From Acidobacteriota bacterium (lineage in GTDB: Bacteria > Acidobacteriota > UBA6911), in contig JAFGAO010000128.1 of assembly GCA_016933615.1 (NCBI GenBank), positions 1 to 45,729 of the forward strand: DNA of 45,729 nt. The letters are read 5' to 3'. The notes beneath the pieces are model-generated. The model was given only the letters and a program-made list of their open reading frames with translations. It had not been told where the DNA came from and ran no database searches. Position numbers and translations under genes: made by a program. Shown piece after piece: positions 1 to 45,729 of the stretch. Numbering within the stretch: position 1 is the stretch's first letter; each line of letters begins with the position of its first letter.

Positions 1-75
<75 letters not shown>

Positions 76-308
76 ATTGAAGATCCCCGAATTCTCATTC
101 GGGGTACTGGTGTCATACATTTGGAATGGATGTTTTGGACACGCACTATCTAGTTATCAAAGATCTAGGTATTTCGCTATATTAGGTAAAAAAAGCCGAG
201 AAGTCAAGTATGCTTTGTTTTTACCCGCTTCACCGGAGGGCGTTAAGTTTGCCGCCACGCCATTTTCGGGGCCGGTTTCCGTCCCCGAACTTCCATTAAA
301 GCCCGGGA

Positions 309-337
309 ATAGTAGAGGCAAACCCGCCGCATGTCAA
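309..337 (-). promoter_or_regulatory. Putative sigma70-type promoter for the rRNA operon
   Basis: Minus strand: TTGACA (337-332), 17-nt spacer, TACTAT (314-309). An A/T-rich stretch lies upstream of the -35, about 230 nt before the 16S 5' end. Confidence 0.8.
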
Positions 338-955
338 GAACGATTGTTAAATTTTTGCTAATCTTTCAGGAGACTCGCGGGGGAATCCTCCATCTCGGAA
401 ATTCTATCTCCAATAATATCAATGTGATATATGATACCTATCCAAAATTACCCATAGTGAGACCGGGCACAAAAAGTACCACGGCGCTACTTTTCCGGTT
501 CCGGAAATCGATGTGCGTCAAGCCCCGGGGCGGCACACAAGGCCGGCGGATTATTTCGGCTTAGGGCCGGCGGGACCCGAAATCGCATGGGGCTCCACAG
601 CAAAGGGGGACGCATTTTCAAATTTACTATTGTATTGAAAATCCCATAAAGTTTTCATGGAAGGAAAAGGCCAGGGCACCCTCGATGTAGCCGTATCGGA
701 AAATCCCGCAGGCTGACCCGACAAAATTGCACCGCGGAAAAAGACTATTAATAGGAATAAACAAGCTGCAGGTGCCTATTGACACGGAACCGGACGTGTG
801 AAAGCCTTATACATTCCGAGGATGATTTAAACGAACGATATAGATCCTTATGAGTTCCTAGCCGCATGGAAATGTAGGAAAATTGTTTGAGCAATAACAG
901 TATCCCGGCACTTTCCAGTTACACAATCAACATTTGACTATAAACCACAGGAGGT

Positions 956-1609
956 ATGTTCATGAAAAAGCTTTTGGTCGCTGCTGCGCTGTTCAGTCTG
1001 TTTTGTCTCCCGGCCCTAGCCGCGGACGCTCCGGCATTCGAGATCTTCGGCGGATACTCGCTTATTCACACCATGGACAATGATAAATTGGACCTTTCCT
1101 CGCAGACCGCCCAGGGATTCATCGCCGCGGTGGAAGGCAATGTCCATCCCAATTTCGGTATTGTCGGTGAATTCGGGTTCTACCAGAACACCGAATCCGG
1201 AGTCGAAAGCTACAACGGGTTTGAAGGCATCCCCTCGGCTCTTCCCTATGAATATGGATGGGAAGAAAAAACCCGGCATTACCCGATTTTATTCGGCCCC
1301 CGTGTCAGCTATCGAGGAGATACCGTCAGGGTTTTCGCCCATTACCTGCTCGGATTTGCCAAAACCACATGGGACTGGAAATACTGGGAAGAGTATGAAG
1401 GTTATTACGAGGAAACCGGCAGCGAGGGCGACACCAATTTCGCCCAGGCGGTCGGCGGCGGCATCGACATCTCACTGAACGACACGTTTTCGATCCGCCC
1501 CGCTCAAGTGGATTGGGTGAGCATAAGGGTCTCGGGCGACGGGGACTCCACGTGGATTAACGGCATCCGGTATTCCGGCGGCATTGTTATCAAACTCGGT
1601 TCCAGGTAG
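956..1609 (+). CDS. Secreted outer-membrane beta-barrel-like protein (paralog A)
   Basis: Signal peptide MKKLLVAAALFSLFCLPALAADA; barrel-like alternation; RBS AGGAGG. Start probably MKKLL at 962. Strongly similar to the ORF at 2064. Confidence 0.8.
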   Translation: MFMKKLLVAAALFSLFCLPALAADAPAFEIFGGYSLIHTMDNDKLDLSSQTAQGFIAAVEGNVHPNFGIVGEFGFYQNTESGVESYNGFEGIPSALPYEYGWEEKTRHYPILFGPRVSYRGDTVRVFAHYLLGFAKTTWDWKYWEEYEGYYEETGSEGDTNFAQAVGGGIDISLNDTFSIRPAQVDWVSIRVSGDGDSTWINGIRYSGGIVIKLGSR

Positions 1610-1676
1610 ATACCGGTTCCGTCAAGTCGGAACGATTTTTAAGTTTTAAACGTTTCTAGAGCTGGAATGCAGACAA

Positions 1677-1713
1677 CCGTCGTGCGGGCCCAAGAAAACG
1701 GCCTGCACGACGG
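1677..1713 (+). terminator. Hairpin downstream of paralog A (terminator-like, no U-tract)
   Basis: CCGTCGTGCGGGCC-CAAGAAAAC-GGCCTGCACGACGG: 14-bp stem with one G-T wobble. Confidence 0.5.
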
Positions 1714-2063
1714 GAAAAAACGGCATCCTGAAACTCAAGCGAAACCCTTCTCAATCCCTCGCCTTCCCCGCATCTCCATCTATCCCGTCCATAGCCGATG
1801 CAATCGCTTTTCAGTCAGACGCGCGCTGCCGCTCCATATCCTGTGCGGATTCCTTCCTAGTAAGGACGCAGGTATAAAAAAATCAGGTAGAAATAAAAAA
1901 ATTTGTTTTTTTTGTGACTTTTGTGTATTTTAACACGCAAACATTATTCCAATGGGGTATCAATGCCGATGGATAATTGAATGCCTTAAGCGGCAGATTG
2001 AAATAAAGGATTATTCGCGTAAACCGATGAAGCATCTGTTAACAAAACTCAGGAGGTAGGTGC

Positions 2064-2684
2064 ATGAAAAAGCTTTTAGCTGCAGTCACGCTGTTCAGTA
2101 TGTTCTGTTTGCCGGCATTTGCCGGTGATGCTCCGGCGTTCGAGATCTTCGGCGGATACTCTCTTATCCACGCCGGAGAAGTCGAGGAATATGACGTTTG
2201 CGCCCAGACCTTACACGGATTTATCGCGGCCGTGGAAGGGAATGTCCATCCCAATTTCGGAATCGTCGGTGAGTTCGGTTTCTACCAAAACACCGATTCC
2301 GGAACCGAAACCGATGAATTTTATGAATATGGCTGGGAAGAAAAATACCGTCACATCCCGTTTTTATTCGGCCCCCGCGTCAGCTATCGGGGCGACAATG
2401 TCCGGCTTTTCGCTCATTACCTGCTCGGGGCCGTACGATCCTCAGTGGACTGGTACTATTGGGAAGAAGGGGAAGGAATGTACGAAGATTCCGGCACTGA
2501 AAGCGATACCAGTTTTGCCCAAGCAGTCGGGGGCGGTATCGACATCTCCCTGAACGATACGGTTTCCATCCGTCCCGCCCAAGTGGACTGGATCAGCATA
2601 AAGGCTACTTATGAAGACATATCCGAGTGGATGAATGCTTTCCGCTATTCCGGCGGCATCATCATTAAACTCGGTTCCAGGTAA
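2064..2684 (+). CDS. Secreted outer-membrane beta-barrel-like protein (paralog B)
   Basis: Signal peptide MKKLLAAVTLFSMFCLPAFAGDA; shares AFEIFGGYSLIHAGE, GFIAAVEGNVHPNFGIVGEFGFYQNT and a C-terminal IIIKLGSR-type strand with paralog A. Confidence 0.82.
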   Translation: MKKLLAAVTLFSMFCLPAFAGDAPAFEIFGGYSLIHAGEVEEYDVCAQTLHGFIAAVEGNVHPNFGIVGEFGFYQNTDSGTETDEFYEYGWEEKYRHIPFLFGPRVSYRGDNVRLFAHYLLGAVRSSVDWYYWEEGEGMYEDSGTESDTSFAQAVGGGIDISLNDTVSIRPAQVDWISIKATYEDISEWMNAFRYSGGIIIKLGSR

Positions 2685-2753
2685 AAGCCGAATCCGGCTT
2701 CCTGGAGCGAACTCTCGAGTTGAATCGTCTCGAGGCACTCTATACAGGCAATC

Positions 2754-2787
2754 GGCGGGCGGGCCGTTTTCATACGGCCCGTCCGCC
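2754..2787 (+). terminator. Hairpin downstream of paralog B (terminator-like, no U-tract)
   Basis: GGCGGGCGGGCCGT-TTTCAT-ACGGCCCGTCCGCC: 14-bp stem with one wobble. Confidence 0.5.
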
Positions 2788-2840
2788 GAATAAAATCAGG
2801 CAAACTGGGAATTCAGCGACAACCCCCTCCATTCACATCC

Positions 2841-3440
2841 CTACCCCGCACCGGCATTCATCCTGTCCAGAACCAGAGCAATGGCGCGCCAGTAGGCCTG
2901 GTGCTCCTGCTCCAGTATCCGGGCGGAGAGCGTTTCCTCGTCGTCCCCTTCCCTGACCTCGACCGCCCGCTGCAGGATGATCGGACCGGTGTCGACGCCT
3001 TCGTCCGCAAAATGCACGGTGCAGCCGGACACTTTGACGCCATGCTCCAGCGCCTGCCGCTGGGCGTGAAGGCCGGGGAAAGAAGGAAGCAGCGCCGGGT
3101 GTATGTTCAGGATCCGCTTCGGGAAGGCCCGTATCACTGCCGGGCTCAGGATGCGCATGAATCCGGCCAGGCATATGAGCGCGGGATCGTATTTTATGAG
3201 TTTTTCGACAAGCCGCCGGTCGTAGGCTTCTCTGTCCGCCCCCTTAGACGGCAGGCATTCGGCCTTGAGCCCGAACTCGCGGGCGCGCCCGAACCCCGCC
3301 GCTTCGGCGACATTGCTGATCACGCAGCAGATGGTCGCATTCAAATCCCCCCTCCGTATCGCTTCATGGATGGCTACGAAATTCGACCCGCGACCGGAAA
3401 GCAGTATGGCAAGCCTTCGATTGTCCATGGATCCCCGCAT
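2841..3440 (-). CDS. purN: Phosphoribosylglycinamide formyltransferase
   Basis: LAILLSGRGSNFVAIHEAI, CLAGFMRILSPAVI, LNIHPALLPSFPGLHAQRQALEHGVKVSGCTVHFADEGVDTGPII. Confidence 0.96.
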   Translation of the reverse strand: MRGSMDNRRLAILLSGRGSNFVAIHEAIRRGDLNATICCVISNVAEAAGFGRAREFGLKAECLPSKGADREAYDRRLVEKLIKYDPALICLAGFMRILSPAVIRAFPKRILNIHPALLPSFPGLHAQRQALEHGVKVSGCTVHFADEGVDTGPIILQRAVEVREGDDEETLSARILEQEHQAYWRAIALVLDRMNAGAG

Positions 3441-3557
3441 GGTTGAAAATTGAAGATTAAAAACACACCGCAGAAACGAAAAGACCGCAGAGGTCTGCAG
3501 AGGAAAACCAACTTTTAATATCTCTTTGTCCCTTACGACTGCTCTGCAACATTCGTT

Positions 3558-4991
3558 TTATTCATCCGGGGCTTCGGCCGGAGGCGGATCGTCCGTATCG
3601 TCGAAAAGCTTCCGCTGCCTGTCGTTGAAAACAACATCCGTCGGGTATCGGTCCGTAAAGCAGGCGGAGCAATACCGGTTCTTGTTATCCACCGACTTCA
3701 GAACGGACTCCAGGCTGTTGTAACCGAGCGAATCCGCCCCGATGAATTCCCCGATCTCCTCCACCGTTTTCGACGATGCGATCAGCTCGCGCTTCGTGGG
3801 GATGTCGATGCCGTAGTAGCATGGAGCAATCAGGGGCGGCGCCGTAATGCGTACGTGGATCTGCCGGGCTCCCGCCGCGCGGATAATCTGCACGATTTTT
3901 TTGCTCGTCGTTCCGCGGACGATGGAATCGTCCACGAGAACGACCCGCTTGCCCTGCAGTATTTCCCGCACCGGATTGAGCTTGATCTTGACGCCGAAAT
4001 TGCGGATGGACTGTTTCGGCTCGATAAAGGTCCGGCCGATATAGTGGTTGCGTATCAATCCGAACTCCAGGGGAATCCCGCTTTCCTGGGAATACCCTAT
4101 GGCGGCCGAAACGCCGGAGTCGGGAACCGGAACGACCACGTCGGCATCCGCTTTATGCTGCCGCGCCAGGTTTTTGCCCATTTCCCTTCGGCTGCTATTC
4201 ACCGTCCGTCCGAACACCAGGCTGTCGGGACGGCTGAAGTAAATATGCTCGAAAACACAGAAGGAAGGCTTCTCTTTCGGCAAGGGAAACTGATATTCCA
4301 GGCTGTTCCCCTCGATCGTCAAAACCTCCCCCGGCTCGATGTCCCGGATATATTCCGCGTTGATCAGGTCCAGCGCGCACGTTTCGGAAGCCACGACATA
4401 GGAATCCCTGATCCTGCCCAGGACCAGGGGGCGGAAGCCGCGCGGGTCCCTGGCCGCAAGTAGGTATTCCGGAGTCAACAGCACCAGGCAATAGGCACCC
4501 TGTATCATTCGCAGAGCTTCGACAAAAGCTTCCTGGAGCGTGCGCCTCCTGGACCGGGATATGAGATGCAGCACGACTTCAGTGTCGCTGGTCGAGTGGA
4601 AAATAGCGCCGTCCCGCTCCAGTTCCCGCTTCAGCTGGGATGCGTTGGTAAGGTTCCCGTTGTGAGCGAGCGCTACGGGCCCCCGCCAGCAGTCGATCAG
4701 CATCGGCTGGGCGTTCCATAGAGCGCTTTCCCCGGAAGTCGAATAACGGACGTGCCCCAGGGCGGAATCGCCCGGAAGCCTTTCCAGGCGGTATTCGCTG
4801 AAAAGATCGGCCACGTAACCCATCCCTCTTTCGATGTGCAATTTGACCCGGTCGGAACTTACGATGCCGGCGGATTCCTGTCCGCGGTGCTGCAGCGCGT
4901 AGAGCCCCAGGTAGGTCATTCTCGCCGCCTCAGGGTGGGACACGATACCGAAAATGCCGCATTCCTCTCCCGGTTTATCCCAAGGTTCCAT
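3558..4991 (-). CDS. purF: Amidophosphoribosyltransferase
   Basis: ECGIFGIVSHPEAARMTYLGLYALQHRGQESAGI plus VVLVDDSIVRGTTSKKIVQIIRAAGA PRPP motif. Confidence 0.97.
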   Translation of the reverse strand: MEPWDKPGEECGIFGIVSHPEAARMTYLGLYALQHRGQESAGIVSSDRVKLHIERGMGYVADLFSEYRLERLPGDSALGHVRYSTSGESALWNAQPMLIDCWRGPVALAHNGNLTNASQLKRELERDGAIFHSTSDTEVVLHLISRSRRRTLQEAFVEALRMIQGAYCLVLLTPEYLLAARDPRGFRPLVLGRIRDSYVVASETCALDLINAEYIRDIEPGEVLTIEGNSLEYQFPLPKEKPSFCVFEHIYFSRPDSLVFGRTVNSSRREMGKNLARQHKADADVVVPVPDSGVSAAIGYSQESGIPLEFGLIRNHYIGRTFIEPKQSIRNFGVKIKLNPVREILQGKRVVLVDDSIVRGTTSKKIVQIIRAAGARQIHVRITAPPLIAPCYYGIDIPTKRELIASSKTVEEIGEFIGADSLGYNSLESVLKSVDNKNRYCSACFTDRYPTDVVFNDRQRKLFDDTDDPPPAEAPDE

Positions 4992-5368
4992 TCTTATATT
5001 TTCCCAAGATTTGTATTAATGAATCCATTTACCTATCGGTTCCGCCCGCGCCGTCGCGTAACTGTTTTCCCTGCAGCTCCTGGGCCGCGAGCGTGTCCGA
5101 GGCGGGGGCGAATTCCGTTTCCGGTCCGTGGAAATTCATATTATACACAATCCGGCAAATAGCACTGACGGAATAATCCAAACCGGGAAGGCCCGCGGAC
5201 CCGCTCGGGCAATGGCTGGAAAAATTAAATCCGGGGGAAAAGAATCCCTTCGGAATCCATTTTTGCGGATTTCCGCCTCATTTTTCTATGCCGGAGACAT
5301 GCCTTGATATACCATAATAGAGTTTTGCGGGGGCTATAGGAACAACGAAGGAAACAGGGAGCACGCAG

Positions 5369-6250
5369 ATGGCGGATAGAGACGACTTGAGCAACGCAAA
5401 AAACTTCCATTTGGATATGCCGGCAAGAAGCGAGCCGTTTTTTCTTAAAGGATCCCAGTCGCTGGACTGGGGCATGCAAAACCGCCTGGCAAGGATATTC
5501 CACCCTGCATCGGGCAGAACCGTCATGCTCGCCATCGACCACGGGTATTTCCAGGGACCCACGACGGGCCTCGAAAGAGTCGACCTGAATATCGTCCCGC
5601 TCCTGCCTTTTGCCGATGCTCTGATGCTGACACGCGGCATTCTCAGGTCTTCGATCCCTCCATCGGCGCCGCGCGGCACCGTGCTGCGTGCCAGCGGCGG
5701 CCCCAGCATTCTGAAGGAGCTTTCCAACGAACAGATCGCAATGGACTTAGAGGACGCCATACGGCTGAACGCCGCAGCGCTGGCCGTGCAGGTTTTCATC
5801 GGCGGAGAATTCGAAACTCAGTCGATTCACAATATGACGCGTCTCGTTGATGCCGGCAACCGGTACGGGATACCCGTGCTGGGAGTGACGGCTGTCGGGA
5901 AAAATATGACACGGGATGCCCGATACTTCCGTTTGGCATGCCGCATCTCGGCCGAACTGGGTGCCCATTTCGTCAAAACCTACTACGTTGAGGAGGGCTT
6001 CGAAACGGTTACGGCATCCTGCCCCGTTCCCGTTATTATGGCCGGAGGTAAAAAGCTGCCTGAACTGGAAGCATTGACCATGGCCTACAATGCCGTCCGG
6101 GAAGGCGCCGCCGGCGTGGACATGGGGCGCAATATCTTTCAGTCGGACGCCCCCGCCGCAATGATACAGGCGGTAAGGAAAGTGGTTCACGAAGGGGTGA
6201 AACCGGATGAGGCGTTCGAAATATACCGGGAATTAAAGAGTAAGCCGTAA
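5369..6250 (+). CDS. lsrF: LsrF-like class I aldolase/thiolase (DhnA family)
   Basis: Resembles LsrF along its length: [45 protein letters not shown], [27 protein letters not shown]. Confidence 0.85.
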
Positions 6251-6482
6251 ACCTCACCAATTAAGGTCGCGTTGAGTTACCTGGAAACGAAGTCGGGCTG
6301 ATGCAACGAACTTGAACCGGCGATTGGCGCGATATTCATGATAGGTTGAACAAAGCCTTGAAGCCCGATCCCAACAAGGGAACCGTGGCCGCGCTGTCGG
6401 GCGATGCGAAAACCCCTGGAAAAACCCGAGGACGGGTTTATGGATCGTATTTTTACAGGCGTCCGCCTGCAACGGGAGCAGC

Positions 6483-8591
6483 ATGGAAAACCGCTGGTCG
6501 GATAACGAAGCATCTCAATTTATCGAGGAATATAAGGGGAAATGCGGCGCGGACCTGGCTGCCTGCCTGTACATCTCGTCCCTCATTGGAGCGGACGAGA
6601 GCCTGGTTCTGCACGGCGGGGGCAATTCCTCGGTCAAGTCGGCCCACATCGATCTTTTCGGCGAAGAGATCGAATCCATTTATGTCAAGGCTTCCGGCCA
6701 CGATATGGCATGCGCACGCCCGAACGGCTATAGCGGACTCGATCTGGGATACCTGAAAAAGCTTCGTTTCCTTCCGGAGCTTTCCGAGGCGGAAACGGCA
6801 AACGTGTTCCGGACTCATTTGCTGGATTCGAATGCAGCCATGCCTTCAATCGAAACACTTCTGCATGCGTTCATTCCGGGAAAGTACGTCAACCACACGC
6901 ACCCGGACGCCATCCTGACCCTTTCCAACCAGATCGACGGAGAAAGCCGGCTGCATCAAGCGCTGGGAGACGGGGTTCTGATTCTTCCCTATTATCCGTC
7001 GGGTTTCAAGCTGGCAATAGCCGTTGCCGATTTGATGGACTCCGGCGCCGCCGCCAACGCACTGGTTTTAATGAAGCACGGACTCGTGACCTGGGGAGAA
7101 ACGGCAAGGGAATCCTATGAAGCGACCATAAGCCTGGTCGGCAAAGCCGAGAAGTACATATCGAAACATGCCCGAAACTTAAGCGCAGCGGGCATTTCCA
7201 CGTCCCCCGAGGAGGCTGGAAAGAAATATCTTCAAATCGCTCCCGTGATCCGGGGAGTTATGGCGCAGCCGACCGGCGACCGGGATCGTCCCTGGTTGAT
7301 GTCTATCGTCCAGCCCCTGATAAACAGGGACGTGCTGGAGCTGCTGGATTCCGATAAGGGCCGGGACATTGCATCCACGCCGCCCCTGACATCGGACCAC
7401 CTGATCCGCACCAAGGCCAATTATCTCTGGATCGAGAACCCGGAGTACGGCGATCCGTCGAGGCTGCGGTCGCAGATTTCGGAAGCCGTCGGCAAATACA
7501 TCGACGACTACAACGCATACGTCGACCGGCATGCCGACAGGATGCCGGAGGGGGTCAAGCGGCTCGATGCCCTGCCCCGGGTCCTTCTTCTTCCCGGACT
7601 GGGCGCGATATGCGTCGGCAAGAGCGTCGAGGATTCCACCATCGTGCGGGACATCACCAGCCACACCCTTTCCGTTAAAAAACGGATCGCGGCCATGGGA
7701 AGGTACAGCGGATTGGACGAAGAGGCCCTGTTCGACATGGAATACAAACCGCTGCAGCATTCCAAGCTGCAGCGATCCGCGCGGCTCCCTCTGGAGCGGA
7801 AAACGGCCCTGATTACCGGGGCCGCCGGCGCCATCGGATCCGGCATTGCACAGGAGCTGCTCGAACAGGGATGCCACGTCGCCGTGTCCGACGTCGACGG
7901 CTCCCGCATGAAAGAGCTGGTCGAAGAATTGCGGATTTCTTTCGGCTCCAGGGTGCTCGGCGTTGCTCTCGACATCACAAATCCGCAATCGGTCACGGAG
8001 GGATTCAATTCCGTGATCCGGTCCTGGGGAGGCCTGGATATAGCCGTTCTCAATGCGGGCATGGCCCATGTTTCCCCGATCGAGAGCATGGATATCGAGA
8101 CATTTCAGAAGCTTGAAAAGATAAATGTCGAAGGCACCCTGGGCATGCTGAACGGGTGCGCCCGTCATTTCAGGCTCCAGGGCACCGGAGGCGATATCGT
8201 GCTTATTTCAACCAAAAACGTGTTCGCGCCGGGCGCCCGCTTCGGAGCCTACAGCGCAACGAAAGCGGCAGCGCATCAGCTGGCCAGGATCGCGAGCCAG
8301 GAATTCGCGGAATTCGACGTGCGGGTGAACATGGTTGCTCCCGACGCGGTATTTTCAAACGGAAACCGCAGATCGGGATTGTGGGACCGGATCGGTCCCG
8401 ACAGAATGGCGGCGAGAGGATTGAGCGCAGAAGGACTGGAGGAATACTACCGGAACCGCAACCTCCTCAAAGCCAGGATCACGGCCCGGCATGTGGCAAA
8501 AGCCGTTCTCTTTTTTATCACGCGTCAGACTCCGACGACGGGGGCGACCCTCCCCGTCGACGGGGGGCTGCCCGATGCGACGCCGAGATAG
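6483..8591 (+). CDS. Bifunctional class II aldolase / short-chain dehydrogenase (RhaD-RhaE-like fusion)
   Basis: N-terminal class II aldolase signatures (GGGNSSVK, NHTHPDAILTL, LMKHGLVTWGE); C-terminal SDR (ALITGAAGAIGSGIA, LNAGMAH, YSATKAA). Confidence 0.88.
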   Translation: MENRWSDNEASQFIEEYKGKCGADLAACLYISSLIGADESLVLHGGGNSSVKSAHIDLFGEEIESIYVKASGHDMACARPNGYSGLDLGYLKKLRFLPELSEAETANVFRTHLLDSNAAMPSIETLLHAFIPGKYVNHTHPDAILTLSNQIDGESRLHQALGDGVLILPYYPSGFKLAIAVADLMDSGAAANALVLMKHGLVTWGETARESYEATISLVGKAEKYISKHARNLSAAGISTSPEEAGKKYLQIAPVIRGVMAQPTGDRDRPWLMSIVQPLINRDVLELLDSDKGRDIASTPPLTSDHLIRTKANYLWIENPEYGDPSRLRSQISEAVGKYIDDYNAYVDRHADRMPEGVKRLDALPRVLLLPGLGAICVGKSVEDSTIVRDITSHTLSVKKRIAAMGRYSGLDEEALFDMEYKPLQHSKLQRSARLPLERKTALITGAAGAIGSGIAQELLEQGCHVAVSDVDGSRMKELVEELRISFGSRVLGVALDITNPQSVTEGFNSVIRSWGGLDIAVLNAGMAHVSPIESMDIETFQKLEKINVEGTLGMLNGCARHFRLQGTGGDIVLISTKNVFAPGARFGAYSATKAAAHQLARIASQEFAEFDVRVNMVAPDAVFSNGNRRSGLWDRIGPDRMAARGLSAEGLEEYYRNRNLLKARITARHVAKAVLFFITRQTPTTGATLPVDGGLPDATPR

Positions 8592-8593
8592 AA

Positions 8594-8683
8594 GGGGCGA
8601 ACTTTGAGTTCGCCCAATGCAAACCTCGTGTTCGCCCTTTTGACGAAACCGTAGATCGTAGGGGCGAACCTCGTGTTCGCCCT
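8594..8683. repeat. Palindromic GGGGCGAAC...GTTCGCCC repeats (two full copies, one partial)
   Basis: ggggcgaactttgagttcgccc, aacctcgtgttcgccc, ggggcgaacctcgtgttcgccc. Confidence 0.85.
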
Positions 8684-8726
8684 ATTTGGAAAATAAAGTG
8701 GAATCAAGAATAACATTGAAAGATCA

Positions 8727-9332
8727 ATGATAGGACATTTGAGAGGCCGGCTTCTTCACAAGAAACCCAATTCCGTCATACTGGATGTCCAGGGCATCGG
8801 CTACGAGGTCTGCATTCCTCTAACCACCTTTTACGAACTCCCGGGCGAGGGAAACGAGGTTTCTCTCAACATTCATACACACGTTCGCGAAGACGCCCTT
8901 CTGCTGTTCGGATTCCATACCCGTCGCGAGAAGGACTTCTTCCTGAAGCTGATCTCGATCAGCGGGATCGGACCAAAACTCGCCGTCGTCATTCTTTCCG
9001 GGGCCCGGGTGGAGGAACTTGCCGCCGCCATCTCGGAAAGCAACCTGCCGCGGCTCACGGCCATCCCCGGGGTCGGACGCAAAACCGCGGAACGGATAAT
9101 ACTGGAACTCAAAAGCCAGATCACGGCGTTTCTCCTGCCGGAGCAGGCCGAAGCCATGCAAAAAGGCAATGTCTTCGGCGCCCTTGAAGAGGATGTCCTT
9201 TCGGCGCTTGTGAATCTGGGATATCCCAGGCCCGCCGCCGAAAAATCCCTGAAATCCGTTCTGAAATCCGACCGGTGCGAGCGGACATTCGAAGACGTAT
9301 TGAGGAACACCCTGCAGAGCCTTTCCGGGTAA
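8727..9332 (+). CDS. ruvA: Holliday junction branch migration protein RuvA
   Basis: MIGHLRGRLLHKKPNSVILDVQGIGYEVCIP; HhH motifs ISGIGPKLAVVIL and IPGVGRKTAERIILELK. Confidence 0.97.
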   Translation: MIGHLRGRLLHKKPNSVILDVQGIGYEVCIPLTTFYELPGEGNEVSLNIHTHVREDALLLFGFHTRREKDFFLKLISISGIGPKLAVVILSGARVEELAAAISESNLPRLTAIPGVGRKTAERIILELKSQITAFLLPEQAEAMQKGNVFGALEEDVLSALVNLGYPRPAAEKSLKSVLKSDRCERTFEDVLRNTLQSLSG

Positions 9333-9356
9333 TGCGGCTCACGAATACGGTACGGC

Positions 9357-10388
9357 ATGGCAAAACATACACCGGATCCCACAATCCTGAATCCCTCTCC
9401 ACAGTCCGAAGACAGGTCTTTCGAGCAGAGCCTGCGCCCGCAGTCGCTGAAACAGTATATCGGGCAGCAAAAAGTCAAGGACAACATTGAAATCAGCATC
9501 CGCGCGGCGGTCAACCGCCAGGAAGCTCTCGATCATGTGCTTCTCTACGGCCCTCCGGGCCTGGGGAAAACAACCCTGGCGTCCATCATTGCGAATGAAA
9601 TGAACGTGAATATCCGCACCACCAGCGGGCCGGTCATCGAAAAGCGCGGGGATCTCGCCGCGATCCTGACCAACCTCAAGCCGAACGACATCCTCTTCAT
9701 CGATGAAATTCACCGGCTCCACCCTTCCATCGAGGAAATCCTGTATCCGGCCATGGAGGATTATTATATCGACATCATGATCGGCGAAGGCCCCGGGGCG
9801 CGGAGCATCAAAATGCCCCTTCCCCATTTCACACTTGTGGGAGCCACGACGAGGGCCGGCCTCCTGACGGCGCCCCTGCGGGGCAGATTCGGAATCATTC
9901 ATCGCCTGGAATTCTACAACAGCCGGGAACTGGAGGTGATCGTGCGCCAGTCGGCCCGGACATTGGGGGTGGATATCGACGACGAGGGCGCGCTGGAGAT
10001 CGGCTCCCGAAGCCGGGGGACGCCCAGAATAGCCAACAGGCTGCTCCGGCGCGTGCGCGATTACGCGGAAGTCAGGGCCGACGGGCACATCAACAGGCAG
10101 GTAGCGACGGAAGCGCTGAAAATGATGGACGTGGACACTTACGGTTTTGATGAAATCGACCGCAAACTGATGCTCACGATTTTGGAAAAATACAACGGGG
10201 GCCCCGTCGGTGTGGCTTCTCTGGCCGCAGCTATCAGCGAGGACGCCGACGCCATCGAGGACATCTACGAACCCTACCTGATACAGATCGGCTTCATCGA
10301 CAGAACCCCGCGGGGCAGGATGGCCACCCGCCGGGCATTCGAGCACTTCAAGATCTCGCTTCCGTCGAACCAGAAAAACCTATTTTAA
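9357..10388 (+). CDS. ruvB: Holliday junction DNA helicase RuvB
   Basis: [60 protein letters not shown]. Confidence 0.98.
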
Positions 10389-10425
10389 AAGAAGCCGGAA
10401 GCCGGGCGAAGGATAGTATACTTGT

Positions 10426-11385
10426 ATGCCTATGGCGGAATCCGTGGAACAGGAACCGAAAATACTCGAACTGCAACAGGCCGTGGAAACGGTCGTTCGC
10501 GGGAAACCCCAGGCGGTCAAGCTTTCACTGGTCTGCCTGCTCGCGGAAGGGCATCTGCTGATCGAGGACGTTCCCGGCGTCGGAAAAACGACCCTGGCCC
10601 AGGCAATCGCCGGGGTACTGAACTGTTCCTTCCGCAGAATCCAGTTTACGAGCGATCTGCTCCCCTCCGACATTTTGGGAGTCTCCGTTTTCAACCAGAC
10701 GCGCCAGTCTTTCGATTTCCGCAAAGGGCCGATCTTCCATAATATCGTCCTCGCCGACGAGTTGAACCGCACGACTCCGAAAACCCAGAGTGCGCTCCTG
10801 GAGGCCATGAGCGAAGGCAATGTCAGCGTAGACAACTGCACCCACGCGCTGCCACGGCCTTTCATGGTTATCGCCACGCAGAATCCCGTCGAGCACCACG
10901 GAACCTACCCGCTGCCGGAATCGCAGCTGGACCGCTTCCTTTTGCGCATCAAAATGGGCTACCCGGAAAATGACGCCGAAAAGGACATTCTGCGCAATCA
11001 GAGCCGGTCCCGGGGGCTGGATCGGCTGGGGCCCGTTATGCAGGCGGATGAAATTCTCCGGGCGCAATCCCTTGTGGACCGGGTCCGGGTCGAGGATTCC
11101 CTGCTCGACTACATTATGACCATCGTGGATGCCACGCGCCGATCGGAATTCCTGCAGGTCGGCGTCAGCCCCCGTGGAGCGCTCGCCCTTCGGCGGGCGG
11201 CGCAGGCGCTCGCCTGTTATGAATGCCGTGATTTCTGCATCCCGGACGACATAAAACAACTCGTCCTTCCCGTTCTGGCTCACCGGGTCATCGTAAGCTC
11301 CAAATATGTTTCTCCCTATAAACAGAGCCAGGAAGCCGAGGATATTCTCGCCGAGATGCTGAAAAACATTGCAGTGCCTCTTTAG
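10426..11385 (+). CDS. MoxR family AAA+ ATPase
   Basis: GHLLIEDVPGVGKTTLAQAIA, FTSDLLPSDILG, NRTTPKTQSALLEAMSEGNV. Confidence 0.95.
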   Translation: MPMAESVEQEPKILELQQAVETVVRGKPQAVKLSLVCLLAEGHLLIEDVPGVGKTTLAQAIAGVLNCSFRRIQFTSDLLPSDILGVSVFNQTRQSFDFRKGPIFHNIVLADELNRTTPKTQSALLEAMSEGNVSVDNCTHALPRPFMVIATQNPVEHHGTYPLPESQLDRFLLRIKMGYPENDAEKDILRNQSRSRGLDRLGPVMQADEILRAQSLVDRVRVEDSLLDYIMTIVDATRRSEFLQVGVSPRGALALRRAAQALACYECRDFCIPDDIKQLVLPVLAHRVIVSSKYVSPYKQSQEAEDILAEMLKNIAVPL

Positions 11386-11525
11386 GCTCGCGCCGGAATG
11401 GAAACTTATTTTTGCGCGAATCCTCAGCATCGCATGCGGCAAAGCAGGACCGCCGTTTGAGTCCCGGTTCTTTTATGGAAAGAGTAACGCCAAAAACAGA
11501 CCCATAAACAGCGGTCTCAATCCCC

Positions 11526-12746
11526 ATGAATGCAAAATCTCCCTACCGGCTTTTTCCCCTCTCTTTCGCCGTTACGCGCGCGGGGGGGCTGTACCTCCTT
11601 ACAATTGTGCTTTTATCGCTCGCGTCGGTGCATTCGTCCAACAACCTGATCTTTATCATTCTTGCAACCATGATCGCGGCTTTTTTGGTTTCCAGCATCA
11701 TCGCCCGAAACAGCCTGAAGCATGTTTTGCTGTCGGTCCTGGTTCCGGAGCGGGTTTTTGAAGGAGATAAAGTCCCGGTCAAGGTAACCGTAAAAAACAC
11801 AAAACGCATCTTCCCCTCTTTTTCCATCGGCATTGAAGATTCCCCCGGGAAACCGGCGCAGGCCGCTTTCGCCTTTTTTGGAAGAATTGCCGGGACGCGG
11901 CCGGGGAGCCGCGGCGGCGATGCTGCGGCTAGCGCCGGATTGCACCCGATCGCGTATTTCCCGTTTCTGGGCCCGGGAGAAACCCATTCGGAGATAACCG
12001 TCCAGCATTTCCCGCTTCGGGGACAGTTCCGGTTTGAGGAGTTGCGGATTTCCACCCGCTTCCCCTTCGGGCTCTTCCGGCACAGCGACCGTACCGGAGT
12101 CCGGGGTGAGGTCCTCGTGTACCCTTCCGTAAAAGATATTTCCGCATACTTCCACCGTCTCCCCTTTCTTCCCGGGCTGCTCGAAGGCATGCAGAAAGGC
12201 CAGGGAGAAAACCTTTTCTCAATACGCCGGTATATTGAGGGAGAGAACACCCGCATCATCGACTGGAAAGCGACCGCCAAAACCAACGAGCTGATGGCGC
12301 GGGAATTTTCCCGTGAGGAAGAATGCAAGTTCTGCCTGATCCTGGATACGAGAACCGGCAAGCACGCGGAAGGCAGCCGCCGGGAGGAGTTCGAAAAGGC
12401 CGTTTCCTTCGCCGCGAGTATCGCGCTGCACTTTTTGGACCGGGGAGCCGAAGTGGAATTACTGACGCCCTTTTCCCACATGCCCCGCGGAACGGGCGCA
12501 AACCATCTGGACCACATACTCAGGTTTTTGGCTACTGTACAACACAGCAGGTCCGGTTCCGGGGCAAAGGCGGATGCTTCTCCTTGGTATATGCGGGAGT
12601 TTCCGGGGATCGAGGACGGCCGTGCGCTGAGACAGGTCTTTTCCGACAAGGTGTTCAAAATAATTCTGGCCCCGGATGAAATGAAGGAGGCCTACCCGCC
12701 GTCGGTCCGGCGTTCATCCCATTGGATCCGTTTCGAAGAGCTATGA
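11526..12746 (+). CDS. DUF58 domain-containing protein
   Basis: N-terminal TM segments and RRYIEGENTRIIDWKATAKTNELMAREFSREEE; follows moxR. Confidence 0.92.
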   Translation: MNAKSPYRLFPLSFAVTRAGGLYLLTIVLLSLASVHSSNNLIFIILATMIAAFLVSSIIARNSLKHVLLSVLVPERVFEGDKVPVKVTVKNTKRIFPSFSIGIEDSPGKPAQAAFAFFGRIAGTRPGSRGGDAAASAGLHPIAYFPFLGPGETHSEITVQHFPLRGQFRFEELRISTRFPFGLFRHSDRTGVRGEVLVYPSVKDISAYFHRLPFLPGLLEGMQKGQGENLFSIRRYIEGENTRIIDWKATAKTNELMAREFSREEECKFCLILDTRTGKHAEGSRREEFEKAVSFAASIALHFLDRGAEVELLTPFSHMPRGTGANHLDHILRFLATVQHSRSGSGAKADASPWYMREFPGIEDGRALRQVFSDKVFKIILAPDEMKEAYPPSVRRSSHWIRFEEL

Positions 12747-14902
12747 CTTTCGAAAAGAACTTTAAGGCATCTTCCTATTGCATGACAGGTGCCGGCTTCG
12801 CGGCCGTCGCCACAACCGGCAGGCTGCATTGGCTGCCCATGCTGGTATTTGCAGGCGCCTTCATCGCAGGCTGTCTTATCAACACCTCCCGGCTGCAGGA
12901 AAAGATTCCCAAACGGCTCCTGAACGGCATCGGCATTTTGTATTTCCTGCTTTTCACGTTGGACCTTTTCCTGCTCTCCAGCCCCTTCATCATTGCCGCC
13001 ATCCACCTGATTCTGGCCGCGTCGGTTGTCAAAATTCTCACTTCGTCGAAAAACCGGGATTATTTCTATCTCTACCTGATAAGTTTTACCCTCCTGCTGG
13101 CCGCCTCCTCATTGAAGGTCGACCTGATATTCGGAGTCTGCCTGCTGATTTTTATCTTCTCCGCGGTCCATACCTTCATTCTGTTTGAAATGCGATGCAG
13201 CGGCAGGGCCATACAGAAGAGAATCCGGGTGCATCCGTTTGCGGCAACCAATCCCGGCAAGGAATCCGGCCCGGAGCTCTTTTCTCCATTCCCCGTCGGG
13301 CTCCTTTCCGTCATCTCCTTCGGAATAACCTGTTTGATCCTTCTGGTTGCCCTGCCCCTGTTTCTCCTCTTACCCCGCTCCGGGTCCGGCTACAGCCGGC
13401 AACCTTCGGGGGAAACCCGATTCGTCAGCGGTTTTTCCGAAACCGTGGAACTGGGCCGCGCCGGAAGCATCCAGCAATCCGATAAAGTGGTGATGAGGGT
13501 GCGGACGCTCCACCCCCCTTCGCAGCTGCCCGGGGACCTGAAATGGAGGGGACTGGCGTTCGACAATTACGACGGCCGCGCCTGGAGACGCAGCGATCCC
13601 GTGCGCTATCCCGTCCCCACACAGGGAAGGTATTTCAAACTGCAGGACACCGCCCGCGGAACCGACTGGCTGCACCAGTCCTTCTTTGTCGAGTCCCTGT
13701 CCGCCGATGTCGTTTTTGCCTCACGAAACGCCCTGGCCGTCTCAAGGGACGCGGGAACCCTTTTGCGGGATTCTTCCGAAAACCTTTATGCAGGTTCGCG
13801 TAAACAGACAAAGCTGAGATACGATGTCATTTCCGACCGGACCCGCCCGAACGCGGAATTCGCTCCCGATACGGGACTCATCCCGGTCGACATTCTTGAT
13901 ACCTGCCTCCAGTTACCGCCCCTGGACGGCAGGATAGCGGAACTCACCGGCCAGGTGACCGCCATGGCCGGGAACAATTATGAAAAGGCCGTGGCCCTGG
14001 AACGATACCTCGGCACCCGCTACCTCTACAGCCTCGAACTTAAAGCAACCCCGGGATCGGAGGATCCGCTTTCGGTGTTCCTTTTTGAAACCCGCCGGGG
14101 GCATTGTGAATACTTTGCGACCGCGATGGCGGTCATGCTTCGCTACGCAGGTATCCCGTCGCGTCTCGTAAACGGATTCCGCATCGGAGAATACAATCCG
14201 ATCGGCGACAGCTGGACCGTGCGCCAGTACCATGCCCACAGCTGGGTCGAAGCCTACTTCCCTTCACAGGGCTGGATGGAATTCGATCCCACGCCGGCGC
14301 AACGGCAACCCCCCAGGGCGGGGTTTGCCAAATTCTGGATCGACATGGCCGGCGCCGTCGATCTCTGGTGGTGGGAACGAGTCTTGAACTACGACTATTC
14401 CCGTCAATACAATGTTGTCGCATCCATTCATTCTTTTTCCGCGGATGCTGTGGACTGCATCCGCAGCATGGCGGCGGGCATTTACGACAGCAGCCGCAAA
14501 GGACTGCTTGGGGTCGTATCCCCGGAAGAGGGTTTCGCGCCGTGGAAGGCTGGGATTGTGGCCGCCGCGATTCTATTGTGGGCGGCCCTGCGGATACGGC
14601 CCCTCCGCAGGGGCCTGCTGAAACATGTGCGGCCCGTCCTTTACCGGAACCGGCCGCGGCTTTACGCGGCGAGCTTCTACACGGAAGCGCTGGAGCTGCT
14701 CTCGAAATACGGGATAGTGCGCTTCCCCGCTCAAACTCCGATGGAATTCGCCCTGGGCCTTGCCTGCCACCCGGCTGGGTCAGCTCTGGTCGAACTGACC
14801 CGCCTGTACTACCGTATCCGCTTCGGCCCGCCGGAAATGCTTCCGCAAAACCAGGAAGCGGAACAGCTGCTCCAATCCATCCGCAGGTCTCTGTCGGGCT
14901 AG
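12743..14902 (+). CDS. TgpA-like transmembrane transglutaminase (DUF3488 + transglutaminase-like)
   Basis: Multiple N-terminal TM helices; RRGHCEYFATAMAVMLRYAGIPSRLVNGF ... HAHSWVEAYFPSQGWMEFDPTP. Start assigned to the ATGA overlap with the DUF58 stop. Confidence 0.92.
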   Translation: MTFEKNFKASSYCMTGAGFAAVATTGRLHWLPMLVFAGAFIAGCLINTSRLQEKIPKRLLNGIGILYFLLFTLDLFLLSSPFIIAAIHLILAASVVKILTSSKNRDYFYLYLISFTLLLAASSLKVDLIFGVCLLIFIFSAVHTFILFEMRCSGRAIQKRIRVHPFAATNPGKESGPELFSPFPVGLLSVISFGITCLILLVALPLFLLLPRSGSGYSRQPSGETRFVSGFSETVELGRAGSIQQSDKVVMRVRTLHPPSQLPGDLKWRGLAFDNYDGRAWRRSDPVRYPVPTQGRYFKLQDTARGTDWLHQSFFVESLSADVVFASRNALAVSRDAGTLLRDSSENLYAGSRKQTKLRYDVISDRTRPNAEFAPDTGLIPVDILDTCLQLPPLDGRIAELTGQVTAMAGNNYEKAVALERYLGTRYLYSLELKATPGSEDPLSVFLFETRRGHCEYFATAMAVMLRYAGIPSRLVNGFRIGEYNPIGDSWTVRQYHAHSWVEAYFPSQGWMEFDPTPAQRQPPRAGFAKFWIDMAGAVDLWWWERVLNYDYSRQYNVVASIHSFSADAVDCIRSMAAGIYDSSRKGLLGVVSPEEGFAPWKAGIVAAAILLWAALRIRPLRRGLLKHVRPVLYRNRPRLYAASFYTEALELLSKYGIVRFPAQTPMEFALGLACHPAGSALVELTRLYYRIRFGPPEMLPQNQEAEQLLQSIRRSLSG

Positions 14903-14974
14903 AAAGTCAGTTTTTATCCTCTTGATAGAACGTCTCCGGGTATTTACCATTCAATCTTTGAAAGGGGTGTTTCT

Positions 14975-16318
14975 TTGGCCAAGATCGGATTCATCAGCCT
15001 GGGGTGTCCCAAGAACCTTGTGGACAGCGAGGTCATGGTCGGCCTTCTGCAGAAAAAGGGCCATACGATCACGGCCGATCCCGCTGAAGCGGAAATCCTG
15101 GTCGTCAATACCTGCAGTTTCATCGAAGCTTCCAGGATGGAATCCATCGAGACAATCCTCGAAGCCGCCCGGCTGAAGAATTCAGGCGCATGCAGGAAAC
15201 TCGTCGTTGCGGGATGCCTGGCGGAACGCTACCCGAAGCAAATCCTCGAGAATCTCAAGGAGGTGGACGCCCTGGTAGGCGTCAATCAAATCGAGGACAT
15301 CGTCCGTGTGGTGTCCGATGAGCCTGTGAACCTTCCGGATTCTTACGGGCGCAGCGACGCGGACCTCTATCTGTATGACCACACGACTCCGCGCGCCCTG
15401 ATCGGGCCGCGCCACTCGGCCTACGTCAAAATTTCCGAGGGGTGCGACCACGCCTGCGCCTTCTGCGTCATCCCGAAAATCAGGGGCCGCTACCGGAGCC
15501 GCAGCATCCCTTCCCTGGTGAAGGAGGCCACACGCCTCGCGTCGCGGGGAGTGAAGGAAATCATCCTGATCTCGCAGGACACGACAAGCTACGGCTTGGA
15601 CTTCGGCATGCAGGACGGGCTGGCTTCCCTGCTGGAAGCGCTCGCGGGAATCAGACCCCTCCGCTGGATCCGGGTCTTGTACGCTTATCCGAGCCTTTTC
15701 AGCGACCGGCTTATCGGGGCCATGAACTCCAGCGAAAAAATCTGCAGATACGTCGATATGCCGCTGCAGCACGCCAGCGCCCGTGTGCTGAAAGCCATGA
15801 AGCGCGGCGGCACCCGCAAAAGCCTCAGCCGCCTCGTAGGCCATATTCGGAAAAAGATTCCCGGGGTTGCCTTCCGGACGGCCATGATTGTCGGTTTCCC
15901 GGGAGAAACGAAGGCGGACTTCCTTGAATTGAAGGATTTCTGCAGAGAAATGGAATTTGACCGCCTTGGAGTCTTCACATATTCGGACGAAGAGGATACG
16001 ATAGCCGGTGCCCTGTATCCCAAAATACCGGGCCGGACGGCCGAGTACCGGCGCCGGGTGCTGATGCAGCAGCAGAAGCGGATTTCGGCGCGGAAAAACC
16101 GCGCCCTGATCGGGCAGAAACTGCCGGTGCTGGTGCAAGGGCCGGCGCGGGAAAGCGATCTGCTGCTCGAGGGGAGGCTGCAGTCGCAGGCCCCTGAAAT
16201 AGACGGAATCTGCCTGATCAACGATTCTGAAATTGACGACGTGAAAAGCGGCCGTCTCTATACCGTCGAAATTACCCGGGCGTTCGATCACGATCTCCTG
16301 GGCAGAATTGTGAGATAA
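14975..16318 (+). CDS. rimO: Ribosomal protein S12 methylthiotransferase
   Basis: IGFISLGCPKNLVDSEVMVG, ISEGCDHACAFCVIPKIRGRYRSR, MPLQHASARVLKAMKR. TTG start. Confidence 0.97.
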   Translation: MAKIGFISLGCPKNLVDSEVMVGLLQKKGHTITADPAEAEILVVNTCSFIEASRMESIETILEAARLKNSGACRKLVVAGCLAERYPKQILENLKEVDALVGVNQIEDIVRVVSDEPVNLPDSYGRSDADLYLYDHTTPRALIGPRHSAYVKISEGCDHACAFCVIPKIRGRYRSRSIPSLVKEATRLASRGVKEIILISQDTTSYGLDFGMQDGLASLLEALAGIRPLRWIRVLYAYPSLFSDRLIGAMNSSEKICRYVDMPLQHASARVLKAMKRGGTRKSLSRLVGHIRKKIPGVAFRTAMIVGFPGETKADFLELKDFCREMEFDRLGVFTYSDEEDTIAGALYPKIPGRTAEYRRRVLMQQQKRISARKNRALIGQKLPVLVQGPARESDLLLEGRLQSQAPEIDGICLINDSEIDDVKSGRLYTVEITRAFDHDLLGRIVR

Positions 16319-16367
16319 AACCGTCCGACCCGGACCGATGCGGCTTCCACTGTCAAGGTGCCCGTTC

Positions 16368-16550
16368 ATGAAATGCCCGCTTTGCGGTAAAGAGGTTAAG
16401 GATTTGAAACAGCCGTGCAGGCCTTTCTGCAGCGAACGCTGCAAGCTCATCGACCTGGGGAATTGGATTTCCGGGGAATATCGTGTTCCCCTCCCGGAAA
16501 CCAATGAAAAAGACGGGGAGAATGCAACCGAAGATCCGGGGGAAGAATGA
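16368..16550 (+). CDS. yacG: DNA gyrase inhibitor YacG (zinc-binding)
   Basis: MKCPLCGKEV...PFCSERCKLIDLGNWISGEYRVP. Confidence 0.93.
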   Translation: MKCPLCGKEVKDLKQPCRPFCSERCKLIDLGNWISGEYRVPLPETNEKDGENATEDPGEE

Positions 16551-17008
16551 AACTCCAGATATCCCGAACAATCGCCAGCCTGCTGTACCTGGGCTTTGTG
16601 CCCGGAATGCCGGGAACCTACAGTTCCATCATCACCGCCCTCGTCTTCTATTGGATTCATTCCTCAAGCGGCCGTATATCGTCGGAAATTCATCTTGCTT
16701 CCGTAGGCCTGATCACGCTGGCCGGCATTTTCGCTTCCGCCGAGATCAGCCGCAGAACCGGCAATGAAGATCCGTCCTACATCGTCATCGACGAAGCCGC
16801 GGGGCAGCTGCTCACCTTCCTGCTGGTTCCGGTCAGTGCATGGAATGTATTCCTCGGTATCCTGGCGTTTAGGACCTTCGACATCTGGAAACCCTACCCC
16901 ATCCGGAAACTGGAACGGCTGGGAAAAGGAGTGGGGGTTATGGCAGACGACCTCCTGGCCGGGATATATGCAAATGTCGCACTGCAGATTATTAATCTTT
17001 TACTTTAA
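16547..17008 (+). CDS. pgpA: Phosphatidylglycerophosphatase A
   Basis: GFVPGMPGTYSSI, DEAAGQLLTF, FRTFDIWKPYPIRKLERLGKGVGVMADDLLAGIYA; ATGA overlap with yacG. Confidence 0.95.
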   Translation: MKLQISRTIASLLYLGFVPGMPGTYSSIITALVFYWIHSSSGRISSEIHLASVGLITLAGIFASAEISRRTGNEDPSYIVIDEAAGQLLTFLLVPVSAWNVFLGILAFRTFDIWKPYPIRKLERLGKGVGVMADDLLAGIYANVALQIINLLL

Positions 17009-17064
17009 CTCTTTACTATAAATATTTATTTTTAATATAGTTTTTAAAAAATATAGAGGTATCT

Positions 17065-18306
17065 ATGAAAGCCGAGATCATCGCTGTCGGCTCGGAACTG
17101 CTGACACCGGACAGCAGCGACACCAACTCGCTTTATTTGACGCAAAAATTAAATGAAGCCGGCTGTGATGTGCAGCTGAAGACCATCGTCGGGGATGTTC
17201 GGGAAGACATCGAGGAGATTCTGCGGCAGGCTCTGCGGCGTTCCGACCTGATCCTGTTCAGCGGCGGGCTGGGGCCGACCATGGACGATCTGACGCGCTC
17301 GGCCGTAGCCGGCGCCCTTGACCGCCCGCTCATAAAGGATCCCGGGTTATTGGAAGAGTTGCGCCGGAAATTCGCTTCACGCGGCTTCATAATGTCCCCG
17401 AACAACGAACGCCAGGCGGAAGTCATCCTTGGGGCCGACATTCTGGAAAACCGAATGGGAACCGCGCCAGGCATGTGGATTGAGGAGAAAGACCGGATCG
17501 TTATCCTGCTGCCCGGCCCTCCCAGGGAGCTTCAATCCGTTTTCGAAAACCACGCCCTCCCCCGCATCCTCAAAAAGAGCGGTGAAACCAGGCTTGAAAC
17601 CAGATCCTTTTTTATCACCGGCATGACCGAGTCGGAACTGGATGCGCAACTTGCGCCGATCTATACGGCCTATCCCCGGGTGAGGACCACAATTCTGGCG
17701 GGCACCAGGCATATTTCCGTGCGCCTCTATTGCTGGACGCAGCAGGGTTCCGGCCGCAGGGATCTTGACGAACTCGCCTCCAGGTTTCAGGAGAAAATAG
17801 GACCGGCGATTTTTTCAACGCAGGATGAACCGATGGAGGAAGTGGTCGGCCGGATGCTGCGGGAATCGCGCAATACGCTTGCGATTGCGGAATCCTGCAC
17901 CGCCGGGATGCTCGGGATGCATGTGACCCGCGTGCCGGGGAGCTCCGATTATTTCATGGGCGGCATTGAATGCTACAGCGACGCGGCAAAGATTGATCTG
18001 TGCGGCGTGCCTCCCGGTTTGATCCGCCAACACGGGGCGGTCAGCGCGCAAGTCGCGGAAGCGCTGGCTGCAGGCGTCCGGGAGAAGCTGCGCGCATCGA
18101 TAGGCCTGTCCATTACAGGGATAGCCGGACCCGGCGGAGGCTCCCCGGAAAAACCGGTCGGGCTTGTTTACATCGGCCTGGCCGACGGATCCGGCACCCT
18201 GAACCGTCATCGAATCATGCCTGGAGACCGGGAATCCGTTCGGGAGCGCTCCACCTATCTCGCTCTTTCCTGGCTCCGCCGGTTTTTGATGAAAAACATG
18301 GGATAG
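17065..18306 (+). CDS. cinA: CinA family competence/damage-inducible protein (NMN deamidase-type)
   Basis: KAEIIAVGSELLTPDSSDTNSLYLTQKLNEAG, FSGGLGPTMDDLT; C-terminal AIAESCTAGML, SITGIAGPGGGSPEKPVGLVYIGL. Confidence 0.95.
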   Translation: MKAEIIAVGSELLTPDSSDTNSLYLTQKLNEAGCDVQLKTIVGDVREDIEEILRQALRRSDLILFSGGLGPTMDDLTRSAVAGALDRPLIKDPGLLEELRRKFASRGFIMSPNNERQAEVILGADILENRMGTAPGMWIEEKDRIVILLPGPPRELQSVFENHALPRILKKSGETRLETRSFFITGMTESELDAQLAPIYTAYPRVRTTILAGTRHISVRLYCWTQQGSGRRDLDELASRFQEKIGPAIFSTQDEPMEEVVGRMLRESRNTLAIAESCTAGMLGMHVTRVPGSSDYFMGGIECYSDAAKIDLCGVPPGLIRQHGAVSAQVAEALAAGVREKLRASIGLSITGIAGPGGGSPEKPVGLVYIGLADGSGTLNRHRIMPGDRESVRERSTYLALSWLRRFLMKNMG

Positions 18307-18415
18307 CACGCTCCATTTTCCGTTCAGGATTAAACGCCGAGGGCTCTCCGTATGTAAAAATGAGTGGAGATCCTCAGACTTTGAACCCTGGAACGCGAAC
18401 GCTGAACGGCATACG

Positions 18416-18970
18416 ATGAGAACTTTCATTGCAATCCCGATTCCCGAATCGTGCCTGGAAATTCTTGCGCAAATTCAGAGACAGCTTCAGACATCCGGAG
18501 CTCCAGTGCGGTGGACGAATATTCATTCAATCCACCTTACATTGAAGTTTCTGGGAGAAACCGATCCCGGCCTCATCGCGGAAATGGCGCAATCCCTGGA
18601 AGCGCTCGGCAGGCAAATACGAAAATTCCACCTGCAACTCTCCGGGGTGGGCGCTTTCCCCGAAGAAAAAAATCCGCGCATTGTCTGGTGCGGTATCGGG
18701 GGGGATACGGATGTGCTTACAGAGCTTCAGGAGGGCGTGGAAACCGTCTGCGCCGGTTGCGGATTTCCTCCGGAAGACCGGCCTTTCCGTCCCCATCTGA
18801 CATTGGGAAGAGTCAAGGGAAGAAGAGACCTGAAGCCGCTCATCGACCGCCTGGCGCAGGGATGCACTCTGCAGTGCCGATATACGGCCGACCGTTTCAA
18901 CATCTATAAAAGCGTACTGAAACCGGAAGGCGCCGTATATACTGTCGTGGAAAAGATTGCGCTCTCGTAG
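18416..18970 (+). CDS. thpR: RNA 2',3'-cyclic phosphodiesterase (2'-5' RNA ligase family)
   Basis: Two HxT/S motifs: HLTLKFLGE and RPHLTLGRVK. Confidence 0.93.
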   Translation: MRTFIAIPIPESCLEILAQIQRQLQTSGAPVRWTNIHSIHLTLKFLGETDPGLIAEMAQSLEALGRQIRKFHLQLSGVGAFPEEKNPRIVWCGIGGDTDVLTELQEGVETVCAGCGFPPEDRPFRPHLTLGRVKGRRDLKPLIDRLAQGCTLQCRYTADRFNIYKSVLKPEGAVYTVVEKIALS

Positions 18971-18993
18971 GCTCCGAAGGATAACGCAAAACA

Positions 18994-19599
18994 ATGCAAT
19001 CCGCATATTCAATTCCCGTTATCGCATATTTAATCGGGTCCGTTCCATTCGGATTTCTGCTGATAAAAGCCTTCCAGGGCAAGGATATCCGGTCTTTCGG
19101 CAGCGGCAACATCGGGGCCACCAACGTTTTCCGGAAAAGCCGACTGACAGGCATCCTGACGCTCATTCTCGATGCGGGGAAAGGATACTTGGCCGTGGCT
19201 GCAGCCTCCTGGTTGTCTCCGGACCCGTCATGGCACGCGATAGCCGCAGCTGCGGCTATCGCCGGGCACATATTCCCGCTGTGGCTCAAATTTAAAGGAG
19301 GCAAAGGCGTTGCGACCGGTTGCGGGGCGTTTCTGGCGCTCTGCCCTCCGGCGGTGGGGACAACGCTTGTCCTGTTTGTCCTGGTCCTTGCGCTGACGCG
19401 CTACATTTCGGCCGCTTCCATTGCGGCGACAGCCCTGTTCCCGCTCTGGGCCTTTCTTTACGGGTACCCGGCGCCGGTTCTTTTCTGGGGAGGCGCCGGG
19501 GCGTTGCTGATTGTAGCCAGGCATTATCAGAACATCCGGCGGCTCCTATCCGGGACGGAAAGCAAGTTCAGGACGGGTTCGCGTTCGGAACAATCCTAG
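18994..19599 (+). CDS. plsY: Glycerol-3-phosphate acyltransferase
   Basis: YLIGSVPFGFLLIKAFQGKDIRSFGSGNIGATNVFR, HIFPLWLKFKGGKGVATGCGAFLAL. Confidence 0.96.
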   Translation: MQSAYSIPVIAYLIGSVPFGFLLIKAFQGKDIRSFGSGNIGATNVFRKSRLTGILTLILDAGKGYLAVAAASWLSPDPSWHAIAAAAAIAGHIFPLWLKFKGGKGVATGCGAFLALCPPAVGTTLVLFVLVLALTRYISAASIAATALFPLWAFLYGYPAPVLFWGGAGALLIVARHYQNIRRLLSGTESKFRTGSRSEQS

Positions 19600-19646
19600 A
19601 GTTGCTTCAAACCGGATTTGCAATCCGGCATTGGATGGGAAAAAAT

Positions 19647-19823
19647 ATGACAATCGACAAGGAACTTCTCGAAATTCTCGCCTGTCCCCTCTGCAAGGAA
19701 GAGGTTCAGCCGACTCCCGACGGCAACGGCCTGAAATGCATCCGATGCGGCCGTGTATACCCCATTCGCGACGGCATACCCGTCATGCTGGTCGAAGAAG
19801 CGACCATTGAGGAAGGTGAATAA
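19647..19823 (+). CDS. Trm112 family protein
   Basis: LLEILACPLCKEEV...LKCIRCGRVYPIRDGIPVMLVEEA. Start may instead be 19635. Confidence 0.93.
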   Translation: MTIDKELLEILACPLCKEEVQPTPDGNGLKCIRCGRVYPIRDGIPVMLVEEATIEEGE

Positions 19824-19850
19824 CCAGCAGGGTTGAGATGAATGAAGCGG

Positions 19851-19979
19851 GGGCGAACACAAGGTTCGCCCTACAAAACAAATTTCTGTCCCATTGATTC
19901 ATGGGCGAACACAAGGTTCGCCCTACAAAGCAAATTTCTGTCCCATTGATTCATGGGCGAACACAAGGTTCGCCCCTAC
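19851..19979. repeat. Tandem palindromic repeat, 52-bp period (two units plus third palindrome)
   Basis: gggcgaacacaaggttcgccc begins at 19851, 19903 and 19955; spacer tacaaaRcaaatttctgtcccattgattcat is nearly identical. Confidence 0.92.
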
Positions 19980-20875
19980 GGCATCCGGAACATGTCCGGA
20001 AGGGTTTCGGGAAAAACCTGCCTGGAGCGCCCCGCCGTCAGCTCGCGCGCAATCGCTTCCCTGAGCTCCTCCGGAGTCCATCTTCCTTCCTTGGTCAGCT
20101 CCTTCGCCAGAGGCGGCGGTTCGACATAAATGCCGACATGACCGTGGAAAACTTCAAATATACACCCGTTGATGGGGTCCGCGGACTCGCTGACCAGGTA
20201 GGTCGCCAGCGCGGCGACGTCCTCCGGCTGATGGACCTCAACCCTGGGATTCTTCAACTCCGGGCCGACTCCGCGCCAGGCGGCTATGGGACGGAGAACG
20301 TTGCACGTCACGCCGAATCCCGCCATTTCCCGCGCAACGGTCCTTGCGAATCCGACGATGCCCTCCTTGACCGTGGAGTAACCCGCCTGCCCTGCGAAAC
20401 CCAGCCCGATATGGGACGACGTGCACAGGATCCGGCCATAGTTCTGTTTTTTCATATATCCGGCCGCGGCGCGGGTGCAGTACATCATGCCGTACAGGTG
20501 GGTTTTGACCATAAGGTCCCAGTCTTCCGTAACTATGGCATCGACGGCCTGGTGGCGGATAATGCCGGCGTTGTTTACGAGGATATCAACACGCCCGAAC
20601 TCCTCCACGGCCTGTTCAATGACGGACCGGGCTCCCTGTTCGGTGGCGACGCTGGCGTAATTCGCGACGGCTGATCCTCCCTCATTCCTGATGCGCTCGA
20701 CCACCCGGTCCGCATCGCCGCGCGACGCACCATAACCGTCATGAGACGTGCCCAGATCGTTTACGACGACGCGCGCGCCCTGGGCCGCGAAACAGACGGC
20801 ATGCGCCCTGCCCAGGCCGTTGCCGGCGCCGGTGACGACCGCGACTCTTCCCTTGAGCATATCCCCCACAGGCAT
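19976..20875 (-). CDS. SDR family oxidoreductase (peroxisomal multifunctional-enzyme-like)
   Basis: VAVVTGAGNGLGRAHAVCFAAQGARVVVNDLG, ILVNNAGI, YSTVKEGIVGFARTVARE. Confidence 0.92.
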   Translation of the reverse strand: MPVGDMLKGRVAVVTGAGNGLGRAHAVCFAAQGARVVVNDLGTSHDGYGASRGDADRVVERIRNEGGSAVANYASVATEQGARSVIEQAVEEFGRVDILVNNAGIIRHQAVDAIVTEDWDLMVKTHLYGMMYCTRAAAGYMKKQNYGRILCTSSHIGLGFAGQAGYSTVKEGIVGFARTVAREMAGFGVTCNVLRPIAAWRGVGPELKNPRVEVHQPEDVAALATYLVSESADPINGCIFEVFHGHVGIYVEPPPLAKELTKEGRWTPEELREAIARELTAGRSRQVFPETLPDMFRMP

Positions 20876-20926
20876 CCTCCACCCGGGCGCCTCCCTTTCC
20901 GCCGCCCGGGAATGATGTTCTGAAAC

Positions 20927-21262
20927 TTAAAGCAGAGCGTCCGTTTTGGAAGCCATAATGAAATCGTTGACATGCAGGCCTTCGATCGCGTGGGTCCACC
21001 AGGACACCGTCACCTTGCCCCACTCGGTCAGAATCGAGGGATGATGCCCCTCCTGTTCCGCGATCGCCCCCACCTTGCTGGTAAATTCAATCGCTTCTTT
21101 GAAGTTCTTGAACTTGAATACCCGAACCAGCCGCTTGACTCCGTCGATCTCCAGAATTCCCCAGCCGGGTATGGCGGATTTGAATTTCTCGATTTCGTCA
21201 TCCGTGACCCTCGGGGCGCCGGCACGGCATGCCTCGCACTTGCGCTTGCTCAATTCTTCCAT
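20927..21262 (-). CDS. 4a-hydroxytetrahydrobiopterin dehydratase (pterin-4a-carbinolamine dehydratase)
   Basis: F+NF+EAI+F...[41 protein letters not shown]. Start assigned at [12 protein letters not shown]. Confidence 0.93.
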
Positions 21263-21340
21263 TGCATCCTCCGGAAACTGTCGTTTTACCAAAAGATCTG
21301 CATACATAGTACAGGGATACACGGCGCAATAAAACACCAA

Positions 21341-21388
21341 GTAGGGGCGAACCTTGTGTTCGCCCAGATGCGAACCTTGTGTTCGCCC
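21341..21388. repeat. Palindromic repeat, opposite orientation to the 19955 copy
   Basis: gtaggggcgaaccttgtgttcgccc is the exact reverse complement of 19955-19979; followed by a partial copy gcgaaccttgtgttcgccc. Confidence 0.92.
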
Positions 21389-21593
21389 TTAAAAACCCCG
21401 CTTCCCTCCCTCCACGCCGCACGAAGCAGCCGGCAGGCAGGTAAAAATGAATCTTTCTAAATTTGATAAATCGAAGTAAGAGCCGGATCGGAACGTCGCG
21501 ATTCGGTCCATTCCGCGAGGCGGATATTTTTAAGTCGCGGCCCGCCGCGAAATACGCTAGTATCCATTCTTTCGAAGGGGGTCGCACCGAAAA

Positions 21594-22727
21594 ATGGGAT
21601 CAGAATATACAGCGGCTCCGGATGCGGAATCCGGAACGTCGCGCGGGGACCGGGCAGACGATCTCACGACGCCGGAAGAAGACATTCGCTTGGGGATCTG
21701 CAGCAATTGCAGCAACCTCGAAACCTGCAGCTATCGAACTTTGGGCCAAGCGGTATGGTACTGCGAGGAATATTCCCTTGCGCCTTTGCCCGCGTTGATT
21801 CCGGATACTCTCCTTCCGCCATTCGGCATCAAACGCTTCCCCGGCAAGGGGGAAGCCGCCGGACGGAAGCGCCCGGAGCTTGAAGCGGACGATATCGACG
21901 CCATTCTGCAACGACAGGGAACGGGAACGGGCTGGCTGATCGCCGTGTTGGAAGAGATACAGTCCGCAGCGGGCTATCTGCCCGAGAAAGCGCTGCGCAT
22001 GGTTTCCGAGAAGACCGGGCGCCCCATGGTCGACCTTTACGGCATCGCCACTTTTTACAGATACTTCAGCCTGAAGCCGCGGGGCCGCCACACGATTTCG
22101 GTCTGCCAGGGGACCGCATGCCATGTGAGGGGAGCCCCCGCGCTCGTCGATGAATTCAAAAGACAGCTCAACGTGAAGCCCGGAGAAACCACGGCGGACG
22201 GCGCCATAACGCTGGAAACGGTCAATTGCCTTGGCGCCTGCGCTCTCGGACCCATCGTGGTCGGCGGCGACCGGTATTTTTCCAGGGTGGAAGCGATCAA
22301 AGTCAGGGATATCCTGAAAAAAGTACGAAACGAATCCCGGACCAAAGATATCGAAGGCGATCCGAGATTCTTTCCGATCGCCGTCCGCTGCCCGCTCTGC
22401 AGCCGCAGTCTTATGGATCCGGGCTTGCTGATCGACGGCCACCCTTCCGTTCGGCTTACGGCAGCTTACGGCGAGGACCGGCAGACAATCCGGTTTTCCT
22501 CTTTGTACGGAAGCGGCGCTGTGGAATACGAGCGCGAGATCCCGGTCGACGCGGAAACCGTTCTGTCATGCCCTTATTGCGCCGGAACCCTGGAGGGCGA
22601 ATCAAGCTGCCCGGAGTGCGGCAACTCGATGGCTCCGTTGCACGTTGAAGGCGGCGGTCTGGTGCAGATCTGCACGAGGCGCGGCTGCAAGGGCCATACA
22701 CTGGACCTGACTCTTGATTATTTCTAA
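21594..22727 (+). CDS. NuoE-like (24-kDa, thioredoxin-like [2Fe-2S]) subunit with extra Cys-rich N- and C-terminal regions
   Basis: Core IDAILQRQGT...GYLPEKAL...VCQGTACHVRGAPALVDEFKRQL...ETVNCLGACALGPIVV. Extra CSNCSNLETCSYRTLGQAVWYCEEY and two C-terminal CxxC zinc-ribbon-like regions. Confidence 0.9.
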   Translation: MGSEYTAAPDAESGTSRGDRADDLTTPEEDIRLGICSNCSNLETCSYRTLGQAVWYCEEYSLAPLPALIPDTLLPPFGIKRFPGKGEAAGRKRPELEADDIDAILQRQGTGTGWLIAVLEEIQSAAGYLPEKALRMVSEKTGRPMVDLYGIATFYRYFSLKPRGRHTISVCQGTACHVRGAPALVDEFKRQLNVKPGETTADGAITLETVNCLGACALGPIVVGGDRYFSRVEAIKVRDILKKVRNESRTKDIEGDPRFFPIAVRCPLCSRSLMDPGLLIDGHPSVRLTAAYGEDRQTIRFSSLYGSGAVEYEREIPVDAETVLSCPYCAGTLEGESSCPECGNSMAPLHVEGGGLVQICTRRGCKGHTLDLTLDYF

Positions 22728-22740
22728 AAGGCGGCCGGGC

Positions 22741-24606
22741 ATGAAAAGACTGTGCACCATCGAGGATTTCAATACGCTCCGGACAGAGCTTTCTCCCCCG
22801 GACGCCGGGCAAATCCCGACCATCGTCATACCGGCCAGTACCTGCTCCCAGGCCAGCGGAGCCAACGACCTGATCCGGATCGCCAAGCGCGAGCTTCTCG
22901 GACGCGGGCTGGTCGGCAGGATCGGGCTGCGGATCACGGGCTGCCACGGCTTCTGCCAGATGGAACCGAACGTGCTGATAGAACCGGAGGGAGTCTTCTA
23001 TCCCAAGGTGACGATGGACAATATGGCGCGAATTGTGGAATCCGTCTCCCGCGGAGTGGTTTTAGAAGATCTGCTCTACTGCGATCCCGGGACCGGCAAG
23101 CCGATCGCGAAGGCCATGGATATCCCTTTTTTCGCCTGGCAGGTTCGTACAATCCTGGGCCAGAATGAAAAGGTCGATCCGACACGCATCGGGACCTATA
23201 TAGCCGAAGGCGGATACAAGGCACTGTCCGATGTCCTCGCCGGCCGGGAAGCGGATGAAGTGATCGGCGAGATCAAGGAATCCGGGCTTCGCGGCCGGGG
23301 AGGAGCCGGTTTCCCGACCGGCCTCAAATGGGAAATGTTCGCCTCGCAGCCGAATAACCGCGGCAAATTCCTCGTCTGCAACGCCGACGAAGGCGATCCC
23401 GGCGCCTATATGGACCGGGCTGTTCTTGAAGGCAATCCGCACAGCATCATCGAGGGAATGCTGATCGGCGCTTTCGCCACGGGAGCATCCAAGGGATTCG
23501 TTTATGTCCGGAACGAGTATCCGTTGGCGATCAAAAACTTCGGGACCGCTCTCCGCCAGGCGCGGAAACTGGGACTTCTCGGCGAGCGCATCCTCGGGAC
23601 CGGTTTCTCTTTCGACATCGACATTGTGCGGGGGGCGGGGGCGTTCGTCTGCGGTGAGGAGACGGCCCTCATCCGCTCCATCGAGGGCAAAATGGGCGAA
23701 CCCCGGCAGCGTCCGCCGTTCCCGATTGAAAAGGGGATCGAGGGCAAACCCACGGCGATCAACAATGTGGAAACCTGGGCCAACATTCCCGTGATCCTCC
23801 GGAAGGGCGCCGGGCAGTTCCGGGCCGTCGGCGTCGAGGGGAACACGGGAACCAAGATCTTCAGTCTGGTAGGGAAAATCAGGAATACCGGCCTGGTCGA
23901 GGTGCCCATGGGAATGACGATCGCCGATATCGTCGACAAAATCGGCGGCGGGCCCGAAGACGGCGTCCCGATCAAGGCAGTCCAGACCGGCGGCCCCTCC
24001 GGCGGCTGCATCCCGGCGAATCAGTTCAGTCTGCCGGTCAGTTTCGACAGCCTCGCTGCCGCCGGGTCCATCATGGGATCCGGCGGCATGATCGTGATGG
24101 ACGCTAACACCTGCATGGTGGATGTCGCCAAATATTTCATGAGCTTCATGAAGGATGAATCCTGCGGGAAATGCTTTGTCTGCCGCAAGGGCACCCAGCG
24201 CATGCACGAAATCCTCGACGACATCTCAAAAGGCCAGTCGTCCTTGGAGCAGCTGAGCCTGCTGGAAGAACTGGCCGTCATAGCCCGCGACACGTCCTTG
24301 TGCGGGTTGGGGCAGACTGCGCCCAATACGGTCCTCGGCACGCTGCGCTACTTCCGCGACGAATACATCGCCCATATCGAGCAGCGCAAATGCCCCGCCC
24401 ATGTATGCCGGCAGCTCAATACCTACAGAATCGACCCGGACATCTGCGTGCTGCGGGGCCACGGCTGCGGAGCCTGCCGCCGGGCATGCCCTGAAGAAGC
24501 CATCTCAGGCGAACTGAAGCACCCGCACCGGATCGATGCAAGTTTGTGCTGCAAATGCGGCTTGTGCCTGCATGCATGCCGTTTCAACGCAATCATCGTG
24601 GAATGA
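22741..24606 (+). CDS. NuoF-like NADH-binding (51-kDa) subunit with N-terminal thioredoxin-like and C-terminal 2x[4Fe-4S] domains
   Basis: SGLRGRGGAGFPTGLKWE, CNADEGDPGAYMDR, RGAGAFVCGEETALIRSIEG, ESCGKCFVCRKGT; C-terminal ferredoxin-type Cys clusters. Confidence 0.95.
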   Translation: MKRLCTIEDFNTLRTELSPPDAGQIPTIVIPASTCSQASGANDLIRIAKRELLGRGLVGRIGLRITGCHGFCQMEPNVLIEPEGVFYPKVTMDNMARIVESVSRGVVLEDLLYCDPGTGKPIAKAMDIPFFAWQVRTILGQNEKVDPTRIGTYIAEGGYKALSDVLAGREADEVIGEIKESGLRGRGGAGFPTGLKWEMFASQPNNRGKFLVCNADEGDPGAYMDRAVLEGNPHSIIEGMLIGAFATGASKGFVYVRNEYPLAIKNFGTALRQARKLGLLGERILGTGFSFDIDIVRGAGAFVCGEETALIRSIEGKMGEPRQRPPFPIEKGIEGKPTAINNVETWANIPVILRKGAGQFRAVGVEGNTGTKIFSLVGKIRNTGLVEVPMGMTIADIVDKIGGGPEDGVPIKAVQTGGPSGGCIPANQFSLPVSFDSLAAAGSIMGSGGMIVMDANTCMVDVAKYFMSFMKDESCGKCFVCRKGTQRMHEILDDISKGQSSLEQLSLLEELAVIARDTSLCGLGQTAPNTVLGTLRYFRDEYIAHIEQRKCPAHVCRQLNTYRIDPDICVLRGHGCGACRRACPEEAISGELKHPHRIDASLCCKCGLCLHACRFNAIIVE

Positions 24607-24630
24607 GGGAATGACGGGGGGAGCTGTCCT

Positions 24631-25329
24631 ATGATCAACCTGAAAATAAATGGACTGAACGTGTCCGTCGAGAAAGGCACAACGCTGCTTGAAGCCTCGC
24701 GGTTCCTGGGCTTCCCCATCCCGACCCTGTGCCACGTTGACGGATTGTCGCCCTACGGCGCCTGCCGCGTTTGCACCGTGGAAATCATGGAAAATTCGAA
24801 ATCGAGGCTGGTAACCTCCTGTACGTACCCGGCGACCGAAGGCCTGCAGGTGCGAACGGCCTCGTCCCGCGTAATCAGCGCCCGTAAGATGATCCTCGAG
24901 CTTCTTCTGGCATCCTGTCCGCAGTCGAAGAAAATCCAGGATCTGGCCTCCGCCTACGGAGTGCGCCGGCAGCGCTTCCGGCAGGAATATGAAGACTGCA
25001 TTCTCTGCGGTCTCTGCGTCCGGATGTGCGAGGAGCAGATGATGGCCAAGGCCATCGGCTTTCGGGGGCGCGGCGAGGGGCGGAGCATCGGAACGCCCTA
25101 TGACCGGAAATCCGAAGTCTGCCGCACCTGCGGCGGCTGCATGTATGTTTGTCCCGCTTGCCAGCTCCGGTGCACGTTCAACCAGGCGGAAAACCCGATC
25201 TGCGGCGCGTGCGAGAATCTGAGTCCTCCGTGCCTCGAAAAAGACAACTACGACGACATGATGTGTTCCATGTCGCCCTGCTTAGCCTGTGAAATCAAGC
25301 AATACGAGCCGCTCAAAGGAGAAAAATAA
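24631..25329 (+). CDS. NuoG N-terminal/HydA N-terminal-like [2Fe-2S]/[4Fe-4S] protein without a catalytic domain
   Basis: CHVDGLSPYGACRVCTVEI; CILCGLCVRMCEEQ; CRTCGGCMYVCPAC; protein ends at 232 aa. Confidence 0.9.
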   Translation: MINLKINGLNVSVEKGTTLLEASRFLGFPIPTLCHVDGLSPYGACRVCTVEIMENSKSRLVTSCTYPATEGLQVRTASSRVISARKMILELLLASCPQSKKIQDLASAYGVRRQRFRQEYEDCILCGLCVRMCEEQMMAKAIGFRGRGEGRSIGTPYDRKSEVCRTCGGCMYVCPACQLRCTFNQAENPICGACENLSPPCLEKDNYDDMMCSMSPCLACEIKQYEPLKGEK

Positions 25330-25330
25330 T

Positions 25331-26914
25331 ATGCCGTTTTCAAGAGTCAATTCCTCAGCCGCAACGCTTGCCAAAAACCGAACCGAGGATTCCATCGTTC
25401 CGGCTTCAGGCATGTGCGTGACCTGCGTGGATGGCTGTATCGGTATGTGTGAGATAGGAAAATCGGCCTACCGCGGCCATGAAGTGATCTACCCGCAGCC
25501 TTTCGGAGTGATGACAACGGCCGCTGAAAAAACGTTCCCGGTGGATTATTCCCACTTCAACATCATGGGCACCGCCGTCGGCGCGCACGGGATCGAAGCG
25601 GACAGCGACAAGGCGATCTTTCCGAGCGTAAAACTGGAAGTGGCCTTCGGGCACGACGGAGAACTCAAGTTCCGTTACCCGTGGATTATTCCGGGAATCG
25701 GGTCGACCGACGTAGCCAAAAATAACTGGGAAGGCCTGGCCATCGGCTCCGCTTTATCGGGCACCGGTTTGACGATCGGCGAAAATGTGACCGGGATGGA
25801 TCCCGGGACGGTTCTGGAAAAAGGCCGCGTCATCGATACCGTCGACCTGAAGCGTCGCGTGACTCTCTACAAGGATTTCCAGCGGGAAGGATACGGCGCC
25901 ATCGTCGTGCAGGCGAATGTTGAAGATACCCGGCTTGGAGTTCAGGAATACGCCATCGAGAAGCTCGGAGTCGAATGCGTGGAGCTGAAATGGGGCCAGG
26001 GCGCCAAAAATATCGGCGGCGAAGTCAAAATCCGGAACCTGGCAAAAGCCAGGATGCTGTACGAGAGGGGCTATATTGTTCTACCGAATCCGATGGATCC
26101 CTTTGTAGAAAAAGCTTTCGAGCGGGGGAGTTTCAGCGAGTTCGAGAGGCATTCCCGGGTCGGCATGGTTACGGAGGAATCTTTCGCCCGGCGCATCGAT
26201 GAGCTGCGCAAAGCCGGCGCCAAATACATATTCCTCAAAACCGGCGCCTATCGGCCGGCCGATCTGGCGCGCGCCGTAGCTTTCGCATCCAAATACAGGC
26301 TGGACATGCTGACGGTGGACGGCGCCGGCGGCGGCACGGGCATGAGCCCCTGGCGCATGATGAATGAATGGGGCGTCCCTCCTGTCGAACTGCATTCCCT
26401 GCTGTATGAATACGCGAAGCGGATGGTGGATCAGGGGCGGCATGTGCCCGCTCTGACGGTCGCAGGCGGCTTCACGTTTGAAGACCAGATTTTCAAAGGC
26501 CTCGCCCTGGGAGCGCCCTATGTAAAGATGATCGGGATGGCCCGCAGCCCGATCGCGGCCGCCATGGTCGGAAAAACTATCGGGCGGGCGATCGACGAAA
26601 ACCAGATCCCGGTATACATCGAGCGCTTCGGAAGCACGAAGGACTCCATCTTCGTTACAGCCGGCCTGCTGCGCAAGGAACTGGGCGACTCCGAATTTGA
26701 AAAAATTCCCTGCGGCGCCATCGGTCTTTACACCTATTACGAACGCCTGGCACAGGGATTGCGCCAGCTCATGGCTGGCAGCCGCAAATTCGGCCTGGAC
26801 CAACTGTCCCGGAGCGATATCGCCGCGCTGACGCGCGAGGCCGCCGATATCAGCAGAATTCAATACATCATGGATGTCGACAGCGAGGAAGTGGACAAAA
26901 TTCTGGCTCCGTAA
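25331..26914 (+). CDS. FMN-binding glutamate synthase-like (GltB central/FMN domain) protein
   Basis: GAKNIGGEVKIRNLAKARMLYERGY, VDGAGGGTGMSPWRMMNEWGVPPVELH, VAGGFTFEDQIFKGLALGAPYVKMIGMARSPIAAAMVGKTIG. No amidotransferase domain. Confidence 0.88.
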   Translation: MPFSRVNSSAATLAKNRTEDSIVPASGMCVTCVDGCIGMCEIGKSAYRGHEVIYPQPFGVMTTAAEKTFPVDYSHFNIMGTAVGAHGIEADSDKAIFPSVKLEVAFGHDGELKFRYPWIIPGIGSTDVAKNNWEGLAIGSALSGTGLTIGENVTGMDPGTVLEKGRVIDTVDLKRRVTLYKDFQREGYGAIVVQANVEDTRLGVQEYAIEKLGVECVELKWGQGAKNIGGEVKIRNLAKARMLYERGYIVLPNPMDPFVEKAFERGSFSEFERHSRVGMVTEESFARRIDELRKAGAKYIFLKTGAYRPADLARAVAFASKYRLDMLTVDGAGGGTGMSPWRMMNEWGVPPVELHSLLYEYAKRMVDQGRHVPALTVAGGFTFEDQIFKGLALGAPYVKMIGMARSPIAAAMVGKTIGRAIDENQIPVYIERFGSTKDSIFVTAGLLRKELGDSEFEKIPCGAIGLYTYYERLAQGLRQLMAGSRKFGLDQLSRSDIAALTREAADISRIQYIMDVDSEEVDKILAP

Positions 26915-27353
26915 AGAAACCACTCCTGTATCTTTCTTAAAGCGGCCCGATTCGGCCTGAATCCCGGAGAGCTTCATTATCAGTTCATTCGCATTCAATC
27001 AGGGCAGGCGCACGCATCAAAATTGGAGACGGGTAAAAAACCGCAGACACCTTCTGAAGTATGCGCCAACGGAAACCGTATGTCGGACGATTGCCCGGGT
27101 GCGGATTACGACGGAGAATCCGGCCCTAATTATCGATTGCCAAAATCTTGCGGCGGAGTTATCTTTCAGGATTTGCAATGGATTGATCGTTTACGGTCGG
27201 AGATTGTTGGGAAGGTTTGCTTGGCCGAATTATTTGCGCCCTTTAAAAGCTGCCGTCTGAACAGCCCGCATGAATCAAGGCAAAGACTTGCCGCAAGAGC
27301 CCGGCGGTGCGGAATTTTCCCGCGATGCAGGGTGGCTTAAACTCGACGAACCA

Positions 27354-28196
27354 ATGTATCGAAGAACATTTCTTAAAAGTCTGGGCGTCCTAGGAGGATC
27401 CTCCCTGTCTCTGGGTACGGGCCGGGCGGAGGATCGGGCCGCCGGCGCCCATTCCGTAGGCGTACTGGTGGATACAACCCGGTGTTTGGGATGCCGGAGC
27501 TGTGAAATAGCCTGCGCAAAGGCCAATGGACTCCCGAAGCCGGAATTTGACGCCGAAACGGGGTATGACAGCCGAAGACCGACGACCGAAACCCAGTGGA
27601 CGGCGGTCAATCGGTATGAGACGGATGCCGGGAAATTCTTCGTCAAACGCCAGTGTATGCACTGCTCCCAACCGGCCTGCGTCGCCGCGTGCCCGACCGA
27701 GGCCATGTACAAAACCGGCGAAGGCCCGGTCATCTGGCGCGGAGACAAGTGCATGGGTTGCCGCTACTGCATGGTTTCATGCCCGTTCGATATACCGAAA
27801 TTCGAATTCGGCAAAGCGGTCCCGGAAATCCGGAAGTGCGTCCTGTGCTACGAAAGGCTTCAAAAGGGGGAGCAGCCTGCATGTGTTCAAAGCTGCCCGG
27901 GGAAAGCGCTCCTTTTCGGCTTCAGAAACGACCTGCTTGAGACGGCCAAGCAGCGGATCTACACGGACCCGGGGAAATACCATCATCATGTTTACGGAGA
28001 ATATGAGGCCGGCGGAACCGGATGGATTTACATATCGGCGGTTCCCTTCGAGAAGCTGGGATTCCGGACCGACCTCGGAACGGCCGCCTATCCGGAATAT
28101 ACGAAGCAATTTCTCTACAGTGTGCCCGTAGTGCTGCTCCTGTGGCCCGCCATGCTTCTGGCCCTGAACAAGGCCACGGAAAAAGAAAAGGATTAG
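27354..28196 (+). CDS. HybA-like 4Fe-4S ferredoxin subunit, Tat-type signal, C-terminal TM anchor
   Basis: MYRRTFLKSLGVLGG twin-Arg signal; CLGCRSCEIAC, CMHCSQPACVAACP, CMGCRYCMVSCPFDIP, CVLCYERLQKGEQPACVQSCP; hydrophobic C-terminus. Confidence 0.9.
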   Translation: MYRRTFLKSLGVLGGSSLSLGTGRAEDRAAGAHSVGVLVDTTRCLGCRSCEIACAKANGLPKPEFDAETGYDSRRPTTETQWTAVNRYETDAGKFFVKRQCMHCSQPACVAACPTEAMYKTGEGPVIWRGDKCMGCRYCMVSCPFDIPKFEFGKAVPEIRKCVLCYERLQKGEQPACVQSCPGKALLFGFRNDLLETAKQRIYTDPGKYHHHVYGEYEAGGTGWIYISAVPFEKLGFRTDLGTAAYPEYTKQFLYSVPVVLLLWPAMLLALNKATEKEKD

Positions 28197-28217
28197 AAAA
28201 ATGGATATGGAGGCGGC

Positions 28218-29459
28218 ATGGCCAGCGCGCCGGCGGCGGTGAAAGCCGACGCCGGAGAAACCGTGGCACTCGCAGGCAAGCCCGCGCAGAAATGGCTGAC
28301 CCCGTTCAACATTATTTCAGTCCCGGTCATCCTGCTCGGCGTCGTCCTGATCGCGATACGCTTCACCCGGGGCCTCGGTTCGGTTACGAACCTGTCCCAG
28401 GATTTTCCCTGGGGGCTCTGGATCGGGTTCGATGTCAACGCGGGCGTCGCGTTTGCGGGGGGCGCCTACGTACTGACCTTCATGGTCTATATAGTCAGAG
28501 TGCAGAAATACCAGGGCCTCGTCCGCGCAACCGTCCTCAACGGCTTCCTGGCATACGCATTCTATGCATGCGCCCTGCTCCTGGACCTGGGCCGCCCGTG
28601 GAACGCCGTAAATCCCATCATCGGAAACTCTTTTGGGGTGCATTCCATCCTCTTCCTGGTGGCATGGCACTTCCTTCTGTATATGCTGGCGGAACTGGTC
28701 GAGTTCTCCCCCGCCATCGCCGAATGGCTCGGCTGGCGGAGGCTCCGGAAGATTCTCCATGGGATGACGCTGGGAGCGGTTGTGTTCGGCATCACGCTGT
28801 CCACCCTGCACCAAGCCGGTCTGGGGGCCCTGTTCCTGATGGCCAAAGGGAAGATTCATCCGCTCTGGTACACGGAATATATCCCGATCCTTTATTTCGT
28901 CTCCAGCATCTTCGCCGGACTTTCAATGGTCATATTCGAGGGAACGGTCAGCCAAAGGGTCTTCCATAACCTGATCGATCCCATGGATCGCACTTCCTAT
29001 CACAGGGTGATGCACGGGCTGGCGAGAATCTGCGCGGGGGCAATGTTCTTTTATCTTTTTCTCCAGGCCCTTCTCTTCATACACGAACAGCGCTGGCAGT
29101 ACATGGACAGCCCTATGGGCCTTTGGTACCTGACCGAACTGATCGGCTTCGTGCTGATTCCCTGTCTTTTTTTCATGCACGGCCTGAAGAAAAAAAGCCT
29201 TCTATCCATCCGGATCGGTTCCGTCCTGGCCATGGTCGGAATTGTCCTGAACAGGCTCAATGTTTCCATTGTCGCCTACAAATGGTATTCCCCGGAGCGA
29301 TACATTCCCTCCTGGATGGAAATTGAAATCACACTGGCCATCATTTTCATGGAAATCTGGATATTCCGCTGGATTGTCCGCCGCATGCCCGTGTTCGGCA
29401 AACCGCCGCAATGGGCCGTCGAACAGGACAGCCGGGAGCGTGCACTGAATTTCGATTAA
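28218..29459 (+). CDS. NrfD/PsrC-family (HybB-like) integral membrane subunit
   Basis: About 10 predicted TM helices; SQDFPWGLWIGFDVNAGVAFAGGAYVLTFMVYI and the downstream NRLNVSIVAYKW motif. Confidence 0.9.
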   Translation: MASAPAAVKADAGETVALAGKPAQKWLTPFNIISVPVILLGVVLIAIRFTRGLGSVTNLSQDFPWGLWIGFDVNAGVAFAGGAYVLTFMVYIVRVQKYQGLVRATVLNGFLAYAFYACALLLDLGRPWNAVNPIIGNSFGVHSILFLVAWHFLLYMLAELVEFSPAIAEWLGWRRLRKILHGMTLGAVVFGITLSTLHQAGLGALFLMAKGKIHPLWYTEYIPILYFVSSIFAGLSMVIFEGTVSQRVFHNLIDPMDRTSYHRVMHGLARICAGAMFFYLFLQALLFIHEQRWQYMDSPMGLWYLTELIGFVLIPCLFFMHGLKKKSLLSIRIGSVLAMVGIVLNRLNVSIVAYKWYSPERYIPSWMEIEITLAIIFMEIWIFRWIVRRMPVFGKPPQWAVEQDSRERALNFD

Positions 29460-29475
29460 TGAGGAGCCTGTTACA

Positions 29476-30174
29476 TTGGAAACATCCGGTTATGTGGATA
29501 TTTTCGCAACCAAGGGAATGGAATACCTGTTCCTCCTGGGGTTTGGCTTCGTCCTTGTCTTTTTCTGGAGATTCCTGAGCGGAACAGGAGAGCCGGAAAT
29601 CCCGCGAAAGGAAAAGGGCGCGCCACGGGCGCGGCACATGCGCCGGGTTGTGCTTCCATCGGAACTCTACTATCACCGGGGACACGGCTGGGTCGCCCCC
29701 GACCATTCGGATACGGCCAGGGTCGGAATCGATGATTTTGTGCAGAAGCTCATCGGCCGTGCCCGTTTTATTGACCTGCCCCGTGTCGGCACGTTCCTGA
29801 AGCAGGGAGAAAAGGGATGGAAACTGGAAAGCGACTCGCTTTCCGTCGATGTCCTGTCTCCCGTGGATGGAGAAGTGCTGGCAGTCAACGAGGAAGCTCT
29901 CCGGAATCCTCAAGTCGTCAATCAGGAACCTTACGGCAACGGATGGCTGCTGGAGGTTCGGGCGCCGAGGATCAAAAGCAACCAGGCCCATCTCCTGTCC
30001 GGAGAATTAGCGGCTGCCTGGATGAAAAAAACCGAGGAAGATTTCAACCGGAGAATGTCGGACGATCCGGATCTTGTCGGGAAAATTGGCCGGGAAGCCG
30101 GCGACGAAACCGCTGTCGCCGTGCCCCGGGAAAAGTGGAACGATCTTGTGCAGGAATTCCTTCTGAACGGATAA
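29476..30174 (+). CDS. Membrane-anchored GcvH-like (lipoyl-domain fold) protein
   Basis: N-terminal TM (YLFLLGFGFVLVFFWRFL), then YYHRGHGWVAPDHSDTARVGIDDFVQKLIGRARFIDLPRVGTFLKQGEK...SPVDGEVLAVNEEALRNPQVVNQEPYGNGWLLEV. TTG start preceded by GAGGAG. Confidence 0.83.
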   Translation: METSGYVDIFATKGMEYLFLLGFGFVLVFFWRFLSGTGEPEIPRKEKGAPRARHMRRVVLPSELYYHRGHGWVAPDHSDTARVGIDDFVQKLIGRARFIDLPRVGTFLKQGEKGWKLESDSLSVDVLSPVDGEVLAVNEEALRNPQVVNQEPYGNGWLLEVRAPRIKSNQAHLLSGELAAAWMKKTEEDFNRRMSDDPDLVGKIGREAGDETAVAVPREKWNDLVQEFLLNG

Positions 30175-30295
30175 GTGCCCGCTTTGCCGCGGTCGTGGGG
30201 AGGATCGGTCGCTTTGACAATAGGATGTTTTTCCCTGCGGCGGCTGTCGGCAACCGGAACTTCCCCCTTCTTTTACCCCTCCGTCAAAACGACTT

Positions 30296-31600
30296 TTATT
30301 GCCCGGCCGTTACCGTTTGTTTGGGGCGGAACGGTTTGAGCAGATGATCTTCCTGCGTCGGCTTATGCTTCATTTTCTCGACGCATCTGGGCGCCGTTTC
30401 CACATAGAAAAGCGACAGGACGGCTATGAAAACGCCGGCGAGAGCGGCCATCCACATGGGAGCGTAAAGGTTGAACATATCGCTCAACATGCCGGCAATC
30501 GTCGGCATGAGGGCGGCGCCCAGAGTCTCTCCGATGCCGGTGGGTATCGCGACCGCCGTTCCCGAGATCCTGGGGGGGACGGATTCCGCCGGGAGCGTGG
30601 ACAGGTACATGGGATACATGCCGCCCCCGAAGAAGCCGTAGAAAAAGAAAAGAACACAGAAGGTAACCGTGGAAGTTCCTATCGCCATCACGGCGATCGT
30701 GATCCCGACGCCCGAGCAGAGAAGGGCCGTGAGGATGAGGGCCTTTTTGCGTCCGATCATGTCGGATACGGAGCCCAAAATCGATTCGCCCAGGAAGCCG
30801 CCCAGGCCGGCGGTGGCGATGACGACGGTGTAATTCCAGGGATTGAATCCATGCACCTCGAAGAGAAAGGAGGATGAAAAGGTGGTGAATATGTAAAGCC
30901 ATCCCATTACGGGGACGCTGTTGATGGAGGAAACCAGCACATTTTTGTATTTCAGGGCGTCCCAGACCTTTACCCGGTCCGCTTCGGCTTTTTCCACCTT
31001 TCGCCCCTCCTTTCGCAACCGGATGGCTTCGGCGACGGAAGGGGCTTCGCGCATCATGAATGCCAGGAGGATGCCGACCAGGATGGCGGGGATGGACACC
31101 ACATAGAATACGGGACGCCAGGATCCGAATTCTTCCACGAGCCAGCCGGCGGCCACCGAACCGACACAGATGCCGATAAGCATGAAGGAACCGGTAACCA
31201 GTCCGGCATTGAGCGCCCTTCGATGCGGCGGCGCTTCTTCCGATATCGTACCCATCGAAAGGGGGTAGGGGCCTCCTTCAAAAAAACCGAGGAATCCGCG
31301 CACCGCTATCAGCTGGCCCACATTGTGGACAAATCCGGTTATCCAGGAAAAGACTCCCGAAAGGATGGTGCACAGGACGATGATCGGACGGCGGCCATAG
31401 CGGTCCCCGATGGTTGCGAAGATGATGGTGCCCAAAGCCCAGGTCAATCCCGTGATCGCGACAATCATACCCTGTTGGGTGTATGAAAAACCCAGATCGG
31501 CCTTGATCGTGGGCATGATAACGGCGATGACGACCCGCTGAATCCCGATGAAGCCGAACATCAAGCAGAACAAGAGCGTAAGTTTCTGATAATACTTCAT
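30296..31600 (-). CDS. MFS transporter
   Basis: 12-TM pattern; TIGDRYGRRPIIVLC, FFEGGPYPLSMGTISEEAP, SVSDMIGRKKALIL. Confidence 0.92.
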   Translation of the reverse strand: MKYYQKLTLLFCLMFGFIGIQRVVIAVIMPTIKADLGFSYTQQGMIVAITGLTWALGTIIFATIGDRYGRRPIIVLCTILSGVFSWITGFVHNVGQLIAVRGFLGFFEGGPYPLSMGTISEEAPPHRRALNAGLVTGSFMLIGICVGSVAAGWLVEEFGSWRPVFYVVSIPAILVGILLAFMMREAPSVAEAIRLRKEGRKVEKAEADRVKVWDALKYKNVLVSSINSVPVMGWLYIFTTFSSSFLFEVHGFNPWNYTVVIATAGLGGFLGESILGSVSDMIGRKKALILTALLCSGVGITIAVMAIGTSTVTFCVLFFFYGFFGGGMYPMYLSTLPAESVPPRISGTAVAIPTGIGETLGAALMPTIAGMLSDMFNLYAPMWMAALAGVFIAVLSLFYVETAPRCVEKMKHKPTQEDHLLKPFRPKQTVTAGQ

Positions 31601-31937
31601 GGCATTCCCCGTGTTTTATCTGAAAGGAGATTTATGGAAACCACACCAATTACCCGCCGCAGATCCGCTATGAACCCTGCAATGCACTCCAGAAGTCCGG
31701 GTGAAGGTACAATATTCGAAAATAATACGGTCACCTTGGTTTGCTAGACTTACTCAACGGCATTTCCGCTGTCAAGGATAATATAAGGCGCCGTTCCCCC
31801 CGCGGGGAGGAAAGGAGGTTCCCGGAATGTGGGGCAACACGGGGAAAACGGGCGTTGTTGGAATTGCAAAAAATACGTTTTGAATTTATCATCGCACATT
31901 CAGGGGGAAACGGATTCTCTACAATGGAGGAATTTCC

Positions 31938-33440
31938 ATGTCGACGGCATTGGTGATAGCGATCGCTTATTTTCTCATCCTGAGTATCGGCGTGAGCTTC
32001 TGGCTTAAAAGGAAGGTGAAATCGGGCGCCGATTTTGTAACCGGAAGCGGGTCGTTGTCCTGGCCCCTGGTTGCGGCATGCTTTGTTCTTGCCCCCCTGG
32101 GGAGCGGACACACGCTTTCGCTCTGGGAGGGCTCGGCCGGTATGGGCGCATCCGTACTATGGTGGGGCATGATGTCCGGCGGGGTGTTCGTTCCTCTCTT
32201 TTTGCTCTGGTTCGGTCCCTGGTTCCGGCGGCTGAATGTACAGACTTTCCCCGAAGGCATGGGGAAGATGTTCGGGGCGAGGATCGGATGGCTCATATCG
32301 GCCGTCTTCCCGGCGCAACTGATCGGCATCTGCATTGCGGAGGTCATGGCAACGGCCACGGCGCTGTTCGCCCTGAGCGGCGGCAGCCGGGGTCCGTTGG
32401 ATATGTTCCCGGACTGCATTCTGCTGGCCGTGATCCTCACGATTCTCTATATCATTGCCGCCGGCCTCATGCAGGTGGCATGGATGAACCTGGTCAATGC
32501 AATAATGTTGATCGCGGGTTCTTTCATCGCCGTATTCTTCACCGGCTCCTGGCTTTCCGATCGCGGGGGGTGGCAGTATGTATCGGATTTTTACGCCGAT
32601 GCCGGCACGGCATGGAAAACGAGCATTCTGAATTTTTCCCCCGACATTATTTTCACCCTTATATTCCCCTGCCTGATCCTCACTCTGTTCATGCAGAGCG
32701 CATCCCAGGCGCAAAACCAGCCCATGCTGGCGGCCAGGAGCGAATCGGACGTCCGGCGCGGCGTGTTCTGGGCATCTTTCGTCAACAGCCTGGCGGCCTA
32801 TCCCTGGGTCATCCTGGCCCTGGTCGGCATGTCTATCCCGGCCATTGCGGTCGGCGGCGCCAAACTTGCCGTGCCCGGGCTGGCCCTGGAGGCTTTCCCG
32901 GGCTGGCTTGTAGGTCTTTTGATGATATCGCTTCTCTCGGCGACCCTTTCCACCACCGCCATCCTGATTCTGGCCGCATCCCATATAATGGTAAACGACA
33001 TCTTCAAAGGGGTCCTAAATCCTAAAATGAAAGATAAAACCTTTTTGGCGCTTACCAGGATGATGATTTTCATCTGTACGATCCTGGTCATCATTCCCGC
33101 GCTGAGAGACCCTGAAATCCTGCCGCTGCTGTACTGGATCTTCTCCTTTGCAATCCCTGTTTTCGGCGTTTATTTGATCGGGATGCTTTGGAAGGTAAAC
33201 AAGATAGCGGCCTGGACCACCATCCTGGCGGGGTACGCCGCTGCGTTCGTGTGGACGTTTGCAGCGCCCCACTGGCTGCCCGATTATTTGAGCCTTAACG
33301 TTTATCCCACAACATTCGCCACCCTGTTTTTCGGTATCGTTCTGAACCTCATCCTGCCCGGCAAGCCCGGCTACCTGCGTCAGATGAAGCGAGCCACGGA
33401 AAGAACGGATGCCGGTGCGGCGGCGGCAACGACCCACTGA
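31938..33440 (+). CDS. Sodium:solute symporter (SSS) family transporter
   Basis: Multi-TM; LKRKVKSGADFVTGSGSLSWPLVAACFVLAPLGSGHTLSLWEGSAGMG, LLMISLLSATLSTTAILILAASHIMVNDIF. Confidence 0.88.
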   Translation: MSTALVIAIAYFLILSIGVSFWLKRKVKSGADFVTGSGSLSWPLVAACFVLAPLGSGHTLSLWEGSAGMGASVLWWGMMSGGVFVPLFLLWFGPWFRRLNVQTFPEGMGKMFGARIGWLISAVFPAQLIGICIAEVMATATALFALSGGSRGPLDMFPDCILLAVILTILYIIAAGLMQVAWMNLVNAIMLIAGSFIAVFFTGSWLSDRGGWQYVSDFYADAGTAWKTSILNFSPDIIFTLIFPCLILTLFMQSASQAQNQPMLAARSESDVRRGVFWASFVNSLAAYPWVILALVGMSIPAIAVGGAKLAVPGLALEAFPGWLVGLLMISLLSATLSTTAILILAASHIMVNDIFKGVLNPKMKDKTFLALTRMMIFICTILVIIPALRDPEILPLLYWIFSFAIPVFGVYLIGMLWKVNKIAAWTTILAGYAAAFVWTFAAPHWLPDYLSLNVYPTTFATLFFGIVLNLILPGKPGYLRQMKRATERTDAGAAAATTH

Positions 33441-33457
33441 TACAAGGAGGACTGGAA

Positions 33458-33565
33458 ATGGCATGGCCATGGAAAATTCTAATATTTCAGATATGCGTGA
33501 CCCTGGGACTGGCGCTGGTGTTTTATATTATTTGGAGATGGACCCATCCCGGTAAAAAATGGTAG
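33458..33565 (+). CDS. Small membrane protein (35 aa), candidate symporter accessory protein
   Basis: Manual translation MAWPWKILIFQICVTLGLALVFYIIWRWTHPGKKW*; RBS aaggagg; 17 nt after the SSS stop. Absent from the ORF track. Confidence 0.75.
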   Translation: MAWPWKILIFQICVTLGLALVFYIIWRWTHPGKKW

Positions 33566-33592
33566 GGAGTCGAAAGAAAGGGGGATACGTAT

Positions 33593-33760
33593 ATGCCGGT
33601 ACTGGATTCTGCAATCGCCTATTATTTATTCGGCATTATGGTGGTTCTGGCTCTCATAATCATCATAGGAGCAAGCCGGCGGAAGGCAGATGAGCCGACT
33701 TCTCAGAAATCTTCTTCTGCCTCGAGGGAAGGCGCTTCGGCGGCGAAAAAAGTGGAATGA
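33593..33760 (+). CDS. Small single-TM protein (55 aa), candidate symporter accessory protein
   Basis: Manual translation MPVLDSAIAYYLFGIMVVLALIIIIGASRRKADEPTSQKSSSASREGASAAKKVE*; purine-rich aaagaaaggggg upstream. Absent from the ORF track. Confidence 0.72.
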   Translation: MPVLDSAIAYYLFGIMVVLALIIIIGASRRKADEPTSQKSSSASREGASAAKKVE

Positions 33761-33914
33761 ATTGACTTATTCAAACAACCATTCATCTGAGACTCCCCTC
33801 GGTAATTATTTATCCTATTTTTCTTTGCCGGCTTTGGAGCTAAAAAATGTTCCATGGGAATGGTTTATTCAAATGGCTGTTTGAAAAGTAGTTCATTGAA
33901 GAATTTGGATTATT

Positions 33915-35609
33915 CTATTGAGTCCGCTTGATCGCAAATTCGCCGTCGTGATTCACCACGGCCCAGACGGAACCCGAAGCCGGATCCAACCCCCAGGCTC
34001 CCAGTCCGCAATCCTCGTTGCATGGCCCTTGCACGAACTTTTTGGCGCCGCCCGTGTTTCCATCCACTGCATTGGTCCAACGGCCTTCTTTCCGCGCCGC
34101 CAGGCATAAATTCCCACGCAGCAACTCCGGATTCTTTCGCAAATCCCGGCACGACATGGAAAGCGTATAAATATCGGAGGTACGGCTTTCACCGGAATCG
34201 GGACGCAAACCTGCGATGGCCGAATCGTGAAGACTGAGGTTGTCGGCCATTCCCCAGAGGCTGAGGACCGCGCCGACGGCTCCATCCGATGCGTCGGATT
34301 CCGACCAGCCGGTAGTGACGACTTTCGACAGCGGACGGCCGAGCCTGTCGGTTTCCCTGTTTTCATTGAGGCCCCTCAGAATCCGGGCGCTCGTGTTCCG
34401 GTACGAGTCCGAAACTTTGACATAGGACTCGCCCCGGCCCACCTCGAACTCCTTGCCGTTGAGGCTGTATCCGAAGGTGTCGCGAAGATAAAAGAGAAAA
34501 TGATCGGGCGGGGCGCTCATCCGTATTTCTCCGTAGTCCATACCGTGGCTTGAAGAATAGAAGTCGACCGTCACGCGGGGGCCGTCCACCGTAATGATGT
34601 AATAACCGATGGTGTAAAGCTCCTGATCCAGGGGGACCTCCCGGCCGTCATCCCCTTCGCGCGGGATATAAAATTTGTAGCTGTTGGAAGAACAGATGAT
34701 CTGGCCGACGCTGGAAGCGCGGTCGCCAGAAAAGACCTTGGAATAGTGGTGCATGTGATCGTGGCCGCTTATATAATAGCGCACACCGTTTTTGCACAGG
34801 CTTTCAAGGAAATGATCGCGGGCTTCGGCGTTGTCCGTCAGCCGGCTTCCGAAAAGGTTGTCCTTGTGGTTTTGCCCGATCAGGTTCTTGTGGGCAAACA
34901 CAAACGCATGCCGGCCGGGGGGATTGCCCGACAGCGCCGAATCCGCCCACTCAAGCTGATCCAACACATTGTTGTCGTATCCGGGATCTCCTCTGTAATT
35001 GCTGCCGTCGCGTCTAGTGAACTGGTCGATGAGCATACAACGCACATTGTTGTAGTCGAACATGTAGGTCAGTCCCTTCAAACTGTCGCCGGCCGAATAG
35101 TCCGCTGAAAGAACCGGACTTTGAAAATTCATGGCGCCGAAAAGATTGGGGCCCTGCCCGAGGGTTTGGGGGAACAAAACCGGCATTTCAGCCGCCGCTT
35201 TCTCGCTGGATTCGTGGTTGCCGCGCACCGGGAAAAAGCCGATGCCCGCATTGTAAAGCGCCCCGGCATGCTGCGCCCGCGTCGGCAGCGAGCGGACGCC
35301 GTCCACCGATTCCTTGTCCACCAGGTCCCCTACCTGAACTACGAATTTGCACCCGTGGTCGATAAATCGGCCGTTCAGTGCATCTATGATTGTTGTCGCG
35401 CAGGAAGCCGGGTCCTTTACGGGAATACCCTGGTAAATGCCTGTTTTCCACTGCGTATCCGCCATCACTCCAAATTTCCAGGATTTATGGGAAGCCGCCG
35501 CAAAAGCCCCGGGGGGCGCAGAAACCGGCACATGCAGGCCCGTCATCGTCAGACCGGCTAAGCCCGCGCCGCCGATCCGTAAAAACTCTCTTCTGGGAAT
35601 TGATTTCAT
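33915..35609 (-). CDS. Tat-exported calcineurin-like metallophosphoesterase
   Basis: MKSIPRREFLRIGGAGLAGLTMTG Tat signal; VMADTQ, VQVGDLVD, FPVRGNHE, YISGHDHMHHYSK metal motifs. Confidence 0.9.
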   Translation of the reverse strand: MKSIPRREFLRIGGAGLAGLTMTGLHVPVSAPPGAFAAASHKSWKFGVMADTQWKTGIYQGIPVKDPASCATTIIDALNGRFIDHGCKFVVQVGDLVDKESVDGVRSLPTRAQHAGALYNAGIGFFPVRGNHESSEKAAAEMPVLFPQTLGQGPNLFGAMNFQSPVLSADYSAGDSLKGLTYMFDYNNVRCMLIDQFTRRDGSNYRGDPGYDNNVLDQLEWADSALSGNPPGRHAFVFAHKNLIGQNHKDNLFGSRLTDNAEARDHFLESLCKNGVRYYISGHDHMHHYSKVFSGDRASSVGQIICSSNSYKFYIPREGDDGREVPLDQELYTIGYYIITVDGPRVTVDFYSSSHGMDYGEIRMSAPPDHFLFYLRDTFGYSLNGKEFEVGRGESYVKVSDSYRNTSARILRGLNENRETDRLGRPLSKVVTTGWSESDASDGAVGAVLSLWGMADNLSLHDSAIAGLRPDSGESRTSDIYTLSMSCRDLRKNPELLRGNLCLAARKEGRWTNAVDGNTGGAKKFVQGPCNEDCGLGAWGLDPASGSVWAVVNHDGEFAIKRTQ

Positions 35610-35806
35610 TCTTTTCTCTCCAAAGTGCGGATTATACAACAGAAGAGATCTTCCGAAGAAGCTGCCCCGCCGCGATGCGGGGTATTTAGAATCATAGGAC
35701 AATATCATGTCGGATTGAATCCGCATTTCCCGGTATCCAGCAGACTGGAAAAGGTGATATAAAACGGGCCATTGGAGCCGCACCAATCAAAGGGGAGAAA
35801 AGGACC

Positions 35807-37105
35807 ATGCTGAACCAGAATTCACAGTGGTATAAGCTGCAGTACCCTGAATGCTTCGTGGACGAAGACCAGAAAATGATCCAGAAAACAGTCGCCGATT
35901 TCGTCGACAGGGAAATAATGCCGGTGCGATACAAAATCGACGAGGATGAAACGCACGAGGAAATCGTCGAACCGATCCTGAAAAAACTGCAGGTGGATCT
36001 GGGTTTTCAGAAAACGGTGATCCCGAAGGATTACGGCGGGAACGAAGCGCTGTCGCTGGTCTCGGCGGCCCTGAAGCAGGAGCAGCTAGCGCGGGCCGAT
36101 TACGGGATCAGCCTGGCATCGGCCTGCGTGGACTGGGGGCTCGTTCCGGCAACCATGGCTTATCTGATGTTCCCTTCCGTCAAGGATTGGGGGAAAGCGG
36201 TGCTGGATAAGTTCGCTCCCGTGTTCACGGAAGACAGGCTCCATTTCGCGTGTTTCAACATGAGCGAAGTCCGGTCGGCATGCGACATTGAAAATCACCT
36301 GAACGACGCCAGGCTGATCCGGACCAAGGCTTCGATCCAGGGGAGCGAATGGGTCATCGACGGAACCAAGCACTGGGCCAGCAACAGCGGCATCGCCGAC
36401 CTGCACTGCCTTGCCTGCAACATGGACCCCGCGTCGGGAATCGAAGGTTTCGCCCTGATCTACGTACCCGAACCCTGGCCGGGGGTATCGCACGGCAAAT
36501 ACGAGGTCAAATGCGGCGCCAGGGGCGACAGGAATACTTCCACATACTTCGAAAACGCCCGGGTTCCCGAAGACTGGGGCATCCGGGGCTCCGTGGCGTG
36601 GGAAATCTTTCTGAACAACGTCGTTTCCGCTTTCGCCATGAACATCGCCAACTGCGTCGGCATGATGCAGGGGGCCTTCGACATTCTGCTCCAGTACACC
36701 GGCGACAGGGTTGTGGGCGGCAAGCCGGTACGGGAACATTTGTCGACGGCCATGTTTCTCGGGGAGATGGTCGGGGCGATTTCGGTGGGCCGGGCCACGT
36801 TCCTGGAAATGTGCCACCAGTTCGACCACCCGGAAACATACGGTTCCTGGATCAGCGACAGCATGGTGGCGAAAGCCCGGGCTTCGCTGTCCTACATCGC
36901 CAGGGTCGCGAACGATCTCATATCGAGAGGCATGGAATTCATGGGCGCGCAGGGCTTCGCGCGGGACGGGCTCTACGAAAAGTATTACAGGGATATCGCG
37001 GTTGCGAAGCTGGTGCTGGGCGGCGTGCAGCTGGGTTTCTTCTCCGGCTGCCGGGCTTACTACGACCTGGACTTTTCCTCCTTCGGCCCCGGCAAGCTGG
37101 CTTAA
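35807..37105 (+). CDS. Acyl-CoA dehydrogenase family protein
   Basis: FVDREIMPVRYKIDEDE, DGTKHWASNSGIADLH, MGAQGFARDGLYEKYYRDIAVAKLVLGGVQL. Confidence 0.92.
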   Translation: MLNQNSQWYKLQYPECFVDEDQKMIQKTVADFVDREIMPVRYKIDEDETHEEIVEPILKKLQVDLGFQKTVIPKDYGGNEALSLVSAALKQEQLARADYGISLASACVDWGLVPATMAYLMFPSVKDWGKAVLDKFAPVFTEDRLHFACFNMSEVRSACDIENHLNDARLIRTKASIQGSEWVIDGTKHWASNSGIADLHCLACNMDPASGIEGFALIYVPEPWPGVSHGKYEVKCGARGDRNTSTYFENARVPEDWGIRGSVAWEIFLNNVVSAFAMNIANCVGMMQGAFDILLQYTGDRVVGGKPVREHLSTAMFLGEMVGAISVGRATFLEMCHQFDHPETYGSWISDSMVAKARASLSYIARVANDLISRGMEFMGAQGFARDGLYEKYYRDIAVAKLVLGGVQLGFFSGCRAYYDLDFSSFGPGKLA

Positions 37106-37194
37106 ATAGGTACAGATTCGGTCTGATTTATAGTATCTACGAAATATCGAAATATATCACCCGGGTTTGCATTCATATCACCGGGGACAATGAA

Positions 37195-37839
37195 TTATTT
37201 CGCCGGGCGCATCAAATCTTCAAGTTCCGCCCGGCATGTATTTGTGCGGAGCCGGGCATCGGCAAGCCTCTTTTCCTCAAGTTCCACGTTCAGCTCCGCC
37301 AGAACAACCTGGACATCCGTGGCGAAATTCTCTTTTTTCAAATCGAGAATGCTTTTCAGGTACTCGCGGTTGAATTCAAGATTCGTCGCGGCCACATCGA
37401 CGCTCTTGGCCTTGGCATCGCAATCCGCCCCGCGGTATCGGAGGTAAGCTTCCCGGATGGCCGCATCCCTGTCGCCATCCGGGGAATTGCAGATCAGGCG
37501 GTACTGCTCGACCAGGGCCGTTTGTCTTTCCAGTACGAGTCCGGACCGCTCGAGTTCGAGCCTTGCGGCGTCCTGGTCGTACTTGGCCTCGATATAATCC
37601 ATTCGCGGAATCGCCTGCCCCTTCCAGAGTCCTTCTATCATTCTGAAAATCTTCTGATACGCCTCAAAATTCGCCCTGGCGAGATCGGCGTTGATCCTGA
37701 AATCCTCCAACTCGGCATTTTCGTCGTGGATCACGACTTCACAGACCGGCCCTGAAAGATCCTGGGATGTGCCTGAAACAGCGCTTATGCATAAGACAAA
37801 AAGAGATACAAGCAGCAAAGGCTTCGAGATGCGCAGCAT
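37195..37839 (-). CDS. Secreted coiled-coil protein (TolC-helix-like) of unknown function
   Basis: Signal peptide MLRISKPLLLVSLFVLCISAVSG; heptad-rich NLEFNREYLKSILDLKKENFATDVQVVLAELNVELEEKRLADARL. Confidence 0.65.
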   Translation of the reverse strand: MLRISKPLLLVSLFVLCISAVSGTSQDLSGPVCEVVIHDENAELEDFRINADLARANFEAYQKIFRMIEGLWKGQAIPRMDYIEAKYDQDAARLELERSGLVLERQTALVEQYRLICNSPDGDRDAAIREAYLRYRGADCDAKAKSVDVAATNLEFNREYLKSILDLKKENFATDVQVVLAELNVELEEKRLADARLRTNTCRAELEDLMRPAK

Positions 37840-38214
37840 GGCGGACTTCTCCCCAATCCGAAAAAACGCATTTTGGAAAAGGACCCGCCCTAACGGGGGC
37901 CCTTGAGCCGGTTCATAGCGTTATTTGTATGAACACTGATCCCTTATACGTTATCGAACATCCCTCTGCTTCATAAAAAATTTCGGACTCAGCAATCGGC
38001 TACGTCTCAAAGACATAGCTTTGACCCGCAGCGCGGAGCGGGGCTCAGGTTTTTGCTCCCGGTGTTTCTATCGGCGGCGCAGTCGGGATCGGGATCGGAG
38101 CAGAGAATCTGTTTGTTACAACTTGTGTCCGGATCCCCGATTCCGGCTCCCGATGCGCTCCCGCCATCAAAACATTCGCCGCAACGGTGCGGGGTGCATT
38201 GAATGAATTGCGCA

Positions 38215-39216
38215 TCAGATGCTGCGGATATTCTCGATCAACTCTTCGGCGGAAACGGACGCGGTTCCCAGCTTGCCGACGACAATGCCCGCGGCTATGT
38301 TGGAGAGAACGGCGGCCTCCAGGATGGAGAGCCCGGAGACAAGGCTCAGCGCTAGAGTGGAAATGACCGTATCCCCCGCCCCGGTCACATCGAACACCTC
38401 GCGCGCGACCGTGGGTATGTAAGCCGGCCGGGATCCGTTGCCGAAAAGAGCCATCCCTTCCTCCCCGCGGGTGACCAGCAGGTGCCCGATTCCGGGCCGC
38501 CGCAGCACCGTATTCACGGCGCGCGCCAGGTTGCGCGTCCCGCAAATGGGGATGCCCGACGCCTGTTCGATTTCGGAAACATTGGGCGTCACGACGGTCG
38601 CGGGACTGTAAGCGGCGAAATCAATCATCTTGGGATCGACGCAGACCACCTTGCCGGCCGCCCTGGCCCGGGGCAGCACCTGCCGCAGCAGGGAGCGGGA
38701 AATCAAGCCCTTGGCGTAATCGGAGATGACGACGGCGTCGGCCCTGCCGATCGCCTTCCGGAATTTGGCGGCGATTTTCCTCTGCACGGCGGAGGAAACC
38801 GGGGTCCGGTCTTCGCGGTCCGTTCTGCACACCTGCTGGTGATGGGCTATGATGCGCGTTTTCACGCTCGTCGGCCGTCCCTTATCGATCACCAGGCCGC
38901 CTCCGGCGGAACCGATTGTATGCAGCATTTCCCGCAGCCTCAGCCCTTCGGGATCGTTCCCTGCAACGCCGACGGGAAGGGGCATCCCGCCCAGGCTCCG
39001 GATATTGGCGGCGACATTGGCGGCGCCGCCCAGGCGGGTGCTTTCTTTATTGATTTCGACCACCGGAACCGGGGCTTCGGGGCAGATCCGGGATACCGAG
39101 CCCCAGACAAACCGGTCGACGATCAGATCCCCCAGCACCAGGACCCTTTTCCCCTCAAAACGCCGGACGGCCTGAATCAGCGCCTCCGGATCGCATGGTA
39201 TTTTATTGGAACCCAT
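38215..39216 (-). CDS. rfaE1: PfkB-family kinase, ADP-heptose kinase-like (RfaE domain I)
   Basis: VLVLGDLIVDRFVWGSVSRICPEAPVPVVEI, RLGGAANVAANIRSLGG, DVTGAGDTVISTLALSL. Confidence 0.92.
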   Translation of the reverse strand: MGSNKIPCDPEALIQAVRRFEGKRVLVLGDLIVDRFVWGSVSRICPEAPVPVVEINKESTRLGGAANVAANIRSLGGMPLPVGVAGNDPEGLRLREMLHTIGSAGGGLVIDKGRPTSVKTRIIAHHQQVCRTDREDRTPVSSAVQRKIAAKFRKAIGRADAVVISDYAKGLISRSLLRQVLPRARAAGKVVCVDPKMIDFAAYSPATVVTPNVSEIEQASGIPICGTRNLARAVNTVLRRPGIGHLLVTRGEEGMALFGNGSRPAYIPTVAREVFDVTGAGDTVISTLALSLVSGLSILEAAVLSNIAAGIVVGKLGTASVSAEELIENIRSI

Positions 39217-39225
39217 AGGAACACC

Positions 39226-39870
39226 TTAAGGCATGATTATGGAAGAACCGGCATCCCTTTTGGGAGTCATCCGGGCCAGGAAGTCCACATAACTGCCCGA
39301 AGAAGCGGAATCCTTGGAGCAGGCCGCGATCATGAACCCGAGAAATTCCAGGCACTCGATGGCATTGCGCAGCGGCAGCCGGGTGCTCCCGGGATCCACG
39401 ATCCCCCTTTCCCCTTTGTCTTCCGGATTCCGGTAGGCTTCCAGGATCTCGCGCAGCTCCATCCGGACCGGTTCGGCGCGGAGATCGTCGCAGTTCCTCT
39501 CGTAGAGAATTCCCTTATCCTCGGTCCTGTAATTCGCCAGCAGAATCCCGACCGCCTTGGAAACGTCCGCGTCCTTGAGATTCCGGGACTGCAGGCGCTG
39601 CTGGGCGATCGCATATTCCAGGTGCGCCACCACATCTTTGTTTTCGGCCAGGATCCTCCTGCTTTTTTCCTGCTGCTTGGGGTCCAGGCTTCGAAGCCGC
39701 CTGCCGAATTCCGCGGATTCGTGCTCCCTCCCCGACTGGAGATACTGGCAGGTTTCCGGGCAGTCCAGTTCCAGAACCCGTTTTTGTCCGCAGCAAAGGG
39801 GGCAGATGGAGCTGTTTGCGGCCGGGCAGGGCCTCTTGGCTTTTCTTTCATTGCATACGGCACACTTCAT
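39226..39870 (-). CDS. Conserved Cys-rich (zinc-finger-like) protein of unknown function
   Basis: MKCAVCNERKAKRPCPAANSSICPLCCGQKRVLELDCPETCQYLQSGRE. Confidence 0.75.
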   Translation of the reverse strand: MKCAVCNERKAKRPCPAANSSICPLCCGQKRVLELDCPETCQYLQSGREHESAEFGRRLRSLDPKQQEKSRRILAENKDVVAHLEYAIAQQRLQSRNLKDADVSKAVGILLANYRTEDKGILYERNCDDLRAEPVRMELREILEAYRNPEDKGERGIVDPGSTRLPLRNAIECLEFLGFMIAACSKDSASSGSYVDFLARMTPKRDAGSSIIMP

Positions 39871-39927
39871 GGTCGGTACACTCTCATTAAAAGATGGCTT
39901 TATACCATATTCAGACCCTGATTGGCC

Positions 39928-40569
39928 TTACGATTTCCGCTTTCGTTTTTCGCTCCACAGGGCCGGATCCTTTTGCCACTCGGCCAGGATGCGGAGATCG
40001 GACTCGTCGAGCCGGCCGCTTTCTGCCGCCTCTCTCGCCAGGACATCGAAGCTGGTGAGGGTATAGCAAGGAATGCCCGCGTCATGAAAAGCCTTTTGGG
40101 CCGCGTCGAGACCGTAGGTGAAGATGGCCAGGACGCCGATCACCCCGCCCCCGGCATCCGCGAGCGCCTGCGCGGCCGACACCGAGCTGCCGCCGGTTGA
40201 GATGAGATCCTCGATCAAAAGGATCCTCTTCCCCGCTTCCAGCCGCCCTTCGATGCGATTCTGCTTGCCGTGCCCTTTAACCTCTCCGCGGACATAGACC
40301 ATGGGAAGGCTCATCCTGTCCGCGATCCAGGCCGCATGCGGGATGCCGGCGGTCGCGGTCCCGGCGATCACGTCCGGAACGAGGCCCTTTTCCTCAATCA
40401 GGGAAATAAAGGCGGCGGCTACGAGCTTCCGGCGCGGCGGGTCGGACATGATCAGGCGGTTGTCGCAGTAGATGGGGGCCAGTCGCCCCGACGTCCAGGT
40501 GAAGGGCGGATCTATCCGAAGGCTGACGGCTTTCAATTCGAGCAGAATGCGCGCGATCTCCCTATTCAT
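39928..40569 (-). CDS. pyrE: Orotate phosphoribosyltransferase
   Basis: FTWTSGRLAPIYCDNRLIMSDP, AGTATAGIPHAAWIADRMSLPMVYVRGEVKGHGKQNRIEG, ILLIEDLISTGGSSVSAAQAL. Start placed at MNREIARIL (GGAG RBS). Confidence 0.95.
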   Translation of the reverse strand: MNREIARILLELKAVSLRIDPPFTWTSGRLAPIYCDNRLIMSDPPRRKLVAAAFISLIEEKGLVPDVIAGTATAGIPHAAWIADRMSLPMVYVRGEVKGHGKQNRIEGRLEAGKRILLIEDLISTGGSSVSAAQALADAGGGVIGVLAIFTYGLDAAQKAFHDAGIPCYTLTSFDVLAREAAESGRLDESDLRILAEWQKDPALWSEKRKRKS

Positions 40570-40694
40570 GAACACTCCTCACATTTCCCCGATCATACCC
40601 GAAGGGTCATCGACCAGGCCCGGAAAGCGTGGCCTTGTTTTGCCCCGCAAAACGGAGCTCCTGTTTTTCACTCCCGGCTCCTCCATCGGGGCCG

Positions 40695-41477
40695 CTATCG
40701 GGACGCACGCCGCTCCGTCCGGCCGAAATCGGCCAGAAACGTTCGGGCCCTGCCGTAATCGGGATAGGAGCATTCGGCTTGCCGGAACTCGCCCGGATGA
40801 TGATTCCTGCCGCTTCCGGCAGGCACATTTCCGAACAGCGCGTGCAGCATCTCATGGTAGACGATATACCTTACGACAAAAGGCGGGATATCCGGCGCGT
40901 CCAGCAGCGGGCTGAGGGTGATCGTATTGTGGATCGGGTCGTAATGCCCCAATCTGCCGCGGCCCCTGCGCAGTCCCCAGCCTATCCGGTTTATTTCAAT
41001 CTGGTTGTTGAAATACCGTTCGTTCAGCTCGCTGAAAATTTTTCGCAACGAATGGTATTCTCCCGGCTTGCCGGAAAACTGCTTTCTTCCTTTTGCGGCG
41101 CGCCGGCTGCGCACGGCTTTTTCGACCTCCGGATCTTTGCGAAACTGCTCGTAGGTTTTCATAACCTCGGGCGGCGGCTTCCGGCGCATGGCCCTGCAGG
41201 CGAGAATCCTCACGACCGCTTCGATGACCGGCGCAGGCGCCCCGAGGCAATGGTCGCTGATCCGGAGAATCCATTTGGTTCTTTTGCGCCGCAGCGTATG
41301 GGTCAGTCCGATGTAGGGATAGAACTCGGCCTCAATATCCGCATCCCTGAACGACCGGAAAGAGCAACGCAGGGCCGCCACGCAGAGCCGCTGCAGATTG
41401 GCCGAATCCGCAACGCCCCCGGGCTTCCCTTCCGGTGTGGTTTCGCGGTCCGGATTGTAATGATAGATCTTTTGCAT
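40695..41477 (-). CDS. SprT-like zinc metallopeptidase domain protein
   Basis: LNERYFNNQIEINRIGW, HYDPIHNTITLSPLLD, YIVYHEMLHALFG (HExxH) followed by HHPGEFRQAE. Confidence 0.8.
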   Translation of the reverse strand: MQKIYHYNPDRETTPEGKPGGVADSANLQRLCVAALRCSFRSFRDADIEAEFYPYIGLTHTLRRKRTKWILRISDHCLGAPAPVIEAVVRILACRAMRRKPPPEVMKTYEQFRKDPEVEKAVRSRRAAKGRKQFSGKPGEYHSLRKIFSELNERYFNNQIEINRIGWGLRRGRGRLGHYDPIHNTITLSPLLDAPDIPPFVVRYIVYHEMLHALFGNVPAGSGRNHHPGEFRQAECSYPDYGRARTFLADFGRTERRASR

Positions 41478-41486
41478 CGGATGCGG

Positions 41487-42524
41487 TCATTTCTTCTCAA
41501 GGGCGGCCTGCAGGCGGGAGACTTCTTTTTTCAGCGCATCGATTTCTTTTTTCATCTCGGGAAGTTTTCCGAAATGCGCATTCAGCCTCTTGTACTCCCG
41601 CAACGGACGCACCGGCACCCCCCAGTAAACGTCGCCGCCGCGCACGATTTTCCCCGGCAGGACCCCGGCTTTGGATCCGATCACGGCCCCCTTGCAGACG
41701 CGCGCGTGATCCCCGAATCCCACCTGGCCCCCGATCACCGCGTCATCCTCGATAACCGTGCTTCCGGAAATCCCGGTTTGGGCGGCAATGACCACGTTGC
41801 GGCCGATGTCGACATTGTGCCCTATCTGGACCAGGTTGTCGATCTTGGCCCCCTGCCGAATCCGCGTCACGCCCAGAGATCCCCGGTCGATCGTCGTGTT
41901 GCAGCCCACCTCGACATCGTCCTCCAGGATCACGGCCCCGACCTGGGGGAATTTCACCCGGCTACTGCCGTCGGACACATATCCGAACCCGTCACCGCCG
42001 ACGACCACGCCGGCATGCAGTATGACCCTTTCGCCCAACCGCGCCCCCGGATAGAGAACCACTCCGGGATGAAGAATGCATTCGTTTCCCACAGAACATT
42101 CATTCTCTATTACGGATCCTGCGTACAGGATGCTGCCTTTGCCGATTCTGGCGCCGGCTCCCACGATCGTAAAGGGCCCCAGGTCCACGTCCTCTTCGAT
42201 CATGGCGCTACCCGAAACCACTGCGGTAGGGTGCCGTCTTCCCCGTCCGCGCGGCCGCGGGTGCAGATAGGAAAAAGCCCTGGCGAAATCGAGCTTCGGG
42301 TGCGGGGAAAAAACCACGTTCCTGTCTCCGGCCGCTGTCTCCGGGGGCGCCAGGATACAGCCGGCGCGCAGGGATAGCAGGTCGGCGGAATTTCCTCCCT
42401 CGAAAAAAACCAGGGAGGCCGCGTCCGCCGCGTCCCAGCCCGAAACGCGGTTCAGCACATGGCTGCCCTCCCCCCGGTACTGCAGTCCGAGCAGGGCCGC
42501 GATCTGTTTTACCTGGTAGCTCAT
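41487..42524 (-). CDS. lpxD: UDP-3-O-acylglucosamine N-acyltransferase
   Basis: Left-handed beta-helix hexapeptides; VVGGDGFGYVSDGSSRVKFPQVGAVILEDDVEVGCNTTIDRGSLGVTRIRQGAKIDNLVQIGHNV. Start at MSYQVKQIAALL. Confidence 0.96.
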   Translation of the reverse strand: MSYQVKQIAALLGLQYRGEGSHVLNRVSGWDAADAASLVFFEGGNSADLLSLRAGCILAPPETAAGDRNVVFSPHPKLDFARAFSYLHPRPRGRGRRHPTAVVSGSAMIEEDVDLGPFTIVGAGARIGKGSILYAGSVIENECSVGNECILHPGVVLYPGARLGERVILHAGVVVGGDGFGYVSDGSSRVKFPQVGAVILEDDVEVGCNTTIDRGSLGVTRIRQGAKIDNLVQIGHNVDIGRNVVIAAQTGISGSTVIEDDAVIGGQVGFGDHARVCKGAVIGSKAGVLPGKIVRGGDVYWGVPVRPLREYKRLNAHFGKLPEMKKEIDALKKEVSRLQAALEKK

Positions 42525-42620
42525 TCCCGTCACCCGAAATAGGGTTTCCGTTTTCCGGATCTGTGGAGAAACAGCCGGGTGTCTTCCGCGCAATTGCCGT
42601 CTTTCGGCGGCGGCAAAGTT

Positions 42621-44534
42621 CTATTCAGTACTGTTGCGCCGCGGGGATTCTCCGGAACCGGAATTTGTTGAATCCGTTGCGGGCAGGACAAGATCGTGCG
42701 CCGTCGTCGCCAGCTCCACCTCTTTGCCGCCGGCATACACTTTGTGCTTTCCTTTCGAGCGGTACCATTCCGCCAGGTCGGCCGTCCTGTGCCGGCTTTC
42801 GACAATCTGGCGCCAGCCCAGTCCGGTATTGTAGGCGCAGAAGGATATCTCCCCCTCTTCGGTTCCGTTCGGGATCACGCACATTTCCGTGCGCCGGAAA
42901 TCGTAGGTCCACAGGTCCTGAAACCACATCCCCTCGACGCAAAGGACTCTCCACTGTTCGCCGTCGGACCGGGTCCGCATGCGGTCGTTCCTGTCGCTGT
43001 CCGCTTTCTCGGAACTGGGACGGAACAGGCGTACGATCTGCGAAATGGGGAATCCATCCGGAGCCTGCGCCGCCCGGTAATTGCGCAGGATGGCCATCGC
43101 AAGCTGCAGTCCGGTCAGCTTCCGCCCGCGGGCCGTGTCGGTGATCACCGCGACATCCCGCATGAAGCGCTCATAGTCGAAAAACCTGAAAAGCGGGATC
43201 CATTCCCCCGTCCGCCGGTTGACAACCAGAAGGGTGAACACGCCGCAATCGGGATGGCAGTTGCACGCGCTCCAGCCCCATGCGGCATCGGGCCCCTGGA
43301 GGATGTCCATGACGCCGGTGAACGCGCTGTAGGTGGAAAGCGGGAACCAGTCGCGCATGGGCTCCAGCTTTCCCCGCAGTTGCACGCGCAGATCTTCCAC
43401 CAGATGCGCCAGGGTGTATCTCTTCGAAAAACGGGACGCATCGTCGATCTTTTCGTCCCGCCCGGTGAAAGAAACCGGCTGGAACACGACCGTCTGCACC
43501 TTGTCCACGTTGCGCACGGCGAATTCGACGATCGGCCCGACGGCGTCCTGATTGACCGTGTTGATCACGGTGGTGACCACGGTCGTTTTCATCCCGGCTC
43601 TGGCTATGTTTTCGATGGCCTGAAGCTTGACGTCGAAGAGGTTGTTCACGCCGCGATGCCGGTTCCTCTCGTTGCCGATGCCGTCGAACTGCATGTAGAC
43701 GCCGTGCAGGCCCGCTTCCTTGGCCCGGCGCGTGAATTCCTCGCTCTGCGCGAACCGGATGCCGTTTGTCGCCGCGAGAATGCGGTAGAATCCTATTTTC
43801 TTCGCGTAGGCGACGGCTTCCAGAAAATGAGGGGAAAGCGTGGGCTCCCCCCCGGAGAAAAGTATGATGATCTGGCGGCGCGGCTTGAAAGAGACGGCCC
43901 GGTCCAGAATCGCCTGAACCTCCCCGAGACCGGGCTCGTGGACGTAACCGACCTGGTTGGCATCGGTGAAGCAGGGATTGCACATCATGTTGCAGCGGTT
44001 GGTCAGATCCACCGTCAGCACCGTGCCGCGCCCGTATCGGATCGAGGATGCGCCGTGGCGGTGCAGGGTTTCATCGTCAACCGACTGGAAATCCCGGCCG
44101 AAGAAGAGGCTTTCGATCCGGCGCGTAAAATCGGCGTTGGTCGACAGGACGTCTTCGAAGGAGCCGTGGATTTCGCAGGTTTTCCGCATCAGGATGCGGC
44201 CGTTTTCCTCGACGAGCCGGGCCTTGATTTCCCCCGGATGCCCTTTGAGCAGAACGTCTATATCCGCCTCCCCGCGGGCGATCCTGTCCCGGATTTCCGG
44301 AACACAGCGGGGGCAGAGGGAATCGGTTTCCCTCGGGAATCCGAGCGGGGGCATGGAACGTTCGCGGCTTTTGGCCATCCTGCCGGGAGCCCAACCGGGA
44401 GAAGGGAGATCCCCTTCCGGAAGTCTTGTGTTGACCGCCTGAAACACGCTCCAGGCAAGATTCGCGGCCGCGGAAATCATGGAGGAACCGAGGCGGTGGA
44501 AACCATTGCCGGAGTGATTGTGATTCTCGCTCAT
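42621..44534 (-). CDS. Radical SAM protein resembling the tetraether/membrane-spanning-lipid synthase (MJ0619-like) superfamily
   Basis: LTVDLTNRCNMMCNPCF (CxxxCxxC); FSGGEPTLSPHF; N-terminal CPRC...RKTCEIHGSFEDV; additional Cys cluster ACNCHPDCG and C-terminal Cys residues. Confidence 0.8.
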   Translation of the reverse strand: MSENHNHSGNGFHRLGSSMISAAANLAWSVFQAVNTRLPEGDLPSPGWAPGRMAKSRERSMPPLGFPRETDSLCPRCVPEIRDRIARGEADIDVLLKGHPGEIKARLVEENGRILMRKTCEIHGSFEDVLSTNADFTRRIESLFFGRDFQSVDDETLHRHGASSIRYGRGTVLTVDLTNRCNMMCNPCFTDANQVGYVHEPGLGEVQAILDRAVSFKPRRQIIILFSGGEPTLSPHFLEAVAYAKKIGFYRILAATNGIRFAQSEEFTRRAKEAGLHGVYMQFDGIGNERNRHRGVNNLFDVKLQAIENIARAGMKTTVVTTVINTVNQDAVGPIVEFAVRNVDKVQTVVFQPVSFTGRDEKIDDASRFSKRYTLAHLVEDLRVQLRGKLEPMRDWFPLSTYSAFTGVMDILQGPDAAWGWSACNCHPDCGVFTLLVVNRRTGEWIPLFRFFDYERFMRDVAVITDTARGRKLTGLQLAMAILRNYRAAQAPDGFPISQIVRLFRPSSEKADSDRNDRMRTRSDGEQWRVLCVEGMWFQDLWTYDFRRTEMCVIPNGTEEGEISFCAYNTGLGWRQIVESRHRTADLAEWYRSKGKHKVYAGGKEVELATTAHDLVLPATDSTNSGSGESPRRNSTE

Positions 44535-44770
44535 TCCTTTTATCCGGGCCCTTCAGCGAAAGCGTTTTGCATGGGTTAAAGTATCAATATTTGCCATTTC
44601 CGTCCATTCAATTCAATCGCGGCCGGCGGCGGATAGAAGGGATACGGCCCCCGGAAAGGTTATTGTTTTCCCCGAAATCTCTGCGTACAATGCCGTCTGC
44701 GAAGCGTTTGCATTCAAAATAGCGGTCCACTTCGGGACCCGTGCAGGCCGAAATCAAAGGGAAAGACCAA

Positions 44771-45166
44771 ATGCCGCTCTGGAAAAATCTTTACAACACA
44801 ATCTGGCTCGCTTTTTTTTCATGCGTGCTGGTGCCGCGGTGGATGGGCGAAATCGCCGGACTTGCAGTCCATGCGCTGCTCGGACTGTTTCTTCTTGTCA
44901 TGACCGCATCCAATGCCCGCAGGCTCGCGGCGCTGCCCGTACCGCCCCGCCTGAAACGCATCAGCAAAGTAACGATGGGTTTCGCCGTATTCCAGCTTGC
45001 CGCCGGCATGGCGCTGGGAGGGCTCCGTCATCTGGCGCCCGAACTGCCGATTGTCGCCCCGGTCATTTACGGCATGCACGTCGTCGTCGCCCTGGCGATC
45101 CTGGCCCAGACGTCCTCCGTGGCCACGGCCTACGACATGTGGGAAGAGAAGGAGTTCCAACAATAA
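44771..45166 (+). CDS. Small multi-TM membrane protein of unknown function
   Basis: MPLWKNLYNTIWLAFFSCVLVPRWMGEIAGLAVHALLGLFLLVMTASNARR..., about 4 hydrophobic segments. Confidence 0.65.
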   Translation: MPLWKNLYNTIWLAFFSCVLVPRWMGEIAGLAVHALLGLFLLVMTASNARRLAALPVPPRLKRISKVTMGFAVFQLAAGMALGGLRHLAPELPIVAPVIYGMHVVVALAILAQTSSVATAYDMWEEKEFQQ

Positions 45167-45231
45167 GGGTTCGCGCAAAAATAAGTTTACATTTTGGCGC
45201 GAGCCCTAAGTGGATTCATGGGAAAGACGTC

Positions 45232-45729
45232 ATGATGCCGATAGCTGCAATACTTGTTCTCTTTCTCGGCGCTCCGGCCGTAATGCAATCGCCGGCCGGC
45301 CTGCCCGACCTTGAGACTTTTTTCCGGAACGTTCAGGACAACCTGCGCAGCGACCGGCTGCTGCAGGGCCGCTACACCTTCAATATGAAGGAATCCAAGT
45401 TCGAGACCGACGAACAGGGGAACCCAAGGGTAGTGGAGGAAAATGAATACGAAATTTTTCCTTACCTGGATGAAGATCTCACCTATCGGAGGCATATTTC
45501 AAAAAACGGACGGCCGCTGAGCCCTGAAGAGATCGAAAAACAGGACCGCGAACACGAAAAGAAGCTGGAAGAAAGAAAAAAGGATCTGGAAAAGTCGGGA
45601 ATCGACGAAGAGACAGATTATTTAGAGAGAGAAAAGATTGAAAGACTGAAAGAGGATCGGATTATCGGGGAGATCCCCCTTATCTACGATATCGAGATGA
45701 TCGGCCGGGAAACGCTCGAGGGGCGCAGC
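45232..45729 (+). CDS. Secreted protein of unknown function, truncated by window end
   Basis: Manual translation MMPIAAILVLFLGAPAVMQSPAGLPDLETFFRNVQDNLRSDRLLQGRYTFNMKESKFETDEQGNPRVVEENEYEIFPYLDEDLTYRRHISKNGRPLSPEEIEKQDREHEKKLEE...; open to the last base. Confidence 0.8.
   Translation, partial: MMPIAAILVLFLGAPAVMQSPAGLPDLETFFRNVQDNLRSDRLLQGRYTFNMKESKFETDEQGNPRVVEENEYEIFPYLDEDLTYRRHISKNGRPLSPEEIEKQDREHEKKLEERKKDLEKSGIDEETDYLEREKIERLKEDRIIGEIPLIYDIEMIGRETLEGRS

Follow-up and report, generated by a model that had tools for sequence, protein, structure and literature searches.

Do two very short open reading frames (ORFs) lying directly behind a symporter gene encode proteins, and might those proteins be partners of the symporter? 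The window (i.e., the whole stretch of DNA analyzed, 45,729 nucleotides [nt]) is one contig of a 3.6-Mb draft genome, and it carries an SSF-family symporter gene followed by ORF1 and ORF2 (Table 1). A sequence-only reading had placed two mini-proteins here, each with one hydrophobic segment and a purine-rich ribosome-binding site. Its coordinates, sequences, and spacings were confirmed: ORF1 begins 17 nt after the symporter stop codon, and ORF2 begins 27 nt after that of ORF1. Each encoded product contains a single hydrophobic segment (highest mean KD over 19 residues, 2.6 for ORF1 and 2.8 for ORF2), and each ORF is preceded by a Shine-Dalgarno (SD)-like site. Because the downstream neighbor of ORF2 is a metallophosphoesterase gene on the opposite strand, the unit ends with ORF1 and ORF2.

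TABLE 1 Positions of the trio and its SD-like sites in the window
Feature	Position	Strand	Start and stop codons	Evidence
SSF-family symporter, 500 aa, ~13 predicted TM helices	31938..33440	+	stop 33438-33440	PF00474, TIGR00813, subfamily alignment
SD-like AAGGAGG of ORF1, 7 nt 5' of its ATG	33444..33450	+		sequence; equivalent purine-rich site in relatives
ORF1, 35-aa single-TM mini-protein	33458..33565	+	ATG 33458; stop 33563-33565	34-35 aa in 17/17 loci; dN/dS ~0.1; one match per genome, adjoining symporter
SD-like AAAGGGGGA of ORF2	33577..33585	+		sequence; equivalent site in relatives
ORF2, 55-aa single-TM mini-protein	33593..33760	+	ATG 33593; stop 33758-33760	33-55 aa in 17/17 loci; core dN/dS ~0.18

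The conserved part of ORF2 comprises its first ~37 residues, and the C-terminal tail is particular to the window's genome. This tail is hydrophilic and ~20 residues long (33695-33757); most relatives have none, and one (G008) has a shorter one. Residue 13 of ORF2 is F in the window and Cys in most relatives of the genus. A divergently oriented MFS transporter gene lies 5' of the symporter gene, both in the window (30296-31600, minus strand) and at the closest related locus (L034; 917-2221, minus strand). The two MFS transporters have similar N termini, and such a gene was not evident at the other loci.

Distribution of the trio

Conservation of the two frames behind orthologous symporters, on which the sequence-only reading had staked its claim, was observed throughout: both mini-ORFs follow all 17 copies of the symporter subfamily (16 genomes), in the same order and on the same strand. 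The copies derive from 10 of 10 genomes of the window's genus, a second genus (four copies), and three genomes of a third class; the sampling covered two phyla, and most of the genomes are drafts. A whole-genome search identified symporter relatives at 71 to 77% identity in each of the nine other congeneric genomes, with both mini-ORFs located 3' of the symporter gene, whereas no symporter relative reached an E value of ≤1e-30 in the 50 further genomes covered by the search. The second genus, which belongs to another class of the same phylum, was reached with the ORF1 profile; the symporter of the genome first reached is 45% identical and those of the genus as a whole are 42 to 46% identical, and both mini-proteins are present. 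A search with the subfamily profile, covering 396 genomes per phylum in the two phyla, yielded one further copy, again with both mini-ORFs.

In a scan of named genomes, relatives were detected in metagenome-assembled genomes labeled Acidobacteria or Acidobacteriota and in two labeled Deltaproteobacteria (a label taken from the record names), and these two carry both mini-ORFs. In the symporter tree, in which some deep nodes are weakly supported, the Deltaproteobacteria-labeled copies formed one clade inside the window's Acidobacteria genus. This nesting suggests that the whole trio passed between phyla together, likely by lateral transfer.

The three genomes of the third class (L041, L043, and L091; two with records named Deltaproteobacteria) carry the trio at symporter identities of 68 to 71%. 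Among the relatives found in the second genus, one genome (G337) carries two diverged whole trios (L071 and L072), whose symporters are 80% and 55% identical to that of a related genome.

Coding potential of the mini-ORFs

Over the 17 copies, the length of ORF1 was nearly fixed (34 to 35 aa) and that of ORF2 ranged from 33 to 55 aa, whereas the spacers varied from 0 to 54 nt (symporter to ORF1) and from 13 to 171 nt (ORF1 to ORF2). Mean pairwise amino acid identity in the true frame was 0.745 for ORF1 and 0.606 for ORF2, compared with only 0.42 to 0.44 and 0.33 to 0.36, respectively, in the other two frames. Variable columns at codon positions 1, 2, and 3 numbered 19, 10, and 30 of 35 for ORF1 (P = 9e-6) and 22, 20, and 30 of 32 for ORF2 (P = 0.009), with P values that ignore the relatedness of the sequences. 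Median NG86 dN/dS values were 0.15/1.45 for ORF1 and 0.22/1.22 for ORF2. The median pairwise dN/dS ratios were ~0.1 (ORF1) and ~0.18 (ORF2 core), with many dS values near or beyond saturation, and nearly every copy has a purine-rich SD-like site ahead of each ORF. The codon-substitution analysis that had been proposed as a check thus pointed to purifying selection on both frames (median dN/dS, ~0.1 for ORF1 and ~0.2 for ORF2). Judging from the frame-specific identity, the third-position variation, the low dN/dS ratios, the SD-like sites, and the fixed length of ORF1 between variable spacers, ORF1 and ORF2 are protein-coding genes under purifying selection.

Linkage to the symporter

The ORF1 profile gave one strong match per genome, or two in the genome with two symporters, and each match adjoined the symporter gene; no convincing ORF1 copy without a symporter was found in the genomes searched with the profile. 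Within the class, ORF2 profile matches likewise occurred only beside the symporter. The genes flanking the trio vary from locus to locus, and the trio itself stays together. On this comparative evidence, both mini-proteins are strictly linked to the symporter subfamily, having been inherited and apparently transferred with it. The earlier suggestion of small transmembrane (TM) partners of the symporter therefore holds at the level of gene linkage, from which we infer a physical partnership. Weak ORF1 profile matches elsewhere (E values of 0.005 to 0.04) were short or interrupted by stop codons, and the two inspected (L065 and L068) held no mini-protein pair.

A transcript ending after ORF2 would fit the hairpins that lie 3' of this ORF: strong ones in the second genus and in one relative (G004), and one with a T run in another genome (G364). 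The window has only a weak hairpin at this position.

Features of the symporter

The symporter scored 70.7 bits against PF00474 (cutoff, 22.8 bits), which places it in the SSF family, and 83 bits against TIGR00813, below the cutoff of that model. It aligned with vSGLT over most of its length (E value of 1.5e-19). A Ser/Thr pair in TM8 (S338/T339), which we take to be Na2-site residues, does not vary among 16 sequences and lines up with the VSS motif of vSGLT; because this pair is retained, the symporter is probably Na+ coupled. An AlphaFold model built from 11 sequences, with a low-confidence mean pLDDT of 50, was used, cautiously, only for the helix count. By this model, the symporter seems to lack the last helix of its SGLT-type relatives, a hydrophilic tail following soon after the helix at ~455 to 472. 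A plasmid search with a relative's symporter returned only a 26%-identical haloarchaeal protein.

Proposed role of the mini-proteins

The topology of both mini-proteins is most likely N-out/C-in, given the positive charge at the C-terminal flank of each hydrophobic stretch. In each mini-protein, the conserved residues cluster on one side of the helix, as expected for helices packing against a partner: T15, A19, Y23, and W26/R27 in ORF1 (moment P = 0.013) and Y11/L12, I15, L19, and G26 in ORF2 (moment P = 0.028), both P values being modest. We propose that the symporter, ORF1, and ORF2 would be expressed as one unit on one mRNA. Each mini-protein would insert as a single helix with one face packed against the outside of the symporter, and both together would serve as obligate accessory subunits, required either for stable assembly of the symporter or for its full activity in transport. 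Linkage, selection, the conserved helix faces, the apparently missing last helix, and the precedent of MAP17 all argue for this assignment. We therefore consider it fairly likely that the two are obligate single-pass accessory subunits of the MAP17/SGLT2 kind, with binding, stoichiometry, topology, and transport effect all inferred. Counting against it, PutP and similar relatives are not known to need such partners. A more specific version, which we put forward only tentatively and hold to be rather unlikely, is a three-part symporter: a main protein of only ~13 helices, without the C-terminal TM13 of SGLT-type relatives, in which two unrelated single helices complete the TM13/MAP17 side and neither suffices alone. 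Simple replacement of the SGLT TM13 by one mini-protein was retained only as part of this tentative version, since the N-out/C-in orientation predicted from charge for both would be the opposite of that of TM13 in SGLT proteins. An origin of ORF1 and ORF2 by recent duplication of one mini-protein was not supported, as a profile comparison found no relation between them.

The main rival to accessory subunits is a regulatory role: like MgtR or MgtS, the mini-proteins would either inhibit the symporter or hand it over to a protease (FtsH, for example). Many membrane proteins of 28 to 49 aa regulate transporters in this way (PMC10710835), and the linkage and selection would fit equally well. However, regulators of this type are, as a rule, expressed separately and only under certain conditions; the position of both mini-ORFs as the last genes of the symporter's unit in every lineage fits fixed subunits better, and we judge regulation unlikely, though worth weighing. 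Short hydrophobic proteins with other functions are common, so the pair might instead belong to a separate pathway (toxin-like or stress peptides) and merely share the mRNA. This appears very improbable, since in both phyla the pair accompanies one symporter subfamily without exception even though other neighbors change, and since the PADLOC search produced no match. That the ORFs arose by chance in a 3' untranslated region can practically be dismissed: although short ORFs abound (97 ORFs of ≥30 aa lie within or extend into one 9-kb stretch of the window), the frame-specific conservation, dN/dS ratios well below 1, SD-like sites, and presence in 17 of 17 copies contradict it, as does the fixed length of ORF1 while the spacers vary.

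A different question is whether ORF2 is a very distant member of NF045580, the NCBIfam "symporter small accessory protein" family (33 aa), which would leave ORF1 alone as new. Members of this family are likewise single-TM mini-proteins beside an SSF symporter, and ORF2 shows a faint register resemblance to them, with a similar AY-L-C...G register (hhalign P = 0.011 over 19 columns, 37% identity) that gives at most a faint hint of remote kinship (hhalign probability of 3.9%). The model (35-bit cutoff) gave 74 bits for a probe sequence of the family, and it matched neither mini-protein, nor any of 14 relatives of each, at an E value of ≤10. Moreover, no member of the family occurs in 247 genomes of the phylum, and the only one retrieved for inspection (L075) stands alone, upstream of a different symporter type, whereas the mini-ORFs described here lie downstream in 17 of 17 copies. 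We regard membership of ORF2 in NF045580 as improbable.

Comparison with known small partners

Pfam, NCBIfam, PHROGs, PADLOC, and PDB yielded no convincing match to either mini-protein, which bears out the impression that the pair is unusual in sequence, and within the literature collection searched, no publication described two mini-proteins of this type accompanying a symporter. Weak matches to SCIMP, GldI, an Rz-like spanin, cytomegalovirus (CMV) UL148C, an LPXTG anchor, and others (E values of 0.003 or worse) were scattered over one or two members each, as is typical of TM composition. In the window's own genome (L003; contig C125, minus strand), a PanF/PutP-like SSF symporter gene is immediately preceded by a different ORF, MFGLPLSTTLVAFGIPVLIAAALVWRGLRGSKKSSRDTRNEEDSPL, which encodes a 46-aa single-TM protein and stops where the symporter gene begins; it had no NCBIfam match and may represent another uncatalogued symporter mini-protein.

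Small membrane proteins encoded beside SSF symporters include YhdT, which accompanies PanF, and the DUF4212 small subunit. A DUF3311 protein is encoded beside the SSF symporter MctP (PMC9100948). The mini-proteins share this gene context with YhdT, DUF3311, and DUF4212 proteins, all of which are larger, and neither matches the Pfam and NCBIfam models for YhdT (DUF997), DUF3311, DUF485, DUF4212, and MetS. The sequence-only reading had cited known small partners as precedent, and small transporter helpers are indeed an established kind (PMC10710835); the searches gave no sign of kinship to YhdT. The small regulators AcrZ, MgtS, MgtR/MgtU, and MntS (28 to 49 aa) also act on membrane transporters (PMC10710835). 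They differ in that they serve other transporter classes, which they regulate or stabilize, and do not form a fixed tandem pair behind a transporter gene.

The nearest functional parallel is human SGLT2, whose subunit MAP17 (PDZK1IP1) has one TM helix, attaches to TM13, and is required for transport (PMC10803289). The mini-protein profiles gave no sequence match to MAP17 when searched against PDB, which holds the SGLT2-MAP17 complex. Like the mini-proteins, MAP17 is a single-TM partner of an SSF/SLC5-family transporter; it differs in being one partner rather than two, larger, encoded elsewhere, and eukaryotic. Strictly linked, co-inherited genes, as would be expected of accessory subunits of this kind, were found here in 17 of 17 copies. 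Small transporter subunits are already known; on the sequence comparisons made here, what is new is a conserved tandem pair from two new families. The pair represents two uncatalogued mini-protein families whose partner is clear, and it illustrates that annotation relying on known families overlooks conserved transporter components. The action of single-pass helper helices on SSF/SLC5 transporters has otherwise been studied mainly in the human SGLT2-MAP17 complex, and the trio may serve as a compact natural system for testing it.
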